From Geothrix paludis (lineage in GTDB: Bacteria > Acidobacteriota > Holophagae > Holophagales > Holophagaceae), in assembly GCF_022808815.1 (NCBI RefSeq), contig NZ_JAKZLC010000001.1:682001-746000 (forward strand): 64,000 nt of DNA, written 5' to 3'. Below the pieces are notes generated by a model. The model was not told where the DNA came from and ran no database searches. It saw only the letters and a program-made list of their open reading frames with translations. The position numbers were made by a program, and so were the translations under genes. Every line of letters starts with the position of its first letter. Position 1 is the first letter of the stretch. Positions 1 through 64,000 of the stretch are shown in pieces.

Positions 1-186
1 ACGGCCACCCACCTGATCCTGCTGGACCCGGGGGACGCCCGGACCCACAAGGAGCGCGCTTTCGTGCACCTCCAGCGGGACGAGCCCGCCCCCGCCCTCG
101 CCGACCTCCGCGAGGCCCTGCGCCTCAGCCCGGACCCCGATCCCGAGATCCGGGCCTGGCTCCAGCAGCTGGAGTCCTCCAGCTAG
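1..186 (+). CDS. C-terminal end of a SirB1-like transglutaminase/TPR protein (partial)
   Basis: The open frame runs from the first base to a TAG at 184-186, giving the last 61 residues of a protein whose start lies outside the window. The tail contains a TPR-like helix pair (RAFVHLQRDEPAPALADLRE, then ALRLSPDPDPEIRAWL). This resembles the C-terminal TPR extension of SirB1/YchA-type transglutaminase-like proteins, which end in an 'A..DL..YL.L.PDA' pattern. The catalytic part cannot be seen, so the family name is an inference from the tail only; any TPR protein could end this way. The stop lies 7 bases from the convergent end of the PAS gene. Confidence 0.5.
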   Translation, partial: TATHLILLDPGDARTHKERAFVHLQRDEPAPALADLREALRLSPDPDPEIRAWLQQLESSS

Positions 187-193
187 ATCGCCC

Positions 194-640
194 TCAGGCG
201 ACCGGATCGACCCGTTTGCGGATGGCGACGGCTACGTCCGCGCCTCGGTGGAGGAAGACGATCTGCACCTGGACCGGACCACCCGGAAAATGAAAGGTGA
301 ACTGGAACGTCCTGGAAGCATCATCCCGCTCGCAGAACTCGCGGAAGACACCCTGGAACTCCTGGACCGAGGTGCAGGGAGCGATCTCGGTGAAGAAATG
401 GCGACCGATCACAGCGCTGGGCTCACGGCCCGCGAGCGCGCCTTCCGCCGGGTTATAGGCGAGGATGGTCCCATCCCTGGCCAGGACGATCACGCCGAAC
501 GGCAAGCCGTCCAACGCCTCCTCGGACAGATCCGGAATGCGAAGCAGTTCCCGGTAGCAGGAGCGGCAGATGCCATGGGAATGGTCGACCCCGCTCTGAC
601 CGATCAAGGCTCCGCACCACGCGCACAGCACATCACCCAT
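194..640 (-). CDS. Zinc-ribbon protein with a photoactive-yellow-protein-like PAS domain
   Basis: This 148-residue protein has two parts. The N-terminus holds CxxC pairs at C6/C9 and C25/C28 (CAWCG, then SHGICRSC), a short zinc-ribbon-like motif known from PAS-type signalling proteins. Residues 43-145 align without a gap to Halorhodospira photoactive yellow protein (PYP), recalled from memory, with a constant offset of 20. The chromophore-pocket residues of PYP are kept: Tyr42 as Y62, Glu46 as E66, Arg52 as R72, Phe62 as F82, and the p-coumarate-binding Cys69 as C89 in IAPCT. Thr50 is Ala and Met100 is Gly. There is no output domain, so it would act through a partner. No tyrosine ammonia lyase or coumarate ligase is in the window, so a bound p-coumarate is unproven. 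It may be a redox or small-molecule PAS sensor that uses the same cysteine. Confidence 0.82.
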   Translation of the reverse strand: MGDVLCAWCGALIGQSGVDHSHGICRSCYRELLRIPDLSEEALDGLPFGVIVLARDGTILAYNPAEGALAGREPSAVIGRHFFTEIAPCTSVQEFQGVFREFCERDDASRTFQFTFHFPGGPVQVQIVFLHRGADVAVAIRKRVDPVA

Positions 641-728
641 CGCAACCCCGGCTCATGGAATGTCGATCAGGGCGGACCGCAGGCCGGCCCGCGCCGCGCC
701 TCTCGCCACCCGCGATCGATGACATGGG

Positions 729-1112
729 TCACCGGGCCTTATCCACCATCTGGATCAAGGCCGTCTCCACTTCACGGGCGATGGGAAGCAGCGCGGGATC
801 CTTCGACAGGCCCTCGAGCAGATCCGAGGGTGGAATGAGGCCGATCCGGGTTCGCCCCTGGTCCGTGTAGACGGAGATGCGGCAGGGCAGCGCCATGTTC
901 AGGCGCAGGTCGAGGCCAAGGACCTTGGACGCCTGGCCCGGGTTGCACACCTCGAAGACCCGGCAGGCCTCCGTGAATGGAAAGCCCTTGCTGCGTAGCG
1001 TGTTCCCCAGGTCATGGATGTGGAGCACACCGAAGCCGCCCGCCTGCACCGCAGCCTCCAGGTCGGCCGAGGCCTCCTCGAAGGGTTTGTCGGATTCGAC
1101 GATGTAGTACAT
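729..1112 (-). CDS. DUF302 family protein
   Basis: A 127-residue protein starting MYYIVESDKPFEEA. It has the DUF302 pattern: an N-terminal strand followed by 'AVQAGGFGVLHIHDLGNTLRSKG', a central 'VFEVCNPGQASKVL', and a short 'LPCRISVYTDQGRTRIGLIPPSDLL' stretch. Proteins of this family are small, alpha/beta, often cytosolic and of unknown function; some are found with copper or thiol-stress genes. The single Cys in EVCNP is a common family feature. It lies upstream of, and on the same strand as, the PYP-like gene, with an 88-base gap between them. A shared transcript is possible but not shown. A hairpin at 1151-1178 separates it from maeB. Confidence 0.85.
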   Translation of the reverse strand: MYYIVESDKPFEEASADLEAAVQAGGFGVLHIHDLGNTLRSKGFPFTEACRVFEVCNPGQASKVLGLDLRLNMALPCRISVYTDQGRTRIGLIPPSDLLEGLSKDPALLPIAREVETALIQMVDKAR

Positions 1113-1150
1113 CTCCGCCTCCTGTCGATCACGTGCACGCCATCATACAG

Positions 1151-1178
1151 AATGCGGGGGCCGACCGGCCCCCGCATT
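1151..1178 (-). terminator. Perfect 12-bp hairpin after maeB
   Basis: The arms 1151-1162 and 1167-1178 are perfectly complementary (AATGCGGGGGCC) around a GACC loop. It lies 34 bases past the maeB stop and ahead of the DUF302 start. The run of T after it is weak on the minus strand, so termination may be partial. Confidence 0.65.
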
Positions 1179-1211
1179 TAACACTGAAAGCTGACAGCTG
1201 ACCGCTGACAG

Positions 1212-3464
1212 CTACTTCTGCTGCGCCTCCACGACGGTGAGCGCCGTGAGGTGGATGATGTCGTTCATATCGCTGTGCCGCTGGAGCACGTGGACCGGGG
1301 CGGCCATGCCGCAGGTGATGGGGCCGATGACCTCGGCGCCCGCCAGCCGCTGAACCAGCTTGTAGCCGATGTTGCCGCTGGTGAGGTCGGGGAAGATCAG
1401 CACGTTCGGGCCGCCCGGGAGGTCCACCCAGGGGTAGCTCTCGGCCAGGATGCCCTCGCCGAGGGCCGTGTCCGCCTGCATCTCGCCGTCGCACTTGAGG
1501 TCGGGGCGCTGGAACTTCACGATCTCCACCGCCTTCTGGACCTTGCGGACCAGGGGGTGGTCCACGCTGCCGAAGTCGGAGAAGGACAGCATGGCCACCT
1601 TGGGCTCCATGTTGAACCGGTCCTTGGCCAGGTCGGCGGTGAGCAGGGCGATCTCCGCCAGCTCCTCGCTGCTGGGCTCGATGTTCATGGTGGTGTCGGA
1701 GAAGAACAGCACGCGGTTCTTGAGCACCATGGTGTAGACGCCGCACACGCGCTTGACGCCCTTGCGGGTGCCGATTACCTCCAGGCAGGGCCGGATGGTG
1801 TCGGGATAGTACATCGTCAGGCCCGCGATGAGGCCATCCGCCTTGCCCAGGCGACACATCAGGGCGCCGAAGTAGATCGGCTCCATCACCTTGCGGCTCG
1901 CCTCGTCGCGGGTGACGCCGCGCCGCTTCCGCAGCTCCAGGTAGGCGTCCTCGGCCTCTTTACGCCAGGCCACGGTGCCCGGATCCTGGATCTCGATGCC
2001 GTCTAGCGAAATGCCGTGATCGGCGGCCACGGCCTTCACCTTGGCGGGATCGCCCACCAGGATCGGCACGCAGATGCCCTCGTCCACCATCTGGGACACG
2101 GCCTGGAGGATCAGGGGATGCGTGCCTTCAGGGAAGACCACGCGCTTGGGATTGGCCTTGGCGCGGTGGATGACGCTGCGGATCACGTCCTTGCTGCGGC
2201 CCTGGAGGCCCTCGAGGCGCTCCTTGTAGGCCCGCATGTCCGCGATGGGCTGCTTGGCCACGCCGGTCTCCATGGCTGCCTTGGCGACGGCCGGAGCCAC
2301 CCACAGGAGCACGCGGGGATCGAAGGGCTTGGGGATGATGTACTCGGGGCCGAAGGTGAACTTCTGGCCGGAGTAGGCCTTCACCACGGAATCAGGCACC
2401 TCCTCCTTGGCCAGCGCGGCCAGGGCCTTGGCGGCGGCCAGCTTCATCTCCTCGTTGATCTCAGATGCGCGCACGTCCAGGGCGCCGCGGAAGATGAAGG
2501 GGAAGCCCAGGACGTTGTTCACCTGGTTGGGGTAGTCGCTGCGGCCCGTGGCCAGGATGATGTCGTCGCGGGTGGCCTTGGCGGTGGGGTAGTCGATCTC
2601 GGGGTCGGGGTTGGCCAGGGCGAAGACGATGGGGTTCTTGGCCATGCTCAGGAGCATCTCAGGCGTCAGGGCGCCCTTGCTGGAGCAGCCCACGAACACA
2701 TCGGCGTCCTTGATGGTGTCCGCCAGAGTGCGCCAGTCGCTCGGCTTGGCGAACTTGTCCTTGTACTGGTTCATGCCGTCCTTGCGCCCGGTGTAGACCA
2801 GTCCCTTGGTGTCGCAGAGCCACAGGTTCTCGAGCTTGACGCCGGCGCGGATCATCATGTTGGCGCAGGCAATGGCGGAGGCGCCGGCGCCGCTGAACAC
2901 CACCTTCATGTCCCCGAGCTTCTTCCTGACGATCTCGGAGGCGTTCATCAGCGCCGCGGTGCTGATGATGGCCGTGCCGTGCTGGTCGTCGTGGAAGACG
3001 GGGATGTTCATCTCCTTCTTCAGCCGGGTCTCGATCTCGAAGCACTCGGGGGCCTTGATGTCCTCGAGGTTCACGCCGCCGAAGGTGGGCTCCAGGGCCC
3101 TCACCACCTGGCAGAAGCGGTCGATGTCCAGCTCATTCACTTCGATGTCGAACACGTCGATGTCCGCGAACCGCTTGAACAGCACGCCCTTGCCTTCCAT
3201 CACGGGCTTGCCGGCGAGGGCGCCGATATTGCCCAGACCCAGCACGGCGGTGCCGTTGGAGATCACAGCCACCAGGTTCCCCTTGGCGGTGTACTTGTAG
3301 GCATCCTCGGGATTCTTCTCGATTTCCAGGCAGGGCTCCGCCACGCCAGGGGAATAGGCATTGGCCAGATCCCGCGCGGTGGAGCAGGGTTTCGTGGCGA
3401 TGACCTCGATCTTGCCTTTCCGTCCCTGCGAATGGTAATCGAGGGCTTCCTGCTTGCGTTTCAT
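1212..3464 (-). CDS. maeB: NADP-type malic enzyme with C-terminal phosphotransacetylase domain
   Basis: A 750-residue MaeB-type enzyme that decarboxylates malate to pyruvate, feeding gluconeogenesis and NADPH supply. The malic domain is clear from '[17 protein letters not shown]', '[20 protein letters not shown]' and the NAD(P)-binding GAGASA. From about residue 440 the protein changes to a phosphate-acetyltransferase domain ('[13 protein letters not shown]', ending '[12 protein letters not shown]'). In this family that domain is usually regulatory (acetyl-CoA sensing) rather than catalytic. I chose the ATG at 3464 because it gives [11 protein letters not shown], matching the family N-terminus, and has AAGGAGTG just upstream. 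A longer frame to 3575 exists but adds no conserved sequence. A separate single-domain pta lies at 36427-37431. Confidence 0.96.
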
Positions 3465-3645
3465 GGCCACACTCCTTGAATTGAGTGCCCTCATGTTGGG
3501 CTGAATGCCACCAAGCTTACACCTCGTGTTGCGCGATCCTGCCTGCAAGGTCATCAATCCACGCCTTTGTTGCACGGATCACAAGAGATGCTTTCGCGAT
3601 GCGCCCCGCCGGAGTACGATCCGACGATCCCCACCCGGAGTCCCC

Positions 3646-4194
3646 ATGCGCGTGCTGCCCTTCCTCCTGCCCTGCCTGCTGGTTCTTCCCATGGCTGCTC
3701 AGAAGGCCAAGACGCCGGCCAAAACCGCCTTGCCAGCCAAGGAAGACAAGGTGGATTGGGACGGGGAGTGGACCCTCTCCGCTTCACAAAGTGACAAGGT
3801 CGAGGAGCGCATCGACGAGCACGTCAAGGACCTGAACTTCGCCATGAAGCTCCTCTGGAAGAAGAAGCTGCAGGGGGCGTGCCGGGAGTTCAACAAGCTC
3901 GACATCCTGGCCGGCGAGACCTTCTCGGTGACCATGGGGAAGGAACGCTCCATCGACACTCCGGCGGACGGTACCGAGAGCGACTGGAAGCGCAGCGACG
4001 ACAAGGTGTTCAAGGCCACCCTCACCAAGGACGGCCCCACCATGGTCCAGACCATCGCCGGCGACGGCTACACGCTGAAGTACGTCTACTCCATGCGGAA
4101 GGACGGCAGCTCGCTGGCCCTCCAGGTGACCTACACCCACCCCAAGCTGGACAATCCCTTCTCGTACAAGCTGGTCTTCAAGCGGAACGACTGA
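3646..4194 (+). CDS. Secreted protein of unknown function
   Basis: A 182-residue protein with a signal peptide (MRVLPFLLPCLLVLPMAAQ) and a charged, lysine-rich mature part. The region around 'WDGEWTLSASQSDKVEERIDEHV' to the 'LALQVTYTHPKLDNPFSYKLVFKR' end looks like a lipocalin-type beta barrel or a ligand-binding fold. I do not recognise the family. The start at 3646 has GGAG 5 bases upstream and places the signal peptide at the N-terminus; a longer frame begins at 3505. It is divergent from maeB, and the 181 bases between them must carry both promoters. The next gene follows after 23 bases, so co-transcription is likely. Confidence 0.75.
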   Translation: MRVLPFLLPCLLVLPMAAQKAKTPAKTALPAKEDKVDWDGEWTLSASQSDKVEERIDEHVKDLNFAMKLLWKKKLQGACREFNKLDILAGETFSVTMGKERSIDTPADGTESDWKRSDDKVFKATLTKDGPTMVQTIAGDGYTLKYVYSMRKDGSSLALQVTYTHPKLDNPFSYKLVFKRND

Positions 4195-4217
4195 GCCCGC
4201 TCGGGCACACTAGGCGG

Positions 4218-5192
4218 ATGCGCAAGCTCGCCCCGCCGCCCCTGCCCTGCCGGCCCCCGTGGTGGGCCCCCTCGGGCCACCTGCAGACCATCCTCGGTAA
4301 TTACCTGCCCGGGGAACCCTCCCGCCATCCCTCCGAGCCCTTCCGCATCCTGCTGCCCGATGGCGACCAGCTCACCGGCCGCCACTACCCCGGCGAGACG
4401 GACGCGCTGGTGCTGGTCTTCCATGGCCTGGGAGGCGACGATCAGGCCCACTACGTGCGCCGCACGGTCGCCCTCGCGCGCAAGCTGGGCCACCACGTCT
4501 GGACCGTGAACCACAGGGGTTGCGGCGAGGGCCGGGGCCTGGCGAAACATCCGTACCACAGCGGTTCCGGCGACGACCTGGGCGCAGCCTTCACTGCCGC
4601 GCGGGAACGGCATCCGGGCCTCCGCCAGCTGGCCATCGGCTACTCCCTCTCCGCGAACGCCCTCCTGCTGAACCTGGGCGACGGCCTGCCGAGGCCAGCG
4701 GCCCGACCCGATTGCGCGATCGCCGTGAACCCACCGGTCGATCTGGGCGCCTGCTCACTGGCCATCCATACGGGGCTCAGCCGACTCTACGAGCTGCGCT
4801 TCATCAAGCGCTGCCGCAAGGCCATCCGCCAGCGGGTGGAGGACGGACTCATCCCGGACATCTACCGGACAGGCCCCTTCATGAGCCTGCGCGAGTTCGA
4901 CGATGCCTACACCACGAAGGCGGCGGGCTTCAAGGACGCCGAGGACTACTACGCCCGGTGCTCCGCACGGCACCACCTGTCCAAGATCACCGTGCCGACG
5001 GTGGTCCTCCTGGCCAAGGACGACCCCTTCATCCCCTGGCAGCACGCGGCCGAAGCCAAACCCTCACCTGCCGTCCATCTCCACCTGGAGCCGCACGGCG
5101 GCCACATGGGCTACCTCAGCCGTGACCTTCCTGGCCACCGCTGGCTGCCCTACGCGGTGGAGCACTACGCCAAGGCATTGCTCCAGGCCTGA
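4218..5192 (+). CDS. yheT: YheT-family alpha/beta hydrolase
   Basis: A 324-residue serine-hydrolase-fold protein of the YheT/ABHD1-3 group. The N-terminus 'PCRPPWWAPSGHLQTILGNYLPG' is the family signature, followed by the oxyanion strand 'LVLVFHGLGGDDQAHYVRR'. The nucleophile lies in GYSLSAN (about residue 143), the acid in 'LLAKDDPFIPW', and the catalytic His in 'PHGGHMGYL'. The family's last Gly after the nucleophile motif is Ala here. Substrates are not settled; members act on short-chain or lipid esters. It follows the secreted protein after 23 bases and converges on the repeat protein with a 15-base gap. Confidence 0.92.
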   Translation: MRKLAPPPLPCRPPWWAPSGHLQTILGNYLPGEPSRHPSEPFRILLPDGDQLTGRHYPGETDALVLVFHGLGGDDQAHYVRRTVALARKLGHHVWTVNHRGCGEGRGLAKHPYHSGSGDDLGAAFTAARERHPGLRQLAIGYSLSANALLLNLGDGLPRPAARPDCAIAVNPPVDLGACSLAIHTGLSRLYELRFIKRCRKAIRQRVEDGLIPDIYRTGPFMSLREFDDAYTTKAAGFKDAEDYYARCSARHHLSKITVPTVVLLAKDDPFIPWQHAAEAKPSPAVHLHLEPHGGHMGYLSRDLPGHRWLPYAVEHYAKALLQA

Positions 5193-5207
5193 AGGCTCCG
5201 CTCCGGA

Positions 5208-6467
5208 TCAATGGGAGCTCGCCGCCATCAGCGTCTTCTCGGATCCCGTCCCCTGCATCCAGAGGAGGGACATGCCCTGGGGGGAGACGGCGATCCGAGG
5301 CGAGGCGCAGGCGCCTTCCCGGCATTCAGCCACCACCTTCGGCTTGGACCAGACTCCGAGGCGGGTGCGGAGCACGACCTGGTCCCCATCCTCCCCATGC
5401 TTGACCACCAGGGCCCCTGCATGGCTATCGCCACCCAGGGCGATGGCGTAGTCATGGCTCCGGCCCCGGCTGCGGTCGAGACATTCCGCGCCCGGCTCCC
5501 AACCCCCATCCTGGAAGGCCCGGGCCAGCAAGTGCGAGCCTTCCCCACTCTCGCGCTGGCACCAGGCGGCCAGGGCCTCTCCGGATCCGTTCATGACCAA
5601 GCGTGGCAGGGAGATCTCCTGGGCCCTCGCCAGCGTAGTGGGCTCCCGCCACTCTCCCGCCACGACATCGAAGAAACAGGCTTCGAGGGTGCTCCGCTGG
5701 CCATAGGGCGCATGAACCCAGAGCGCCACCGCATTCCCGTGATCGTCCATGGCCACCTGGTGGTGGCGGGCGGCATGCGCCACCACGGGCACCGGACGAT
5801 CGGACCAGATCCGGTCCGTGGGCCAGTGATGGCTGGCCAGCAGCCCATCGAAGAGGCTGTCCTGAGCCTCCCAGAGCACCATGGCGTGCTCGCTGTGGTT
5901 GGCCGCGAGCTGCGGCGAGGCCACAGGATCCGAAGCCAGTCCGAGGATCGTCGGCCCTTTCTCCCAGGCCTCGCCCCGCGTATCGAAGGAGTGGGCCATC
6001 ACCTCGATCCTTCCCACCTTCTCGTGGAGCCAGACCACCAGTGCGTTGCCCCTGCGGTCCACCGCGATCTGGAGCTTGCGGATCCCCCCAGGCGTCCGGA
6101 ATACCACTTGTTCCGAGCCCTCACAGGTTCCAAGGACCTTCCCGAGGATCTGCCGTTCCTCTCCGAGGTCGCACAACCAGACGGCCAGACCCCGGCCCTC
6201 AGGATTGATCGCCAGACGGGGCGTGGTTCCGGCGCTGAAGGGGGCGCGCATGAACGCCGGCGCCGCGGCAGCCCCCACGGGCAGGGTCCACAAGGTCCCA
6301 TGGTTCTCCCAGAGGGCGATCCCCTGCCCACGGTGATCCACGGCCAACCTGGCATCGCCCAGATCCCCCCGGTCCAGGGGAGCCGGCGTCGACCATTTCT
6401 GGGTGCGCAATGCTTCCGGGGCGGGGCGGAATCCCTGAGTCAGGCGCTTGAGAAGGTCCAGGGACAT
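5208..6467 (-). CDS. Repeat protein resembling an eight-bladed beta-propeller
   Basis: A 419-residue protein made of about eight repeats of 45-50 residues. Each carries a core of the type 'P.LA.d..G.alavW', for example ARLAVDHRGQGIALWE, PRLAINPEGRGLAVWL, IAVDRRGNALVVWLH, VAMDDHGNAVALWVH, PRLVMNGSGEALAAW and PRIAVSPQGMSLLWM. This periodic pattern of strand, acidic turn and Trp strand is typical of beta-propellers of the sialidase/BNR-like type, but no Asp-box is evident. There is no signal peptide, so it is probably cytosolic. Start at 6467 (MSLDLLKRL) is preferred over 6521 because GGGAGC precedes it. No enzymatic motif is visible; a scaffold or ligand-binding role is only a guess. Confidence 0.72.
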   Translation of the reverse strand: MSLDLLKRLTQGFRPAPEALRTQKWSTPAPLDRGDLGDARLAVDHRGQGIALWENHGTLWTLPVGAAAAPAFMRAPFSAGTTPRLAINPEGRGLAVWLCDLGEERQILGKVLGTCEGSEQVVFRTPGGIRKLQIAVDRRGNALVVWLHEKVGRIEVMAHSFDTRGEAWEKGPTILGLASDPVASPQLAANHSEHAMVLWEAQDSLFDGLLASHHWPTDRIWSDRPVPVVAHAARHHQVAMDDHGNAVALWVHAPYGQRSTLEACFFDVVAGEWREPTTLARAQEISLPRLVMNGSGEALAAWCQRESGEGSHLLARAFQDGGWEPGAECLDRSRGRSHDYAIALGGDSHAGALVVKHGEDGDQVVLRTRLGVWSKPKVVAECREGACASPRIAVSPQGMSLLWMQGTGSEKTLMAASSH

Positions 6468-6534
6468 GGGGCGCTCCCATGCAAGGCGGGAGGGGATTGT
6501 GGGTTCCGCCCACCTCACCATGTCACGATGGCCG

Positions 6535-6540
6535 TGTCAA
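6535..6540 (-). promoter_or_regulatory. Candidate -35 box for the beta-propeller gene
   Basis: Read on the minus strand this is a perfect TTGACA, 68 bases upstream of the start at 6467. The matching -10 at 17-bp spacing (TGAGGT) is poor. TGACA also recurs nearby, on the minus strand at about 6521-6526 and 6551-6556. A promoter is possible but weakly supported. Confidence 0.25.
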
Positions 6541-6574
6541 CAGAGGCTTATGTCACAAAGTTTTGGCATGGAAT

Positions 6575-7735
6575 TTATCGATGAGATCCAATTCCTTGCC
6601 CTCCCTGCCGCAATGCCTCCACGAGGTCCGGAAGCAGGTCAGCCACCACCTGGATTTGCGCGTCGGTGGTGCCCAGCCCCAAGCTGAACCGGACGGTGCC
6701 TCGCGCGTGGGCCTCGGGCACGCGCATGGCGCGCAACACATGGCTGGGCTCCCGCATGCCCGTGCTGCAGGCGCTGCCGGTGGACACGCAGATGCCCTGT
6801 TCTGCCAGTTTCAACTGCAGCGCTTCGCCCTCAAGACCCGCGAAACCCACCAGGCTCGTGTTGGGCAGGCGATCCGTTCCCGCACCGTGGATGCGAACCT
6901 CCGGGATCTCCGCGAGGATGCGGGCCTCCAGGGCGTCGCGGAGCCCCCGCACCCGGTCCATCTCCGGCAGCCGCGCCAGGGCCCGTTCCGCGGCTTTGCC
7001 CAGGCCCACGATACCGGGGACGTTCTCCGTGCCCCCACGGCGGCCCCGCTCCTGGGAGCCGCCCAGCATGAGGGGCTTCAGCCGCACGCCCCGGCGAATC
7101 ATGAGCAGGCCGGTGCCCTTGGGCCCGTGGAACTTGTGGCCGCTGAGACAGAGCAGATCCGCGCCCCAGGCTGTGGCATCCACCGGGATCTTGCCCATGG
7201 CCTGGGTGGCGTCCACCAGGAAGAGGGCCCCCTTCGCCTTCGCGACTTGCCCCGCCTCGGCCACCGGGAACAGCACGCCAGATTCGTTGTTGGCGGCCAT
7301 GACGGCCACCAGGGCCGTGTCCGGGCGCACGGCGGCTTCCAGAGCCGCCAGGTCGAGCCGGCCCTCCCCGTCCACGCCCACGTCCCTGGTTTCGCCGCCC
7401 TGGGCTTTCCACCAGGCCACCAGGGCCCGCACGGCGGGGTGCTCCACGGCGGTCGCGACCAGGTGCCGCTTCGTCGGAAAGGCCTCCCACACGCCGCGGA
7501 AGGCGTGGTTCAGGCTCTCCGTGCCGCCGCTGGTGAAGGCGATCTCCGCGGGCGCGCAGCCCACCAGGGCCGCCGCCTGCTCCCGAGCGGCCACCACGGC
7601 GCCATCCGACAGGTGCCCGAGGGCATAGGCCGCGCTGGCATTGCCGAAGCGCTCCATGAACCAGGGCCGCATGGCCTCGAAGGCCTCGGGGTCGAGGGCG
7701 GTGGTGGCGTTGTGGTCGAGGTAGATCAAGTCCAT
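6575..7735 (-). CDS. Cysteine desulfurase (NifS/IscS family)
   Basis: A 386-residue PLP enzyme that takes sulfur from cysteine for Fe-S clusters, tRNA thiolation or Moco. It shows the N-terminal 'IYLDHNATT', the aspartate loop 'FLVDATQAMGKIPVD', the PLP lysine in SGHKFHGPKG, and the catalytic loop 'VSTGSACSTGMREPSHVL' with Cys in the middle. The Cys and the SHVL ending place it in class I (NifS/IscS). No iscU or iscR is nearby, so which pathway it serves is not shown. It is followed on the same strand by other genes only upstream (7741 onward), with a 5-base gap to the hydrolase stop, so the three genes 9777-6575 probably form one operon. Confidence 0.93.
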   Translation of the reverse strand: MDLIYLDHNATTALDPEAFEAMRPWFMERFGNASAAYALGHLSDGAVVAAREQAAALVGCAPAEIAFTSGGTESLNHAFRGVWEAFPTKRHLVATAVEHPAVRALVAWWKAQGGETRDVGVDGEGRLDLAALEAAVRPDTALVAVMAANNESGVLFPVAEAGQVAKAKGALFLVDATQAMGKIPVDATAWGADLLCLSGHKFHGPKGTGLLMIRRGVRLKPLMLGGSQERGRRGGTENVPGIVGLGKAAERALARLPEMDRVRGLRDALEARILAEIPEVRIHGAGTDRLPNTSLVGFAGLEGEALQLKLAEQGICVSTGSACSTGMREPSHVLRAMRVPEAHARGTVRFSLGLGTTDAQIQVVADLLPDLVEALRQGGQGIGSHR

Positions 7736-7740
7736 GGGCC

Positions 7741-8586
7741 CTATTGTTTCATCCCGGCGCGCCCCTGGAGAAAGACCAGGGCCTCAGACCAGGGCGGACG
7801 GCCGGGGGCCAGGGGCAGATCGTTGTGGGTGGCCCGGGGGACCTCCCAGATCCGGACGGCCCCGGGGCACCCCTGGGCCAGACGCCGCCCCTGCTCTGCG
7901 CCCACCACCTCGTCCTGGCCGGCGATCACCATGGCCACGGGTCCGCGGTAGCCGCGGATGGCCCCAAGGCTGTCCCAGCGGTCCCGCATGATCAGCTTCA
8001 TGGGCAGGTACGGATAGTGGTGAGCGGCCACCTCGGTCATCCGGGCGAAGGGCGTGGCCAGGAGGAGCCCCGCCACCAGCTTGGGCTCGGCGGCGGCCAC
8101 CTGCGCCGCCACGCCGGACCCGAGGCTCTCCCCCAGCAGGATCACCGGCGCGCTGGATTCCGCCTTCAGCTGCTGCAGTGCCGCCCGGGCATCGGCCACC
8201 AGGGAGGCCTCCGACCGCTCGCCCTCCCGGGGACCGTAGCCCGGGTATTCCAGCAGCACGCCCTCAAAGCCCGCGGCCTCGAACACCGGAAGGTAGTCCA
8301 AGCGGCCCAGGGCATCCCCCGCGTTCCCGTGCAGCACGAGAATCCGGGGGGCTCCCGACCTCGCGGCCCGCCGCCAGCCAAGCACGCCCCCCTTCGCGTC
8401 CCGCCAGGGCACCAAACGCGCGCCCACGGCCCGCTGAACGGCCTCCGGCTCCGGCTCGCGATCGGGGAAGTACATCATCCGCCGCTGGGTCAGGAAGGCC
8501 AGGAGGCAGAGGACCGCATAGAGCCCGAGACCCCAACCCACCAGCTTGAGGAAGCTGACGATCCAGAGGGGCCAGGATCGGACCAA
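7741..8586 (-). CDS. Membrane-anchored alpha/beta hydrolase (BEM46/YfhR type)
   Basis: A 281-residue protein with an N-terminal membrane anchor (about residues 9-31, LWIVSFLKLVGWGLGLYAVL) and an alpha/beta hydrolase domain. The features are 'ILVLHGNAGDALGRLDYLP', 'LLEYPGYGPREGE', the nucleophile elbow GESLGSG (Ser about 154), 'AMVIAGQDEVV' with the acid, and 'ATHNDLP' with the His. This order is the BEM46/ABHD13-like group; substrates are unknown. The gene sits between the AlaX-like gene and the cysteine desulfurase with gaps of 3 and 5 bases, which implies co-translation. Confidence 0.88.
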   Translation of the reverse strand: MVRSWPLWIVSFLKLVGWGLGLYAVLCLLAFLTQRRMMYFPDREPEPEAVQRAVGARLVPWRDAKGGVLGWRRAARSGAPRILVLHGNAGDALGRLDYLPVFEAAGFEGVLLEYPGYGPREGERSEASLVADARAALQQLKAESSAPVILLGESLGSGVAAQVAAAEPKLVAGLLLATPFARMTEVAAHHYPYLPMKLIMRDRWDSLGAIRGYRGPVAMVIAGQDEVVGAEQGRRLAQGCPGAVRIWEVPRATHNDLPLAPGRPPWSEALVFLQGRAGMKQ

Positions 8587-8589
8587 GGC

Positions 8590-9777
8590 TCAGCCCCCGC
8601 TCGCCCGGAGGTGGGCCAGGGCCTCGGCCCGTGCCGCCAGGTCCGGCGCTTTGCCCTGGAAGCTCTTTCCCGAGCCGCCCCCCTTGGCGCCGAGGAGTGC
8701 CGCCACGGCCTTGCCGAGGGTGGGCACGTCCAAGGCGGAGACCTCCCCCGCGCTCAGCAGGAAGAGCCCCTGTCCACCCGACTCGGCCGTGAGGAACACA
8801 GCCTTGGCGGGATCCGCCGCGAGCACCTGGCGCGCCAGTTTCTGAAGGAAGGCCATGTCGCGACCCTCGGCGTGGGCCTCCACCAGCCCCTCCGGCCGTG
8901 CGGCCAGAGCCGCCGCCTGGATCTCGGCCAGGTCCTCCTCCAGCTTGCGGACGCGGCGGTCGGAGGCCTGGAGCTGGTCCAGCTTGGTTTGGAGGGCGGG
9001 CACCAGGTCCTCATCCGGCGCGCCCAGCAGGGCCCGCAGGGCCGCGTTGCGTGTTTCATGCGCGTCCAGGCGCAGCCTGGCGCGTCTTCCGGCCACATAG
9101 AAGAGGCGTGTACCTCCCCGGATGGCCTCGGTTCCCAGCAGCTTGAGGGCCTCGATCTCGCCCGTGTGGCGCAGGTGCGTGCCCCCGCAGGTGTTCAGAT
9201 CCACGCCAGCGATCTGAACCAGGCGGATGTCACCCGTGTGGCCCTCCGGCAGGCCCCGGGATCTCACTGCTTCCAGCTTGTAGGTCTCCGGGCTCACCCG
9301 CCGGGCCGAGATCTCGCGGTGCGCCCGGATCTCGGACGCTACGGTCTCTTCCAATACCGCCATGTCGCGCAGCGACATGGCGGTCGCAGTCACCTCGATG
9401 TCGCAGACTGTTGCTCCCAGGTGGAAGGCCGTGGTGCCCCAACCGAAGCGGTCCTGGGCCACCGCCGTGAGCAGGTGCTGGCCCGTGTGCTGCTGCATAT
9501 GGTCGAAGCGGCGGGCCCAGTCCAGTTCCAGCGAGGCCGGGCCTTCCGCCAAAGGCGAAGCCAGGTAGTGGCGGATCTCGCCCTCCCGTTTTTGGACATC
9601 CACGACCGCCACGCCGCCCAGCATTCCCCGGTCCGCGGGCTGACCGCCTCCCTCGGGGTAGAGGATCGTGTCTTCGAGGATCGCGAAGGGACGGCCCTGC
9701 TCCTCCCCCGTTCGGAGCACGCGGGTCTCCAGGGTGGTGGCGTAGGGATCGCGTTCGTAGGCGGGGATCGTGTCCAT
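8590..9777 (-). CDS. alaX: Alanyl-tRNA editing protein, long form with DHHA1 domain
   Basis: A 395-residue stand-alone relative of the AlaRS editing half. It hydrolyses Ser- or Gly-tRNA(Ala). N-terminal features are 'TILYPEGGGQPADRG', the zinc-binding HTGQH (DHMQQHTGQHLL, about residue 97) and the second zinc motif 'NTCGGTHLRHTGEI'. The C-terminal part has a coiled coil (about 250-290) and a DHHA1-like end with 'LLGAKGGGSGKSFQGKAPD', which matches the glycine-rich AlaRS C-terminus (GGGGGG...AQAGG). This is the AlaX-L architecture. The full aminoacylation domain is absent, so it is not a broken alaS. It is the first gene of the run 9777-6575 and is divergent from rarA with an 82-base gap. Confidence 0.92.
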   Translation of the reverse strand: MDTIPAYERDPYATTLETRVLRTGEEQGRPFAILEDTILYPEGGGQPADRGMLGGVAVVDVQKREGEIRHYLASPLAEGPASLELDWARRFDHMQQHTGQHLLTAVAQDRFGWGTTAFHLGATVCDIEVTATAMSLRDMAVLEETVASEIRAHREISARRVSPETYKLEAVRSRGLPEGHTGDIRLVQIAGVDLNTCGGTHLRHTGEIEALKLLGTEAIRGGTRLFYVAGRRARLRLDAHETRNAALRALLGAPDEDLVPALQTKLDQLQASDRRVRKLEEDLAEIQAAALAARPEGLVEAHAEGRDMAFLQKLARQVLAADPAKAVFLTAESGGQGLFLLSAGEVSALDVPTLGKAVAALLGAKGGGSGKSFQGKAPDLAARAEALAHLRASGG

Positions 9778-9859
9778 GGGACCAGCCTACCCCGGAGTGA
9801 CTCGGGCCGGGCCGCCCCTAATCCTACGCGCAGGCAGGACGCGCTAGGCTGGAAGGACT

Positions 9860-11251
9860 GTGAGCCATACCACCCCGCTTCCCGAACGCATGCGACCTTC
9901 GACGCTGGACGAGGTGGTGGGCCAGGCGCACCTGCTGGGACCCAAGGGCGCGCTGCTGCGGCTCACGGCTGGGGGCCGGCTGCCCTCCATGGTGATGTGG
10001 GGGCCGCCGGGCACGGGCAAGACCACCCTGGCCCGCATCCTGGCGGAGGCCACGGGGCATGGCTTCATGGAGTTCTCAGGCGTGAGCGGCAGCGCCGCGG
10101 AGCTGAAGAAGTTCCTCCAGGAGAGCCGGGAGATGCCCCTGTTCCGCACGGTGCCGCCCGTGGTGTTCCTCGATGAGATCCACCGCTTCAACCGGGCCCA
10201 GCAGGACATCCTCCTGCCCTTCCTGGAGCGCGGCGAGGCCATCCTCATCGGCGCCACCACGGAGAATCCGGCTTTCTACCTGAACCCGGCGCTCCGCAGC
10301 CGCTGTCAGCTCATCGCCCTCAAGGCCCTGGAGCCCGTCCACATCCAGCAAGTGCTGAAGCGGGCCTGGGCCAAGGAACGGCCCGGACAGCCGGAGCCAG
10401 CCGAAGTCTTCGAGTGGCTCTCCCACTGGGCCGGCGGCGATCTGCGCTCGGCCCTCTCGGGGCTGGAGACGTGGATGGAGATGCCGGATCCCGATCTGGA
10501 GTCCCTCCAGGGCGCCTTGGGCGGCCGCATGATGTTCGACCGCGCCGACGGCCACTACGACCTGGCCAGCGCCTTCCAGAAAAGCCTGCGGGGTTCCGAT
10601 GCCGACGCCGCCCTCTACTACCTGAGCCGCATGATCCGCGGCGGCGAGGATCCCCGCTTCATCGCCCGGCGCCTCATGGTCTGCGCCGCCGAGGACGTGG
10701 GCAACGCCGATCCCCAGGCCTTCATCCTCTGCGAGGCCGCCAGCCGGGCCGTGGAGCAGATCGGCTGGCCCGAGGCTCGCATCCCCCTGGCGCAGGCGGT
10801 GATCTACGTGGCCAACGCCGCCAAGAGCAACGCCACGGTGATGGCCATCGACACGGCCCTGGCCGCCGACGACGCGCCCATCCCGGAGGCCATCCGCGAC
10901 GCCCATACCGCCACGGCCCGGAAGGCCGGCCGCGGCGCGGGCTACCACTACTCCCACGACGACTACGACCGGGAGCAGATCTTTCTGCCCGACAAGCTGC
11001 GCGGCCAATCGTTTTACGAACCGAAACGCCCCCAGGAACGCAGCTGGCGCGACCGCCAGGAGCCCGATGCAGCGGCCCTCTCGACCCTCTGGGAAGCCTG
11101 GGTGGAGGCCCATCCCGAAGGCGGCGAGCTGCCCCTGGACACCTGGAGCACCGAGCTGGCCTGCAGCCGCGAAGGCCTGGCCCGGGCCATCCACAAACTG
11201 GCCCAGGGCAGGTTCACCCTGGGCCGGAAGCTGGAAGCGAAGCCGATCTGA
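9860..11251 (+). CDS. rarA: Replication-associated recombination protein A (RarA/MgsA)
   Basis: A 463-residue AAA+ ATPase that acts at stalled replication forks with SSB. The N-terminus 'PLPERMRPSTLDEVVGQAHLLG' is the family signature. Walker A GPPGTGKT lies at about residue 48, Walker B in VFLDEIHRF, sensor 1 in 'IGATTENP' and 'LRSRCQLI' follows. The C-terminal tetramerisation part (MgsA_C) shows 'YYLSRMIRGGEDPRFIARRL' and 'YHYSHDDY'. It starts with GTG at 9860, with GGAAGGA just upstream. Its stop is directly adjacent to that of the convergent pirin gene, with no spacer and so no room for a separate terminator. Confidence 0.97.
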   Translation: MSHTTPLPERMRPSTLDEVVGQAHLLGPKGALLRLTAGGRLPSMVMWGPPGTGKTTLARILAEATGHGFMEFSGVSGSAAELKKFLQESREMPLFRTVPPVVFLDEIHRFNRAQQDILLPFLERGEAILIGATTENPAFYLNPALRSRCQLIALKALEPVHIQQVLKRAWAKERPGQPEPAEVFEWLSHWAGGDLRSALSGLETWMEMPDPDLESLQGALGGRMMFDRADGHYDLASAFQKSLRGSDADAALYYLSRMIRGGEDPRFIARRLMVCAAEDVGNADPQAFILCEAASRAVEQIGWPEARIPLAQAVIYVANAAKSNATVMAIDTALAADDAPIPEAIRDAHTATARKAGRGAGYHYSHDDYDREQIFLPDKLRGQSFYEPKRPQERSWRDRQEPDAAALSTLWEAWVEAHPEGGELPLDTWSTELACSREGLARAIHKLAQGRFTLGRKLEAKPI

Positions 11252-12118
11252 TCAGTCGAGGTGCCCCAGGCGCCCCTCCTGGTAGTCCCGGATGGCCTGC
11301 TCGATCTCATCGTAGGTGTTCATCACGAAGGGACCGTAGTGGGCGATGGGCTCCCGGAGGGGTTCCCCCGCCAGCAGCATGAGACTGGCGGACGTCACAA
11401 CTTCCAGGGCCAGCGTGTCCCCCTCACCCAGCAGCGCCACCGTGTCGGCGGGCACGTCCGTGCCCTCCACGCGGACCTTTCCGCTCAGGGGCACCACGGC
11501 GGCGATCCATCCCTCGGGAATCGCCTGCTGGAAACGGGCGCCGGCCTCCAGCTCCAGATGGGCGTAGCCGATCCGCGCCGGGGTCTGCGCGGGGCCCGTC
11601 ACGCCGGCCCAGGTGCCCGCCAGCACGCGGAGGCGGCCTCCGGGAAGGGCCTGCCAGGGCATGGCTTCCGGCTGGAGGTCCGTGTAGCCGGGCGCGGATC
11701 CCTTGGCCGCCTTGGGCAGGTTGATCCAGAGCTGCACGCCTTCGATGGGGCCTCCGGTCTCGAGGTGCTCCGGCACCGGCATCTCCTCGTGGACGATGCC
11801 CGAGCCCGCGTTCATGAGCTGGGCCCCGCCGGGCCGCAGCAGACCGGACCCACCCGTGCTGTCCCGGTGCCGGAAGGCGCCCTGGATGAGGTAGGTGAGG
11901 GTCTGGAAGCCCTTGTGGGGATGGGGCGGGAAGCCCGCATCCGTGCCCGGAGGCAGCACCATGGGACCGAAGTGGTCCATGAGCAGGAAGGGATCCATGG
12001 CGCGGAAGGCGTCGGCCCCCCGGTGTCCCTGACCGGGCACCAGACGGGTCAAGGGAACACGGTTGCCGTCCTCCGTGGGGAGACCGGGCACGAGCGTGGC
12101 GACAGGTTTGATGGTCAT
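11252..12118 (-). CDS. Pirin family protein
   Basis: A 288-residue double-cupin protein. The N-terminal cupin has the metal site HPHKGF and 'LTYLIQGAFRHRDSTGG', with 'NAGSGIVHEEMP' supplying the remaining ligands. The C-terminal cupin ends with 'LLAGEPLREPIAHYGPFVMNTYDEIEQAI', a hallmark of pirins. Bacterial pirins are cytosolic, bind iron, and some act as quercetinases or modulate redox enzymes; the true role is not readable from sequence. GAGGTATC precedes the ATG at 12118. It follows the second pirin gene with a 9-base gap, so the two form one operon. Confidence 0.95.
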   Translation of the reverse strand: MTIKPVATLVPGLPTEDGNRVPLTRLVPGQGHRGADAFRAMDPFLLMDHFGPMVLPPGTDAGFPPHPHKGFQTLTYLIQGAFRHRDSTGGSGLLRPGGAQLMNAGSGIVHEEMPVPEHLETGGPIEGVQLWINLPKAAKGSAPGYTDLQPEAMPWQALPGGRLRVLAGTWAGVTGPAQTPARIGYAHLELEAGARFQQAIPEGWIAAVVPLSGKVRVEGTDVPADTVALLGEGDTLALEVVTSASLMLLAGEPLREPIAHYGPFVMNTYDEIEQAIRDYQEGRLGHLD

Positions 12119-12127
12119 GGCGATACC

Positions 12128-12826
12128 TCAGGCGAGATCGAAGAACAGGACTTCGGCGGGCGATCCGGCCGCCACGGTGAGGGAGGGTTCCCCTTCGATG
12201 CGGGCCGCGTCTCCGGCGTTCATGGCCGTGCCGTTGAGCGTCACGGTCCCCTTGGCCACATGGAGGAAGCCGGCGCGTCCGGCTGGCACCGCGGCCTTGA
12301 CCTCGCGGCCGGGATCGAGACGCGCCGCGAAGACCTTCACATCCTGGAAGAGCTTCACGGACCCCTCCGCCCCGTCCGGGCTGGCGATGAGCCGAAGGCG
12401 GTTCTCCAACTCGGGGCCGGGGAAGGCCACCTGGTCGTAGCGGGGGGCAAGGCCCTGGCGCTCGGGCACGATCCAAATCTGGAGAAAGTGCACCGCCTCT
12501 GAGGCCGAAGCGTTGAACTCGCTGTGGCGGATGCCGGTGCCGGCGCTCATGACCTGGGCTTCGCCCGGCCGGATGACGCCGTGCGTCCCCAGGCTGTCGC
12601 GGTGCTCCAGGGCCCCGGAGAGCACCCAGGTGAGGATCTCCATGTCCCGGTGGCCATGGGTGCCGAACCCCTTGCCGGGCTGGACGCGGTCCTCGTTCAG
12701 CACGCGCAGGGCGTGGAACTGGGTGTGCTCGGGATCGAAGTATTCCCCGAAGGAGAAGGTATGGCGGGTGTCGAGCCATCCGAAATCGAAGTGGCCCCTG
12801 GCTCCGGCAGGTCGCAGCGTGATCAT
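12128..12826 (-). CDS. Pirin family protein (YhhW/YhaK type)
   Basis: A 232-residue pirin of the shorter YhhW type, opening MITLRPAGARGHFDFGWLDT and continuing 'HTFSFGEYFDPEHTQFHALRVLNEDRV'. Metal ligands are in 'FGTHGHRDMEILTWVLSGALEHRDS' and 'MSAGTGIRHSEFN'. E. coli YhhW degrades quercetin in vitro; the physiological substrate is unknown. The ATG at 12826 is preceded by AGGAGG and fits the family start; a frame to 12844 only adds six residues. It is the first gene of a two-pirin operon, which is divergent from a universal stress protein, suggesting shared stress control. Confidence 0.94.
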   Translation of the reverse strand: MITLRPAGARGHFDFGWLDTRHTFSFGEYFDPEHTQFHALRVLNEDRVQPGKGFGTHGHRDMEILTWVLSGALEHRDSLGTHGVIRPGEAQVMSAGTGIRHSEFNASASEAVHFLQIWIVPERQGLAPRYDQVAFPGPELENRLRLIASPDGAEGSVKLFQDVKVFAARLDPGREVKAAVPAGRAGFLHVAKGTVTLNGTAMNAGDAARIEGEPSLTVAAGSPAEVLFFDLA

Positions 12827-12846
12827 GGCGCCTCCTGGATCCATGT

Positions 12847-12864
12847 TACGTGTTTAAACTCGTA
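12847..12864. promoter_or_regulatory. Candidate operator: near-perfect palindrome between pirin and usp genes
   Basis: TACGTGTTTAAACTCGTA is symmetrical at 16 of 18 positions around the central GTTTAAAC. It lies 20 bases upstream of the second pirin start and 77 bases upstream of the divergent usp gene. Its placement fits an operator for a dimeric regulator controlling both. No regulator gene is adjacent. Confidence 0.4.
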
Positions 12865-12941
12865 TTTCAACCCCCTCCTGAAAAAAATCGGCACCGATGG
12901 ATGACCTGGACGTATCTTTGGGGCATCCGACGGAGGCCGCC

Positions 12942-13370
12942 GTGATCACGCGGGTGCTGGTGGGTGTGGACTTCTCCGAAGCCTCGAAGCAGGCGCTGGA
13001 GCGTGCCGGGAACTGGGCATCCCGTTGCGGCGTGCCCCTGGTGGCCATGCACGTGCTCCAGCCTCCCGCCCCCATGCTGCCCGAAGCCCAGATCGCCCTT
13101 CCCGACCCCGCCTGGCTGAAGAGCATGGAAGACCATGCCCGGGAGCAGCTTGAATCCTGGGTCAAGCCCTTTGGCGGCACCGAGGTCATCGTGAAGTGGG
13201 GCGGACCCGCGGAGGAACTGGTGTCCGCGGCAGACCCGACGACCCTGCTGGTGGTGGCTCAGGTGGGCCACTCCACCCTGGAGCGGCTGCTGTTCGGCAG
13301 CACCGCGGCCCGGGTGGTGAGGCTGGCGCCCTGCGACGTGCTGGTGGTGCGCACCGAGAAGGCGCGGTAG
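12942..13370 (+). CDS. Universal stress protein, UspA family
   Basis: A 142-residue single-domain Usp. It begins MITRVLVGVDFSEASKQALE, has 'PLVAMHVLQPP', and ends with 'LLVVAQVGHSTLERLLFGSTAARVVRLAPCDVLVVR'. The family's ATP-binding loop G-2x-G-9x-G-(S/T) is recognisable as 'GHSTLERLLFGST', though the first glycines are changed. I chose the GTG at 12942 because CGGAGG lies 7 bases upstream and the protein then starts at the first beta strand; an ATG at 12897 would add 15 unconserved residues. It converges on the patatin gene with one base between the stops. Confidence 0.9.
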   Translation: MITRVLVGVDFSEASKQALERAGNWASRCGVPLVAMHVLQPPAPMLPEAQIALPDPAWLKSMEDHAREQLESWVKPFGGTEVIVKWGGPAEELVSAADPTTLLVVAQVGHSTLERLLFGSTAARVVRLAPCDVLVVRTEKAR

Positions 13371-13371
13371 C

Positions 13372-14340
13372 TCAGAGCGACGCCATCAGCGCCTCGAAGG
13401 CCGGGGCCTGGCGGTGGAGAATGGCGTCCGCCGCGCGTTGCAGGCCTTCGAGATGCCCGGGGCTGGCGTCATCCATCTCGCTCAGACCCGCGTCGAGATC
13501 CGTCTGGAAGCGGAGGTAGCGCGGCCTGCCGTCCGCACCGGCAGGCATGAGCTGGCGCAGCTGGTAGTCCACGGTGTCCGCCACGCCATCGAAGATGACG
13601 TCCAGGATGGGCCGGGCCCAGCCCGCCACGCCCCAGCCCTTCGCCTCCTCGTAGCGGTAGGGCGTGGCGTGGATGCCCGTGCCCAGGGATACCAGCAGGA
13701 TGTCCTCGGCGCTCCCGCCCAGTCCCTGCCGGGCCTCCGCATAGGCGCACATGGCCGGGTTGTTGGCGAAGACGCCGCCGTCCACCAGCACGTCCCGATC
13801 CCTGGGCCAGGACACCAGCAGCGGCTCGAAGTAGGTGGGCGCTGCGCTGGTGCCGCGGGCCGCCACACGCATGGGCACGTCGTAGCGAGCGTCCGCGCGG
13901 GCCCGTCGGCGGCGGTAGAAGAAGGCATCCCGCTTCTCGAGGTCGTAGGCCGTCACCAGGACCTCCACCAAGGCGTCCTTGAGGCGGGTCTCCCCGAAGT
14001 ACTGCGCCAGCACGCCCTCCAGGCCGTCCGACGGGTACTTCGCCGCCCGCAAGCCCATGGGGTTCGTGAGGCGCCGCCAGAGGCTCTCGTCGAAGATCCG
14101 GGCACCCTCCTTCAGGTAGAGGCCGGCCAGGTCCTGGGCCGAGTAGCGGGGACGCCCATCCTGCCCAGGCACCGCGAACCCCAGGGCCAGGATGCCGCCC
14201 GTGCTGGTGCCGGCGATAAGGTCGAAGCAGTCGGCCACCGCCCGACCGGTCCGTCGCTCCAGCTCCGCCAGCACCAGGGCGGGGATGAGGCCGCGGATGC
14301 CGCCGCCGTCGATGGAGAGGACGCGGAAAGGTTTGGGCAT
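13372..14340 (-). CDS. Patatin-like phospholipase
   Basis: A 322-residue serine lipase with a Ser-Asp dyad. It shows the oxyanion loop DGGGIRG (about residues 10-16), the nucleophile in AGTSTGG (Ser about 49), and the catalytic Asp in VDGGVFANNP. It acts on phospholipids or other acyl lipids. There is no signal peptide; the protein is probably cytosolic or membrane-associated. The start at 14340 gives MPKPFRVLSIDGGG, matching the family. The open frame continues to 15102 only because it runs antisense through the neighbouring acyl-CoA dehydrogenase, and that part shows no homology. It lies beyond the strong terminator at 14354-14389, so it needs its own promoter within about 15 bases, or receives read-through. 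Confidence 0.93.
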   Translation of the reverse strand: MPKPFRVLSIDGGGIRGLIPALVLAELERRTGRAVADCFDLIAGTSTGGILALGFAVPGQDGRPRYSAQDLAGLYLKEGARIFDESLWRRLTNPMGLRAAKYPSDGLEGVLAQYFGETRLKDALVEVLVTAYDLEKRDAFFYRRRRARADARYDVPMRVAARGTSAAPTYFEPLLVSWPRDRDVLVDGGVFANNPAMCAYAEARQGLGGSAEDILLVSLGTGIHATPYRYEEAKGWGVAGWARPILDVIFDGVADTVDYQLRQLMPAGADGRPRYLRFQTDLDAGLSEMDDASPGHLEGLQRAADAILHRQAPAFEALMASL

Positions 14341-14353
14341 CCGGCATTTTATG

Positions 14354-14389
14354 CACAGAAAAACGGGCCATGCGGCCCGTTTTTCTGTG
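14354..14389 (-). terminator. Strong terminator after the glutaryl-CoA dehydrogenase gene
   Basis: The arms 14354-14369 and 14374-14389 form a perfect 16-bp stem around an ATGC loop, with A5/T5 runs flanking a GC core (CGGGCC). This is a classical intrinsic terminator. It lies 13 bases past the stop at 14403 and could work in both directions. Confidence 0.9.
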
Positions 14390-14402
14390 GTGGGAATGGC
14401 TT

Positions 14403-15593
14403 TCAGCGGTAAGCGGGAATCCCAGTCACTTCCTGGCCGATGATCAGCGTGTGCATATCGTGCGTGCCCTCGTAGGTGTAGACGCTCTCGAGGTTCGCCA
14501 TGTGCCGCATGACGGGGTACTCGTCGAGGATGCCGTTGGCGCCGAGGATGGTGCGGGCCTTGCGGCAAACTTCCAGGGCGATGTTCACGTTGTTCATCTT
14601 GGCCATGGAGACCTGGGCGGGCGTGAACGTCTTGGCGTCCTTCAGGCGGCCGAGCTGATGCACCAGCAGCTGGCCCTTGGTGATCTCGGTGACCATCCAG
14701 GCCAGCTTCTCCTGCTGGAGCTGGTAGCTGGCGATGGGCTTGTCGAACTGGATGCGGGTCTTGGCGTAGTCCAAGGCGCACTGGTAGCAGGCGTCCGCGG
14801 CGCCGAGGGCGCCCCAGGCGATGCCGTAGCGGGCCTGGGTGAGGCAGCCCAGGGGACCCTTCAGGCCCTTCACGTTGGGGAGCAGCGACTTGGCCTCGTC
14901 CACGATCACGTCCTCCAGCACCAGCTCGGAGGTGGTGGAGGCGCGCAGGCTCCACTTGCCCTTCATCTCGGGGGCGCTGAAGCCGGGGGTGCCCTTCTCC
15001 ACCAGAAAGCCGCGGATGCCGTCCTCGGTTTGGGCCCACACCACGGCCACGTCGGCCACGGTGCCGTTGGTGATCCACATCTTGGTGCCGTTGATGCGCC
15101 ACTTGCCCCCGGGCTCGCGCACGGCCTTCGTGAGCATGCCGCCGGGGTTGGAGCCGAAATCGGGCTCGGTGAGGCCGAAGCAGCCGATCTTCTCGCCCGT
15201 GGCCAGCTTGGGCAGCCAGTACCGCTTCTGCTCCTCACTGCCATAGGCGTAGATGGGCCACATGACGAGGCTGCCCTGCACGGAGGCGAAGGAGCGCAGG
15301 CCCGAATCGCCCCGCTCCAGCTCGTACATGAGAATGCCGTAGGCCACGTTGGACACGCCCATGCAGCCGTATTCCTCGGGCAGCGCGGGTCCGAAGAAGC
15401 CCAGCTCGCCCATCTTGGGAATGAGGTGCTTGGGGAAGGTCTGCTCCTGGGCGTGCTTCTCGATGATGGGCAGCACTTCGGCGTTGACGAATTTCCGCGC
15501 GGTCTCGCGGATCATCCGCTCTTCCTCGGTGAGCAGGCCCTCGAAGCCCATGTAGTCAGTGATGTGGGTGAACGTGGCGTAGGCGCCGGCCAT
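14403..15593 (-). CDS. gcdH: Glutaryl-CoA dehydrogenase-type acyl-CoA dehydrogenase
   Basis: A 396-residue FAD enzyme that oxidises and decarboxylates glutaryl-CoA to crotonyl-CoA in lysine, tryptophan and aromatic breakdown. It is very similar to mitochondrial GCDH: 'MGELGFFGP', 'YGCMGVSNVAYGILMYELERGDSGLRS', 'SLVMWPIYAYGSEEQ', 'GCFGLTEPDFGS', 'ARYGIAWGALGAADACY' and 'YTYEGTHDMHTLIIGQ'. The catalytic Glu is E375 in YEGTHD. Decarboxylating and non-decarboxylating forms cannot be told apart by eye. The ATG at 15593 has CCAGGAGG upstream; the extra residues of the longer frame are not conserved. No electron-transfer flavoprotein or enoyl-CoA hydratase gene is adjacent. Confidence 0.95.
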   Translation of the reverse strand: MAGAYATFTHITDYMGFEGLLTEEERMIRETARKFVNAEVLPIIEKHAQEQTFPKHLIPKMGELGFFGPALPEEYGCMGVSNVAYGILMYELERGDSGLRSFASVQGSLVMWPIYAYGSEEQKRYWLPKLATGEKIGCFGLTEPDFGSNPGGMLTKAVREPGGKWRINGTKMWITNGTVADVAVVWAQTEDGIRGFLVEKGTPGFSAPEMKGKWSLRASTTSELVLEDVIVDEAKSLLPNVKGLKGPLGCLTQARYGIAWGALGAADACYQCALDYAKTRIQFDKPIASYQLQQEKLAWMVTEITKGQLLVHQLGRLKDAKTFTPAQVSMAKMNNVNIALEVCRKARTILGANGILDEYPVMRHMANLESVYTYEGTHDMHTLIIGQEVTGIPAYR

Positions 15594-15744
15594 GGAAACC
15601 TCCTGGATTGCCCTGAAGCCTCGGGCGGGGAGTGGGAAAACGACGCTGCAGCAGCGCGCCGGGGCCAGTCTAGCGCTCCCCTGAAACCCAGGCAGCAGAG
15701 CACAGGCCCCCACACCCCAGCTTCCTGTCGCGGCAGGAATCGCT

Positions 15745-15759
15745 TTGACGGATTGTCAA
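15745..15759. promoter_or_regulatory. Candidate operator upstream of gcdH
   Basis: TTGACGGATTGTCAA is a perfect 5-bp inverted repeat (TTGAC/GTCAA) with a 5-base spacer, 152 bases upstream of the gcdH start. On the minus strand it includes TTGACA, so it could overlap a -35 box. Similar TTGAC-type palindromes bind LiuR-like regulators of acyl-CoA breakdown in other bacteria; that link is inference. Confidence 0.35.
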
Positions 15760-15773
15760 TACTCCAGGGACAG

Positions 15774-16361
15774 TCATTCCCCTTCGAGCATCCGTTCGCC
15801 GGTGGCGTGCGGGGTCTCGTGGCAGTGGCGGCAGCGGGCCTCGTAGGCTTCGGCGGCGCCCACCAGCACCTGGCCGCCGGTCTGCACCATGCGCTGGGTG
15901 CGGCCGGCCAGCGCGCCGCACACCATGCAGATGGCCTGGAGCTTGGTGACGTATTCGGCCTTGGCCAGCAGGATGGGCATGATGCCGAAGGGCTCGCCGT
16001 TGGAGTCCTGGTCCAGTCCCCCGACGATGACACGCACGCCGCGGTCAGCGAGATCCTCGATGATGGGGATGAGGCCCTCGTCCATGAACTGCACCTCGTC
16101 CAGGGCCACCACCTCGGCTTCCGGATCCAGGTGGCGCGCCAGCTCCACGCTGTCCTTCACCGGGATGGCGTCGTGCTTGCGCTGGCTGTGGCTGGCGATG
16201 GCTGAGACGTCGTAGCGGTCATCCAGGGCCGGCTTGAAGACCTGGACCTTCTGCCGGGCGATGATGGCCCGTTTGATGCGCCGGATCAGCTCCTCGGACT
16301 TGCCCGAGAACATGGGGCCGCAGATCACCTCCAGGCAACCCTGGCGCTGGTGCACGAACAT
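15774..16361 (-). CDS. tdk: Thymidine kinase
   Basis: A 195-residue type II thymidine kinase that phosphorylates thymidine in the salvage pathway. P-loop GPMFSGKS lies at residues 15-22, the Walker B/DEVQF motif at about 88, and the lasso and zinc ligands are the CxxC pairs in 'AICMVCG' and 'EARCRHCHE'. All motifs of the family are present and the length is normal. It begins 9 bases after the PATAN gene, so it is the last gene of the operon 19703-15774, an unusual company for tdk. Confidence 0.96.
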
Positions 16362-16370
16362 CGGAAATCC

Positions 16371-17531
16371 TTATCGCTTGGGCCGTGGGGCGGGGTCGGG
16401 ATCCTTGGCCGGGGCCATGGGGTCGGGGAGGCTGGTCAGGTCGGGAACGGGATTCTTCCCGTCCACGGAGCTCCCCAGCAGCTTCGCCAGCGCCGAGCCG
16501 CCATCCTTCGGAGCGGCCATGCGGAGCGCCCATTCATGCCGGAGGCGGGTGGGCCCTTCCGGCACGACCCGGACATCCACCGGCTGGAGGCTGGCCAGCC
16601 CCAGGTTCACGGAGCCACGCTGGTTGGGCACGTACATCGCCAGGGGAACGGCGAATCCCAGCACGACCAGGGGCCACAAGAGCGGGCTGGGCTCCCAGGC
16701 CTCGGGCGCCAGGTCGGGGTGGCCTTCCACCCACGGGCGGATCACCTTGACCGCGGCGTCGCCCGACTTGGTCTCCAGGAGGCCCGCCTCCAGGAGGTCC
16801 GCGACGGCCTTGCAGGTATCCAGCTCCTCGTAGCGGCTGATCTGGGTGATCTCCCGGGCGCTCTGGGGGTGGTCGAAATAGGAGAGGACCATCTCCTGCT
16901 CATGGGTGAGCCCCGAGGATCCGTGCACCTGCCCCTTCCCATCCAGCACCGACGAGACTTCGCGGTCGATGTCGAGGTGGAGGGCCTGGGCCCTGGGGGA
17001 TTTCCCGAGAGGCGTGTCGAGCCCCGGCAGGCGGCGCTCCACCTCGGGCCACTCGTCCTGGATGCGGGCAGCCTCCATCAATACGGTGTCCACGGGGATC
17101 GGCACGAAGTGCTCCCGATCCAGGTCCGTCGGCAGGAAGGAATCGAAGCGGTAGTCGCCCTCCACCCAGCGGAAGGTGCGGTGGAGGATGGCGGTGGCCT
17201 GGTTGAAGAGCGCGTCCTGCAGGTCCGTGGGGGTGACCTTGCCGCTCTCCAGCAGCAGGGTGCCCATGCGCTTGAGCGTCTGCCGCTGGACCTGGACCAT
17301 GGCCAGGAGCTCCTCGCCGGTGAGCCGGCCCAGGCGCACGAGCATGGTGCCCAGGCGGTCCTCCATGCGGACCTGGTTCGAGTCACAACCGACGATCTCG
17401 CCGTTCTCGAAGAAGACTTTGACGAACTCCTGCCCCTGGGACAGCACCAGGGTGCCGTTCTTCCCCTGGATCTTGATCATGTTGAACAAGGAGAAGAGGT
17501 CGAAGTCCCGGAGGGATCCTTCCAGCGCCAT
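16371..17531 (-). CDS. DUF4388 (PATAN) domain protein with C-terminal membrane segment
   Basis: A 386-residue protein. Residues 1-110 form a PATAN/DUF4388 domain (GSLRDFDLFSLFNMIKI, then 'GKNGTLVLSQGQEFVKVFFENGEIVGCDS'), a module linked to two-component signalling, gliding and pilus motility. The middle (about 215-280) looks like a winged-helix stretch ('YFDHPQSAREITQISRYEELDTCKAVADLLEAGLL'). A single membrane span follows (about 295-315, LLWPLVVLGFAVPLAMY), and the end is proline-rich. Its start lies 1 base past the stop of the TPR gene, so the two are translationally coupled. The mechanism is unknown. Confidence 0.85.
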   Translation of the reverse strand: MALEGSLRDFDLFSLFNMIKIQGKNGTLVLSQGQEFVKVFFENGEIVGCDSNQVRMEDRLGTMLVRLGRLTGEELLAMVQVQRQTLKRMGTLLLESGKVTPTDLQDALFNQATAILHRTFRWVEGDYRFDSFLPTDLDREHFVPIPVDTVLMEAARIQDEWPEVERRLPGLDTPLGKSPRAQALHLDIDREVSSVLDGKGQVHGSSGLTHEQEMVLSYFDHPQSAREITQISRYEELDTCKAVADLLEAGLLETKSGDAAVKVIRPWVEGHPDLAPEAWEPSPLLWPLVVLGFAVPLAMYVPNQRGSVNLGLASLQPVDVRVVPEGPTRLRHEWALRMAAPKDGGSALAKLLGSSVDGKNPVPDLTSLPDPMAPAKDPDPAPRPKR

Positions 17532-17532
17532 T

Positions 17533-19398
17533 TCAGGCCCTCCTCAGGAACAGTTTCAGCCAGGAGCGGAGGTAGAACACGGCGACGAGGACCGCTCCGA
17601 CGGCCATCCACGTGGAGGTGGGGTCGGGGATGGCCTCTCCCGGATACCGCACAGAACGCCCGGTGGCGAGGACCATGCCCGCGGCGAGACACAGGGGGAT
17701 GAACTCCATCAGGGCCTCCCGCGTCTCCCCCAGGAAGGCCAGATCGCAACCCGGCAGCAGGACGATCAGGGTCTTGTGGATCCATCGCGTGTTCCGCTGG
17801 TGCTCCGCCACCTCGTCGAGCTTCTTCCGCCGGCTTTCCGTGTGGAGGCCGTCCCGCAGGACGAAGAGGTGGTGGCACTTCGAGCAGACGTCGGGATCGG
17901 GGCTGTCCGTGGTGTGGTAGGGCTCCCCGCAGCGGATGCACTGCCCCGGATGGGCCAGCCGGACGCTCCTCCGGACCCGCAGGAGGAAGGCCGAGATGCC
18001 GAGGAGGGGCAGCAGGAAGGCCGCCAGGAAGGCCGGCTCGGAGAGGGGCAACCGACCCGCCTTGCTGTGGGTCCCGGCGGCTTCCGCGAGCGCCTCGGAC
18101 CGGGCGGCCGTGTCGGGCATGGGGATGGGGTACGCGCGCACATCCTTCCGGGCGTCATTCAGGGCGATGAGACTGGCATAGGCCTCGGGGTCCGCCGCCC
18201 TGGCCTCATCCTGCTTGGAAGCTCCCAGCGCGGTATCGAGCCGGTTGAAGGCGAGGACGCTCTGGTTGAGGAGGATCTCCATCCGGGTGCCGGCGCGCTG
18301 CGCCTCCTGGAAGGTCTTCTCCGCGCCCGCGGTGTCCCCCAGCTGGTACCGGGCGACGCCGAGGTTGTTCAGCACTTCCGCCTGGTCCGGATGGCGGCCC
18401 ACCAGGTCCTGGAAGGTTCCTTCGGCTTCCTTCCATTGCTGGTTCTGGAGCTGTTCCCACCCACTGAGGAATACCTGGTCGGTGGGAGGCAGCAGCTTCA
18501 AGGACTCCGCCGGGATTGGCTGGACATGGGGCTGCAGCTGGAGGGTCTCGATGCTGGGCGCCGGATCGCGGGCCGCGAGAGGTTCCATGACGGCTAGTAC
18601 GGGATGGACCAGCTGGAACAGCATGATGAAGACGGTGACCTTCACCTCGATGGGCAGCAGGAAGGGGGCCAGCAGGAAGAGCCAGACCAGGGCGGCCACG
18701 AGGGGATCCAGGCCCAGAAGCACTGGCCCCGCGAGGATGATGGCTCCGATCAATGCGGCCAGGGCCGGGCTGATCCCCTTGTGCTGGAGCGGCTCCTCCC
18801 AGATGTGCCGGAGCACGTGGCGATAGCGCAATCCCATGGTGAGGGCCCAGCCCCAGAGCAGCAGCGTGGCGCTCAGGCGAAGGATCCCCAGGTGCTGCAG
18901 CAGCCAAAGCCAGCGGTGGGCAGGCTGCTCGAGGCGCTGGCGGGTGAGGCGGAGGAGATCCGGGAAGCTCCAGAGCCATCCCCGCGGACCCTGCTGGCGC
19001 ATCAGCGCGATCCTGGTCCCGAGCAGGGTGGGATGGTCGGGCGCCCACCGCTCCACGGCCTGGAGCGCCTCCAGCCCGAGCTCCGGCCGACCGGCCAGGC
19101 CCTTCTGGCGGGCCCAGAAGGCTGCGGCTTCCACCAGCGGGGTGACATCCATCGTGGAATAGGTGCGACGGAGCATCTCGACTTCGAGCTGGGCGGCCCT
19201 CACCGCTTCCGGATCCCCCTTCGACAGGGCCTCGAACAGATGGTTCGCGCGATGGCTGAGGGCGATGGCCGATTCAGTGGCCGTCGTCGCAGGCGCCGCG
19301 GTCGGACCGGTGGACGCGGGCGCAGTAGCGGCCTGCAGGACGCCAACGCCCGCGCAAGCCGCGAGAACCAGCGCGCGGAAGATTCGGGCGAGTCCCAT
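17533..19398 (-). CDS. Multi-span membrane protein with TPR and zinc-ribbon domains
   Basis: A 621-residue protein with a signal-like N-terminus, then three or four membrane spans (about residues 160-280: 'LRLSATLLLWGWALTMGL', 'ALIGAIILAGPVLLGL', 'ALVWLFLLAPFLL', 'KVTVFIMLFQLVHPVLAVM'). TPR units follow in the middle (WKEAEGTFQDLVGRHPDQ, then 'AEVLNNLGVARYQLGDTAGAEKTF'). After another span comes a zinc ribbon (CIRCGEPYHTT...VCSKCHHLF), and the end has two more spans. I chose the ATG at 19398, which follows AAAGGAAG; the ATG at 19419 overlaps the upstream stop (ATGA) and is a fair alternative. Function is unknown. Confidence 0.78.
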   Translation of the reverse strand: MGLARIFRALVLAACAGVGVLQAATAPASTGPTAAPATTATESAIALSHRANHLFEALSKGDPEAVRAAQLEVEMLRRTYSTMDVTPLVEAAAFWARQKGLAGRPELGLEALQAVERWAPDHPTLLGTRIALMRQQGPRGWLWSFPDLLRLTRQRLEQPAHRWLWLLQHLGILRLSATLLLWGWALTMGLRYRHVLRHIWEEPLQHKGISPALAALIGAIILAGPVLLGLDPLVAALVWLFLLAPFLLPIEVKVTVFIMLFQLVHPVLAVMEPLAARDPAPSIETLQLQPHVQPIPAESLKLLPPTDQVFLSGWEQLQNQQWKEAEGTFQDLVGRHPDQAEVLNNLGVARYQLGDTAGAEKTFQEAQRAGTRMEILLNQSVLAFNRLDTALGASKQDEARAADPEAYASLIALNDARKDVRAYPIPMPDTAARSEALAEAAGTHSKAGRLPLSEPAFLAAFLLPLLGISAFLLRVRRSVRLAHPGQCIRCGEPYHTTDSPDPDVCSKCHHLFVLRDGLHTESRRKKLDEVAEHQRNTRWIHKTLIVLLPGCDLAFLGETREALMEFIPLCLAAGMVLATGRSVRYPGEAIPDPTSTWMAVGAVLVAVFYLRSWLKLFLRRA

Positions 19399-19415
19399 GG
19401 TCTTCCTTTCGAGGT

Positions 19416-19703
19416 TCATGGCTTGGGATCCCCGGGGACGCCGGCCGCCGGCTTCAGGTCCATCAGCCGCATGCGCAGTCCGTACAGGAGGTCCTCGAGC
19501 TGGCGCGTTTCCGCATCATCCCGGGAGGCTTCGGTCTTGTCCTTGAGCACACCGAGCAGGTCCACGTAGAAGCGGGCCACCGCCGGGTTCGCGGGAGGGA
19601 CGTCCTTCATCATCGGATGGGGCACGCCGAGGGCCAGAAGTGCCTGCTCCGCCAGGAGATGCATCAGGGCGGTCAAGGACGCTTCCGGCACCGCAGGATT
19701 CAT
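19416..19703 (-). CDS. DUF1844 family protein
   Basis: A 95-residue protein matching the DUF1844 pattern: 'LTALMHLLAEQALLALGVPHP', 'NPAVARFYVDLLGVLKDKTEA' and 'LEDLLYGLRMRLMDL'. The family is all-helical, widespread in Acidobacteriota, Deltaproteobacteria and Planctomycetes, and of unknown function. It is the first gene of the operon with the TPR, PATAN and tdk genes. Its stop shares bases with an ATG of the TPR protein (19416-19419). Confidence 0.9.
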   Translation of the reverse strand: MNPAVPEASLTALMHLLAEQALLALGVPHPMMKDVPPANPAVARFYVDLLGVLKDKTEASRDDAETRQLEDLLYGLRMRLMDLKPAAGVPGDPKP

Positions 19704-19888
19704 GGGCTACCTCAAACACTTTCAGGACTTGTCTGCCGGGAAGCCTACCACAGCCCTCCTTTTCCCGCATCTGACGCGAAATGCCCCGGGTCGAGCGGCA
19801 CGGGAGACCGGGGAAGCGCTTTTTTGACGAAAAGCACTCGGCGCGGGAGCAGCGCTGTGGAACGATGGATGGGTTTGGAGGAAACCCC

Positions 19889-20911
19889 ATGCGACGCCTC
19901 ATCTCAGCGCTCCTCATCCCGGCCGCCTGCCTGTCCCTGTACGCCGAGACCACCGGTCGCATCAGCGGCAAGGTGGTGACCAAGGACGGCAAGCCCGTCG
20001 CCGGAGCCAAGATCATCCTGAAGCGCCTCGACCGTGCCTGGACCAAGGAACTGACGTCCGACAAGAAGGGCAGCTTCCTCCAGGTGGGCCTGGACCCGAA
20101 GGAGTTCGAGTTCACCGTCAAGGCTGAAGGCTATGTCGAGCACAAGGAGATGATCCGGATTCCCCTGGCCGATGTGCTGGTCAAGGACATCACGCTGTAC
20201 ACGCCGACCGAATCCCGCACCATGGCCCCCGCCGCGGGCGGCACTCAGGCCGCTCCGGAGGATCCCGGAGCCGCCCTGGACGCTGAGGGCCGGGATGCGT
20301 TCAACGCCGCCATCCCGCTCTACAACGAAGGCAACTACGCCGAAGCCCTGCCCCATGTGGACAAGGCTTACAAGACCCTGACCGATGCCATGGGCAAGCT
20401 GAAGGACGAGACGGCCAAGACCGAACTGGCGCCCGAGATCCTGAAGATCGAGCGTGTGCTGGGCATCTGCATGGCCCAGGCGGGCGAGAAGAAGGAGGCG
20501 GCCGAACCTTACCTCCTGAAGGCCCTGGAGCGGAACCCGAAGGACGAGCGTGTGATCGCCGGCCTCATCGAGACCAGCAAGGCCAAGTCCGACAAGGCTG
20601 CCGAGCAGAAGTACACGGCCATGCTGGAAGCCATCCAGGGGCCCAATCCGGACGTGATCTACAACAAGGGCGTCGAAGCCTTCAACGCGGGCAAGACCAA
20701 GGAGGCGAAGGCCCACCTGCTGAAGGCCCTGGAAGTGGACCCCAAGTACGCCGAAGCCCACTACCTGTTGGCCATGGTCGAATTCGGCGAGAACAACCTG
20801 CGTGGCACCAAGACGCACCTCGAGAAGTACATCGAGCTCGCTCCCGCCGGCAAGAACGCCGCCACGGCCCGGGAGATGCTCAAGGATCCCTCGCTGAAGA
20901 AGATCAAGTAG
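19889..20911 (+). CDS. Secreted TPR protein with a carboxypeptidase-regulatory-like domain
   Basis: A 340-residue protein with a signal peptide (MRRLISALLIPAACLSLYAE). Residues 20-110 form an Ig-like carboxypeptidase-regulatory domain ('GRISGKVVTKDGKPVAGAKI', 'LDPKEFEFTVKAEGYVEH'). After a short linker come TPR units ('AAIPLYNEGNYAEALPHVDKAY', 'AEPYLLKALERNPKDERVI', 'GVEAFNAGKTKEAKAHLLKALEVDPKYAEAHY'). This arrangement suits a periplasmic scaffold or envelope assembly factor. I chose the ATG at 19889 because GGAGGAAA lies just upstream. A 20-bp terminator follows at 20920. Confidence 0.86.
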   Translation: MRRLISALLIPAACLSLYAETTGRISGKVVTKDGKPVAGAKIILKRLDRAWTKELTSDKKGSFLQVGLDPKEFEFTVKAEGYVEHKEMIRIPLADVLVKDITLYTPTESRTMAPAAGGTQAAPEDPGAALDAEGRDAFNAAIPLYNEGNYAEALPHVDKAYKTLTDAMGKLKDETAKTELAPEILKIERVLGICMAQAGEKKEAAEPYLLKALERNPKDERVIAGLIETSKAKSDKAAEQKYTAMLEAIQGPNPDVIYNKGVEAFNAGKTKEAKAHLLKALEVDPKYAEAHYLLAMVEFGENNLRGTKTHLEKYIELAPAGKNAATAREMLKDPSLKKIK

Positions 20912-20919
20912 TCATCGTG

Positions 20920-20963
20920 CTCCAAAAAGCGGGGGCCCCGACCGGGGCCCCCGCTTTTTGGAG
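20920..20963. terminator. Bidirectional terminator, perfect 20-bp stem
   Basis: The arms 20920-20939 and 20944-20963 are fully complementary with a GACC loop. Each arm has five A or T at the base of the GC-rich core, so it works in either direction. It serves the TPR gene (stop 20911) and the convergent xth gene (stop 20975). Confidence 0.93.
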
Positions 20964-20974
20964 ACCGGGAAAAA

Positions 20975-21751
20975 TCAAAGCAATTCCAGGCTGATGGGGC
21001 AGTGGTCGGAACCCATCACGTCGGCGTGGATGCGGGCGTCCTTCACGCGATCCAGCAGGGTGCGGCTGGCAAGGAAGAGGTCGATCCTCCAGCCCACGTT
21101 CCGCTCCCGCGCCCCGCCCCGGGCGGTCCACCAGGTGTAGAGTCCCGGCGTGGCCGGGTTCCGCTCGCGCAACACATCCGCCAGCCCCGCGCCCAGGTAG
21201 AGCTTGAAGTCCTCCCGTTCCTCGGGGGTGAACCCGGGATTCTTGACGTTGTCTTTGGGCCGGGCGAGGTCGATCTCTTCGGGCGCCACGTTCATGTCGC
21301 CGGTGAGGATGATCTGGTCCCCGGCCTGGTGGTGCTTTGCCACGATGGCGGCGAGGTCCCGAGCGAACTGGCGCTTGAAGGGGAGGCGCACCAGGCCCTG
21401 GGAGGCGTTGGGGAAGTAGCCGCCGATGAAGACGAGCTTGTCCTTCCGGGAGACGATCATGCGCCCTTCCGCATCGTACCCGTCGATGCCCAACCCCTTG
21501 GCGTGGGTGAATCCCAGGTCCTTCTTCGAAAAGGTCGCCGAGCCGGCATAACCCTTCTTGCTCGTGGCGGGGAACCAGCAGACGTCGTAGGCGCTCTCGA
21601 TCTGGCGGCGCACGCCCAGGTCCGCCTCCTCCCACTCGCAGCGGATCTCCTGGAGGGAGAGGACATCCGGTTCCGCCTCCTCCAGCCAGTCCATGAATCC
21701 CTTCTTCAGGACCGACCGAAAGCCGTTCACGTTCCAGCTGTAGAAGCGCAT
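20975..21751 (-). CDS. xth: Exodeoxyribonuclease III (AP endonuclease)
   Basis: A 258-residue exonuclease III/AP endonuclease of base-excision repair. Motifs in order: 'SWNVNGFR' (metal-site Asn), 'DVLSLQEIRCE' (Glu), 'GYFPNASQG', 'ILTGDMNVAPEEIDL' (Asp/Asn), 'TWWTARGGARERNVGWRIDLFLAS' and the catalytic 'GSDHCPI'. The start ATG at 21751 follows GAGGGAGG; the longer frame to 21802 adds an unconserved leader. It starts 10 bases from the stop of the ArsC/Spx-like gene and so probably belongs to the same operon as metG. Confidence 0.96.
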   Translation of the reverse strand: MRFYSWNVNGFRSVLKKGFMDWLEEAEPDVLSLQEIRCEWEEADLGVRRQIESAYDVCWFPATSKKGYAGSATFSKKDLGFTHAKGLGIDGYDAEGRMIVSRKDKLVFIGGYFPNASQGLVRLPFKRQFARDLAAIVAKHHQAGDQIILTGDMNVAPEEIDLARPKDNVKNPGFTPEEREDFKLYLGAGLADVLRERNPATPGLYTWWTARGGARERNVGWRIDLFLASRTLLDRVKDARIHADVMGSDHCPISLELL

Positions 21752-21761
21752 GGGTCCTCCC

Positions 21762-22103
21762 TCAGGGGACCAGTCTGGCATAAGCTTCCGGATCGAAACC
21801 AATGACCGTGGCCTTGGGGTGCACCAGGATGGGCCGCTTGAGCAGGTTGTTGTCCTGCACCATCAGCTCGATGGCCTCTGCCTTGGAAAGCTTCCAGTCT
21901 TTCAATCCAAGCTCCTTGTACTTCGGGCTCTTCGTGCCAAGCATGGGCGCGGGGTCCGCCGGAAGCAGGCCTTCCAATTCCGCAGCCTCCAGGGGTTTCT
22001 TGAAATAGTCGCGGATCTCCACCTCGATGCCCAGCTCCGCCAGCTTCGCCTTGGCGTTCCGGCAGGTGGTGCAGCTCGACTTCATCCAGAGGACCGGCTT
22101 CAC
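21762..22103 (-). CDS. ArsC/Spx-family thioredoxin-fold protein
   Basis: A 113-residue protein with the ArsC/Spx signature: 'VLWMKSSCTTCRNAKAKLAELG' (CxxC), 'YFKKPLEAAELEGLL', and near the C-terminus 'NNLLKRPILVHPKATVIGFDPEAY' (RP motif). Members are arsenate reductases or Spx-type RNA-polymerase-binding regulators; no ars genes are nearby, so the role stays open. GTG at 22103 follows GGAG (spacing 7). An in-frame GTG at 22121 would overlap the upstream TGA (GTGA) and is the alternative. It lies between the small SRPBCC-like gene and xth. Confidence 0.84.
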   Translation of the reverse strand: MKPVLWMKSSCTTCRNAKAKLAELGIEVEIRDYFKKPLEAAELEGLLPADPAPMLGTKSPKYKELGLKDWKLSKAEAIELMVQDNNLLKRPILVHPKATVIGFDPEAYARLVP

Positions 22104-22117
22104 GGAAACTCCAGTCT

Positions 22118-22459
22118 TCACAGTTCCCCCACGAAGCGGTCCAGCAGCCGGTCCGTCCGCCAGCGCAGCCAGCCCAGCAGCACGAAGCCGGACCAGCCCC
22201 TCAGGCGGCCTTCCAAGCGGAGGTGGGCCCCTTTCGGATCCGGAGAGAGGATCAGGGCGCCGGATTCCTCGCTGCCCGCCAGGATCCGGGACCAGCGCAG
22301 TACCAGACGGTCCGCCTCGACCGAAGGAGCCTGCCAATGGCGCAGAGACCGGAGGCTCCGGAAGGCCGCGGGCCCCGGATCCCGGAGCCTCCCGGCCACC
22401 AGGTCGAAGGGCGCGTCCGTGAGGAGCTCCGCCTCGAAGCGGAAGACGGGATGCTTCAC
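22118..22459 (-). CDS. Small protein of unknown function
   Basis: A 113-residue protein starting with GTG (MKHPVFRFEAELLTDAPFDLV). The layout of a first beta strand, a helix around 'LVAGRLRDPGPAAFRSLRSL', and alternating strands ('DRLVLRWSRI', 'GAHLRLEGRLRGWSGFVLLGWLRWRTDRLL') suggests an SRPBCC/START-type fold, but I have no firm match. Its start overlaps the metG stop by four bases (GTGA), and its own stop overlaps a GTG of the ArsC/Spx-like gene. The gene is therefore translated as part of the metG operon. Confidence 0.68.
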   Translation of the reverse strand: MKHPVFRFEAELLTDAPFDLVAGRLRDPGPAAFRSLRSLRHWQAPSVEADRLVLRWSRILAGSEESGALILSPDPKGAHLRLEGRLRGWSGFVLLGWLRWRTDRLLDRFVGEL

Positions 22460-24357
22460 TTCACCAGGAATCCGGGCAGAGCGTCCGCGGGCGGCGCCAC
22501 CAGGTAGGGCTTGCTGGCGCTGTCGCTGGCGGCCAGCAGCATCCCGTGGCTCTCGATGCCCATGAGCTTGCGGGGGGCCAGGTTCGCCACCACCACCACC
22601 AGCCGGTTGAGCAGGTCCGTGGGCTCGTAGGCCTTACCGATGCCGCCCACGATGGTGCGCTGCTCCAGGCCGATGTCCACCTTCATCTTGATGAGCTTGT
22701 CGCTCTTGGGCACCCGCTCGGCCTCGAGGACCTTCCCCACGCGGAGGTCCACCTTGAAGAAGGTGTCGGCGTCCACCGTCTCGCGGATCTCCGGCACGTC
22801 CAGGGTAGGCTTGGTTTCGGCGGGGGCCGTGGAGACCTCGAGGTCGCTCATTTCCTTCTCCTTATCGATGCGCTGGAACAGGGGCTTGGGCTCGCCGATG
22901 GGGCCGATGGCCGGCCCGTCCAGGGCGAAGCCGTGGAAGGTACGCTGGCCCACCTGGTCCGCGTGGCCCAGGGATTCCCAGAGGCTCTGGGCCATGTCGG
23001 GCATGACCGGCGCCACCAGCAGGGCCGTGGCGCGCAGGGCCCGGTAGAGGTTCGCCAGCACTGCGTCCAACTTGGGATCGTTGGCGGGATCCTTGGCCAG
23101 CTTCCAGGGTTCGGCCTTCACGATGTAGCCGTCCAGGGCCCGGAGGTAGGTCCATAGCGCGTCCAGGGCGCCGTGGAAGTTGTTCGCCCGCGCCTGCTCC
23201 AGATACTCAGGGAAGACCGCGAGGAGCTGCTGGGCCACGTCCCGGTCAAGGTCGTCCATCGCGGTGGGCATGGGCACCACGCCGCCCCGGTAGCGCTGGA
23301 TCATGCTGAGGGTGCGGGAGGCCAGGTTGCCCAGACCGTTGGCCAGGTCCGCGTTGAGGCGGTCCATGAAGCCCTCGTAGCTGAAGCCCCGGTCGTGGCC
23401 CACCTGCATGTCGCGCATGAAGTAGAAGCGCAGGGCGTCGTTGCCGAAGCGCAGGAGGGTGTCGGGCCGGACGACGTTGCCCTTGCTCTTGGACATCTTG
23501 TCCTCGCCCATGAGCCACCAACCGTGGGCCAGGATGGTGGTGGGCTGGAACATGCCCGCGGCCATGAGGAAGGCGGGCCAGTACACGGCGTGGAAGCGGA
23601 GGATGTCCTTGCCCACGAGTTGGAGGTCTGGCGGCCAGGTGTTGGCCGGGCAGCCCGTGAGGTAGTTGAGCAGCGCGTCGAACCACACGTAGATGACATG
23701 CTTCTCGTCGCCGGGCACGGGGATGCCCCAGGTGATGCTTGTGCGGCTGATGGAGAGGTCCTGCAGGCCGCCCTCCACGAATCGCTTCACCTCGTTGAAA
23801 CGGAAGTCCGGCTGCACGAAATCCGGGCGCTCCTCGTACAGCTTCAGGAGACGGTCCTGGTAGGCGCTGAGGCGGAAGAAGTAGGTCTCCTCCTCCAGCT
23901 CCACCAGCTGGTGGGCGAGGCCCTGGGCCTGCAGTTCCTTGGCCTGGGTCTCGGTGACGTAGGCCTCGTCGCTGACCGAATAGAGCCCCTTGTAGGTGGC
24001 CTTGTAGATGTCGCCCTTGTCCAGCAGGCGCTTGAAGAGGCGCTGCACCTGGGCCTTGTGGTCCTCATCCGTGGTGCGGATGAAGCGGAAGTGAGTCATG
24101 CCCATGCGCTGCCAGAGGTCCGTGTAGTTGGCCACCACCTCGTCCGCCAGCTGCTTGGGCGTGATGCCCCGGGCGGCGGCGGCCTTCTCCACCTTCTGGC
24201 CGTGCTCGTCCGTGCCCGTGAGGAAGTACACCTCCTCGCCACGCATGCGGTGGAACCGCGCGATCACGTCCGCCAGCACCGTGGTGTAGGTGTGGCCGAT
24301 GTGGGGCCGGTCATTCACGTAGTAGATGGGCGTGGTGATGTAAAAGGGCTTGGACAC
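22456..24357 (-). CDS. metG: Methionyl-tRNA synthetase with C-terminal tRNA-binding domain
   Basis: A 633-residue class I synthetase. It shows the N-terminal 'ITTPIYYVNDRPHIGHTYTTVLADV' with the HIGH-type motif, 'LTGTDEHGQKV', and KMSKS in 'DKMSKSKGNVV'. The C-terminal 110 residues form a Trbp111-like domain ('FFKVDLRVGKVLEAERVPKSDKLIKM', 'ANLAPRKLMGIESHGMLLAA') that dimerises and binds tRNA. In the connective peptide the usual zinc-knuckle cysteines are absent ('GLYSVSDEAYVTETQAKEL'), so this is a zinc-free form. It is the first gene of an operon with the small unknown gene, the ArsC/Spx-like gene and xth. Confidence 0.97.
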   Translation of the reverse strand: MSKPFYITTPIYYVNDRPHIGHTYTTVLADVIARFHRMRGEEVYFLTGTDEHGQKVEKAAAARGITPKQLADEVVANYTDLWQRMGMTHFRFIRTTDEDHKAQVQRLFKRLLDKGDIYKATYKGLYSVSDEAYVTETQAKELQAQGLAHQLVELEEETYFFRLSAYQDRLLKLYEERPDFVQPDFRFNEVKRFVEGGLQDLSISRTSITWGIPVPGDEKHVIYVWFDALLNYLTGCPANTWPPDLQLVGKDILRFHAVYWPAFLMAAGMFQPTTILAHGWWLMGEDKMSKSKGNVVRPDTLLRFGNDALRFYFMRDMQVGHDRGFSYEGFMDRLNADLANGLGNLASRTLSMIQRYRGGVVPMPTAMDDLDRDVAQQLLAVFPEYLEQARANNFHGALDALWTYLRALDGYIVKAEPWKLAKDPANDPKLDAVLANLYRALRATALLVAPVMPDMAQSLWESLGHADQVGQRTFHGFALDGPAIGPIGEPKPLFQRIDKEKEMSDLEVSTAPAETKPTLDVPEIRETVDADTFFKVDLRVGKVLEAERVPKSDKLIKMKVDIGLEQRTIVGGIGKAYEPTDLLNRLVVVVANLAPRKLMGIESHGMLLAASDSASKPYLVAPPADALPGFLVK

Positions 24358-24392
24358 GGGGGCTCCGGATCCTTCAGTCTATCGTTTTCCGG

Positions 24393-24416
24393 CTCTTTTC
24401 GCGTTCGCGAAAAGAG
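24393..24416 (-). terminator. Hairpin directly after tag
   Basis: An 11-bp perfect stem (CTCTTTTCGCG and its complement) with a TT loop begins one base beyond the tag stop. No U-run follows, but the A/T part of the stem and position suggest a terminator between tag and metG. Confidence 0.55.
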
Positions 24417-24980
24417 TTAGGCTGGCTTGCGCCAGCAGATGGTGAGGTGGTCGTCCACCAGGCCCATGGACTGCAGATAGGCGTACATGATCGTGGGCCC
24501 CACGAACGTGAAGCCCCGCTTCTTGAGGGCCTTGGACAGAGCCTCGGCCTCGGGGCTCACGGCGGGCACCTCTGCCAGGGTCTTCGGGTGGTTCACCTTC
24601 GTCTTCCCGCCCACGAAGGCCCACAGGAAGGCGTCGAAACTGCCGAATTCCGCCTGCACCGCCAGGAAGGCCCGGGCGTTCTTCCGGGCCGAGAAGACCT
24701 TGAGGCGGTTCCGGACGATGCCCGGGTCCTGGAGGACGGCCTCCAGCTCGGCATCGGTCATGGCCGCGACTTTCACCGGATCGAAGCCATGGAACAACCT
24801 CCGGTAGGCCTCCCGCTTGCGGAGGACCGTGATCCAGCTCAGCCCCGCCTGGGCCCCCTCCAGCACCAGCTTCTCGAAGAAACGCCGGTCATCGTGCTGG
24901 GGGACGCCCCACTCCTCGTCGTGGTAGGACACGTAGAGCGGATCCGTCCCGCACCAGCCGCAGCGAATCTTCCCGTCCAT
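24417..24980 (-). CDS. tag: DNA-3-methyladenine glycosylase I
   Basis: A 187-residue repair glycosylase that removes 3-methyladenine. It has the N-terminal zinc and catalytic region 'RCGWCGTDPLYVSYHDEEWGVP', the 'DDRRFFEKLVLEGAQAGLSWITVLRKRE' helix pair, 'LQDPGIVRNRLKV', and the C-terminal 'FTFVGPTIMYAYLQSMGLVDDH' with His. The zinc ligands are the first Cys and the paired C-terminal His/Cys (DHLTICW). The start at 24980 follows GAGGAGGGA. The frame is open further upstream to 25175 only as antisense to the cyclophilin gene. Confidence 0.96.
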   Translation of the reverse strand: MDGKIRCGWCGTDPLYVSYHDEEWGVPQHDDRRFFEKLVLEGAQAGLSWITVLRKREAYRRLFHGFDPVKVAAMTDAELEAVLQDPGIVRNRLKVFSARKNARAFLAVQAEFGSFDAFLWAFVGGKTKVNHPKTLAEVPAVSPEAEALSKALKKRGFTFVGPTIMYAYLQSMGLVDDHLTICWRKPA

Positions 24981-24998
24981 GTGTCTGTCCCTCCTCGA

Positions 24999-25033
24999 CG
25001 AAAAACAGGGCGGCAGCGCCGCCCTGTTTTTCG
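24999..25033 (-). terminator. Terminator after the cytosolic cyclophilin gene
   Basis: Arms 24999-25014 and 25018-25033 pair over 16 bases with an AGC loop, with A5/T5 at the base of the GC core. It follows the stop at 25051 by 17 bases and precedes tag. Confidence 0.9.
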
Positions 25034-25050
25034 CATGAACACAAGAAAGC

Positions 25051-25518
25051 TTAAGCCTCCACCACCGTCGCCTTGATGATGCGGTCATTGGCGCGGATGG
25101 CCTGCACGACCTTGATGTCGGCGTCGGAGGCGCACTGGCCGAAGACCGTGTGCACGCCATCGAGGTGCTGGACATTGCGACGGTCGCCGTTCACCACGAA
25201 GAACTGGCTGCCACCGGTGTCCTTGCCGGCGTGGGCCATGGAGAGGGCACCCAGCTTGTGCTGGTGGGGGTTGCCGGCGGTCTCGCACTTGATCTTCCAG
25301 CCGGGCCCGCCGGTGCCGGGCATGCCCGTGGCGCCGGCGCGGGTGTTGGGGCAGCCGCCCTGGATGACGAAGTCAGGGATGACGCGATGGAAGGCCAGGC
25401 CATCGTAGAAGCCCGACTCGATGAGCTTCACGAAGTTGGCCACGGTGCCGGGGGCCTCCTTGGGGAAGAGCTCAAGGTTGATGTCGCCCTTGTCGGTCTG
25501 GAACAGCACACGGGTCAT
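25051..25518 (-). CDS. ppiB: Cytosolic peptidyl-prolyl cis-trans isomerase (cyclophilin)
   Basis: A 155-residue PpiB-type cyclophilin without a signal peptide. It shows '[45 protein letters not shown]', '[19 protein letters not shown]' and '[24 protein letters not shown]'. The catalytic Arg of FHRVIP and the Gln-Gly pocket are present. The enzyme speeds protein folding. A second, exported cyclophilin lies at 53889-54467. It has its own terminator at 24999-25033. Confidence 0.97.
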
Positions 25519-25574
25519 GGTTCACCTCTCTGCGTCAAACCATCAGAATAGAAGGCGGATCCCCCGGAGTCAGC

Positions 25575-26042
25575 ATGAACTTCCTGCGCGCCCTGCCCTG
25601 CCTCTTCCTGGCCTTCGGCCTCCAGGCCCAGGCCCCGGGGCTCGAGGCCGTGGTCCGTGGCGGCGGGGATCTCACCCTCGATGGGATCCCCTATCGCCTG
25701 GAGCTGGCCTCCGTGGCCTCCATCCCGGCCCGGTCGGGCCTGCCGCCCCTGGTCCGCCTGACAGGCCGCCTGGTCCCCGAGGAAGCCGCCCGTGCCTTCG
25801 ACCTGGAGCTGAGCGTCCTCAAGAACGGCACCCTCTACATGCTGCGCGTGGTGCGTCAGAAGTCCGGCGGTTACCCCGATTCCTGGGCCGCCACGGGAAA
25901 GACCCGGGTGCGGTTCACGCGGCTGGAAGACCGCAGTGGGGGGCGGCTGGAGCTGGCCTGCTCGGGTCCTCTCACCGGCGTCATCGGCCGGAAGCCCAGG
26001 AATGCCACCTGGCGCGGCTCCCTCTGGGCCGAGCTGCCCTGA
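25575..26042 (+). CDS. Secreted protein of unknown function
   Basis: A 155-residue protein with a signal peptide (MNFLRALPCLFLAFGLQAQA). The mature part is beta-rich and hydrophobic-polar alternating ('VVRGGGDLTLDGIPYRLELASVASI', 'LVRLTGRLVPEEAARAFDLELSVLKNGTLYMLRVV') and has a single Cys. I do not recognise a family. GGAG lies just upstream of the ATG. A short gap of 47 bases separates it from the next gene, which has its own GGAGG. Confidence 0.68.
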   Translation: MNFLRALPCLFLAFGLQAQAPGLEAVVRGGGDLTLDGIPYRLELASVASIPARSGLPPLVRLTGRLVPEEAARAFDLELSVLKNGTLYMLRVVRQKSGGYPDSWAATGKTRVRFTRLEDRSGGRLELACSGPLTGVIGRKPRNATWRGSLWAELP

Positions 26043-26089
26043 GACCTCGGGACCGTTGATCGCATATCATCAAAGGTTCCGGAGGTTTC

Positions 26090-26515
26090 ATGAAGCTCCA
26101 TCCCCTCGTTCCCGCCCTCGTGCTGCTGGGATCCGTCTCCTTCCTCGGGTGCCGCAAGATGCCCCTGACGCCCAAGACGCCCATCCCCGCGGGAACGGTC
26201 GTGTTCCGCTTCACCCGGAAGGTGCAGGGTCCGGTGGAGCTGAGCCTCGACGGAGCGCGCATTCCGATCCAGCAGCTGCCCAAGGGAGCCACCAGCCTCA
26301 TCGTGAAGGGCCTCGCCGCCGGCAAGCACCGGTTCTTCCTCACCAGCCAGCGCGAGACCTTCAGCCCCGATCTCGGCGAGCTGGACATGGCCGGAGACAA
26401 GGGCCTCTACCAGATCACACTGGTCCAGAAGCTGGATGCCGTCCTCTACGGCAAGCCGGACCCCCTGCCCACCGCCGAAGGGCTCCCCGGCGTGACCGCA
26501 GCCCTCGCCAAGTAG
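26090..26515 (+). CDS. Probable lipoprotein of unknown function
   Basis: A 141-residue protein with a lipobox, SFLGC (Cys at residue 21), after a typical hydrophobic N-terminus. The rest is beta-rich ('GTVVFRFTRKVQGPVELSLDGARIPI', 'LIVKGLAAGKHRFFLTSQRETF'), which suggests an Ig-like or PEGA-like fold with a 'G.h.f...' pattern. I find no enzyme motif. GGAGG precedes the ATG. The gene ends two bases before the ferredoxin start, so the two are likely co-transcribed. Confidence 0.75.
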   Translation: MKLHPLVPALVLLGSVSFLGCRKMPLTPKTPIPAGTVVFRFTRKVQGPVELSLDGARIPIQQLPKGATSLIVKGLAAGKHRFFLTSQRETFSPDLGELDMAGDKGLYQITLVQKLDAVLYGKPDPLPTAEGLPGVTAALAK

Positions 26516-26517
26516 CG

Positions 26518-26823
26518 ATGGCGCTGGTGGCCCGCACCCGTCGGGCGAACCTCACCACAGACCTCATCATCGGAGGGCGGGGAACCCTGATGGGCCGATT
26601 CCTGGCCGCGGGCCTGCCCGTGGCTTCGGCCTGCTCAGGCCGGGGGGCCTGCGCCCGGTGCGTGGTCACGATCCTGGCCGGTGCCGCCCACCTGACGCCG
26701 CCCCGCCCCCATGAATCCCAGACGCTGGCGCGCAACGAAGCCGGACCAGACCAGCGGCTCAGCTGCCAATGCCAGGTCACGGATCCGGCCGCCGATGTCC
26801 TGGCCACGACGGGCTACTGGTGA
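26518..26823 (+). CDS. Plant/adrenodoxin-type [2Fe-2S] ferredoxin
   Basis: A 101-residue ferredoxin. The cluster ligands are 'ACSGRGACARC' (C-x5-C-x2-C, around residues 40-50) and a fourth Cys in 'LSCQCQV'. It starts two bases after the lipoprotein stop, and its own stop overlaps the GTG of the hydrolase (GTGA). No partner reductase or oxygenase is adjacent, so the electron path is unknown. The first residues are MALVARTRRANLTTD, so there is no signal peptide. Confidence 0.87.
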   Translation: MALVARTRRANLTTDLIIGGRGTLMGRFLAAGLPVASACSGRGACARCVVTILAGAAHLTPPRPHESQTLARNEAGPDQRLSCQCQVTDPAADVLATTGYW

Positions 26824-27788
26824 AGCGCGGGGCCTGGTTCTCCCTGGGCGTCCTGCCCCTCCTGGCCGTGGGGGGATTCATGGCGTGGAAATCAAGGGCC
26901 GTCGCCAGGGAGCTGGTGGACCCGCCCTTCTATCATCCCCAGCCCCTGTCGCGGGTGGAGGCCACCTACCAGGAACTCGCCGCGGCCGGCGATGGAGACC
27001 CCGGTGGCGTGTGGTCCTCCGAGGAGGTGGATGGCCTCCAGCTCTGGCGCCTCCATCGGCATGCGCCCACCCCCGGCACCGTGCTGCTCCTCCACGGATT
27101 CGGCGATGACCGCTGGGGCACGAGCCCGGCCCTGAAGTGGTTCCCGGAACTCGATGCGGCGATCTTCACCTACCGGCGGCGGGACGATGCCCTGCGGAGC
27201 GGCAGTGCAGCCCCCGCCGTGACCTTCGGCGTGACGGAATCGCAGGACGTGGTCCGCATGGTCCACCACCTGGAGGCCTCAGGCATCCCCCGCCGGAGAA
27301 TCCTCCTCATGGGCCGGAGCCTGGGCGCTTCCGTGGGCCTGCTGGCCTTGGCGGACCTGGAGCGGGAGGGCCGCGGGCCCCTCGCCGGACTGGTGTGGGA
27401 AGGCGCCCCCGCCAGCAGCCGCAGCTTCGCGGAGCGCCTGGTGCGTGGGCCCGCGGACCGGTGGTGGCACCTCCTGGCTCCCCCCATCGGGGCCATGGCC
27501 AGCCGAGCCGCTGGCCGCATGGGCGGCTACGATCCTGCCGACACGGACCTGTTGCGCCGGACCGCGGGCCTCCGCTTCGCCACGCCCAGCCTCTGCTTTC
27601 TCGCCACCCAGGACCGCCTGGCCCCTCCCGAGGTGCAGCGGGCCATGGCCGCCCGCTTCATCACCAGCCAGGTGATCGAGGTCCCCACCTGGCACCTCCA
27701 CTGCTCCGAGGTGCTGGGCCCCCGGTATGCCGGAGCCATCCGCGAGGCCACGGACGTCTGGTTCCGGAACGAGGAAGGGGGCCGCTGA
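26820..27788 (+). CDS. Membrane-anchored alpha/beta hydrolase
   Basis: A 322-residue protein with one N-terminal hydrophobic span (about 6-24, 'FSLGVLPLLAVGGFMAW') and an alpha/beta hydrolase domain. It shows 'GTVLLLHGFGDDRWGTSPAL', the nucleophile elbow in GRSLGAS, the acid in 'CFLATQDRLAPP', and the His in 'VPTWHLHCSEV'. The group is BEM46/FrsA-like; the substrate is unknown. GTG at 26820 overlaps the ferredoxin stop. The hairpin at 27773-27800 spans its end. Confidence 0.82.
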   Translation: MKRGAWFSLGVLPLLAVGGFMAWKSRAVARELVDPPFYHPQPLSRVEATYQELAAAGDGDPGGVWSSEEVDGLQLWRLHRHAPTPGTVLLLHGFGDDRWGTSPALKWFPELDAAIFTYRRRDDALRSGSAAPAVTFGVTESQDVVRMVHHLEASGIPRRRILLMGRSLGASVGLLALADLEREGRGPLAGLVWEGAPASSRSFAERLVRGPADRWWHLLAPPIGAMASRAAGRMGGYDPADTDLLRRTAGLRFATPSLCFLATQDRLAPPEVQRAMAARFITSQVIEVPTWHLHCSEVLGPRYAGAIREATDVWFRNEEGGR

Positions 27789-27800
27789 GGGCCCCCTTCC
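27773..27800. terminator. GC-rich hairpin over the stop codon of the hydrolase gene
   Basis: GGAAGGGGGCC (27773-27783) pairs with GGCCCCCTTCC (27790-27800) around a loop of 6 bases that contains most of the TGA stop. It lies 21 bases from the convergent CsgG-like gene and could stop transcription both ways, but has no U-run. Confidence 0.6.
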
Positions 27801-27821
27801 AGATCGTCGCGGATGGACGGG

Positions 27822-28559
27822 CTAGTCTTCCTCGTGGGCCGCGACCGTGGCCCGCAGCAGCTTGGGCGTGATGCGCTGGACGATGGGCTCGAAGACCTTG
27901 TTCACCAGCTCCTCGTCGTACTGGACCTCGGCACCGGTCCCCGCCACCTTCACGCTGGTGTCGTTGACCTTGTCCTCGTCCTTCCAGGCGCCCAGGATCT
28001 CACCGGTCTCCACTTCGATAAGGCGGATGTCCAGACGGCCCGAGAACGAGGCCTTCTTCACGTTCACGCTGCCGGCCACCGCGCCGGCAGTGCTGTCGCC
28101 CGTGAGCTTGCCCACCAGGGCTCCCACGCCCCAGCCGGTTCCGAAGCCGCCCTCCTTGTAGGCGAAGCGGGTGACCTTGCCGGTCATCACGTACTTCACG
28201 CCCAGCAGCTTGCCGATCTTCTGGACCGTGCTCGTGTCCACCTCGCCGCTCTGCTGGAAGTTCAGCTCCTCGCGGATCTCGGAGAGCCGCTCGCGCTCGA
28301 TGACGCGGATCTTGCCCCGGCCCTTCTCCATGATCTCCGTGGTGAAGAGGTCGCGGAGCTGATTGGAGATGGTACCCATCTGGTTGCCCCAGCCGCCGAA
28401 ACGCCAGCCGTGCCAGGCATCCGGCGCGGCCTTGAACTCGAGAATGGCGATGCGGGGCAGCTTGGCCTTCTCCTCCTTGGAGAGTTTCTTCTGGGCGAGG
28501 GCCGGCGTGGCGACAGCCAGGGTGGCCAACAAGGCCAGGAGCAGCTTGCGGAAACGCAT
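27822..28559 (-). CDS. CsgG/HfaB-family secreted protein
   Basis: A 245-residue protein with a signal peptide (MRFRKLLLALLATLAVATPALAQ). The body follows CsgG: 'PRIAILEFKAAPDAW', 'ISNQLRDLFTTEIMEKGRGKIRVIERERLSEIREELN', 'IGKLLGVKYVMTGKVTRFAY' and 'FSGRLDIRLIEVETGEILGAWK'. There is no lipobox Cys, so it is not a classical CsgG lipoprotein pore. Without curli genes it may be a periplasmic or outer-membrane CsgG-like protein of other function. Confidence 0.86.
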   Translation of the reverse strand: MRFRKLLLALLATLAVATPALAQKKLSKEEKAKLPRIAILEFKAAPDAWHGWRFGGWGNQMGTISNQLRDLFTTEIMEKGRGKIRVIERERLSEIREELNFQQSGEVDTSTVQKIGKLLGVKYVMTGKVTRFAYKEGGFGTGWGVGALVGKLTGDSTAGAVAGSVNVKKASFSGRLDIRLIEVETGEILGAWKDEDKVNDTSVKVAGTGAEVQYDEELVNKVFEPIVQRITPKLLRATVAAHEED

Positions 28560-28587
28560 GGGGACTCCGAGGGTGGGGGGTAGTTGG

Positions 28588-28884
28588 CTACTCGTCGATC
28601 AGCTTGCTGCGAAGCTCCTTGCCGAGCTTGAAATAGACCACGCGCTTGGGCGGCACCTGGATGCTCTCGCCGCTACGGGGGTTCCGGCCCTGCCGGGCCC
28701 GCCGGTCCCTCAGGCGGAAGCTGCCGAACCCGCGGAGTTCCACCCCTTCGCCGGTCCGGAGGGACTCGATGATGCTCTCCAGGAACGTGTTCACCAGGAG
28801 ATCCGCATCCTTCTTTCCCAGTTCGAGCCGCTCCATCAGGTGCCGGGAGAGGTCAGCTTTGGTGAGGGTCTCCATCGCTTCCAT
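28588..28884 (-). CDS. HU/IHF-type DNA-binding protein
   Basis: A 98-residue bacterial histone-like protein. It opens with 'TLTKADLSRHLMERLELGKKDADLLVNTFLESI', then has 'GEGVELRGFGSFRLRDRRARQGRNPRSGESI' with the family GFGSF and R.GRNP signature. The C-terminus 'PKRVVYFKLGKELRSKL' resembles IHF-beta more than HU. It would shape chromosome structure or assist site-specific events. ATG at 28884 follows TTTGGAG; the in-frame ATG at 28875 is possible too. It follows a 146-base intergenic region holding the pepA terminator. Confidence 0.93.
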   Translation of the reverse strand: MEAMETLTKADLSRHLMERLELGKKDADLLVNTFLESIIESLRTGEGVELRGFGSFRLRDRRARQGRNPRSGESIQVPPKRVVYFKLGKELRSKLIDE

Positions 28885-28988
28885 GGGAACTCCAAAGGGG
28901 GTGAGGGCTCAGGTGGCTTGAAGGCAGTCCTCAATAAATCCCCATCCATGCCTTCCGGTCAAGAGGGATATCTTCACCCATTTGAAAA

Positions 28989-29011
28989 AAAGGGGGGCGA
29001 TGCCCCCCTTT
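28989..29011 (-). terminator. Intrinsic terminator after pepA
   Basis: On the minus strand the stem AAAGGGGGGC/GCCCCCCTTT (10 bp, GAT-type loop) leads into a T7 run, a classical intrinsic terminator. It lies 20 bases beyond the pepA stop. Confidence 0.92.
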
Positions 29012-29030
29012 GGCCAAGGCATCCGGCCGA

Positions 29031-30503
29031 TCAGTCCATGAGCCATTCGAGGAGGAACCGGGGGCCCTCGCCGCTGGCGCCGTGGGTCCGGTAGTCCCGT
29101 TCCTTGCCCGACCAGCTGCCGGCGAGATCCACGTGGGCCCAGGAGGCGTCGCCCACGAATTCCCGGAGGAAGAGACCAGCGGTGATGGTGCCGCCCCACC
29201 GGATGCCGGTGATGTTCTTCAGGTCGGCCAGCGGGCTCTTCAGCAGCTCGGCGTACTCCTCCACCAGCGGCAGCTGCCAGAGATGCTCACCCGCGGCGCT
29301 GCCGGCATCCAGCAGGCGGTCCACCAGCTTCTGGTCCGTGCCCATGACCGCGGAGACGCCATCGCCCATGGCCACCAGGGCCGCCCCGGTGAGGGTGGCC
29401 AGATCCACCACGTGGTCCGCGCCCAGTTCTCCGGCGTAATGGAGCAGGTCCGCCAGGACGAGCCGGCCCTCAGCATCTGTGTTGAGAACCTCGATGGTCT
29501 TGCCGCTGCGGCTGCGGAGAACATCGCCGGGCTTGTAGCTGGTACCCGAGGGCATGTTCTCCACCAGGCCCATGAGCCCAGTCACCTGGACGGGGATCTC
29601 CAGCTGGGCGCAGGCGGCCATGGTCGCGAGCACGATGGCCGCGCCGGTCATGTCGTCCTTCATGGTCTCCATGCCCGAGGCGTCCTTGAGGGACAGGCCG
29701 CCGGAATCGAAGCAGACGCCCTTGCCCACCAGCACCACGTGCTTCTTGGGCTTCTCCTTGGGCTTGTACTCGAGTTTCACCACTCGCGGGGCGCGCGGGC
29801 TCCCCTGTCCGACCGCCAGCACCGAACGGAAGCCACCCTTTTCCAGGGCGGGGACATCCAGCACCTCGCAATGGAGCTTGTGCTGCTTGGCCAATTTCAC
29901 AGCCATTTCGGCGAACACTTCAGGATAGAGATCGCCTGCGGGGGTGTTGGCCAGGTCCCGGACGCGATGGCAGGCGGCCACGCCGGCTTCGATGGCGGGG
30001 AGCTTGCGGCGGGCCTTCCGGGTATCGTCCCCGTTGGTGAAGATCTCGATGGACGAGAACTGCTTCGGGTCCTGTTTCCCGCCCTTGAAAGTCACGAGGT
30101 CGTAGTTCGCGAGCAGCGTGCCTTCGGCCACCGCAGCCTGCACGGCGTCGTGGTCCAGCGTGGAGGTGGATGGCGAGAGCACGCCGATCTTCTTCCACTT
30201 CTTCTTGAGGCAGAAGCGGCCCGCGGTTCCCACCGCCTTGCGGATCTTGTTGAGCGTGACCTTCTCTTCATCGCCGAGGCCGACAAGCACCATCCAGCGG
30301 CTCTCCTTGACGCCATTGGGATGATGAAGCGGCACAACTTCGAGATAGTCCGCCTTGAAATCCTCTTCGTCCATCACCTGACGCGCGACCTTGCTGATGG
30401 CAAGTGGCAGGCGATGGCGTTCGCGTCCGGAGAACACGGGGACGATCAACGCGTCTCCCGCAAAGTCCTTACCCGTCTGAGAGCTGATATCCACTGAAGG
30501 CAT
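29031..30503 (-). CDS. pepA: Leucyl aminopeptidase
   Basis: A 490-residue M17 aminopeptidase that releases N-terminal residues from peptides. The C-terminal catalytic half shows 'GKGVCFDSGGLSLKDASGMETMKDDMTGAA' (metal Asp and Lys), the signature NTDAEGRLVLAD, and 'ITGIRWGGTITAGLFLREFVGDASWAHVDLAG'. The N-terminal macro-like half is typical. AGGAGGAACC precedes the ATG. Upstream, the AT-rich stretch 30504-30648 separates it from the divergent pabB. It ends in a strong terminator. Confidence 0.97.
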   Translation of the reverse strand: MPSVDISSQTGKDFAGDALIVPVFSGRERHRLPLAISKVARQVMDEEDFKADYLEVVPLHHPNGVKESRWMVLVGLGDEEKVTLNKIRKAVGTAGRFCLKKKWKKIGVLSPSTSTLDHDAVQAAVAEGTLLANYDLVTFKGGKQDPKQFSSIEIFTNGDDTRKARRKLPAIEAGVAACHRVRDLANTPAGDLYPEVFAEMAVKLAKQHKLHCEVLDVPALEKGGFRSVLAVGQGSPRAPRVVKLEYKPKEKPKKHVVLVGKGVCFDSGGLSLKDASGMETMKDDMTGAAIVLATMAACAQLEIPVQVTGLMGLVENMPSGTSYKPGDVLRSRSGKTIEVLNTDAEGRLVLADLLHYAGELGADHVVDLATLTGAALVAMGDGVSAVMGTDQKLVDRLLDAGSAAGEHLWQLPLVEEYAELLKSPLADLKNITGIRWGGTITAGLFLREFVGDASWAHVDLAGSWSGKERDYRTHGASGEGPRFLLEWLMD

Positions 30504-30648
30504 GGAGGTTCCTCCTGGCCCAAGAGCCTAGGTCCTGACCGAAAAAAAGAAAAGCCTGTTTTTCATCATTATTTGTCTCGAGCTTCCGATTTATTAGCTG
30601 CAACTTTTTCAACACTAGCCATTAGAAGCAATTCCAGCTTCAAGTGGG
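30504..30648. promoter_or_regulatory. AT-rich divergent promoter region between pepA and pabB
   Basis: This 145-base stretch is markedly more AT-rich than the window, with A7/AAAAG and TTTTT runs around 30541-30570 and TTTATTA around 30590. It must carry promoters for pepA and pabB. No single -35/-10 pair stands out, so none is assigned. Confidence 0.6.
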
Positions 30649-31944
30649 ATGATGTCCTCCATGGACCTCACCCCCTGGCACCGCCGGCCCTTCCCTCTCC
30701 CCGGGCCCTGGCCCGACTGCGTGCGGGGCCTGCTGGAGCGCGGAGCCGCCTGGCTCCATACCGGCAGCACCGGTGACGGACTCCTCGGCCTGCCGGGGGG
30801 GCCAATCCTGGCCTCCCGGTGGTCGGGCGCCGCCTGGATCAGCCACCTGGAGGGCAGGCCCTGGCCGGGATCCCCATGGGAGGCCATGGAAGCAGCGCTT
30901 CCGGAGCACCCCGGGCCATGGATCGGCGCGGCTTCCTTCGAGCTGGCCTGCGACGAGGCTTCGCTGCCCCGCCAGGGTTGCGCCCCCGGCACCCTGGGTC
31001 AGCATTGGCGGGGCATCCAACAGGCGCTGCACGTCCAGGACGGCGAGGCCGAGCTGTGGTCCTGGGGTGAGGTGCCCCCGGATCCGGAGACCTGGACGTC
31101 CCTTCTCCGCCCGGGAGCCCCTCCCCAGGCCCCGTCCCTGACTCTCCAGGCCCGCTGGACCGAGGCCGAGCACCGGGCCGCCGTGGAAACGATCCGAGAG
31201 CGCATTCTCGAAGGTGGTTTCTATGTGGCCAACCTCTGTGTTCCCTTCGATTCCATCTATCCGGGAGACCCGGTGGACCTGGCCCTGGGGACCTTCAGGC
31301 GGGCCCTCCCGCCCTTCGGCGCCCTGCTGGACCTGGACGGCCTCCGGCTCCTCTCCCTGAGCATGGAGGGGCTTCTGTCCCGCCGTGGGGAGCGGATCTG
31401 GTCCCAGCCCATCAAAGGCAGCGTTCCCCTGACAGGCGATGCGGCGCAGGACCAGCTCGCCGCGGAGGCCCTGGCGGCGGATCCCAAGGAGCGGGCCGAG
31501 CACACGATGATCGTGGACCTGGTGCGCAACGACCTGGGCCGCGTGGCGCGGACCGGCACCGTCACCGTGAGCCGGGCCATGCACGTGGAGCGCTACCCCA
31601 CCGTCCAGCACCTGGTGAGCACGGTGGAGGCCGAAGCCCGTCCAGGGTTGGGCCTGGCCGACCTGCTCCGGTCGGTCCTCCCGGGCGGCAGCGTTACGGG
31701 GGCTCCCAAGCGGGCCGTCTGTGCGCATCTGGCCCAGGCCGAGGCGGGGCCCCGGGGGTTCTACTGCGGGGCCCTCGGGTGGATCGCCTCCATCGGCGAC
31801 CTCGACCTCGCCCTGCCCATCCGGACCGCCCAGATCCGCGGCGACGCCCTCACCTACTGGGCTGGAGGAGGCATCACCCGGCGCAGTGATCCGGCCCGCG
31901 AGTGGGCGGAGCTGTTCCTCAAGACGCGGGCGCTGACGGGGTGA
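30649..31944 (+). CDS. pabB: Aminodeoxychorismate synthase component I
   Basis: A 431-residue chorismate-binding enzyme. It makes 4-amino-4-deoxychorismate for folate, with a PabA-type glutaminase. The C-terminal part shows PIKGS, 'RAEHTMIVDLVRNDLGRVA', 'HVERYPTVQHLVSTVEA', 'LPGGSVTGAPK' and 'FYCGALGWIASIGDLDLALPIRTAQI'. The PIKG lysine separates PabB from anthranilate synthase TrpE (PIAGTR). No pabA or pabC is adjacent. The folP gene is elsewhere in the window at 48514. The start could be any of three ATGs at 30649, 30652 or 30661. Confidence 0.93.
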   Translation: MMSSMDLTPWHRRPFPLPGPWPDCVRGLLERGAAWLHTGSTGDGLLGLPGGPILASRWSGAAWISHLEGRPWPGSPWEAMEAALPEHPGPWIGAASFELACDEASLPRQGCAPGTLGQHWRGIQQALHVQDGEAELWSWGEVPPDPETWTSLLRPGAPPQAPSLTLQARWTEAEHRAAVETIRERILEGGFYVANLCVPFDSIYPGDPVDLALGTFRRALPPFGALLDLDGLRLLSLSMEGLLSRRGERIWSQPIKGSVPLTGDAAQDQLAAEALAADPKERAEHTMIVDLVRNDLGRVARTGTVTVSRAMHVERYPTVQHLVSTVEAEARPGLGLADLLRSVLPGGSVTGAPKRAVCAHLAQAEAGPRGFYCGALGWIASIGDLDLALPIRTAQIRGDALTYWAGGGITRRSDPAREWAELFLKTRALTG

Positions 31945-31974
31945 GCGGGGTGCCAGCTCCGAAAAGGGGAAAGA

Positions 31975-32124
31975 CCTCCACGAAGGACACGAAGAAAAGG
32001 ACTCAAGGGCACGAATGGAGTTCATGCCGGCTCGCCATGCAGAAACCCGGCCGGTGACCCGGGGATTCCCATCCCATTCGTGTCCTTCGAATGCCCGCAG
32101 GGCTCTTCGTGCCCTTCGTGGAGG
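31975..32124. repeat. Heptad-based inverted repeat (CACGAAG family), copy 1
   Basis: The left part (31975-32018) has heptads of the type CACGAAG and GGACACGAAG. The right part (32074-32124) contains their complements, so the outer 20 bases pair at 19 of 20 positions and an inner pair (around CACGAATGG) also matches. The element lies in the 207-base gap between pabB and the HNH gene. It resembles the element at 63621-63709 in heptad style (CACnAAGAAAAG). It carries no open frame and no transposase. Such elements occur dispersed in many bacterial genomes. Confidence 0.75.
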
Positions 32125-32151
32125 CTTTTCAGGACGAAGGGAAAACTCGCC

Positions 32152-32661
32152 TCAGGCGGCGCTGGCCCGCTTCAGCAGCTCTTCGAAGCGCTCGAAGAGG
32201 TGGGCCCGGGGGCCCTTGGGCTGGCGCTTGAGGACCATGCCCGCCTGATCCGGGGTGCGTCCCCCCTTGTTCTGGTTGCAGATGAGACAGCACCCCACCA
32301 GGTTCTGCCAAGTGGTGGAACCGCCCTGGCACAGGGGGACGACGTGATCCACGGTCGTGGCTTTCCGCTGGCAACCTTCGTACTGACAGAGGTAGTGATC
32401 CCGGCGCAGGACGCGCCGCTCCAGCCGCCCGATGAGGAGCTTGGAATCGCTGCAGGCCTGCACGTTCGGAAAGATGATGAGTTCGAGACTCCCCTCCAGG
32501 CTCCGGTGTCGCTCGAAGGTGGCTGGGTTGAGCACGTGGGCGCGGCCCGCCACCACGGCGCAGAGGGCGCGCCTCCGGCTCACTTCCTGCATCGGGACAT
32601 AGTTCCGGTCGACGGCAATCACCTCACCTGCCCCGTGACGTTCCCGGCCCTTCAGCATCAC
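32152..32661 (-). CDS. HNH endonuclease
   Basis: A 169-residue protein with a C-terminal HNH nuclease domain. The zinc-binding CQYEGC is followed by 'VDHVVPLCQGG', 'NLVGCCLICNQNKGGRTP', that is His in DHVVP, Asn in QNLVG and the second CxxC (CLIC), a typical stand-alone HNH. The N-terminus has a small conserved domain ('VIAVDRNYVPMQEVSRRRALCAVVAGRAHVL') found in related HNH proteins of many phyla. It could be a DNA-repair or housekeeping nuclease; no mobile gene is nearby. Confidence 0.93.
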   Translation of the reverse strand: MMLKGRERHGAGEVIAVDRNYVPMQEVSRRRALCAVVAGRAHVLNPATFERHRSLEGSLELIIFPNVQACSDSKLLIGRLERRVLRRDHYLCQYEGCQRKATTVDHVVPLCQGGSTTWQNLVGCCLICNQNKGGRTPDQAGMVLKRQPKGPRAHLFERFEELLKRASAA

Positions 32662-32712
32662 ACCCCCGGATTGGGCCGTATCCTAAGGCATTCCTCCGAT
32701 TTGTGAAGTGAA

Positions 32713-34011
32713 TTATTCTGATTGGTTGGATAAATCAGGCATGGATGAGCCCTGGAGATTCAGGGACAGGCCCGCAGGACCGACCTCCGGGACCGCCTCC
32801 ACGCTGGCAAGCTTCTTTTCCATCTGGTCCCGCCGGGCCGCAACATCCCCCAGCTTGCCGCTGGCCTCCTCCAGCTTCCTCTGGACCGCCGCCAGCGCCG
32901 CGCCGAACCGCCCGAACTCCGCCTTCACCTGGCCGAGCACCTTCCAGATCTCGCTGGTCTGCCGGCTGATGGCCAGGGTCTTGAAGCCCACTTGGAGGCT
33001 GTTGAGGAAGGCCGTGAGGGTCGTGGGACCCACCAGGATGACCTTGCATTCGCGCTGCAACCGCTCGAAGAGGCCCGGACGGCGGAGCACCTCGGCGTAG
33101 AGCCCCTCGAAGGGAAGGAAGAGCAGCCCGAAGTCCGTGCTGCTCGGCGGCGCGATGTACTTGTCGCGGATGTCGCGGGCCTGGGAGAGCAGCCGGGTCT
33201 CCAGGGCCCTCCCGGCGGCTTCCACCGACACCAGGTCGCCCGCCTCGTAGGCCTCCATGAGGCGCTGGTAGTCCTCCAGGGGAAACTTGGCATCGATGGG
33301 TAGCCAGACCGGGCCGTTTTCGTCAGGTCCGGGCAGCTTCACCGCGAACTCGACCACCTCCGGTGACCTTGGCCGGATGTGGACGTTGGCCTGGTACTGC
33401 CCCGGGGAGAGGAACTGTTCGAGCAGGGCCCCCAGCTGCGCCTCGCCCAGGACGCCTCTGGCCTTCACATTGGTCAGGGCCCGCTTGAGCCCGCCCACGT
33501 CCTGGGCCAGTCCTTGCATCTCGCCCAAGCCGCGCTGCACCTGCTCCAGCCGCTGGGCCACCAGGTTGAAGCTCTCGCCCAGGCGCTTCTCCAGGGCCTC
33601 GTGGAGCTTCTCGTCCACGGTGCGGCGCATCTGCTCGAGCTTCGCCTCATTGGCCGCCTGGATGGCGTCGAGGCGCTCTTGGACCTGCTGCTGGACCTGC
33701 CCAAGCTGGGCCCCCTGTTCAGCGCGGGAGGACCGCAGGGCCTCCTGGATCGTGGCCGAAAGCTGACGGAACCCTTCCGCCAACTTTTCGGCCTGAGCCG
33801 CCCGGAGTTCTCCGAGCTCCGCCAGGAGGGGCCGGATCTGGGCCGCGAGCGCCTGGTGCGATTCGGCCCGGTCCCTGGAAGCCAGCTCCTCGGCGTGGCG
33901 CCGCAGGGCTTCGAAGGGGGCAGGATCCGCGGGTGCCCGGCGCATGGCCGACCACGCGGCGAAGAGGGCAGCCAGACACGCGAGGAGGGAGAGGGCGAGG
34001 GGAAGGCTCAT
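32713..34011 (-). CDS. rmuC: DNA recombination protein RmuC
   Basis: A 432-residue RmuC protein. It has an N-terminal hydrophobic segment (about 1-22), a long coiled coil (about 50-165), and the RmuC core: 'GEAQLGALLEQFLSPGQYQANVHI', 'WLPIDAKFPLEDYQRLMEAYE', 'RDIRDKYIAPPSSTDFGLLFLPFEGLYAEVLRR' and 'VILVGPTTLTAFLNSLQVGF'. The family limits inversions at inverted repeats in E. coli. It starts 6 bases after tsaE and is the last gene of the run 39143-32713. Confidence 0.95.
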   Translation of the reverse strand: MSLPLALSLLACLAALFAAWSAMRRAPADPAPFEALRRHAEELASRDRAESHQALAAQIRPLLAELGELRAAQAEKLAEGFRQLSATIQEALRSSRAEQGAQLGQVQQQVQERLDAIQAANEAKLEQMRRTVDEKLHEALEKRLGESFNLVAQRLEQVQRGLGEMQGLAQDVGGLKRALTNVKARGVLGEAQLGALLEQFLSPGQYQANVHIRPRSPEVVEFAVKLPGPDENGPVWLPIDAKFPLEDYQRLMEAYEAGDLVSVEAAGRALETRLLSQARDIRDKYIAPPSSTDFGLLFLPFEGLYAEVLRRPGLFERLQRECKVILVGPTTLTAFLNSLQVGFKTLAISRQTSEIWKVLGQVKAEFGRFGAALAAVQRKLEEASGKLGDVAARRDQMEKKLASVEAVPEVGPAGLSLNLQGSSMPDLSNQSE

Positions 34012-34017
34012 GCCCCA

Positions 34018-34452
34018 TCATCGTCCGATGGATCCGCCAGGGAGTGTCCATTCGGCCCGGCGGCCTTCACCTTCGGGGACCAGCAACAGCTCGGCCACCC
34101 AATCCGTGGGCCAGGGGCCGCCCTGACCCGCCCACTCGACCACCAGCCGATCCTCGGGCCCGATGGTCTCCTCGAGCCCCAGGGACCAGGCGCCTTCGGG
34201 GCCCGGCCGGTAGAGATCCAGGTGGAAGAGGCGTCCTGCCGGCAGGCCGTAGCGGTGGAGCACGGCGTAGGTGGGCGAGGCCACCTCGTCCGGATCGCCG
34301 CCCAACCCCCGCAGGAAGCCCCGGGTCCAGGTGGTCTTGCCCGCGCCAAGCTCACCCCGCAGCAGCCAGGTTCCGCCCGGCGGCGTCACCTGGGCCAAGG
34401 CCTCGCCCAGGGCCTCGGTGGCGGCATCGTCGGCGAGGTACCGCTCAGCCAC
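34018..34452 (-). CDS. tsaE: tRNA t6A biosynthesis ATPase TsaE
   Basis: A 144-residue ATPase of the TsaBDE complex that makes t6A at position 37 of ANN-reading tRNAs. Walker A is in 'LRGELGAGKTTWTRGFLRGLG', followed by 'VASPTYAVLHRYGL', 'LFHLDLYRPG' and 'VVEWAGQG'. The GTG start at 34452 (VAERYLADDAA) overlaps the nnr stop. A longer frame to 34764 is antisense to nnr without homology. Translation coupling with nnr and rmuC is likely. Confidence 0.94.
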   Translation of the reverse strand: MAERYLADDAATEALGEALAQVTPPGGTWLLRGELGAGKTTWTRGFLRGLGGDPDEVASPTYAVLHRYGLPAGRLFHLDLYRPGPEGAWSLGLEETIGPEDRLVVEWAGQGGPWPTDWVAELLLVPEGEGRRAEWTLPGGSIGR

Positions 34453-35839
34453 GCAGCAGCTCCGGCAACTGGTCCGCCAGATCCCGCGGCAGCAGGCCCG
34501 CCCCCGGAAGGAGATCGGCGGCGGCGCCATGGAACCAGGCCGCGGCGGCCACGGCCTCCCGCATGGGCAGCCCCTGGGCGCGGAAGCCCGCCACCATGCC
34601 TGCCAGCAGGTCGCCGCTGCCCCCGGTGGCCAGACCCGGATGGCCCGTGGGATTGATCCACAGATCCTCGCTGGCGCCACCGGCCAGCACGCTCTGGGCG
34701 CCCTTGAGCAGCAGGACGCCGGGCTTGCCGGCGGCCACCTGCCGGGCCTGGGCCAGGCGCTCATCCATCAGCAACGGCCGGGGCAGCCGGAACAGGCGCG
34801 CGAACTCGCCGGGGTGGGGCGTGATGGCGGTCCCCGGCCGTTCCATCCAGCGCCCTCCTTCACCTTCTTTCAGGGCGGACGCGTCCAGCACCAGGGGCCC
34901 GTCCCAGTCGGGCACCTGGGAGATGCCGCCCGGACCGGCGAGGAGGACATCGGCCTCGGGCGGCACGCTCCCCTGCCAGGGTCGCACCATGGCCTCGGGC
35001 ACCTGAGCGGCCACCTCGGCGCGAACCTCAGGGTCCGTCAACACGGTCACGAGGCCCGCGCCTACGCGCAGGGCTCCCAGGGCCGAGAGCACCGCGGCGC
35101 CGCTCATGCCCAGGCTGCCCGCACGGATGGCCACGTGCCCGAAGCTACCCTTGTGGGCGTCCCAGGCGCGCGGGGGGAGCGCGGGGCGTTCCAGAAGGTG
35201 CAGGGCGGTCTTGGGCGTCCGGCCGAGGGGGATGGGCACCACGGTGATGTGGCCGCAGGCCTCCCGCGCGGGCATCAGGCCATGGCAGACCTTGCGGTGC
35301 CCGAAGCAGGCCGTCCGTGTCGCGCGAATGGCTTCGCCCGGGATCTCCGCAGAGCTTGGGTCCAGGCCGGAGGGCAGGTCCAGGGCGAGCACCGGGAGGC
35401 CGGAAGCGTTCAGGGCGCGCGCCCAGGCCAGGGCCGCCCCTTCCAGGGGCCGTGTGGTGCCCAGGCCAAAGAGCCCATCCACCACCCATCCCCGCCAGAG
35501 CTGCATGGCTTCCATGGGAGCCGCCGAGGTGCGGATCTCGCCCCCGAGCCCCTTCCAGAGGCGAGCCTGGTGGGCCGCGTCGCCGCGCCACCCCGGCTGC
35601 GCCGAGGGGGACCACACGGACACCTCCCGGCCCTCCAGGCGCGCGAGGCGGGCCAGGGCCAGGGCGTCGCCGCCGTTGTTGCCCGGGCCCGCCAGCACAT
35701 GCACGGATTCGCCTGCGGGGATCAGGGCCAGGGCCCCGAGGGCGGCATGTTCCTGGAGCACCAGGGACGGGATGCCCCAGCCTTCGATGGCCTGGCGCTC
35801 CGCGGCCCGCATGTCGTCGGCGGTGAGGAGGGGGATCAT
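34445..35839 (-). CDS. nnr: Bifunctional NAD(P)HX epimerase/dehydratase
   Basis: A 464-residue repair enzyme with two domains. The N-terminal epimerase (about 1-205; YjeF_N) shows 'VHVLAGPGNNGGDALALARL' and 'DGLFGLGTTRPLEG' with 'LDLPSGLDPSS'. The C-terminal dehydratase (about 225-464) has 'DAHKGSFGHVAIRAGSLGMSGAAVLS', 'VLDASAL', 'ITPHPGEFARLF' and 'GLATGGSGDLLAGMVAGF'. It converts damaged NAD(P)H hydrates back to NAD(P)H. It overlaps tsaE (GTG start), a common pairing in bacteria. Confidence 0.96.
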   Translation of the reverse strand: MIPLLTADDMRAAERQAIEGWGIPSLVLQEHAALGALALIPAGESVHVLAGPGNNGGDALALARLARLEGREVSVWSPSAQPGWRGDAAHQARLWKGLGGEIRTSAAPMEAMQLWRGWVVDGLFGLGTTRPLEGAALAWARALNASGLPVLALDLPSGLDPSSAEIPGEAIRATRTACFGHRKVCHGLMPAREACGHITVVPIPLGRTPKTALHLLERPALPPRAWDAHKGSFGHVAIRAGSLGMSGAAVLSALGALRVGAGLVTVLTDPEVRAEVAAQVPEAMVRPWQGSVPPEADVLLAGPGGISQVPDWDGPLVLDASALKEGEGGRWMERPGTAITPHPGEFARLFRLPRPLLMDERLAQARQVAAGKPGVLLLKGAQSVLAGGASEDLWINPTGHPGLATGGSGDLLAGMVAGFRAQGLPMREAVAAAAWFHGAAADLLPGAGLLPRDLADQLPELLRG

Positions 35840-35848
35840 GGGAGCAGT

Positions 35849-36430
35849 CTAAGGCTCTTCAGCCAGATATGCCCGGAGTGCCTTCGGATAGAGTTCCATC
35901 TCCGCCGCATAGACCCGCCTCTGGAGATCCTCGGGGGTGTCGCCAGAAAGGACGGGGACCCGCATCTGGTCCAGAATCCGGCCGTGGTCGTACTCGGCAT
36001 CCACCAGGTGCACGGTAGCTCCGGACTCGGCTTCGCCGGCTTCCAGGACGGCCCGGTGGACATGCATGCCGTACATGCCGGGCCCGCCGAACCGGGGCAG
36101 CAGGCCCGGGTGGATGTTGAGGATCCGCCCCTCCCAGCGCCGGGGCACCATCAGCTTCTTCAGCCAGCCGCAGAGGCAGATGACCTCCGCGCCGGCCCTT
36201 TCCGCCTCCCGGTAGCAGGCCTCCGAGAAGGCCTCGTCCGAGTCGAAGTCCTTCCGGACGACTGAGACCGTGGGCAACCCCTCCGCCTCGAGCCGGGGGA
36301 TGCCCCCGGCCTTGGCGGTGGAGGCGAGGCCCAGGACTGGAACGGCAGGCACACGGCCCTCCTGGCAGGCCCTGAGCAGGTTCAGGGCGTTGCCGCCGGT
36401 GCCGGAGATGAAGAGCGCGATCCGCTTCAC
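35849..36430 (-). CDS. purN: Phosphoribosylglycinamide formyltransferase
   Basis: A 193-residue purine enzyme that transfers formyl from 10-formyl-THF to GAR. It shows '[16 protein letters not shown]', '[17 protein letters not shown]', '[19 protein letters not shown]' with the catalytic Asn and His, and '[17 protein letters not shown]' with the Asp. The GTG start at 36430 overlaps the pta stop (GTGA). The longer frame is antisense to pta and not real. Confidence 0.95.
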
Positions 36431-37431
36431 TGGAGGGCCGTCAGCACGGCCACGTCCGCGATGTCCTGGGGGCTGCAGCCGCGGCTGAGGTCGTTGGCCG
36501 GGCGGGCCAGCCCCTGGAGCAGCGGGCCCAGGGCCACGGCGCCGCCCAGGCGCTCGGTGAGCTTGTAGGAGATGTTCCCGGCGTCCAGATCGGGGAACAC
36601 CAGGACGTTGGCCCGGCCCGCCACCGGGGAGCCCGGCGCCTTCCGCTGGCCCACGGAGGCCAGGAGCGCGGCGTCTGCCTGCAGCTCGCCATCCACGGCC
36701 AGGTTCGGCGCCCGCTCCTTGATGAGGGCCAGGGCGGCGCGTACCTTGTCCACCCGGGCATGCTCGGCGGAGCCGCGGGTGGAGAAGCTCAGCAGGGCCA
36801 CGCGGGGCTCCACGTCCAGCACCCGGCGGGCATTCTCCGCGGAAGCCAGGGCGATGTCCGCCAGCTGCTCGGGCGTCGGATCCGGCACCACGGCGCAATC
36901 CGCGAAGATCATGGCGCCCTGCTCACCGAAGGCGGTATCGGGATGGATCATCAGGAAGAAGCTGGAGACGGTCTTGATGCCGGGCGCGGCGCCGATGGCT
37001 TGGAGGCAGGCCCGCACCGTTTCCGCGGTGGTGTTCAGCGCGCCCGCCACCATGCCGTTGCAGGAGCCCGCCTGCACCATCATGGCGCCGAACCAGAGCG
37101 GGTTCTTCACGGCCTCCAGCGCCTGGGCCTCCGTGATGCCCTTGGACTTCCGGCGCTCGAAGTAGGCCCCGGCCAGCTCGGGCAGCAGGGGGCTGGCGAG
37201 GGGATCCACCATCGTCGCCCCCTTCAGTGAGAGCCCCTGGGCTCCGCCCCGCTTCGCCATGTCGGCTGGATCCCCCAGCAGGGTGATGCGGCAGAGCCCC
37301 TGATCGAGCAGCAGCTGGGCGGCCTGGAGGGTCCGGTCATCCCGGCCCTCGGGCAGGACGATGTGGCGCTTGAGGACCTTGGCGCGATCGCGGAAGCGCG
37401 CCATCCAGCGGGCGTGATTGGCGTGGCTCAT
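36427..37431 (-). CDS. pta: Phosphate acetyltransferase, single-domain
   Basis: A 334-residue Pta that interconverts acetyl-CoA and acetyl phosphate. It shows '[20 protein letters not shown]', '[31 protein letters not shown]', '[38 protein letters not shown]', and '[41 protein letters not shown]'. It lacks the N-terminal regulatory domain of E. coli Pta. ATG at 37431 follows GGAG. It overlaps both neighbours by four bases. No ackA lies next to it. Confidence 0.96.
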
Positions 37432-37790
37432 GGGAGTCTCCGGTGTCGGGTGGAGGGTTTGGGTGAGGGCGGGTCCGCCAGGAAGAGATGCGGGTCCTGG
37501 CCCGTCCGGTCGCAAAACGTGTCCGCCAGGCTGGGTGCGCCAGAGCTTGGCTCGTCGAGGTACACGGTTTCGACGCGGTGCATGGGCAGGAAGCGGGTGC
37601 TGAGGGCCACCTGGTCGGTCTGGCCCGTGCGGACCAGGGTGAGGACCTCCGCCCAGGGCGCGAGGTCGACGCCCCGGATGGCGATGCCCGCGGCCTCGAG
37701 CCCCAGGAGCCTGCCCCACACCCGCTCCCGCGGGGAATGCAGCACCACCACCACGAGATCGCCAGAACGGAAGGGCATGGACAGAGGCAT
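37428..37790 (-). CDS. Small protein of unknown function coupled to pta
   Basis: A 120-residue protein that begins [20 protein letters not shown] and has an Sm/SH3-like beta barrel look: '[32 protein letters not shown]', then '[20 protein letters not shown]'. The C-terminus is proline- and charge-rich. No family is recognised with confidence. Its stop overlaps the pta start (ATGA), so it is translated with pta, purN and nnr. Confidence 0.68.
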
Positions 37791-37811
37791 GGGTCGGCTC
37801 CAGGTCGATTC

Positions 37812-39143
37812 TTACAGGGCCGGACCTTCGACGATGAGGCGGCCTTCGGTGAAGCCCTCCATCGCCCACCGGGGACCTTCGAATCCGTTGCCGCTGGCCC
37901 GCACCCCGCCGAACGGGGCCGCGTCCAGGCGGAAGGTGGGCGGCAGGTTCAGCAGGACGCCGCCGGCCCGCAGCCTCGCCTCCGCCAGGCGGAGGTGCCG
38001 CTGGTCCCGGCTGTAGGCGCTGGCCCGCAGACCATAGCGCGTGGCGGCTGCCCGATCGAGGCCCTCCTCGAAGCTGTCCACGGGCGTGAGCACCGTGATG
38101 GGGGAGAAAGCCTCCTCGCATTGGAAGGGGTCGTCCTCGGGCAGGCCCGCGAGGATGGCGGGCGGTAACAGCGCCCCCTGCCGGGATCCGCGCAGAAGCA
38201 CCTCGGCGCCCGCGGCCACCGCCCGGTCGAGGCCCTCGTCCATGCGACGGGCCGTGGCCTCGTCGATGAGGGGGCCGACCACCGTGGCGGGATCCATGGG
38301 ATCGCCCACGGGCAGGGCCGTCACGGCCGCCACGAAGGCCGGAGCGAAAGCCTCCCAGAGATTCCGGTGCACATAGATCCGCTGGGCCTTGGAACAGCTC
38401 TGCCCTGCCCCGGCCACGGCGGCGGGCGCCAGCGCACGGGCCACGGCCGCCGCGTCCACGCCTTCATCTACCACCACGGCGCCGTTGCCGCCCAGTTCCA
38501 GCAGCAGCCGCTTGCCGGCCAGCATCTGCTCCAGGTGCCGCCCCACCCGCTCGGAGCCGGTGAAGCTCACCGCCGCGATGCGCGGGTCCTTCGCCAGGGC
38601 CTCGGCCGCGGCCGGATCCGGGGGCGCCAACTGAAGCAGATCGTCGGGCGCTCCGATATCCCGGCGGGCCGCCTCGAACGTGTCCCAGAGCAGCTTCGAG
38701 GTGAGAGGCGCCTGGGGGCACGGCTTCCAGATGGCACTGCAGCCCGCGGCCAGGGCCGGTCCGAGCTTGTGGATCGCCAGGTTCACGGGGAAGTTGAAGG
38801 GCGTGATCGCCAGGACGGGGCCCAAAGGAAAGCGGCGGAGGACCGCCCGGCAGCCGTCGGCGCCAGCCATCAGGTCGTAGGGCACCGTCTCCTCCCCGAA
38901 GGTTCCGACCGCCTCGGCGGTGGCCCGCAGGGTCGCCTCGGCCCGACCCACCTCGCCCCGCGCCAGGGTGATGGGCTTGCCGGTCTCCTGCGTGAGGAGA
39001 CGCGCGAGGTCCTCCCGCCTGCGACTCAGCTCGTCGAGCCAGGCGTCGATGAGCCGCCTCCGCTCCAGGCGCGTGGTTTCCCGCCACGCCTCGAAGGAAC
39101 CCAGGGCAGCTTCCACCAAGCGATCCCCCGCCGCTGTCACCAT
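37812..39143 (-). CDS. NAD(P)-dependent aldehyde dehydrogenase
   Basis: A 443-residue ALDH. It shows '[29 protein letters not shown]', '[15 protein letters not shown]', '[13 protein letters not shown]' (catalytic Glu) and '[15 protein letters not shown]' (catalytic Cys). The C-terminal '[20 protein letters not shown]' and '[23 protein letters not shown]' match the family. ALDHs commonly run near 480 residues, so this is slightly short at the N-terminus. Substrate is unknown. It is probably the first gene of the run 39143-32713, as 21 bases separate it from the small unknown gene. Confidence 0.92.
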
Positions 39144-39287
39144 GGTCGATCCTCCAGGAAAGGCCCAAGCCGCGCCCCGTCGCGCTCCAGATTACCCCCG
39201 GCCGGGGGCCCGGCGATTTGAGGGCGGTCACATCCGTGCCAGCGGGGCCTTGGCAGGCTGCGCTAGAATCGGGACAGGAGCACTCCC

Positions 39288-39473
39288 ATGACCAAGCCAC
39301 TCGTCCCCGCCGATCTCCTCAAGCAGGTCCAGGCCGCGGACAAGCCGGTTCAGGTGGCCAGCGCCGGAAAGCCGAAGGCCGATGCCCACCCCAAGCCCGT
39401 GGCCAAAGCCTCCGCCCGCCCCCAGGGCAAGAGCAGCGTCGCCCACACGCGCATGAGCAACCGCGGGAAATAG
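39288..39473 (+). CDS. Small basic protein of unknown function
   Basis: A 61-residue, lysine- and proline-rich protein (MTKPLVPADLLKQVQAADKP...), with a basic tail ending RMSNRGK. There is a good GGAG upstream, and the gene is bounded by the ALDH start and the MgtC/DUF4010 gene. It is probably unstructured for most of its length. Small frames in GC-rich DNA can be accidental, so confidence is moderate; the Shine-Dalgarno match and the lack of an alternative gene in this gap support it. Confidence 0.55.
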   Translation: MTKPLVPADLLKQVQAADKPVQVASAGKPKADAHPKPVAKASARPQGKSSVAHTRMSNRGK

Positions 39474-39491
39474 CGCCGGCGGGCGCAGGCT

Positions 39492-40793
39492 TCAGAGCAC
39501 CACCATCGCCAGAGCCGCCACCAGCGAGGCGGCCAGCATGGCCGTCAGGCGCATGCCGAAGGCACGGCCGCCGGAGATCCACGCGAATCCAGCCTTGGCG
39601 AGGGTGTTCGCGCCGATGGCCAACACGATGGCCAGGACGGCTGTCCGGGAATCCAGGCCGATCGAGTGGACCTGGCTGCTCACGGCCAGGGTGATGGGCG
39701 TCACGTCCGCCAGCCCTGAAATCCCGGCCGTCACCAGCAATCCCCGATCCCCGAACCATGCGCGGGCCGCGGCCGATATCAGCAGGACCGTAGCCAGGGC
39801 CAGACCCCAACCCAGGGCGCGCTTCAGGTGGAAAGGGTTGCGCAGGGGCATGTCATCCGTACCGACGCCGAGGCCCTCGCCGGACCGGTACATCCACCAG
39901 GTCGCAGCCAGCAGGGTCACCACCATGGCGGCCATGGGCAACAGGAGCGGACGGAGGAGGCTCCCCCCGCCGACGACTCCCGCGAGAAAGGCCACACGAA
40001 CCGCCATGGTGGCGCATGCCAGCATCACGGCCACCTGGCCGGCACTCCGCATCGAGGGGTGCTCCCGGGCCTGCCTGGACATCGTGACGGCGACTACCGT
40101 CGAACTGACCATCCCGCCCACCAGGCCCGTCAGCGCGGCTCCCCGTCTGGATCCCAGCACGCGGCTGAGGGCGTACCCGAGGAAATCCACGGACGCCACC
40201 AGAGCCACCATCCACCCCACCTTCTGCGGCGAGAGCACGCCCCACGGATCCAGCACCCGGGAGGGCAGCAGAGGCAGAAGGATGGCGAAGACGAGGAGCA
40301 GCTGCATCGCCGCGATCAGGTCTTCGCGATGGAGCCGGGGGATCCAGGCGCGGATCCAGGGCTTGGACAGCAGGAGCAGGGTCATGATCACGGCCAGCGC
40401 CACCGCCAGCAGCGCGTCCCGGGTGAGGAGCATGCCCAGCAGCGGCGCGGCCAGGGCGGCGACCTCCGTGGTCAGCCCGCGGTCCGGCGAACTGGTCCGG
40501 AAATAGAAGAGGCCGATCAGCACCGCCGCGAAGGCCTGGACGGCGATGGGCATGGCCAGGCTTCCGCCCCCCACCTTCACCGAAATCCAGCCCAGAAGGG
40601 TCAGCAGGGCGAAGGTGCGCGCCCCCAGGGCGCCCTGAAGGCCCTCGATGCGGTCGGTCTCGCGGCGGTTCAGCGCCTCGTGGCTCTCACGGCTCCGCTC
40701 GAAGCCGCTGCTCTCCCGCTCCAGCCCCATCATCAGCCCCAGGGCGGCGGCCATGATGGCTTCCTTCAGGGTGGAGAAGTCGAGGGTCAGCAT
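39492..40793 (-). CDS. MgtC/DUF4010-family membrane protein
   Basis: A 433-residue integral membrane protein with about 12 hydrophobic spans. The N-terminal 'AIMAAALGLMMGLERESSGFER' and 'LGARTFALLTLLGW' belong to the MgtC/SapB type; the C-terminal half ('LGYALSRVLGSRRGAALTGLVGGMVSSTVVAVTMSRQA', 'GLLVTAGISGLADVTPITLAVSS') is DUF4010. Such proteins occur widely; a role in divalent-cation homeostasis is assumed for MgtC but unproven for this fusion. It ends 18 bases from the small basic gene, convergently. Confidence 0.92.
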   Translation of the reverse strand: MLTLDFSTLKEAIMAAALGLMMGLERESSGFERSRESHEALNRRETDRIEGLQGALGARTFALLTLLGWISVKVGGGSLAMPIAVQAFAAVLIGLFYFRTSSPDRGLTTEVAALAAPLLGMLLTRDALLAVALAVIMTLLLLSKPWIRAWIPRLHREDLIAAMQLLLVFAILLPLLPSRVLDPWGVLSPQKVGWMVALVASVDFLGYALSRVLGSRRGAALTGLVGGMVSSTVVAVTMSRQAREHPSMRSAGQVAVMLACATMAVRVAFLAGVVGGGSLLRPLLLPMAAMVVTLLAATWWMYRSGEGLGVGTDDMPLRNPFHLKRALGWGLALATVLLISAAARAWFGDRGLLVTAGISGLADVTPITLAVSSQVHSIGLDSRTAVLAIVLAIGANTLAKAGFAWISGGRAFGMRLTAMLAASLVAALAMVVL

Positions 40794-40812
40794 GGTGCAC
40801 TCCCGATGGTCT

Positions 40813-41286
40813 CTAATCGGCGGGATGCCAGGTTTGGATATAACTGATGCGTTTCAGGACTTCGGAGACCAGGCCGGGAGCGCCCGGACCGAGGCTTCGG
40901 ACCCGGAACTGGTCGGCGCCGGGGAGGTGGACCACATGGACCGCGGCACCACCCGGGAAATCCGGATGCAGGCTGAGAGGGCGGGCCAGGGATTCTAGAT
41001 CCAACTCCTCCAGCCAGTCCTCCGGCAGCGGCTCGATGCGGGCGCCCGGCACCCGTGCGCCGACCTCCCGGGCCTGGACCAGCACCAGGTGCCACCGGCC
41101 CTCCGCTTCCCCGTGCCAGCACAGAAAGGGAGGAAGATCGCCGAACCCGATGCCACCTTTCCGGATCTCCGGCCAGGCCCTCAAGGAAGCCACGCCGGCC
41201 GCGTCCGCCGCCTCCATGGCGAGTGCCCCGAGATCCGGCGAGGCGGGGGGGATCCAGGGTTCCACGCTCCACATGCCGTCGAGCAT
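40813..41286 (-). CDS. Protein of unknown function
   Basis: A 157-residue protein with the start MLDGMWSVEPWIPPASPDL at 41286 (the frame is open to 41436, but this is antisense to bshC). It shows 'KGGIGFGDLPPFLCWHGEAEGRWHLVLVQAREVG' and 'LHPDFPGGAAVHVVHLPGAD', which suggests an alpha/beta fold of unknown kind. There is no signal peptide. It is divergent from the bshC-bshB pair, which starts 77 bases away, and lies 19 bases upstream of the MgtC/DUF4010 gene on the same strand. Confidence 0.62.
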   Translation of the reverse strand: MLDGMWSVEPWIPPASPDLGALAMEAADAAGVASLRAWPEIRKGGIGFGDLPPFLCWHGEAEGRWHLVLVQAREVGARVPGARIEPLPEDWLEELDLESLARPLSLHPDFPGGAAVHVVHLPGADQFRVRSLGPGAPGLVSEVLKRISYIQTWHPAD

Positions 41287-41362
41287 GGCAGATCGGTTAG
41301 GCTGGGCCCATGGGTACGACGCGCCGATTGAGAAGACCCGAGATGAACAGAGGGGGAAGGTC

Positions 41363-42532
41363 GTGAATCCCAGGCCCGTCATCGCCACCGGCCAGCAGAT
41401 CGGGGCCGGCTGGAGCCCCGCCCTGTCTGTGGCCAAGGCCCTCGCCGCCCTGGCCGAAGCCCGCCGGACCGGGGCCGAGGCGGTCTACTGGCTGGCCGAC
41501 GAAGACCACGACCGGGCCGAGGTGGCGTCCGTCGTCGGCGTGTCCGGGGGCCGCCTCGCGCGCCACCGCTTCCGCTTCAACGCGAGGCTCGGCACCGCCA
41601 CCGGCTGGCTGCCCTGGACCCCCGTCCACCAGGCCGAGGCGGAGGCCCTCTGGGGCCCCGTGCCGGAGCCCGATGAGCCCACCCTCCGCGGCCACGTCCT
41701 GGCCCTGGGCCGGGCCCTCTGGAATCGCGGCCTCCGTCCCTTCTCCCCCACGGACCCCGCCGTGCGCCAGCCCATCCAGGTGGAACTGGAGCGCTGGCGG
41801 GCCTTGGGCTTGGAAGCCGACCTGATCCGGCAGGCAGGGCGCCTGGAGGCGGAGGGCGCGCCCCTGCCGCTGGATCCCCGGGTGCAGGCCGCCTGGTTCT
41901 CGCTGGATCCCCGCACGGGACTCCGCGAGCGCTTGGACCCCGGCCAGCCCCTGCCCCCGGGCCGCTGGCTCAGCCCCGGGGCGGCCATCCGTCCCCTGAT
42001 GCAGTCCCTGCTGATGCCCGTGACCGCCGTGGTCCTGGGGCCTTCCGAGCGTGCCTACTGGCGGCTCTGCGAGCCTCTCTGGGAACGCGTGGATCTCCCG
42101 GCGCCGAAGATCCTTCCGCGCCCCAGCGTCTACGTGGTGCCGAAGGGGTTCCATGGCACACCGGGCCACCTGGAGGCCCTGCGGCTGGGCGCCTGGGACC
42201 GCCTCGCCGCCTGGCCGGGCGAGCTCCCGAGTTCCCGGTTCCGGACCACGGAGGCGGACGAAAGCTGGCCGGCCTCCCTCCAGGCCCGGTTCCGGCTGGA
42301 GCAGGAGCGGACGCGACAGCGACTGGCGAAGCTGGACCGGCGCCTGCACCGAGAAGCGGCTGCGACCATGTTGGGCGGTGACCCCGAGCGGCTGCGCCAG
42401 GCCCTCTTCCCCTATGGCGCCCCTCAGGAGCGGGTCATCCCCGGCCTCACCTGGCTGAGGAACGAAGCCCTGCTGGAAGCCGTCCTGGCGCGCATGGACG
42501 GCGCCCCCGTGATCTTGGTGGAGGAACCATGA
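41363..42532 (+). CDS. bshC: Short-form BshC-like bacillithiol cysteine-adding enzyme
   Basis: A 389-residue protein. It keeps the family core: '[52 protein letters not shown]', 'LSPGAAIRPLMQSLLMPVTAVVLGPSERAYW', and the C-terminal 'LRQALFPYGAPQERVIPGLTWL'. BshC joins cysteine to GlcN-malate in bacillithiol synthesis. Most BshC proteins run about 530-540 residues; this one lacks the usual N-terminal 60-70 residues and has a shorter helical middle. I chose the GTG at 41363 because GGGGGAAGG lies directly upstream; an ATG at 41285 is possible. It overlaps bshB by four bases (ATGA). Confidence 0.85.
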   Translation: MNPRPVIATGQQIGAGWSPALSVAKALAALAEARRTGAEAVYWLADEDHDRAEVASVVGVSGGRLARHRFRFNARLGTATGWLPWTPVHQAEAEALWGPVPEPDEPTLRGHVLALGRALWNRGLRPFSPTDPAVRQPIQVELERWRALGLEADLIRQAGRLEAEGAPLPLDPRVQAAWFSLDPRTGLRERLDPGQPLPPGRWLSPGAAIRPLMQSLLMPVTAVVLGPSERAYWRLCEPLWERVDLPAPKILPRPSVYVVPKGFHGTPGHLEALRLGAWDRLAAWPGELPSSRFRTTEADESWPASLQARFRLEQERTRQRLAKLDRRLHREAAATMLGGDPERLRQALFPYGAPQERVIPGLTWLRNEALLEAVLARMDGAPVILVEEP

Positions 42533-43245
42533 GCCATGATCTGGATCTGCTTGCCCTGGGCGCCCATCCCGACGACGTGGAAGTCCACGTGGGCGGAATC
42601 CTGGCCCTGGCCTCGGATCGGGGGATGAAGGCGGGCATCCTGGATCTCACCAGCGGCGACCTCGGCACCCGCGGCACCGCGGAGACCCGCCGCGCCGAGG
42701 CGCAGGAAGCGGCACGGATCCTCGGCGTGACCCGCACGGTCCTCGATTTCCCCGACGGGCGGTTCACGGAGGAGGAGGTCTTCCGGATCCGCCTCATGGC
42801 GGAGATCCGCCGGATGCGGCCCCGGGTGCTGCTCCTCCCCGCCCCGGACGATCGCCACCCCGATCACCGCCGGGCTCATCGCCTGGCCCGGGAAGCCGCC
42901 TACTACGCGGGCCTGAAGAACTATCCCTGCCCCGGGGCGCCCTGGCGGCCGGAGGCGGTGGCCTGGGCCGGTGGCGAGAACCCGGCCCAGCCGAACCTGC
43001 TGGTGGACGTGAGCGCCGTGTGGGACCGCCGTATGGCCGCCTTCGATGCCTTCGGGAGCCAGTTCAACCAGGACCCCTCCCAGCCCGTCACGCGGATCGC
43101 CCACCCCGCATTCCGCCGTGGCGTGGTGGGCCGGGCCATGCACTGGGGCTCCCTGCGGATGTGCGAATGGGCCGAGGCGCTCTGGTGCGACATGCCCGTG
43201 CCGAAGGCGCTGCTGGAGGTTCTGATGAAGCTGGAGGCCCATTAG
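42529..43245 (+). CDS. bshB1: Bacillithiol deacetylase BshB1
   Basis: A 238-residue LmbE-like deacetylase that removes the acetyl group from GlcNAc-malate. The zinc site is in 'LALGAHPDDVEVHVGGIL' (HPDD) and 'DRHPDHRRAHRLAREAAYYAG' (HPDH). The sequence 'TSGDLGTRGTAETRRAEAQEAARILGV' and 'FDAFGSQFNQ' match BshB1. Together with the adjacent BshC it supports bacillithiol synthesis, although bshA is not in the window. It overlaps the convergent orphan gene by four bases. Confidence 0.94.
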   Translation: MSHDLDLLALGAHPDDVEVHVGGILALASDRGMKAGILDLTSGDLGTRGTAETRRAEAQEAARILGVTRTVLDFPDGRFTEEEVFRIRLMAEIRRMRPRVLLLPAPDDRHPDHRRAHRLAREAAYYAGLKNYPCPGAPWRPEAVAWAGGENPAQPNLLVDVSAVWDRRMAAFDAFGSQFNQDPSQPVTRIAHPAFRRGVVGRAMHWGSLRMCEWAEALWCDMPVPKALLEVLMKLEAH

Positions 43246-45479
43246 GGACTCTTCTCTCCCGCCTTCCTCCGGACCTTGATCCAAGCTTGATCGACAGCTT
43301 TCAGGTCCCCTGCGCGGCCCAGGGGTTTCAGGGCGGCGCACAGGGACTCATAGATGGCCGCGTCCTGGGATTGAGCCTTGGGCGGCGGGCTGGTCCTGGA
43401 TTCGAGGGTCCGCTCCAGGACGCCTCTCCAGGCTTCCAGGAACCAGTCAGCCATCTCCTCGTAGCGTCGTCCCCGCAGGAATTCCGTGGCGATGGCCTTA
43501 TGCGCTGCTGCCGGAAGGCCGGCCTTCCAGGCGGAGTGGCTTCCGAAAACGGGAAGGCTTTCCGCCAAGGCAATCGTCGAAGGAGGTGCAGGGAGGAAGG
43601 CGGCCCAGTCCACCCACTGGCGCCAGAGAGCGGCATTCCCCGGCCAGCGATGGAGCGCTGCTTCGAGTTCCGGTAGTAGGCGTCGCGCACGACGCTGCCA
43701 ACCCGCCACGTTCCGGATCCAGGGCGCCTCCGGCCCGAAGTCCAGGGGGACTCCTGCCAGCGCCGCATCCTCGATCAGTCGTTCCTCGAACGCCACGCTG
43801 GGCGTCCGGGGCCGCAGCAGGTCGAACCGCTCCCGCCGGGCGTCGAGGTGTTCCGGGTGCCAACGGAGGAAGGTGTCCAGCACCTGGAGGCGGGATGGCG
43901 CCACCGATGCGAGGTGGAGGGCGAGGGCAGGCGGATCCGGCAGCCCGTCCCCCCGGCTGACGAGCTCCGCCGTCCCACGGAACACCGCCCATCCCACCGC
44001 CGGGAATCCCAGCCTCTGGAGATAGGCCGTATCCGCCTCGGTCGGCGCTTCCTCTCTCAGCTCGTCCGGGCCCCAGTCGCCGAGGGGTTGAGCCTGCCGG
44101 AGTTCCCTCCAGCGTTCCTTCCAGGCCGGAGAGCCCCACACCAGGAATCGGAGCGGCTTCGATGCAGGCACCGGCGGCGGGTCCAGGGGCGGCAGGGTCA
44201 GCAGGTCCAGGAAGGACTGGGGCGCCTGGCCGGGCTTGATGGGTTCGGCGCTCCGGTCACCGGCAGGAGGTCCGAAATGGTGGCTGAGGTTTCCAGTCAC
44301 GGCACCCCAGAAGGTTCCCATCTCCTGGCGGCACTCCTGCACGGATGACGAAGCCTCGGGCCAGCGACCCAACTGCGCCAGGGCCACCGTGCGCCAGTAG
44401 AGGGCCGCCCCACGAAAGACCGTCCATTCCCGTTGATTGACCCCCTGCGAGGGATCGGCCTCCAACCCTCCCAGCACGGCCAGGAGATCCCGGGCTTGCC
44501 CCCTCTGCAGTGCACGTGCGGAGATTCGATGGAGCAGATCGGATGAGGGCCATACTCGCCCTGGCGTTGGGGAAAGGCTGCAGGCGTCGGCGAGGTGGGA
44601 GCGGGCATTCCCCAGGTCGTCGCAAGCCATCCAGACATCGGCCAGGCCCAGCGTTCCCGTCTCGTCGCTGAGTTGGAAGGAGCTCCCGGAGTGGGGATTG
44701 CTGCGCCAGGCTTCGAAGATCCCATCCTGGAAGGCACCGAGTTCTGATCGGATGCTGTCGGGATCAAGGGAGCCCAGGAGATCCAACCACGACGTAAGCC
44801 ACACCCAATTCCCCCGCCAGGCATCCGGAAGCTGGTTCAGGCCTCGCAGGGTCTCCCCCACTTCCCGGGCCAGCCCTGCGGTGGCAGTCGGATCTTTGGC
44901 CCTGGCCGGGATGAGGACAGGCCACCGGAAGTCATCAGAGATCTGGACGCCGTCGGCCTGTCCTCGTTCCCGGAGGGCGCGGAACCGATACCTCGTCATG
45001 GCGCAGGCGAATGCCATGCGCTGCTGGAGCGCCTCGCCGTGGTCCGGATGCTGTTCCAGGAAACGGTTCAGGGCCTCCCAGGACGGTGTCCCACCCGCGG
45101 CCACGAGATGGTCACGAAGTTTCGTGCCGGAGGGAAGGACGCTCCCTTCGTCGAGGACCTTCCCCTCCCGGTCCAGCAGGATCCAATGGGGCCCCAGGTC
45201 CCAGTTCCGCGCAGCCCGGACGCGGTCCAGTGAGGGACCCTCCAGGTCCGCGGCGGCCAAGTCGTACGTGGCGACCAGTCGGACGAGCTGTTCGTCGGAG
45301 GCCCGGTAGGTCGCAGTGACGAGCCCCTTCGAAGCCAGCAGGCTCAAGGGGGGTCGGGGCGTCCGCCGCCATTCCTCCACGAAGCTGGCCCAGGCACTTG
45401 TCTGCGCCGACATCCCACCAGGGAAGAGCATCCAGGCCAGACAGACCGCCCCCTGGATGATCCGCGTCGAGCACGCCAT
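43242..45479 (-). CDS. Large secreted protein of unknown function
   Basis: A 745-residue protein with a signal peptide (MACSTRIIQGAVCLAWMLFPGGMSAQ). Residues 25-140 may hold a thioredoxin-like region ('LVRLVATYDLAAADLEGPSLDRVRAARNWDLGPHWILLDREGKVLDEG'). Much of the rest is helical, with TPR-like pieces ('FLEQHPDHGEALQQRMAFA', 'FLRWHPEHLDARRERFDLLRPRTP', 'LEAALHRWPGNAALWRQWVDWA'). No CxxC is visible in the thioredoxin-like part. The start at 45479 follows AGAGG. Upstream extension of the frame to 45821 is antisense to tilS. No confident family. Confidence 0.7.
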   Translation of the reverse strand: MACSTRIIQGAVCLAWMLFPGGMSAQTSAWASFVEEWRRTPRPPLSLLASKGLVTATYRASDEQLVRLVATYDLAAADLEGPSLDRVRAARNWDLGPHWILLDREGKVLDEGSVLPSGTKLRDHLVAAGGTPSWEALNRFLEQHPDHGEALQQRMAFACAMTRYRFRALRERGQADGVQISDDFRWPVLIPARAKDPTATAGLAREVGETLRGLNQLPDAWRGNWVWLTSWLDLLGSLDPDSIRSELGAFQDGIFEAWRSNPHSGSSFQLSDETGTLGLADVWMACDDLGNARSHLADACSLSPTPGRVWPSSDLLHRISARALQRGQARDLLAVLGGLEADPSQGVNQREWTVFRGAALYWRTVALAQLGRWPEASSSVQECRQEMGTFWGAVTGNLSHHFGPPAGDRSAEPIKPGQAPQSFLDLLTLPPLDPPPVPASKPLRFLVWGSPAWKERWRELRQAQPLGDWGPDELREEAPTEADTAYLQRLGFPAVGWAVFRGTAELVSRGDGLPDPPALALHLASVAPSRLQVLDTFLRWHPEHLDARRERFDLLRPRTPSVAFEERLIEDAALAGVPLDFGPEAPWIRNVAGWQRRARRLLPELEAALHRWPGNAALWRQWVDWAAFLPAPPSTIALAESLPVFGSHSAWKAGLPAAAHKAIATEFLRGRRYEEMADWFLEAWRGVLERTLESRTSPPPKAQSQDAAIYESLCAALKPLGRAGDLKAVDQAWIKVRRKAGEKSP

Positions 45480-45564
45480 GTCAGACCTCTTGGCCCCAGC
45501 CTGGAGGTCCAGGGCCCGTTCCGTCAAGGCACTGCGGCCCCGTTTCCTGCGATAGCCTGGAGGC

Positions 45565-46584
45565 ATGAACCGGTTCGAATCCGACCTGCTCGCCCAGATC
45601 CAGCGCCGGGGGGATGGCGTCAATGGCCGCGTGCTGGTGGCCTGCTCGGGCGGCGGGGATTCGACCGCGCTCCTCGTGCTCCTGTGGACGCTCCGGAAGA
45701 GCCTGGATCTGGATCTGGCCGTGCTCCACGCGGACCACGGCCTGCGGGCCGAGTCGGGGGAGGATGCGGACTTCGTGCGCCAGCTCTGCCGCGCCCTCAA
45801 CCTGGATCTCGCGGAGGCCACCCTCGGCGTCAGGGCTCACGCGGATGCCCACCGGCTCGGCCTCGAGATGGCCGCCCGGGCCCTCCGGTGGGATTGGTTC
45901 CGCCAGGAGGCCAGGCAAGGCGGCGCGACAGCCGTGGCCACGGGCCACACCCTGGACGACCACACGGAGACTGTCTTCCTGCGCCTGGCCCGGGGCGGCG
46001 GCCTGGGCTGCCTGCAGCCTCTGGCGCCACGCCAGGGCCTCCGCTGGTCGCCCCTGGCGGAGATCCGCCGCGCCGATCTGAGGTCCTACCTGGCGACCCG
46101 GGGCATCCCCTGGCGGGAAGACGCCAGCAACGCCGAGCCCTTCACGGCGCGAAACCGCTGGCGGCCCCTCCTCGAGGCCGTGCGGCGGGAGGCACCCGAC
46201 CTGGACCGCCACCTGTTCGAGACCCATCTCCAGGCCGAGGAGGCCAGGCACCTGGTGGGTCTGCTCATCGCCGGCTGGGAGGGCACCCGCTGGTCCATTG
46301 CCGATCAAGGAATCACCTTCCGGCGAGGCGCGTGGGCCGAACCGGAACTGCGCTGGACGCTGGAAAGCGCCTTCCGCCGTCTCGACTGGCCGAGGGAGGC
46401 GGCCCTGCTGAGGGGCCTCGCGCCCTGGCTTGCCGCGCGCCTCGAGAAGGGCCGCAAGCCTTCCTCCTGGGGGAATTTCCATCTGGATCCCGAACCAGAG
46501 GGCGAGTACGTGCATCTTAGGTTCAGCCGCCTTCCGGGGCCTAGTACACTGGAAGGACACTTGGGCGAAGGCCCGAAGGAGTGA
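45565..46584 (+). CDS. tilS: tRNA(Ile)-lysidine synthase
   Basis: A 339-residue PP-loop enzyme that adds lysine to C34 of tRNA-Ile(CAU). The motif is '[19 protein letters not shown]' (family SGGxDS), with '[21 protein letters not shown]' and '[30 protein letters not shown]'. The substrate-binding '[27 protein letters not shown]' follows. It is shorter than E. coli TilS and lacks its full C-terminal domain, as in several phyla. It ends 4 bases before the ftsH start, which fits an operon. Confidence 0.94.
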
Positions 46585-46588
46585 CCCT

Positions 46589-48513
<1,925 letters not shown>

Positions 48514-48517
<4 letters not shown>

Positions 48518-49329
48518 GGCCCGAACCGTTTCAATGGGGACCACTCCTGGAGGGTGGTCCCCTTTTCCTTGGCATCCTCAATTTAACGCCGGACTCCTTC
48601 AGCGACGGGGGACGCTACCTGAATCCCTCGGCGGCCCTGGCCCAGGCCAAGCACCTCGTGGCCGCCGGGGCCCGCATGCTGGACCTGGGCGCCGAAAGCA
48701 CCCGCCCCGGATCGGCGGTGGTGGATGCCGCCACGGAATGGGGCCGCCTGGAACCTGCGCTGGCGGCGCTGCAGGAGGCGCTGCCAGGCATCCCCCTCAG
48801 CCTGGACACCCGGCACGCCACCGTGGCCGCGAAAGGCCTGGACGCGGGAATCGCCATCATCAACGACGTGTCCGGCCTGGCCGATCCGGCCATGCTGGAG
48901 CTGGCCGCCGGCTCCGCCTGCGGCCTCATCGCCATGCGCAGCCGGCGCGAGGGCGAGGGGTTCCTCATGCCCCCCTACGACGATCCCGCCCCGAGGGACG
49001 CATCCGTGGCCATCACGGAATTGATCGAGGTGCGCGACCGCCTGCGGGCGGCCGGCATCGCGGATCAGCGCGTGCTGCTGGATCCGGGCTTCGGCTTCGG
49101 CACCACCTTCGCCGAGGACCTAGCCATCTGGAACGCCCTGTCCCGGTTGCCGGAGGCGCTGGCCTGGCCCGCCGAGCGGATCTGCATCGGCATCTCCCGC
49201 AAGCGGTTCCTGGCGGCCCGCGCCGGCATGTCCCTCGCCCCGGACCAGCGGGACGGTCTCACGGCCGCCGCCCATGCCGAGGCCACCGGGTGGGGATACA
49301 GGGTCTTCAGGACGCACGCCATCAGGTAA
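48514..49329 (+). CDS. folP: Dihydropteroate synthase
   Basis: A 271-residue TIM-barrel enzyme joining pABA with dihydropterin pyrophosphate in folate synthesis. It has '[20 protein letters not shown]', '[18 protein letters not shown]', '[26 protein letters not shown]', '[20 protein letters not shown]' and '[13 protein letters not shown]'. Pterin- and pABA-site motifs are complete. It starts with GTG at 48514, overlapping the ftsH stop (GTGA). A terminator-like hairpin (48536-48562) lies inside its first codons. The next gene, glmM, follows after 9 bases. Confidence 0.95.
48536..48566 (+). promoter_or_regulatory. Terminator-like hairpin inside the start of folP
   Basis: GGGGACCAC (48536-48544) pairs with GTGGTCCCC (48554-48562) as a 9-bp stem with a TCCTGGAGG loop, followed by TTTT (48563-48566). 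It lies 19 bases beyond the ftsH stop and within the folP frame, so it might reduce folP read-through. It could also be a chance feature of the conserved start. Confidence 0.4.
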
Positions 49330-49338
49330 ACTTCCGGC

Positions 49339-50658
49339 ATGAGTCTCTGCTACTTCGGAACCGACGGCATCCGCGGGGTCGCCCTGCGCTCCCCCCTCAC
49401 CCTGGAAGAGGTCTCCCGCTGGGGCGCCGCCTGGGCCCAGGTGGCCCGGGAAGCCGGCGTGAAACGGATGGCGATCGGCTGGGATCCCAGGTCCAGCTCC
49501 GGCCCGATGTCCGAGGCTTTCATCCTGGGCCTCGGGATGGGTCTGAAAGTTCTGGTCCTCGGCATGGTTCCGACGCCGGCTGTGGCCTGGACCGTGGCCC
49601 AGCTGAGCGCGGAGGGCCCCAAGACCTGGGGTCTCATGATCTCCGCCAGCCACAACCCCCCCGAGGACAATGGCCTCAAGGGCTTCAACGAACTGGGCGA
49701 GAAGCTGGAGGAGGATCAGGAACAGGCCATCGAGGCCGCCTTCGAGGCCATCCCCGAGCCAACCACCATTTCGATCCCCCCGGAACATCTGGACCTCGGC
49801 CCCTACCTGAGGCACCTGGGCGGCATCGACCTGCCCCGGAATTTCGGCGTGGTCATCGACTGCGCCCATGGAGCCACGGCGGAGGCGGCCCAGGAGCTCT
49901 TCCGCGGCCCTGCCATCCACTGGATCGGCGTGCCCGCCGATGGCCCCTCCATCAACGTGGGCGTAGGGTCCACGCATCTCAATGCCCTGTCCGCGGCCGT
50001 GGTGGCCCGGGGCGCCCAGTTGGGCATCGCCTTCGACGGGGACGGAGACCGCTGCCTGCTGGTGGATGGCCGGGGCGACCTGGTGGACGGCGACCAGATG
50101 GTCTGGCTGCTCGCCCAGGACCGCAAGGCCAGCGGGGACGCGCCGCCAGGCGTCGTGGGCACCGTGATGACCAATGGCGGGCTGGCCCAGGCCCTGGCCG
50201 GCGCGGACATCCCCTTCGTCCGCACGCCGGTGGGTGACAAATTCCTGCTGAGGGAGATGGCCCGGCGCGGCTGGGATCTGGCCGCGGAAGCTTCGGGGCA
50301 CCTCATCCAGAAGCGCGTGGGCCCCAGCGGTGACGGCATGGCCGCCGCCCTCGGCATCCTCCGGGCGCTCCTGCATCGGCCCGCGGATCGCCGCTGGGCC
50401 TGGGCCTTCCGCCCCTGGCCCCAGCGCCTGGTGAATGTGGTCGCCAGAGACCGTCGCGATGTGGCGGCCTGCACGGACCTGGTCGCCGCCATGGCCGCCA
50501 TCGATGCCCGCTGGGGCGAGGGCGTGCGCCAGGTGGTGCGCTGGTCCGGGACGGAGCCCAAGCTTCGCCTCATGGTGGAAGCCCAGGAGGCCGCCTGGGT
50601 GGATCAGGCCCTCCACGAACTCGAGACCGCCGCCCGCCGCGACCTGGCTCTGGCCTAG
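49339..50658 (+). CDS. glmM: Phosphoglucosamine mutase
   Basis: A 439-residue alpha-D-phosphohexomutase that makes glucosamine-1-phosphate for peptidoglycan and LPS. It begins 'CYFGTDGIRGVA', carries the phosphoserine loop SASHNP (Ser about 104), the metal loop 'AFDGDGDRCLLVD', the sugar loop around 'AEASGHL' and the phosphate-binding 'VRWSGTEPKLRLMVE'. The first residues and the loop fit GlmM better than phosphomannomutase. It lies between folP and ftsW in a tight run. Confidence 0.95.
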   Translation: MSLCYFGTDGIRGVALRSPLTLEEVSRWGAAWAQVAREAGVKRMAIGWDPRSSSGPMSEAFILGLGMGLKVLVLGMVPTPAVAWTVAQLSAEGPKTWGLMISASHNPPEDNGLKGFNELGEKLEEDQEQAIEAAFEAIPEPTTISIPPEHLDLGPYLRHLGGIDLPRNFGVVIDCAHGATAEAAQELFRGPAIHWIGVPADGPSINVGVGSTHLNALSAAVVARGAQLGIAFDGDGDRCLLVDGRGDLVDGDQMVWLLAQDRKASGDAPPGVVGTVMTNGGLAQALAGADIPFVRTPVGDKFLLREMARRGWDLAAEASGHLIQKRVGPSGDGMAAALGILRALLHRPADRRWAWAFRPWPQRLVNVVARDRRDVAACTDLVAAMAAIDARWGEGVRQVVRWSGTEPKLRLMVEAQEAAWVDQALHELETAARRDLALA

Positions 50659-50666
50659 GACCGGAC

Positions 50667-51785
50667 ATGGCCCCGGATGTCCGCCGCCCCGTCGACCGCT
50701 GGCTGGTGCTGTTCGCGCTCGCGCTGGTGGCGGTCGGCATGGTGTGGATCTACTCCGCCTCCGCCATCAAGGCTTCCCAGAACCACGCGGCGGCCACCGC
50801 CTTCCTGACCCGGCAGCTCATGGGCGGCGTCATCGGCATCGCCTTCATGCTGGCGCTCTCCCAGGTGGACCTGGCGCCGCTCCAGGACCATTCCCGCCCG
50901 CTCCAGATCGTCTATGGAATCCTGGTGCTCCTGCTGGTGGCGGTGCTCTTCTTCGGCCCCAAGGTCAACGGCGCCCACCGCTGGATCCGGCTGGGGGCCA
51001 TGAGCCTCCAGCCCTCGGAGCTGTTCAAGCCACTGTCCGTGCTTCTCGCCGCCGGATGGATGGTGCGCCACCGCGAGGCCTGGTCGAACCATCGCGACGC
51101 CCTGCCCAAGCTCCTGGGCCTGGCCGGCATCATGCTGGTCCCCTTGGCCCTCATCCTGCGCGAGCCTGACTTCGGGACATCGTTCCTCATCGTCTTCGTG
51201 ACGTTGATGGTGGTGTTCCTCGGTGGTGCCCCCAAGTGGATCTTCGCCGTGGCCATCCCCATCCTGGGCGCGCTGGGGACCGCCTTCGTGGTGCTGTCGC
51301 CCTACCGTCTCGCCCGGGTGACGAGCTTCCTCAATCCATCGGCGGATCCTCTCGGCAAGGGGCACCAGGCGCTCCAGAGCCTCGTGGCTGTCGGCAACGG
51401 CGGCTTCATGGGTGTGGGGCTCGGCGGCGGCAAGCAGAAGCTCTTCTTCCTGCCCGAGGCGCACACGGACTTCATCTACGCAGTGATCGCCGAGGAGGCC
51501 GGCCTGATCGGCACCGTGGCGATCCTCACGCTCTTCCTCGCGATCCTTTGGCGTGGCCATCGCATCGCCCGGCGCGTGAACGACCCGTTCCTGAAGTTGT
51601 GCGCCATGGGCTTCGTGCTGCTGCTGGTGGTGCAGGCCCTGATGAACATGAGCGTGGTGCTGTCCCTCGCCCCCAACAAGGGCATCCCCCTCCCCTTCAT
51701 CTCCTTCGGCCCCAACAGCCTCATCGCCAGCCTGGTCTGCCTGGGGCTGCTGCTGGCCATCAGCAAGGAGGCCGGTTCAGCCTAG
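50667..51785 (+). CDS. ftsW: FtsW/RodA/SpoVE-family lipid II polymerase, probably FtsW
   Basis: A 372-residue SEDS membrane protein with about ten spans. It shows 'KVNGAHRWIRLGAMSLQPSELFKPL', 'REPDFGTSFLIVFVTLMVVFLGGAP', 'LPEAHTDFIYAVIAEEAGLIG' and 'LSLAPNKGIPLPFISFGPNSL'. The QPSE, EAHTDFI and KGIPLPFISFG motifs are shared in the family, with the details closer to FtsW than RodA. It would polymerise glycan strands in the septum with a class-B PBP. No ftsI or mraY is here. It converges on the DUF2344 gene with a 9-base overlap. Confidence 0.9.
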   Translation: MAPDVRRPVDRWLVLFALALVAVGMVWIYSASAIKASQNHAAATAFLTRQLMGGVIGIAFMLALSQVDLAPLQDHSRPLQIVYGILVLLLVAVLFFGPKVNGAHRWIRLGAMSLQPSELFKPLSVLLAAGWMVRHREAWSNHRDALPKLLGLAGIMLVPLALILREPDFGTSFLIVFVTLMVVFLGGAPKWIFAVAIPILGALGTAFVVLSPYRLARVTSFLNPSADPLGKGHQALQSLVAVGNGGFMGVGLGGGKQKLFFLPEAHTDFIYAVIAEEAGLIGTVAILTLFLAILWRGHRIARRVNDPFLKLCAMGFVLLLVVQALMNMSVVLSLAPNKGIPLPFISFGPNSLIASLVCLGLLLAISKEAGSA

Positions 51786-52898
51786 CTGGATCGGCTCGTC
51801 ATCATCCTCGTCCACCAGGGTGATGTTGGAGCCGCCGCCGAGCAGCACCGCGTCCTCGTACATGTTCTTGAGCTTGGGCTCGAAACGGTCTGCCTGGGCC
51901 AGGCGCGGGTCGGGCTTCAGGTCCAGGACCTGACGCATGAGACCCCGAAGGGCCGCGGGTTCGAGCCCCAGAATGGCCGCATGGATCTTCAGGGGGTTGC
52001 CTGGTTCGGAACTCCTGGTGCGAGTCGTGCTGATGAGGACGTCCCCCTCCCACCGCAGTTCCATCACCAGCGGCCGCAGATCCAACGGCTTGACCTGCTT
52101 GCGCCCCTCGATCCGCCCCTCTTTCTCCCAGAGCCATTCCGTCGCGGACAGGAAGGCCCCGGTCCGCTTCCTGGCGTCGTCCGCCCGGTCCGCCGGGCAG
52201 GTCCAACGCCAATGGGAAGCCTCGGCGAGATCGGCCAGCGACGAGGCGTACGGGGGATGGGACTCCCAGCGGTGGATCCGCAGGCCTTCCGGAAGGCGGT
52301 CGTTCAGGGCTGACATCAGAGCCTCGGGTGGCTCCGCGGGTTCCACCCGGAAGACCACCTCGGCCCACTCGCAGAGGCCGCCCGCGCCGGATGGAACCGG
52401 CAATTCGAGATGCAGCGCGGGGCGGGGTCGCTTGCCGAGGTCCAGCGCCAGCCGGATTCCCTCCAGGCGGAAGGCCTGGAGGAGGATCGCATGCACCTCG
52501 CCCTCATCGAAGTCGATGGCCTCACCCTCTTTCGCATAGCCCACGCGCACGCAGGCACGCCGGGTGTCGAGTTGCCATGTCGCTTCGCGGCGCTTCTGGG
52601 CCCTGGCCGCCAGGGGCGTCAGGAGCGCGGAGATCTGCTGGAGGTGTTGCGGGTTTGAACGCTGCCGATCGGCGCGAACCAGGCACGCCCCTTCTTCGAT
52701 CAGATCGTCTTCCACCAGAGATTGGACGAGGGCTGCCGGATCGGCGTGCGCTCCACGCAAGGCATCCTGAAGGGCCCGGAGAGCGGATGGCTCGCGGCTT
52801 GCCGATCCCTGCTCCATGGCGGCCAGAAGCGCCGAGAGCCGGGCCTGCCGGGCCAGGGCCTCGGCGGGGATGGAGGGATGGTGAGTGCGCGCGTCCAC
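51777..52898 (-). CDS. Divergent DUF2344 (radical-SAM-linked) protein
   Basis: A 373-residue protein starting with GTG at 52898. The C-terminal two thirds follow DUF2344: 'VRVGYAKEGEAIDFDEGEVHAILLQAFRLEGIRLAL', 'RPALHLELPVPSGAGGLCEWAEVVFRVEPAEPP', 'LNDRLPEGLRIHRWESHPPYASSLADLAEASHWRW' and 'VKPLDLRPLVMELRWEGDVL'. Usual proteins have an SHLD motif in the first part, here changed to FDEGE, and they sit next to or fused with a B12-binding radical SAM protein; none lies here. The N-terminal 100 residues are helical and unrecognised, and the tail is acidic. Confidence 0.65.
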   Translation of the reverse strand: MDARTHHPSIPAEALARQARLSALLAAMEQGSASREPSALRALQDALRGAHADPAALVQSLVEDDLIEEGACLVRADRQRSNPQHLQQISALLTPLAARAQKRREATWQLDTRRACVRVGYAKEGEAIDFDEGEVHAILLQAFRLEGIRLALDLGKRPRPALHLELPVPSGAGGLCEWAEVVFRVEPAEPPEALMSALNDRLPEGLRIHRWESHPPYASSLADLAEASHWRWTCPADRADDARKRTGAFLSATEWLWEKEGRIEGRKQVKPLDLRPLVMELRWEGDVLISTTRTRSSEPGNPLKIHAAILGLEPAALRGLMRQVLDLKPDPRLAQADRFEPKLKNMYEDAVLLGGGSNITLVDEDDDEPIQLG

Positions 52899-53203
52899 GA
52901 CTCCAGAATAGTGACGCCGACCCGGATGCGCCGATGAAACCCCATCTGGATGGGCGTGCAGAAATCGAGAAAGAATTCACCGGGTTACCGGGAAGAGGTG
53001 ATGGGATTTCCACATCCTTTGTGGGAAGCGCGACTGCAATCCAGGAGAATTCCTTCCATCTCAAGCCACTTGGGTCCGTGCTGATTTTTGGTGGCAGGTT
53101 CCCGTATGCAGCGGCAGTTGACAGCTGTCGCCGGGCTCGTTCCCACTGTCATCAAGACACATCCTTTGCCTTCCACCTGCGGACCCGCCAAGCTGGAATC
53201 CAC
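52899..53203. other. 305-base intergenic stretch without a gene
   Basis: It lies between the DUF2344 start and the KdkA-like start. It holds a GACAGCTGTC palindrome (around 53120-53129), and TTGACA at 53118-53123 without a good -10. No open frame with a ribosome site or conserved sequence is visible. It is less GC-rich than its neighbours and must contain promoters for the two divergent genes. Confidence 0.7.
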
Positions 53204-53914
53204 ATGATCCATGACCCTTACATCGTCCCTCCCCTGCCGGCCTCCTGGCCGTACGAACCCGGCAAGCCGCTCAAGCCGCTGGGCTGCCGCATCAACCTCG
53301 ACCTGCCCGGTCTGGGCGGCGGCTGGCGCATCTGTACGCCGGGTGGACAGCTCATCACCGGCGAGGCCGTCCCCCTGGAAGGCGCCTTCGGCCGAGGGGG
53401 GATCCTGCGCGTCGGCAACCTGGTGATGCGCCCCTACCGCCGCGGCGGCCTCCTGCGCCACCTGAACGAACGGACCTACCGCACCCACCTCCGGTTCGCC
53501 GCGGAGCACGCGGTCCATCGCGGTCTCTGGGAGGCCGGCTTCCCCACCGTGGAGCCGCTCGGCTATGCGTGGCGCCCCAGCGGGCTCGGAGTGGAAGGCG
53601 TGCTCTTCACGCGGCTGGCCGAAGGCGAAGCCTGGCCGCGTCGGTGGGACCTGAGCCTCGAGCGGGCCGGGGACATCCGGCGCGCCATCGCCGCGCTTGG
53701 CGAGTGGGGCCTGTGGTCACCTGATCTGAACGCCACCAACATCCTCCTGCCTCCCGGCGGCGGTGCCCTGGTTCTCGATTGGGATCGGGCCCAGTTCGAG
53801 CCCTCGGGCACCGACCTGCGGCCCCGCTACCGCCGACGGCTCGAACGCAGCCTGCGGAAGCTGGCCGCTCCTGCGGAAGCCCTGGCCGTCATTGGATCTG
53901 CACCGCTTCCTTGA
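53204..53914 (+). CDS. KdkA-like lipopolysaccharide core kinase
   Basis: A 236-residue kinase-fold protein. The N-lobe shows '[46 protein letters not shown]' (KdkA YRRGG region), and the C-lobe has '[13 protein letters not shown]' and '[14 protein letters not shown]', in place of KdkA 'HADLNAHNIL' and 'LIDFDRG'. KdkA phosphorylates Kdo in inner-core LPS. The catalytic Asp-Leu-Asn is kept, but the first His of HADLN is absent. The ATG at 53204 is the first with a plausible ribosome site. Its last 26 bases overlap the convergent cyclophilin gene. Confidence 0.8.
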
Positions 53915-54467
53915 TGAGCACCGGCTTCACCGGCAGGTTCAGGAAGTCGCTGCGCTTGTTGCTGGTCTTCACGGCCTTGATGCGGTCCACCACGTCCATG
54001 CCCTTCACGACCCTTCCGAAGACGCAGTAGCCCCATGTCTTGTCGTTGGCCTTGCCCTTGAAGTCCAGGGAAGGATTGTCCACCACGTTGATGAAGAACT
54101 CCGCGGCGGCGCTGTGGGGATCCGGGGTCCGCGCCATGGCCACGGTGCCCCGCTTGTTCTTGAGCCCCGCCGCCAGGGCACGGTCAGCCTCGTTGGGAAT
54201 GGAGGCATCGGTGCGCTTCTTCCCGAGGTAGTCCACGTAGCCGCCGCCCTGGATCATGAACCCGGGAATGACGCGGTGGAAGATGGTGCCGTTGTACTGG
54301 CCCTTCTTCACGTACTTCAGGAAGTTCTCCACGGTCCGGGGCGCGGCCTCCGGCTCCAGCTCCATGACGATCACGCCCATGGACGTGGTGAGCTTCACCT
54401 GGGGCTTGGGGCCCGCGCTCAGGGCCAAGGCGGCGAAGGACAGGAGGGCGGCGATCAAGGGTCGCAT
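53889..54467 (-). CDS. ppiA: Exported peptidyl-prolyl cis-trans isomerase (cyclophilin)
   Basis: A 192-residue cyclophilin with a signal peptide ([20 protein letters not shown]). It shows '[45 protein letters not shown]', '[25 protein letters not shown]' and '[22 protein letters not shown]'. It is a PpiA-type periplasmic foldase, in contrast to the cytosolic copy at 25051. The start at 54467 is chosen because it places the signal peptide at the N-terminus; the frame is open to 54506. Its last part overlaps the KdkA-like gene by 26 bases. Confidence 0.93.
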
Positions 54468-54501
54468 CGGAGGGTCTCCAGGGGGGGTTCCCCAGCATAG
54501 C

Positions 54502-54530
54502 GTCACCCCACCCCTGGTGCGCCAGGTGAC
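54502..54530. promoter_or_regulatory. Nested inverted repeat upstream of the molybdenum hydroxylase genes
   Basis: GTCACC (54502-54507) and GGTGAC (54525-54530) are complementary, and CCTGG/CCAGG pair inside (54513-54526) around TGCG. The site lies about 75 bases upstream of the first hydroxylase gene and 35 bases upstream of ppiA, so it could be an operator for either side. Confidence 0.3.
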
Positions 54531-54604
54531 AGGCCCACCGTTGCAGCCAGGTCTCCGGCGGCGTAGGGTGGAAGCCTCGCCACACGATATTTGAGGGAGC
54601 TGCC

Positions 54605-55066
54605 ATGCCCGCCTACCAGCTCACCGTGAACGGCCGCGCCCGCACCGTGGACGCCGACGCTGACACGCCGCTTCTCTGGGTCCTCCGGGACACCCTCGGC
54701 CTCACCGGCACCAAGTTCGGGTGCGGCCAGGGCGTCTGCGGCGCCTGCACCGTCCACCTGGACGGCAAGGCCGTGAAGTCCTGCCAGACGAGCCTGAAGG
54801 AGGCCACCGGACACGCGGTCGTCACCGTGGAGGGCCTGTCGAAGGATGGCTCCCATCCCGTGCAGAAGGCCTGGATCGCCGAGGACGTGGCCCAGTGCGG
54901 CTACTGCCAGCCAGGCATGATCATGAGCGCGGCTGCCCTGCTCAAGCGCAAGGCCCATCCCTCGGACCACGACATCGACGAGGCCTTCGCCGACCACGTC
55001 TGCCGCTGCGGCACCTATCCCCGCATCCGGAAAGCCGTCAAGCGCGCCGCCGGAGGTGTGAAATGA
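54605..55066 (+). CDS. [2Fe-2S] small subunit of a molybdenum hydroxylase (pair 1)
   Basis: A 153-residue protein with two [2Fe-2S] clusters. The first, plant-type, has Cys in '[18 protein letters not shown]' and a Cys near 'KSCQTSL'; the second has '[17 protein letters not shown]' and '[15 protein letters not shown]'. This is the CoxS/IorA-type subunit that passes electrons from the molybdenum centre. It has no signal peptide of its own and probably rides out with the Tat-type large subunit. It overlaps the large subunit by four bases (ATGA). It is similar to the second small subunit at 57277. Confidence 0.95.
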
Positions 55067-57207
55067 CCAGCCGCCGCGACTTCCTGAAGGTGGCCGGCGC
55101 CGGCGCGGGGCTCGTGCTCGGATTCCACCTCGAAGCCAAGCCCCGGCCCGGAGAGACCGCCAAGACCGTCTTCCATCCCAACGCCTTCCTGGCCATCCGC
55201 CCCGATGGCACGGCGCAGGTCACCGTGCCCAAGACGGAGATGGGCCAAGGCGTGCGCACGGCCCTGCCCCTGGCCGTGGCCGAGGAACTGGACCTCGACT
55301 GGTCCAAGGTCGAGGTCGTCACCGGCCAGCCCGGCCCGGATTTCAAGTCCATGCAGACTGGCGGGAGCACCAGCGTGAGCACCACCTGGACGCCCCTGCG
55401 CAAAGCCGGAGCGGCCGCCCGCGAGATGCTCAAGGCTGCCGCTGCCGCCCGGTGGAAGGTGGAAGCCGCCCAGTGCCGTACAGAGAAAGGGTTCGTACTG
55501 GGACCTGACGGGAAGAAGCTCGGCTATGGCGACCTCGCCGAAGCCGCGGCGAAGCTGCCTGTGCCGAAGGACGCCCCCTTGAAGAAGGCCGCGGACTACC
55601 GCCTGGTCGGCAAGCGCACGCCCCGTTTCGACGGCCCCGCCATCGTCACCGGCAAGGCGATCTTCGGCCTCGACGTGCGCCGCCCGGGCCAGCGATTCGC
55701 CGCCGTGCTGCGCTGCGCCGTGATCGGAGGGCAACCGAAGGCCTGGGATGAAGCCAAGGCCAAGGCTGTGCAGGGCGTGAAGGCCGTGGTGAAGGTGCCC
55801 ACGGGCCTCGCCGTCATCGCGGACAGCACCTGGGCCGCCTTCAAGGGCCGGGACGCGCTGGCCGCCACGACCACCTGGGAAGAGGGCGCCGCGCGGGACT
55901 TCAGTTCCCCTGCGCTCGAGGCCAAGATGCGAGCGGCCCTCACGGGGCCCGCCGACGACGCCCGCCGTGAAGGCGATCCCGCCAAGGCCCTGGCCGCCGC
56001 GGCCAAGGTGCTGGAGGCGGAGTACAGCTTCCCCTACCAGGCCCACGCCACTGTGGAGCCCATGAACGCCACGACCGCCCTGAGCGAGGGCGCGGCAGAG
56101 ATGTGGATGGGCAGCCAGTCACCGAACCGGGCCCAGGAGCGGGCCGCCACCGCCCTGGGCCTCAAGCCGGAGCAGCTGAAGTTGAACGTCGCCCTCATCG
56201 GCGGCGGCTTCGGGCGCCGGCTCGGCACGGACTTCAGCACCGAGGCCGCCCAGGTGGCGCAGGCCGCCGGGGGCGGGCCCATCCAAGTGGTGTGGGACCG
56301 GGAGGACGATCTGCGCCACGACCTCCACCACCCCGCGACGCTCCATCGCCTCAAGGCTGGGATCGACGGTGCGGGTGCCCTCGCGGCCTGGACCCATCGC
56401 ATCGCCGGTCCCGCCGTGCTGCGCTCCTGGACCGGGGGCCAGAAGGCGCCCTCGCAGGCCGCCACGGAGACCAACGGTGCCTACGACATCCCCTACGCCA
56501 TCCCCGCCGTCGCGGTGGATTTCGCGGAGGTGGAGGCGCCCACGCCCCTGGGATGGTGGCGCGGCATCCAGATCGTGCCGAACGTCTTCGCCCGGGAGTG
56601 CTTCCTGGACGAAGTGGCCCACGCGCTCGGCAAGGACCCGCTCCGCTTCCGCCTGGACCTGCTGGGTGACCGCGGCATCGTCAAGTTCGGCCGGGACGAG
56701 GCCGACATCCGGCGCCTGAAGAAGGTGCTGGAGGTGGCTGCCACCAAGGCCGGCTGGGGCCGCAAGCTGCCTGCGGGCCACGGCCTGGGCCTCGCCTGCC
56801 ACGCCTACGACGGCCGCACCTACGCCGCCGAGGTGGCTGAGGTTTCCGTGGTGAAGGGTCGGCTCAAGGTCCACAAGGTGACCTGCGCCGTGGACTGCGG
56901 CCTGGCGGTGAACCCCGCGGGGCTGGAGGCCCAGGTGGAGGGCGGCATCGCCTTCGGCCTCTCCGCCTTGTTCTCCCAGATCACATGGGAGAAGGGCCGC
57001 ACGGTCCAGACGGGCTACCACGACTTCCCCGTGCTCCGCCTGGCGGACATGCCTGTGGTCGAGACCCATGTGATCCCCAGCGCCGAGGCCCCCTCCGGCA
57101 TGGGCGAGCCCCCGGTGCCGGTGGCCATTCCGGCGGTGCTGAACGCGGTCTTCGCGGCCACGGAGAAGCGGATCCGGAAAGTTCCCATTGAGGATGGATT
57201 GATCTAA
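55063..57207 (+). CDS. Molybdopterin-binding large subunit, IorB-like, Tat-exported (pair 1)
   Basis: A 714-residue single-chain large subunit of the isoquinoline 1-oxidoreductase (IorB)/aldehyde dehydrogenase type. The N-terminus is a Tat signal ([19 protein letters not shown]). It shows '[30 protein letters not shown]', '[28 protein letters not shown]', '[27 protein letters not shown]' and the C-terminal [22 protein letters not shown], with the catalytic Glu. It would hydroxylate an N-heterocycle or oxidise an aldehyde in the periplasm. The electron acceptor is not encoded nearby. Confidence 0.93.
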
Positions 57208-57276
57208 TTTTTCATATCGCACCCTCGCCAGAGAAAAGGCGTAGCATGGGGGCCGCCATCCCAGATGGAGGTGCCC

Positions 57277-57750
57277 ATGGCGGAGTACACGCTCTCGGTC
57301 AACGGCCAGTCCTATACGGTCGAAGCATCCCCGGACATGCCCCTGCTGTGGGTGCTCCGCGACCGCATCAAGCTCACAGGCACCAAGTTCGGATGCGGGC
57401 AGGGCCTCTGCGGCGCCTGCACCGTCCACCTGGGCGGGGAGGCCGTGCGGTCCTGCGTGACGCCGGTGAGCGACGTCGGCACGAAGCGCATCACCACCAT
57501 CGAAGGCCTGGACCCCCATGGCACCCATCCACTGCAGAAGGCCTGGATCGAGGTGGACGTCGCCCAGTGCGGCTACTGCCAGACGGGCCAGATCATGACC
57601 GCCGCGGCCCTGCTGGCCAAGCATCCCAAGCCCACGGACCGCGACATCGACCAGGCCATGGGCGAGAACGTCTGCCGCTGCGGCACCTACCTGCGCATCC
57701 GCGAGGCCATCCACCGGGCCGCGGGCCAGCGAAAGGAGGTGGCCCCATGA
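57277..57750 (+). CDS. [2Fe-2S] small subunit of a molybdenum hydroxylase (pair 2)
   Basis: A 157-residue relative of the first small subunit: '[18 protein letters not shown]' with the following Cys, then '[17 protein letters not shown]' and '[15 protein letters not shown]'. The start at 57277 ([10 protein letters not shown]) follows GGAGGTG and is preferred over 57265. The stop overlaps the large subunit start (ATGA). The gene follows pair 1 after a 69-base gap without a terminator, so all five or six genes may be one transcript. Confidence 0.94.
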
Positions 57751-59897
57751 GCACCACCCGCCGTGACTTCCTCAAGACCACCGGCGCCCTGACCCTGGCC
57801 TTCGCCCTGCCGGTGCGGCTGAAGGGCGCGACGGCCCAGGCCCCGGAATCCGCCTTCCAGCCCAGTGGCATGCTCCGCATCGACCCGGACGGCTCCGTCA
57901 CCATCTGGGCCACGCGCACGGAAATGGGCCAGGGCGTCCGCACCAGCATGGCCATGGCCATCGCCGAAGAACTCGAGGCGGACTGGTCCCGCGTGAAGAT
58001 CCTCCAGGCCTCCACCGCGCCGAGATTCGGCGATCTCGGCGTCACCGGCGGCAGCCAGACCACCCTGTCCACGACGATGGCCCTGCGGAAGGTGGGCGCC
58101 CAGGCCCGGGAGATGCTCCTCCAGGCCGCCGCAGACACCTGGGGCGTAGCCACCTCCGAGTGCCTCGCCCGGGACGGCCGAATCCAGCACCCGTCCACGA
58201 AGCGGAGCCTGGCCTATGGCGACCTGGTGGCCCGGGCTGGCAAGCTCTCGCCGCCGCCGGAGCCGCCGCTGAAGGCGCCCAAGGACTTCCGGATCCTCGG
58301 CAAGGACGCGCGGCGCCTGGATGGCCCTGACATCGTGACCGGCAGGGCCCAGTTCGCCACGGACATACACATTCCGGGCATGCTCGTGGCCAGCATCGAG
58401 CGCTGCCCGGTGTTCGGCGGGAAGGTGAAGTCCTTCGACGCCTCCGCCACCCTGAAGGTGCCCGGCGTGAAGCAGGTGCTGGAGGTGCCCAGCGGTGTGG
58501 CGGTCTTCGGCGAGGACACCTGGGCCGCCTTCTCGGGCCGTGAGGCGCTGAAGGTCCAGTGGGACGAGGGGCCGGCCGCCAAGATGGACAGCGCCTCCAT
58601 CCGGAAGCAGTACGAGGAGCGGCTGAAGACGCCCGGCAAGGTGGTGCGTCAGGTTGGCGATGCCGCCCAAGCCCTGCCGAAGGCCGCCAAGCGCATCAAG
58701 GCCACCTACGACGCGCCGTTCCTGGCCCACGCGACCATGGAGCCCATGGTGGCCGTGGCGGATGTGAAGCCTGACCGCTGCATGATCTGGGCCCCCACCC
58801 AGGCCCCAGGCTGGATCCTTCCCCTCGTGGAAAAACTCACGGGCCTGAAAGCGGACCACATCGAGGTCCAGGTCACCCTGGCGGGCGGCGGCTTCGGGCG
58901 CCGGGCCATGGCCGACTTCATCCTCGACGCCGTGGCCTGCTCCAAGGCCGTCGGCGCCCCCGTGAAGGCTCAGTGGACGCGCCCCGACGATTTCCAGCAC
59001 GACGGCTACCGTCCCGCCACCCTGCACGAACTGGAGGCGGGTCTGGACACCCAGGGCCGCCCCGTGGCCTGGGCGCACCGGTTCGTGGGTCCCTCCATCG
59101 CCGCCTCCAACCACTTCCCCTGGCCCCCTGAAGCCGTGGAGCTGTCGGGCGCCGCGGATCTGCCCTACGACATCCCGAACCTGCATGTGGAATGGGGCCA
59201 GAGCGACACGCCGGTGCCCATCTGGTTCTGGCGGGCCGTGCCCGCGAGCTTCAATCCCTTCGTCACCGAATCCTTCCTGGACGAGCTGGCCCATGCCGCC
59301 GGCAAGGATCCCCTGGCCTTCCGGCTGGCGCACCTCCCGAAGGCGCCCCAGAAGCTGGGCCAGCACACCTTCGATCCCGCTCGCTACCGCGCCGTGCTGG
59401 AGCTGGCCGCGGCCAAGGCCGGGTGGCACACCCGCAAGCTGCCCAAGGGCTGGGGCCACGGCATCGCGGCTCACGCCTACCTGGAGTGCGGCACCTACGT
59501 GGCCCAGGTCGCAGAGGTGGAAGCCAAGGCGGGCGGCGGCATCCGCGTCCACCGCATGGTCTGCGCCGTGGACTGCGGCATGGCGCTGAACCCCGGGAAC
59601 GTGAAGGCCCAGATGGAGGGCGGCATCGCCTTTGGTCTCAGCGCGGCCCTCCACGACGAGATCACCCTCAAGGATGGCCGGGTGACCGCCTCCAGCTTCG
59701 CGGAGCACCCCATCCTGCTGCTCCCGTCCATGCCCAAGGTGGAGGTCCATATCGTGCCCAGCGAGTTGCCGCCCGGCGGCGTGGGCGAGCCGGGCCTGCC
59801 GCCCCTGGCGCCCGCCGTGGTCAATGCGGTGTTCGCGGCCACCGGCAAGCGCCTGCGCAGCCTGCCGCTCCTCCCCCCGGCGCTGCGCAAGGCCTGA
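57747..59897 (+). CDS. Molybdopterin-binding large subunit, IorB-like, Tat-exported (pair 2)
   Basis: A 716-residue paralogue of the first large subunit, with a Tat signal ([20 protein letters not shown]). It shows '[31 protein letters not shown]', '[28 protein letters not shown]', '[27 protein letters not shown]' and '[27 protein letters not shown]' with the catalytic Glu. AAAGGAGG precedes the ATG. The two large subunits differ along their whole length, so duplication is old and substrates may differ. Confidence 0.93.
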
Positions 59898-59917
59898 TCG
59901 CGGGGCATAATCCATCC

Positions 59918-60898
59918 ATGCACAAAGAACTCCAGGACATCCTGGTCATTGTCCGGGGCCGCGGAACTCCCGTGGCCCTGGCCACGCTGGTCCGCGTCGA
60001 AGGCTCCAGCTACCGCCGCCCCGGCTCCCGGCTGCTGACGGACGGGCAGGAGGTGCTGCGCGGCTCCCTCAGCGGCGGCTGCCTGGAAGGCGAAGTCATG
60101 GCCCGGGCCCGGGAGGCCCTCGCCGACGGCCAGCCCCGCCTACTCCGCTACGATCTGCGGGGCGACACCGACCTCGTCTGGGGCAGCGGCAGCGGCTGCG
60201 AAGGCCTGCTGGACATCCTGGTGGAGCGCCTCGATCCCGCCGCACCGCCCGAGTGGCTGACCTGGGTCGAGCAAGCTCAACGTTCGCGAACCTCCCTCAC
60301 GCTCCACACCGATCTGACCCCTGATCGCTTGGGGATGCGCAGCATCCCCCCCCAGCCGGACGCGCCAGCGTCCGGCTTCGCCGAGACCTTCAACCCGGTT
60401 ATCTCCCTCTGGATCCTGGGCGCCAGCGACGACAGCCGGCCCCTGGTTCGGATGGCCAAGGAGCTGGGTTGGAGCGTGAGCCTTCTGGACCACCGCCCAG
60501 CCTTCGCCCGGCCCGAGCGCTTCCCCGAGGCGGACGCGGTCCTGTCGGGACACCCGGCTCAGCGGATCCCTGGGCTGGGGCTGGACGTGCGCAGCGCCGT
60601 GGTCCTCATGACCCACAACTACCTGAAAGATCTGGAGGCCCTGCGCGCGCTGGCGGCCTCCGGAGCCGGCTACCTCGGCCTCATGGGCAGCCGCGCCCGC
60701 AGCGCGAAGATCCGCGAGGAGCTCGCCGCGGAAGGCATCTTCCCCGGCGAGCGCCTGCACAGTCCCGTGGGCCTGGACCTGGGTGCGGAGGATCCAGAAA
60801 CCATCGCCCTGGCGGTGCTGGCAGAGATCCAGGCCTCCTTCCAGGGCCGCACCGGCGGCTCCTTGCGCGCGACGCGCACCACCGTGTCGGCCCAGTGA
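59918..60898 (+). CDS. xdhC: XdhC-family molybdenum cofactor maturation protein
   Basis: A 326-residue protein that binds Moco and helps its sulfuration before insertion into hydroxylases. It shows the N-terminal '[23 protein letters not shown]', '[19 protein letters not shown]', '[21 protein letters not shown]', and a C-terminal Rossmann part ('[32 protein letters not shown]', '[17 protein letters not shown]', '[15 protein letters not shown]'). It follows the second large subunit after 20 bases and overlaps the cytidylyltransferase by four bases (GTGA). Confidence 0.94.
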
Positions 60899-61455
60899 CC
60901 GCCGCCATCATCCTCGCCGCGGGCGCGGGCCGTCGCATGGGCGGCCCCAAGGCCCTGTTGCCCTTCGAGGGCGAGACCCTCCTGCGTCGCGCCGCGCGGA
61001 CGGCCCTGGAAGCCGGATGCAGCCCGGTGATCGCCGTGGTGGGGGACTGGGATCCGAGACTCGAGGGCCTCGCCGTGCTGCCCGTCATCAACCCCGAGGC
61101 CGCGGAAGGCATGGCCAGCTCCATCCGGGCGGGCATCGCCGTCCTGCCGCCGGAGGCTCCGGCCGTCCTTCTCCTCACGGTGGACCAGCCCGCCGTGGAC
61201 GCCTCCCATCTGCGCCGCCTCCTGGCCCTGGCCGCCACCGGTCCTGACCGCCCCGCGGCCTGCGCCTACGCGGGCACCCTCGGCATCCCGGCGGTACTGC
61301 CCCGGCGCTGCTTCCCGGAATTGCTGGCTCTGCGCGGAGATCGCGGCGCCAAGGCCATCCTCCTGCGCGAAGCCACGCAGGGCCTCCCCTTCTCCGAAGG
61401 CGCCCGCGACCTGGACTCCCCGGAGGACCTTCCCCCGGACAGCGTCAGGCGCTGA
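60895..61455 (+). CDS. mocA: MocA-like molybdenum cofactor cytidylyltransferase
   Basis: A 186-residue nucleotidyltransferase. It begins with GTG ([34 protein letters not shown]) and keeps the signature 'LAAGxGxRMGGPK', 'EGMASSIRAGIAVLP', 'LLTVDQPAVDASHLRRLL' and 'RGDRGAKAILL'. MocA makes molybdopterin cytosine dinucleotide, the cofactor form of many hydroxylases; the neighbours fit that job. A different NTP-transferase with this fold cannot be excluded. The stop overlaps the convergent HxlR gene by 11 bases. Confidence 0.9.
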   Translation: MTAAIILAAGAGRRMGGPKALLPFEGETLLRRAARTALEAGCSPVIAVVGDWDPRLEGLAVLPVINPEAAEGMASSIRAGIAVLPPEAPAVLLLTVDQPAVDASHLRRLLALAATGPDRPAACAYAGTLGIPAVLPRRCFPELLALRGDRGAKAILLREATQGLPFSEGARDLDSPEDLPPDSVRR

Positions 61456-61843
61456 GCGAGGGCTTCTTCTGCAGGTGGTCGTAGCGCTTGCGGGCCTGCT
61501 CCAGCTCGGACAGGTGTGTGCCGGCCCACTCGCACAGGGCGCCCAGGGGTCCGATCAGCGTGTGGCCCAGCTTCGTCAGCTCGTACTCCGTGCGAGGCGG
61601 AACCTCCGGATAGACATGCCGCGACACGAGTCCGTCCCGCTCGAGCTTTCGCAAGGTCTGCGTCAGCATCTTCTGGCTGATGCCGCCCACCTGGCGGTGC
61701 AGGTCACCGTAGCGCTGCTTCCCCTTCGCGAGCAGGTAGATGAGCAGAGTGGTCCACTTGTCCGCGATGAGGTCCAGAGCCTGACGCGTGGGGCACTGGG
61801 CGCTGAGGACATTGGGTTCGAGGGAGCAGGCTTTACGAACCAT
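61445..61843 (-). CDS. HxlR-family redox-responsive transcriptional regulator
   Basis: A 132-residue winged-helix regulator. Cys6 (MVRKACSLEP) and Cys17 (SAQCPTRQALDLIADKWTTLLIYLLAKG) lie ahead of the DNA-binding core ('RYGDLHRQVGGISQKMLTQTLRKLERDGLVSRHVYPEVPPRTEYELTKLG'). Cys17 is the family cysteine (YodB Cys6) that senses quinones or electrophiles. A third Cys is in 'ALCEWAGTH'. It is divergent from the flavodoxin-like gene, which it probably controls, and from the redox cluster that follows. Confidence 0.93.
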   Translation of the reverse strand: MVRKACSLEPNVLSAQCPTRQALDLIADKWTTLLIYLLAKGKQRYGDLHRQVGGISQKMLTQTLRKLERDGLVSRHVYPEVPPRTEYELTKLGHTLIGPLGALCEWAGTHLSELEQARKRYDHLQKKPSLSA

Positions 61844-61849
61844 GGGGTT

Positions 61850-61902
61850 CCTACCTTCCGAAATAGTGCCTACTTTCTTTTGGAATGTAAGCTTCCTAAG
61901 TT
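61850..61902. promoter_or_regulatory. Candidate HxlR operator region
   Basis: CCTACCTT (61850), CCTACTTT (61869) and CCTAAGTT (61895) repeat through the 105-base divergent gap. The middle one forms an imperfect inverted repeat with GGAATGTAAG (61882-61891), 7 of 10 pairs. The site is AT-rich relative to its surroundings. It would cover the promoters of both the regulator and the flavodoxin-like gene. Confidence 0.45.
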
Positions 61903-61948
61903 TGGGTCACGGGCGGATTGAATGCAATCGTCCAGATAGGAGCCAAAG

Positions 61949-62500
61949 ATGACCCAGATCTCCATCGTGTTCCACAGCGGCTACGGCCACACCAAGGTGC
62001 TGGCCGAGCAGGTCAAGGCCGGCGCCGAGACCGTGCCTGGCGCCAAGGCCACGCTCATCCCCGTCGAGGAAATCGAGGCGCACTGGGGGGACCTGGAGGC
62101 GGCGGATGCCATCGTCTTCGGCAGCCCCACCTACATGGGCAACGTGAGCGGCCCTTTCAAGACCTTCATGGACGCCAGCTCCAAGCCCTGGTACGAGCGC
62201 AAGTGGAAGGACAAGCTGGCGGCCGGATTCACCATCAGCGGCAGCCCCAGCGGCGACAAGCTGAACACCCTCCAGTCGCTGATGATCTTCGCCATGCAAC
62301 ACGGCATGGTGTGGATCGGCACGGCGGACCTGCCCGGCAGCGAGGAGGGCATCAACCGCCTGGGCAGCTTCAGCGGCCTGATGGCCCAGGCCGGCCAGGT
62401 GGCCCCTGAGGTCGAGCCCAACGAGGCGGACCGCAGGAGCGCGATGCGCCTGGGTCAGCGCCTGGCCGAAGCCTCCGTGCGCTGGGCCAAGGGCGCCTGA
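61949..62500 (+). CDS. Flavodoxin-family NAD(P)H-type reductase
   Basis: A 183-residue flavodoxin-fold protein similar to WrbA/NADPH-dependent FMN reductases. It shows the FMN phosphate loop 'IVFHSGYGHTKVLAEQVKAGAE', 'ADAIVFGSPTYMGNVSGPFKTFMDAS' and 'AGFTISGSPSGDKLNTLQSL'. It would reduce quinones or other electrophiles. It is divergent from the HxlR gene and has GGAG upstream (AGGAGCCAAAG ATG). Confidence 0.93.
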   Translation: MTQISIVFHSGYGHTKVLAEQVKAGAETVPGAKATLIPVEEIEAHWGDLEAADAIVFGSPTYMGNVSGPFKTFMDASSKPWYERKWKDKLAAGFTISGSPSGDKLNTLQSLMIFAMQHGMVWIGTADLPGSEEGINRLGSFSGLMAQAGQVAPEVEPNEADRRSAMRLGQRLAEASVRWAKGA

Positions 62501-62537
62501 CGAAGGCCACGGCGAGGCCGAAGCGATTGTCATGACC

Positions 62538-62574
62538 GGGAACCCCTCCAGATCCGTTAACCTGGAGGGGTCCC
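62538..62574. other. Stem-loop in the leader of trxA
   Basis: A GGGAACCCCTCCAG arm (62538-62551) pairs with CTGGAGGGGTCCC (62562-62574), with one bulged A and a 10-base loop. It ends 14 bases before the trxA start. There is no U-run, so it could be a leader structure or a weak terminator of the flavodoxin-like gene. Confidence 0.5.
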
Positions 62575-62588
62575 GCAGGAGCCTCCGA

Positions 62589-62909
62589 ATGTCCGATCTC
62601 ATCCAGCACCTGACCGACCAGACCTTCACCGAGGGCGTCGCCCATGGCTACACGGTGGTGGACTTCTGGGCCCCCTGGTGCGCGCCCTGCCGCGAGCTGG
62701 CTCCCCTCACCGAGACTCTGGCCGCGGAGCTCGCGGGCAAGGTCCGTTTCGCCAAACTGAACGTGGACGATTTCACCCCCCTCTCCGAGCAGTACGACGT
62801 CCTCAGCATGCCGACCCTGGTGATCTTCAAGGATGGCGAACCGATCGACCGGATCGTAGGCTCCATGCCCATCGACCAGCTGCGGACCCGCATCCAGCGG
62901 TCCATCTGA
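62589..62909 (+). CDS. trxA: Thioredoxin
   Basis: A 106-residue thioredoxin with the active site WCAPC (about residues 29-33) in 'YTVVDFWAPWCAPCRELAPLTETLAAELAG', the conserved 'FAKLNVDDFTPLSEQYDVLSMPTLVIFKDGE' including cis-Pro, and the usual C-terminal strand. The active site has CAPC rather than the common CGPC, which alters the redox potential. ATG at 62589 follows AGGAG; the frame opens earlier at 62532 but with no homology. Confidence 0.94.
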   Translation: MSDLIQHLTDQTFTEGVAHGYTVVDFWAPWCAPCRELAPLTETLAAELAGKVRFAKLNVDDFTPLSEQYDVLSMPTLVIFKDGEPIDRIVGSMPIDQLRTRIQRSI

Positions 62910-62941
62910 AGCTCATTCCCACATCTGAATCCGAGGTAACC

Positions 62942-64000
<1,059 letters not shown>

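Follow-up and report, generated by a model that had tools for sequence, protein, structure and literature searches.

The analysed stretch of DNA (the window, 64 kb from the 3.4 Mb genome of Geothrix paludis) contains a convergent gene pair, a pabB-like gene and a gene for a small HNH protein, whose stop codons are separated by a 207-base gap, and an inverted repeat takes up nearly all of this gap (Table 1). Read directly from the sequence, the outer arms CCTCCACGAAGGACACGAAG (31975-31994) and CTTCGTGCCCTTCGTGGAGG (32105-32124) are complementary at 19/20 positions and lie 108 nt apart. A repeat search lengthens both arms to 27 nt, with 89% pairing, and recovers inner pairings at 31981-31993/32077-32089 and 32005-32018/32074-32087. 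Each arm contains two exact CACGAAG heptads and a third, variant heptad. The original prediction, a large inverted repeat built of CACGAAG heptads in a gap devoid of genes, is thereby confirmed, including the pairing of the inner arms, and no gene was detected inside the gap. Folded as RNA, the repeat reaches -86.7 kcal/mol (z -5.3; 0/200 shuffles reach an equally low energy). The stem is followed by CTTTT, such that the hairpin and T-run that are hallmarks of an intrinsic terminator are present at this copy. The HNH neighbour, a protein of 169 aa, weakly resembles the HNH portion of IscB and Cas9d, with scores under the cut-off.

Table 1. The heptad inverted repeat, its neighbours and the second copy (positions in the 64-kb window).
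Feature	Position	Strand	Basis
pabB-like flanking gene, score under the curated pabB cut-off	30649-31944	+	gene calls, profile score
Entire insert between both stop codons (~200 nt; inverted repeat plus ~20 nt per side)	31945-32151		stop codons nearly abut in 18/22 genomes
Left arm, two CACGAAG heptads (31979-31985, 31988-31994)	31969-31995	+	direct reading, repeat search
Left-arm third heptad CACGAAT, partner 32074-32087	32005-32018	+	repeat search
Right-arm third heptad ATTCGTG	32074-32087	+	repeat search
Small GCCCGCAGGGC hairpin	32093-32103	+	by eye
Right arm, two complementary heptads, then CTTTT	32104-32130	+	direct reading, repeat search
Gene for small HNH protein, flanking	32152-32661	-	gene calls, profile score
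Further copy, built of CACCAAG units (period 8)	63630-63707		inverted repeat found

The repeat belongs to a dispersed family. The pattern CACSAAGN{0,3}CACSAAG has 64 matches in the source genome (36 + 28) and none when reversed as a control, and copies are present in relatives as well, which bears out the dispersal that had been suspected from a copy noted at 63621. That copy is real and has the same architecture, but it is built of CACCAAG units with a period of 8 rather than 9 and so represents another heptad type. The source genome thus has at least two types, CACGAAG (period 9) and CACCAAG (period 8); elements of the former have the ends AAAAGATCTCC...GGAGATCTTTT. Most elements start a few dozen bases or fewer past a stop codon. 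The sequence CACGAAGGNCACGAAG is present in 24/36 other genomes of the genus and in 0/23 genomes outside it, and the exact 24-nt consensus occurs in four stretches among named genomes, all of them Geothrix (G. fermentans, G. campi). A looser pattern is distributed patchily across the phylum (91/149 genomes), with the highest counts in G164 (224), G153 (220) and G057 (121), against control counts of mostly 0-3 and at most 18 (G104). At one locus (L072:2374-2535), a palindrome of the CACGGAAG type abuts half a CACGAAG element, as though one had inserted beside the other.

Comparison of orthologous sites reveals that these elements come and go. The focal site was compared across 30 loci including our own, 22 of which have both flanks. 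The gap measures ~205-207 nt in the source genome, 114 nt in G006 and 34 nt in G018, while it is -13 to 10 nt in 18/22 genomes; G060 has 108 nt of other sequence. Because the stop codons nearly abut in those 18 genomes, ~200 nt must have been inserted at the focal site. The source genome and G006 belong to the lineage that acquired the segment, which has since shrunk; G018, whose gap ends in GGAG..TTTTC and resembles a remnant, probably shares it. When 34 elements of the source genome were surveyed against three relatives (G018, G006 and G015), 26 of the sites had a gap of at most 70 nt in at least one of them. At many sites the absence is precise; 364 nt are missing from all three relatives at L053, and 140 nt are missing at L058. 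Of the three options raised for the repeat beforehand, recombination or mobility is the best supported, given this highly variable presence and absence.

The L058 site was placed in 29/30 loci, of which 15 are filled and 14 are empty, the latter with overlapping ATGA stop and start codons. The inserts, 116-155 nt in length, all sit at this same overlap point and differ in heptad type (CACGAAG, CGCCAAG, CACCAAG and CCACGAAGAC). Filled and empty sites are interleaved on a tree of the flanks (28 rows; G021 and G035 are absent from the tree, and the type labels are automatic and crude, G028 being of mixed type), with a minimum of 10 changes, at least 6 of them forced by supported branches, and a shuffled mean of 9.7. 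The copies in G000, G025, G008 and G009 have locus-specific details in common, so descent followed by repeated precise loss accounts for part of the pattern; independent re-insertion at L058 is possible. Swaps of heptad type between species at a single site are visible by eye at L046, L049, L060, L069, L071, L072 and L077. ATGA stands on both sides of the L058 insert, which could reflect either a target-site duplication or selection for both genes, and no clear duplication was found elsewhere; in several inserts an additional 15-45 nt of flank is present. Inspection by eye of long intergenic fillings at two loci of relatives (L240, L224) revealed no obvious element gene.

The hairpin, the T-run and the location after stop codons raise the alternative of a bidirectional intrinsic terminator that is kept for the host between convergent genes, with a purine-rich 5' arm and an A-tract before and a T-tract after the stem. 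The orientation of the neighboring genes agrees with it in part, as 11 of 32 clean elements lie between convergent genes and 2 between divergent ones, with 14 in ++ and 5 in -- arrangements (automatic gene calls, 41 rows, 9 dropped for overlapping or missing calls); all gaps of the window divide into 20 ++, 14 convergent, 18 -- and 13 divergent. However, the pairing is not conserved between orthologous copies. In 11 copy pairs, 57 base pairs changed on one side and 5 on both sides, with 3 of the latter compensated, and the arms are 89.6% identical, compared with 92.9% for flanks and 83.8% for loops, so that the arms decay slightly faster than the flanks. This one-sided decay makes pairing a property of new copies and not of resident ones. 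Uncompensated decay of the arms is what mobile palindromes should show, and not what maintained terminators or RNAs should. Moreover, there is no clear G-U excess even in co-directional copies of the source genome (G-T 38 vs A-C 33; convergent copies 19 vs 25; L058 14 vs 20), copies occur inside operons at an ATGA overlap, long loops are common (108 nt separate the focal outer arms), and the element is absent from the same gene pair in most relatives. The earlier suggestion of a terminator therefore stands for the hairpin, T-run and position but not for maintained pairing, and we consider a terminator kept for the host unlikely.

A second alternative, a structured noncoding RNA or 3'-UTR element under selection, draws on the very stable folds (z -5 to -9) and on the longer copies. 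In the source genome, five of these (L053, L055, L060, L073 and L075) share a core in which a GGACATCC/GGATGTCC stem encloses three hairpins. An alignment of 40 such structured copies from eight genomes contains double compensatory changes in 22/52 pairs. Selected RNA structures are expected to show G-U mismatches in excess of A-C. In the structured copies the two are equal (G-T 38, A-C 38, with 31 others; 51 pairs, one of the 52 being omitted), compensation is lacking between orthologous copies, and no Rfam family exceeds the gathering score, the 64-kb window giving no hit. A conserved, selected RNA structure, which had been among the initial suggestions, was rejected on mismatch symmetry and decay without compensation, given that pairing is lost after insertion; we regard an RNA under selection as improbable. 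The double changes across the 40 structured copies instead indicate that pairing belongs to the source stage.

The structured core is combined with differing heptads, namely CACGAAG and CGCGAAT in the alignment and, by eye and outside it, the CACGGAAG and CGCAGAG types (L153, L154, L173). The GCCCGCAGGGC hairpin lies between heptads 2 and 3 in structured copies and, by eye, in the right arm of the focal copy, so the latter is a deleted relative that is reversed with respect to the structured-form alignment. A structured copy had no match in plasmid and phage collections. An extra outer inverted repeat, CCTGGTTATCGGCGAGCCTCAGCC...GGCTGAGGCTCGCCGATAACCAGG, is present ~25 nt beyond the heptads at L053, L157, L163, L187 and others.

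Longer palindromes of the family contain a gene. In G008, G032 and G021, CACGAAG arms ~445 nt apart enclose a 127-aa ORF, the ATG of which lies within the third heptad (ATGGACACGAA). The encoded protein is GxxExxY (TIGR04256, 125.1 bits against a curated NCBIfam cut-off of 35) and also matches PF13366, PDDEXK_3 (124.1 against a cut-off of 22), with a PD-(D/E)XK fold. The gene is found in 35/41 genomes of the genus in 1-10 copies. It is under purifying selection, with dN/dS values of 0.03-0.18 (13 pairs), and at least 90% of 33 sequences retain its D...ELK motif. Among 30 loci (one from each genome), inverted repeats flank the gene at 19 with p ≤ 0.02, the controls being windows of the same loci, and 11 miss this threshold. 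The arm types include CACGGAG, CACGAAGAC, CACCAAG, CGCCAAG, CGCGAATGA, CGCGGAG, CACGAA and others, and at below-threshold loci arms of CACAGATTT, CGCAGAG and CCGCAGATG are visible by eye. By coordinates, CACGAAG sites also adjoin GxxExxY genes at G021 C163, G011 C32, G009 C11 and G026 C84.

The association extends beyond the genus: 3/8 plasmid-borne relatives of the gene have significant flanking repeats, in Bacteroides finegoldii (CACAGAGGA), Bernardetia (ACAGAGA type) and Gemmatirosa (GACTGAAGA type). Partial arms are visible by eye beside the plasmid genes of Treponema and Sphingomonas, and the remaining relatives fall below significance. The Sphingomonas gene (L377) lies between fabD and fabG and has left-arm heptads only, of the CGCGAAG type, while a gene on a Fusobacteria plasmid (L376) has copies of ATTTAATCCGTGTACCTAT on its flanks in direct rather than inverted orientation. 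Repeats of GACTGAAGA / TTCAGTCCTCAGTC, which form the inverted arrays around the Gemmatirosa gene (L374), also stand at Geothrix gene ends (L051, L063, L076) and may represent one more heptad type of this kind. No solved structure was found for GxxExxY. The open-licence literature yielded no description of a link between heptad palindromes and this family, and the papers that mention GxxExxY, PF13366 or TIGR04256 deal with other subjects in the parts available to us.

These findings best support the notion that the heptad palindromes constitute the termini of GxxExxY elements, most copies being gene-less derivatives. We thus consider the focal feature to derive, with somewhat better than even probability, from a palindromic and probably mobile GxxExxY element by an internal deletion that removed the gene. 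The elements consist of two inverted arms of tandem 8-10 nt units, each starting with a CRC-type heptad, and were observed in three forms: a short inverted repeat of ~100-170 nt, as at the focal site, a structured form of ~250-340 nt, and a form of ~460 nt with the GxxExxY gene in its loop, starting inside the third heptad. New copies would land as good palindromes, mostly directly past stop codons where they do little harm; resident copies would then decay neutrally, and deletion would often remove them. The larger relatives with the same ends carry GxxExxY only as a candidate mobility enzyme. This protein with a PD-(D/E)XK fold may be the mobility factor, nicking or joining the folded arms, and it may act in trans on the folded DNA palindrome of short copies; it could also be a passenger. 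Its role as the mover is weakened by the lack of clear target duplications and of any observed transposition, by the weak correlation between copy numbers of CACGAAG pairs and GxxExxY genes (rho 0.33, p 0.048; 37 genomes, uncorrected for kinship), and by the 11/30 loci without significant arms. It is weakened further by the source genome itself, where by coordinates none of four GxxExxY genes is near a listed CACSAAG site and the one locus of the four that was read has another repeat type, so the parent of its CACGAAG copies is either lost or acting from another type.

GxxExxY would also be a passenger, of some copies, if replication slippage and template switching made and unmade the palindromes without a dedicated enzyme. 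Some remnants have short direct repeats at their borders (e.g., TCTCCA at L048, by eye), and whole arms share one heptad type, as expected from concerted correction; both observations are consistent with such a process. Yet identical heptad types and the structured core recur at many unrelated loci, and the gene under purifying selection is found recurrently within arms, also outside the genus; we give this account little credence, about as little as the selected RNA. Were the GxxExxY reading to hold, the protein would be the mobility factor of a new class of element, testable in cultured Geothrix fermentans, and the palindromes would represent insertions in decay rather than host terminators or RNAs. 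The finding connects CACNAAG-type intergenic palindromes with the widespread GxxExxY family, both without explanation here. A broader proposal, which we advance tentatively and hold with less confidence than the reading of the focal copy, is that GxxExxY elements may form an undescribed class of mobile DNA in which the loop protein copies the folded palindrome past stop codons. Gene-less derivatives might then account for a large share of the heptad-type intergenic palindromes that lack an explanation in patchily distributed bacteria, with arms and core exchanged as modules and each lineage evolving its own heptad.

Among known systems, REP/REPIN sequences with RAYT are likewise extragenic palindromes in inverted pairs (PMC2817692 and PMC3733652, in the parts available). 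Mobilization by RAYT, a Y1 tyrosine transposase, would be in keeping with the size, palindromy, copy number and extragenic position after genes. A GTAG or CGTC tag at the palindrome foot defines a REPIN; here, by eye, the ends are AAAAGRNCTCC...GGAGRNCTTTT without such tags, and the arms are not small palindromes themselves. Only 5/41 genomes contain Y1_Tnp, and it is missing from all of the element-rich G001, G006, G008, G009, G021, G023 and G025; the rank correlation is 0.00, and the source genome's own Y1_Tnp looks IS200-like by eye and has no tandem-heptad array beside it. RAYT was rejected as a general mover for want of a Y1 transposase in element-rich genomes, and of all the alternatives a REPIN origin is the least probable.

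The heptad/GxxExxY element appears to work most like the intervening sequences (IVS) of 23S rRNA, and like MITEs. Judging from the parts of PMC4990558 available, 23S rRNA IVS are small, selfish palindromic elements with an S23/four-helix-bundle ORF and a hypothesized mobility; in both systems, a terminal inverted repeat forms a stem and the loop holds one small ORF. In contrast to the IVS, the elements described here are outside rRNA genes and intergenic past stop codons, the focal copy lying between two protein genes, and they have GxxExxY as their ORF, tandem-heptad arms and many gene-less copies. With MITEs and ERIC/RU-1, described in the available parts of PMC2229807 and PMC2759123 as non-autonomous, palindromic, intergenic and polymorphic for presence, they share terminal inverted repeats without coding capacity, dispersed copies, and presence or absence at orthologous sites. 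Unlike these, no transposase parent was found here, the long copies carry a nuclease-like gene, and tandem heptads make up the arms, with several heptad types sharing sites and core.
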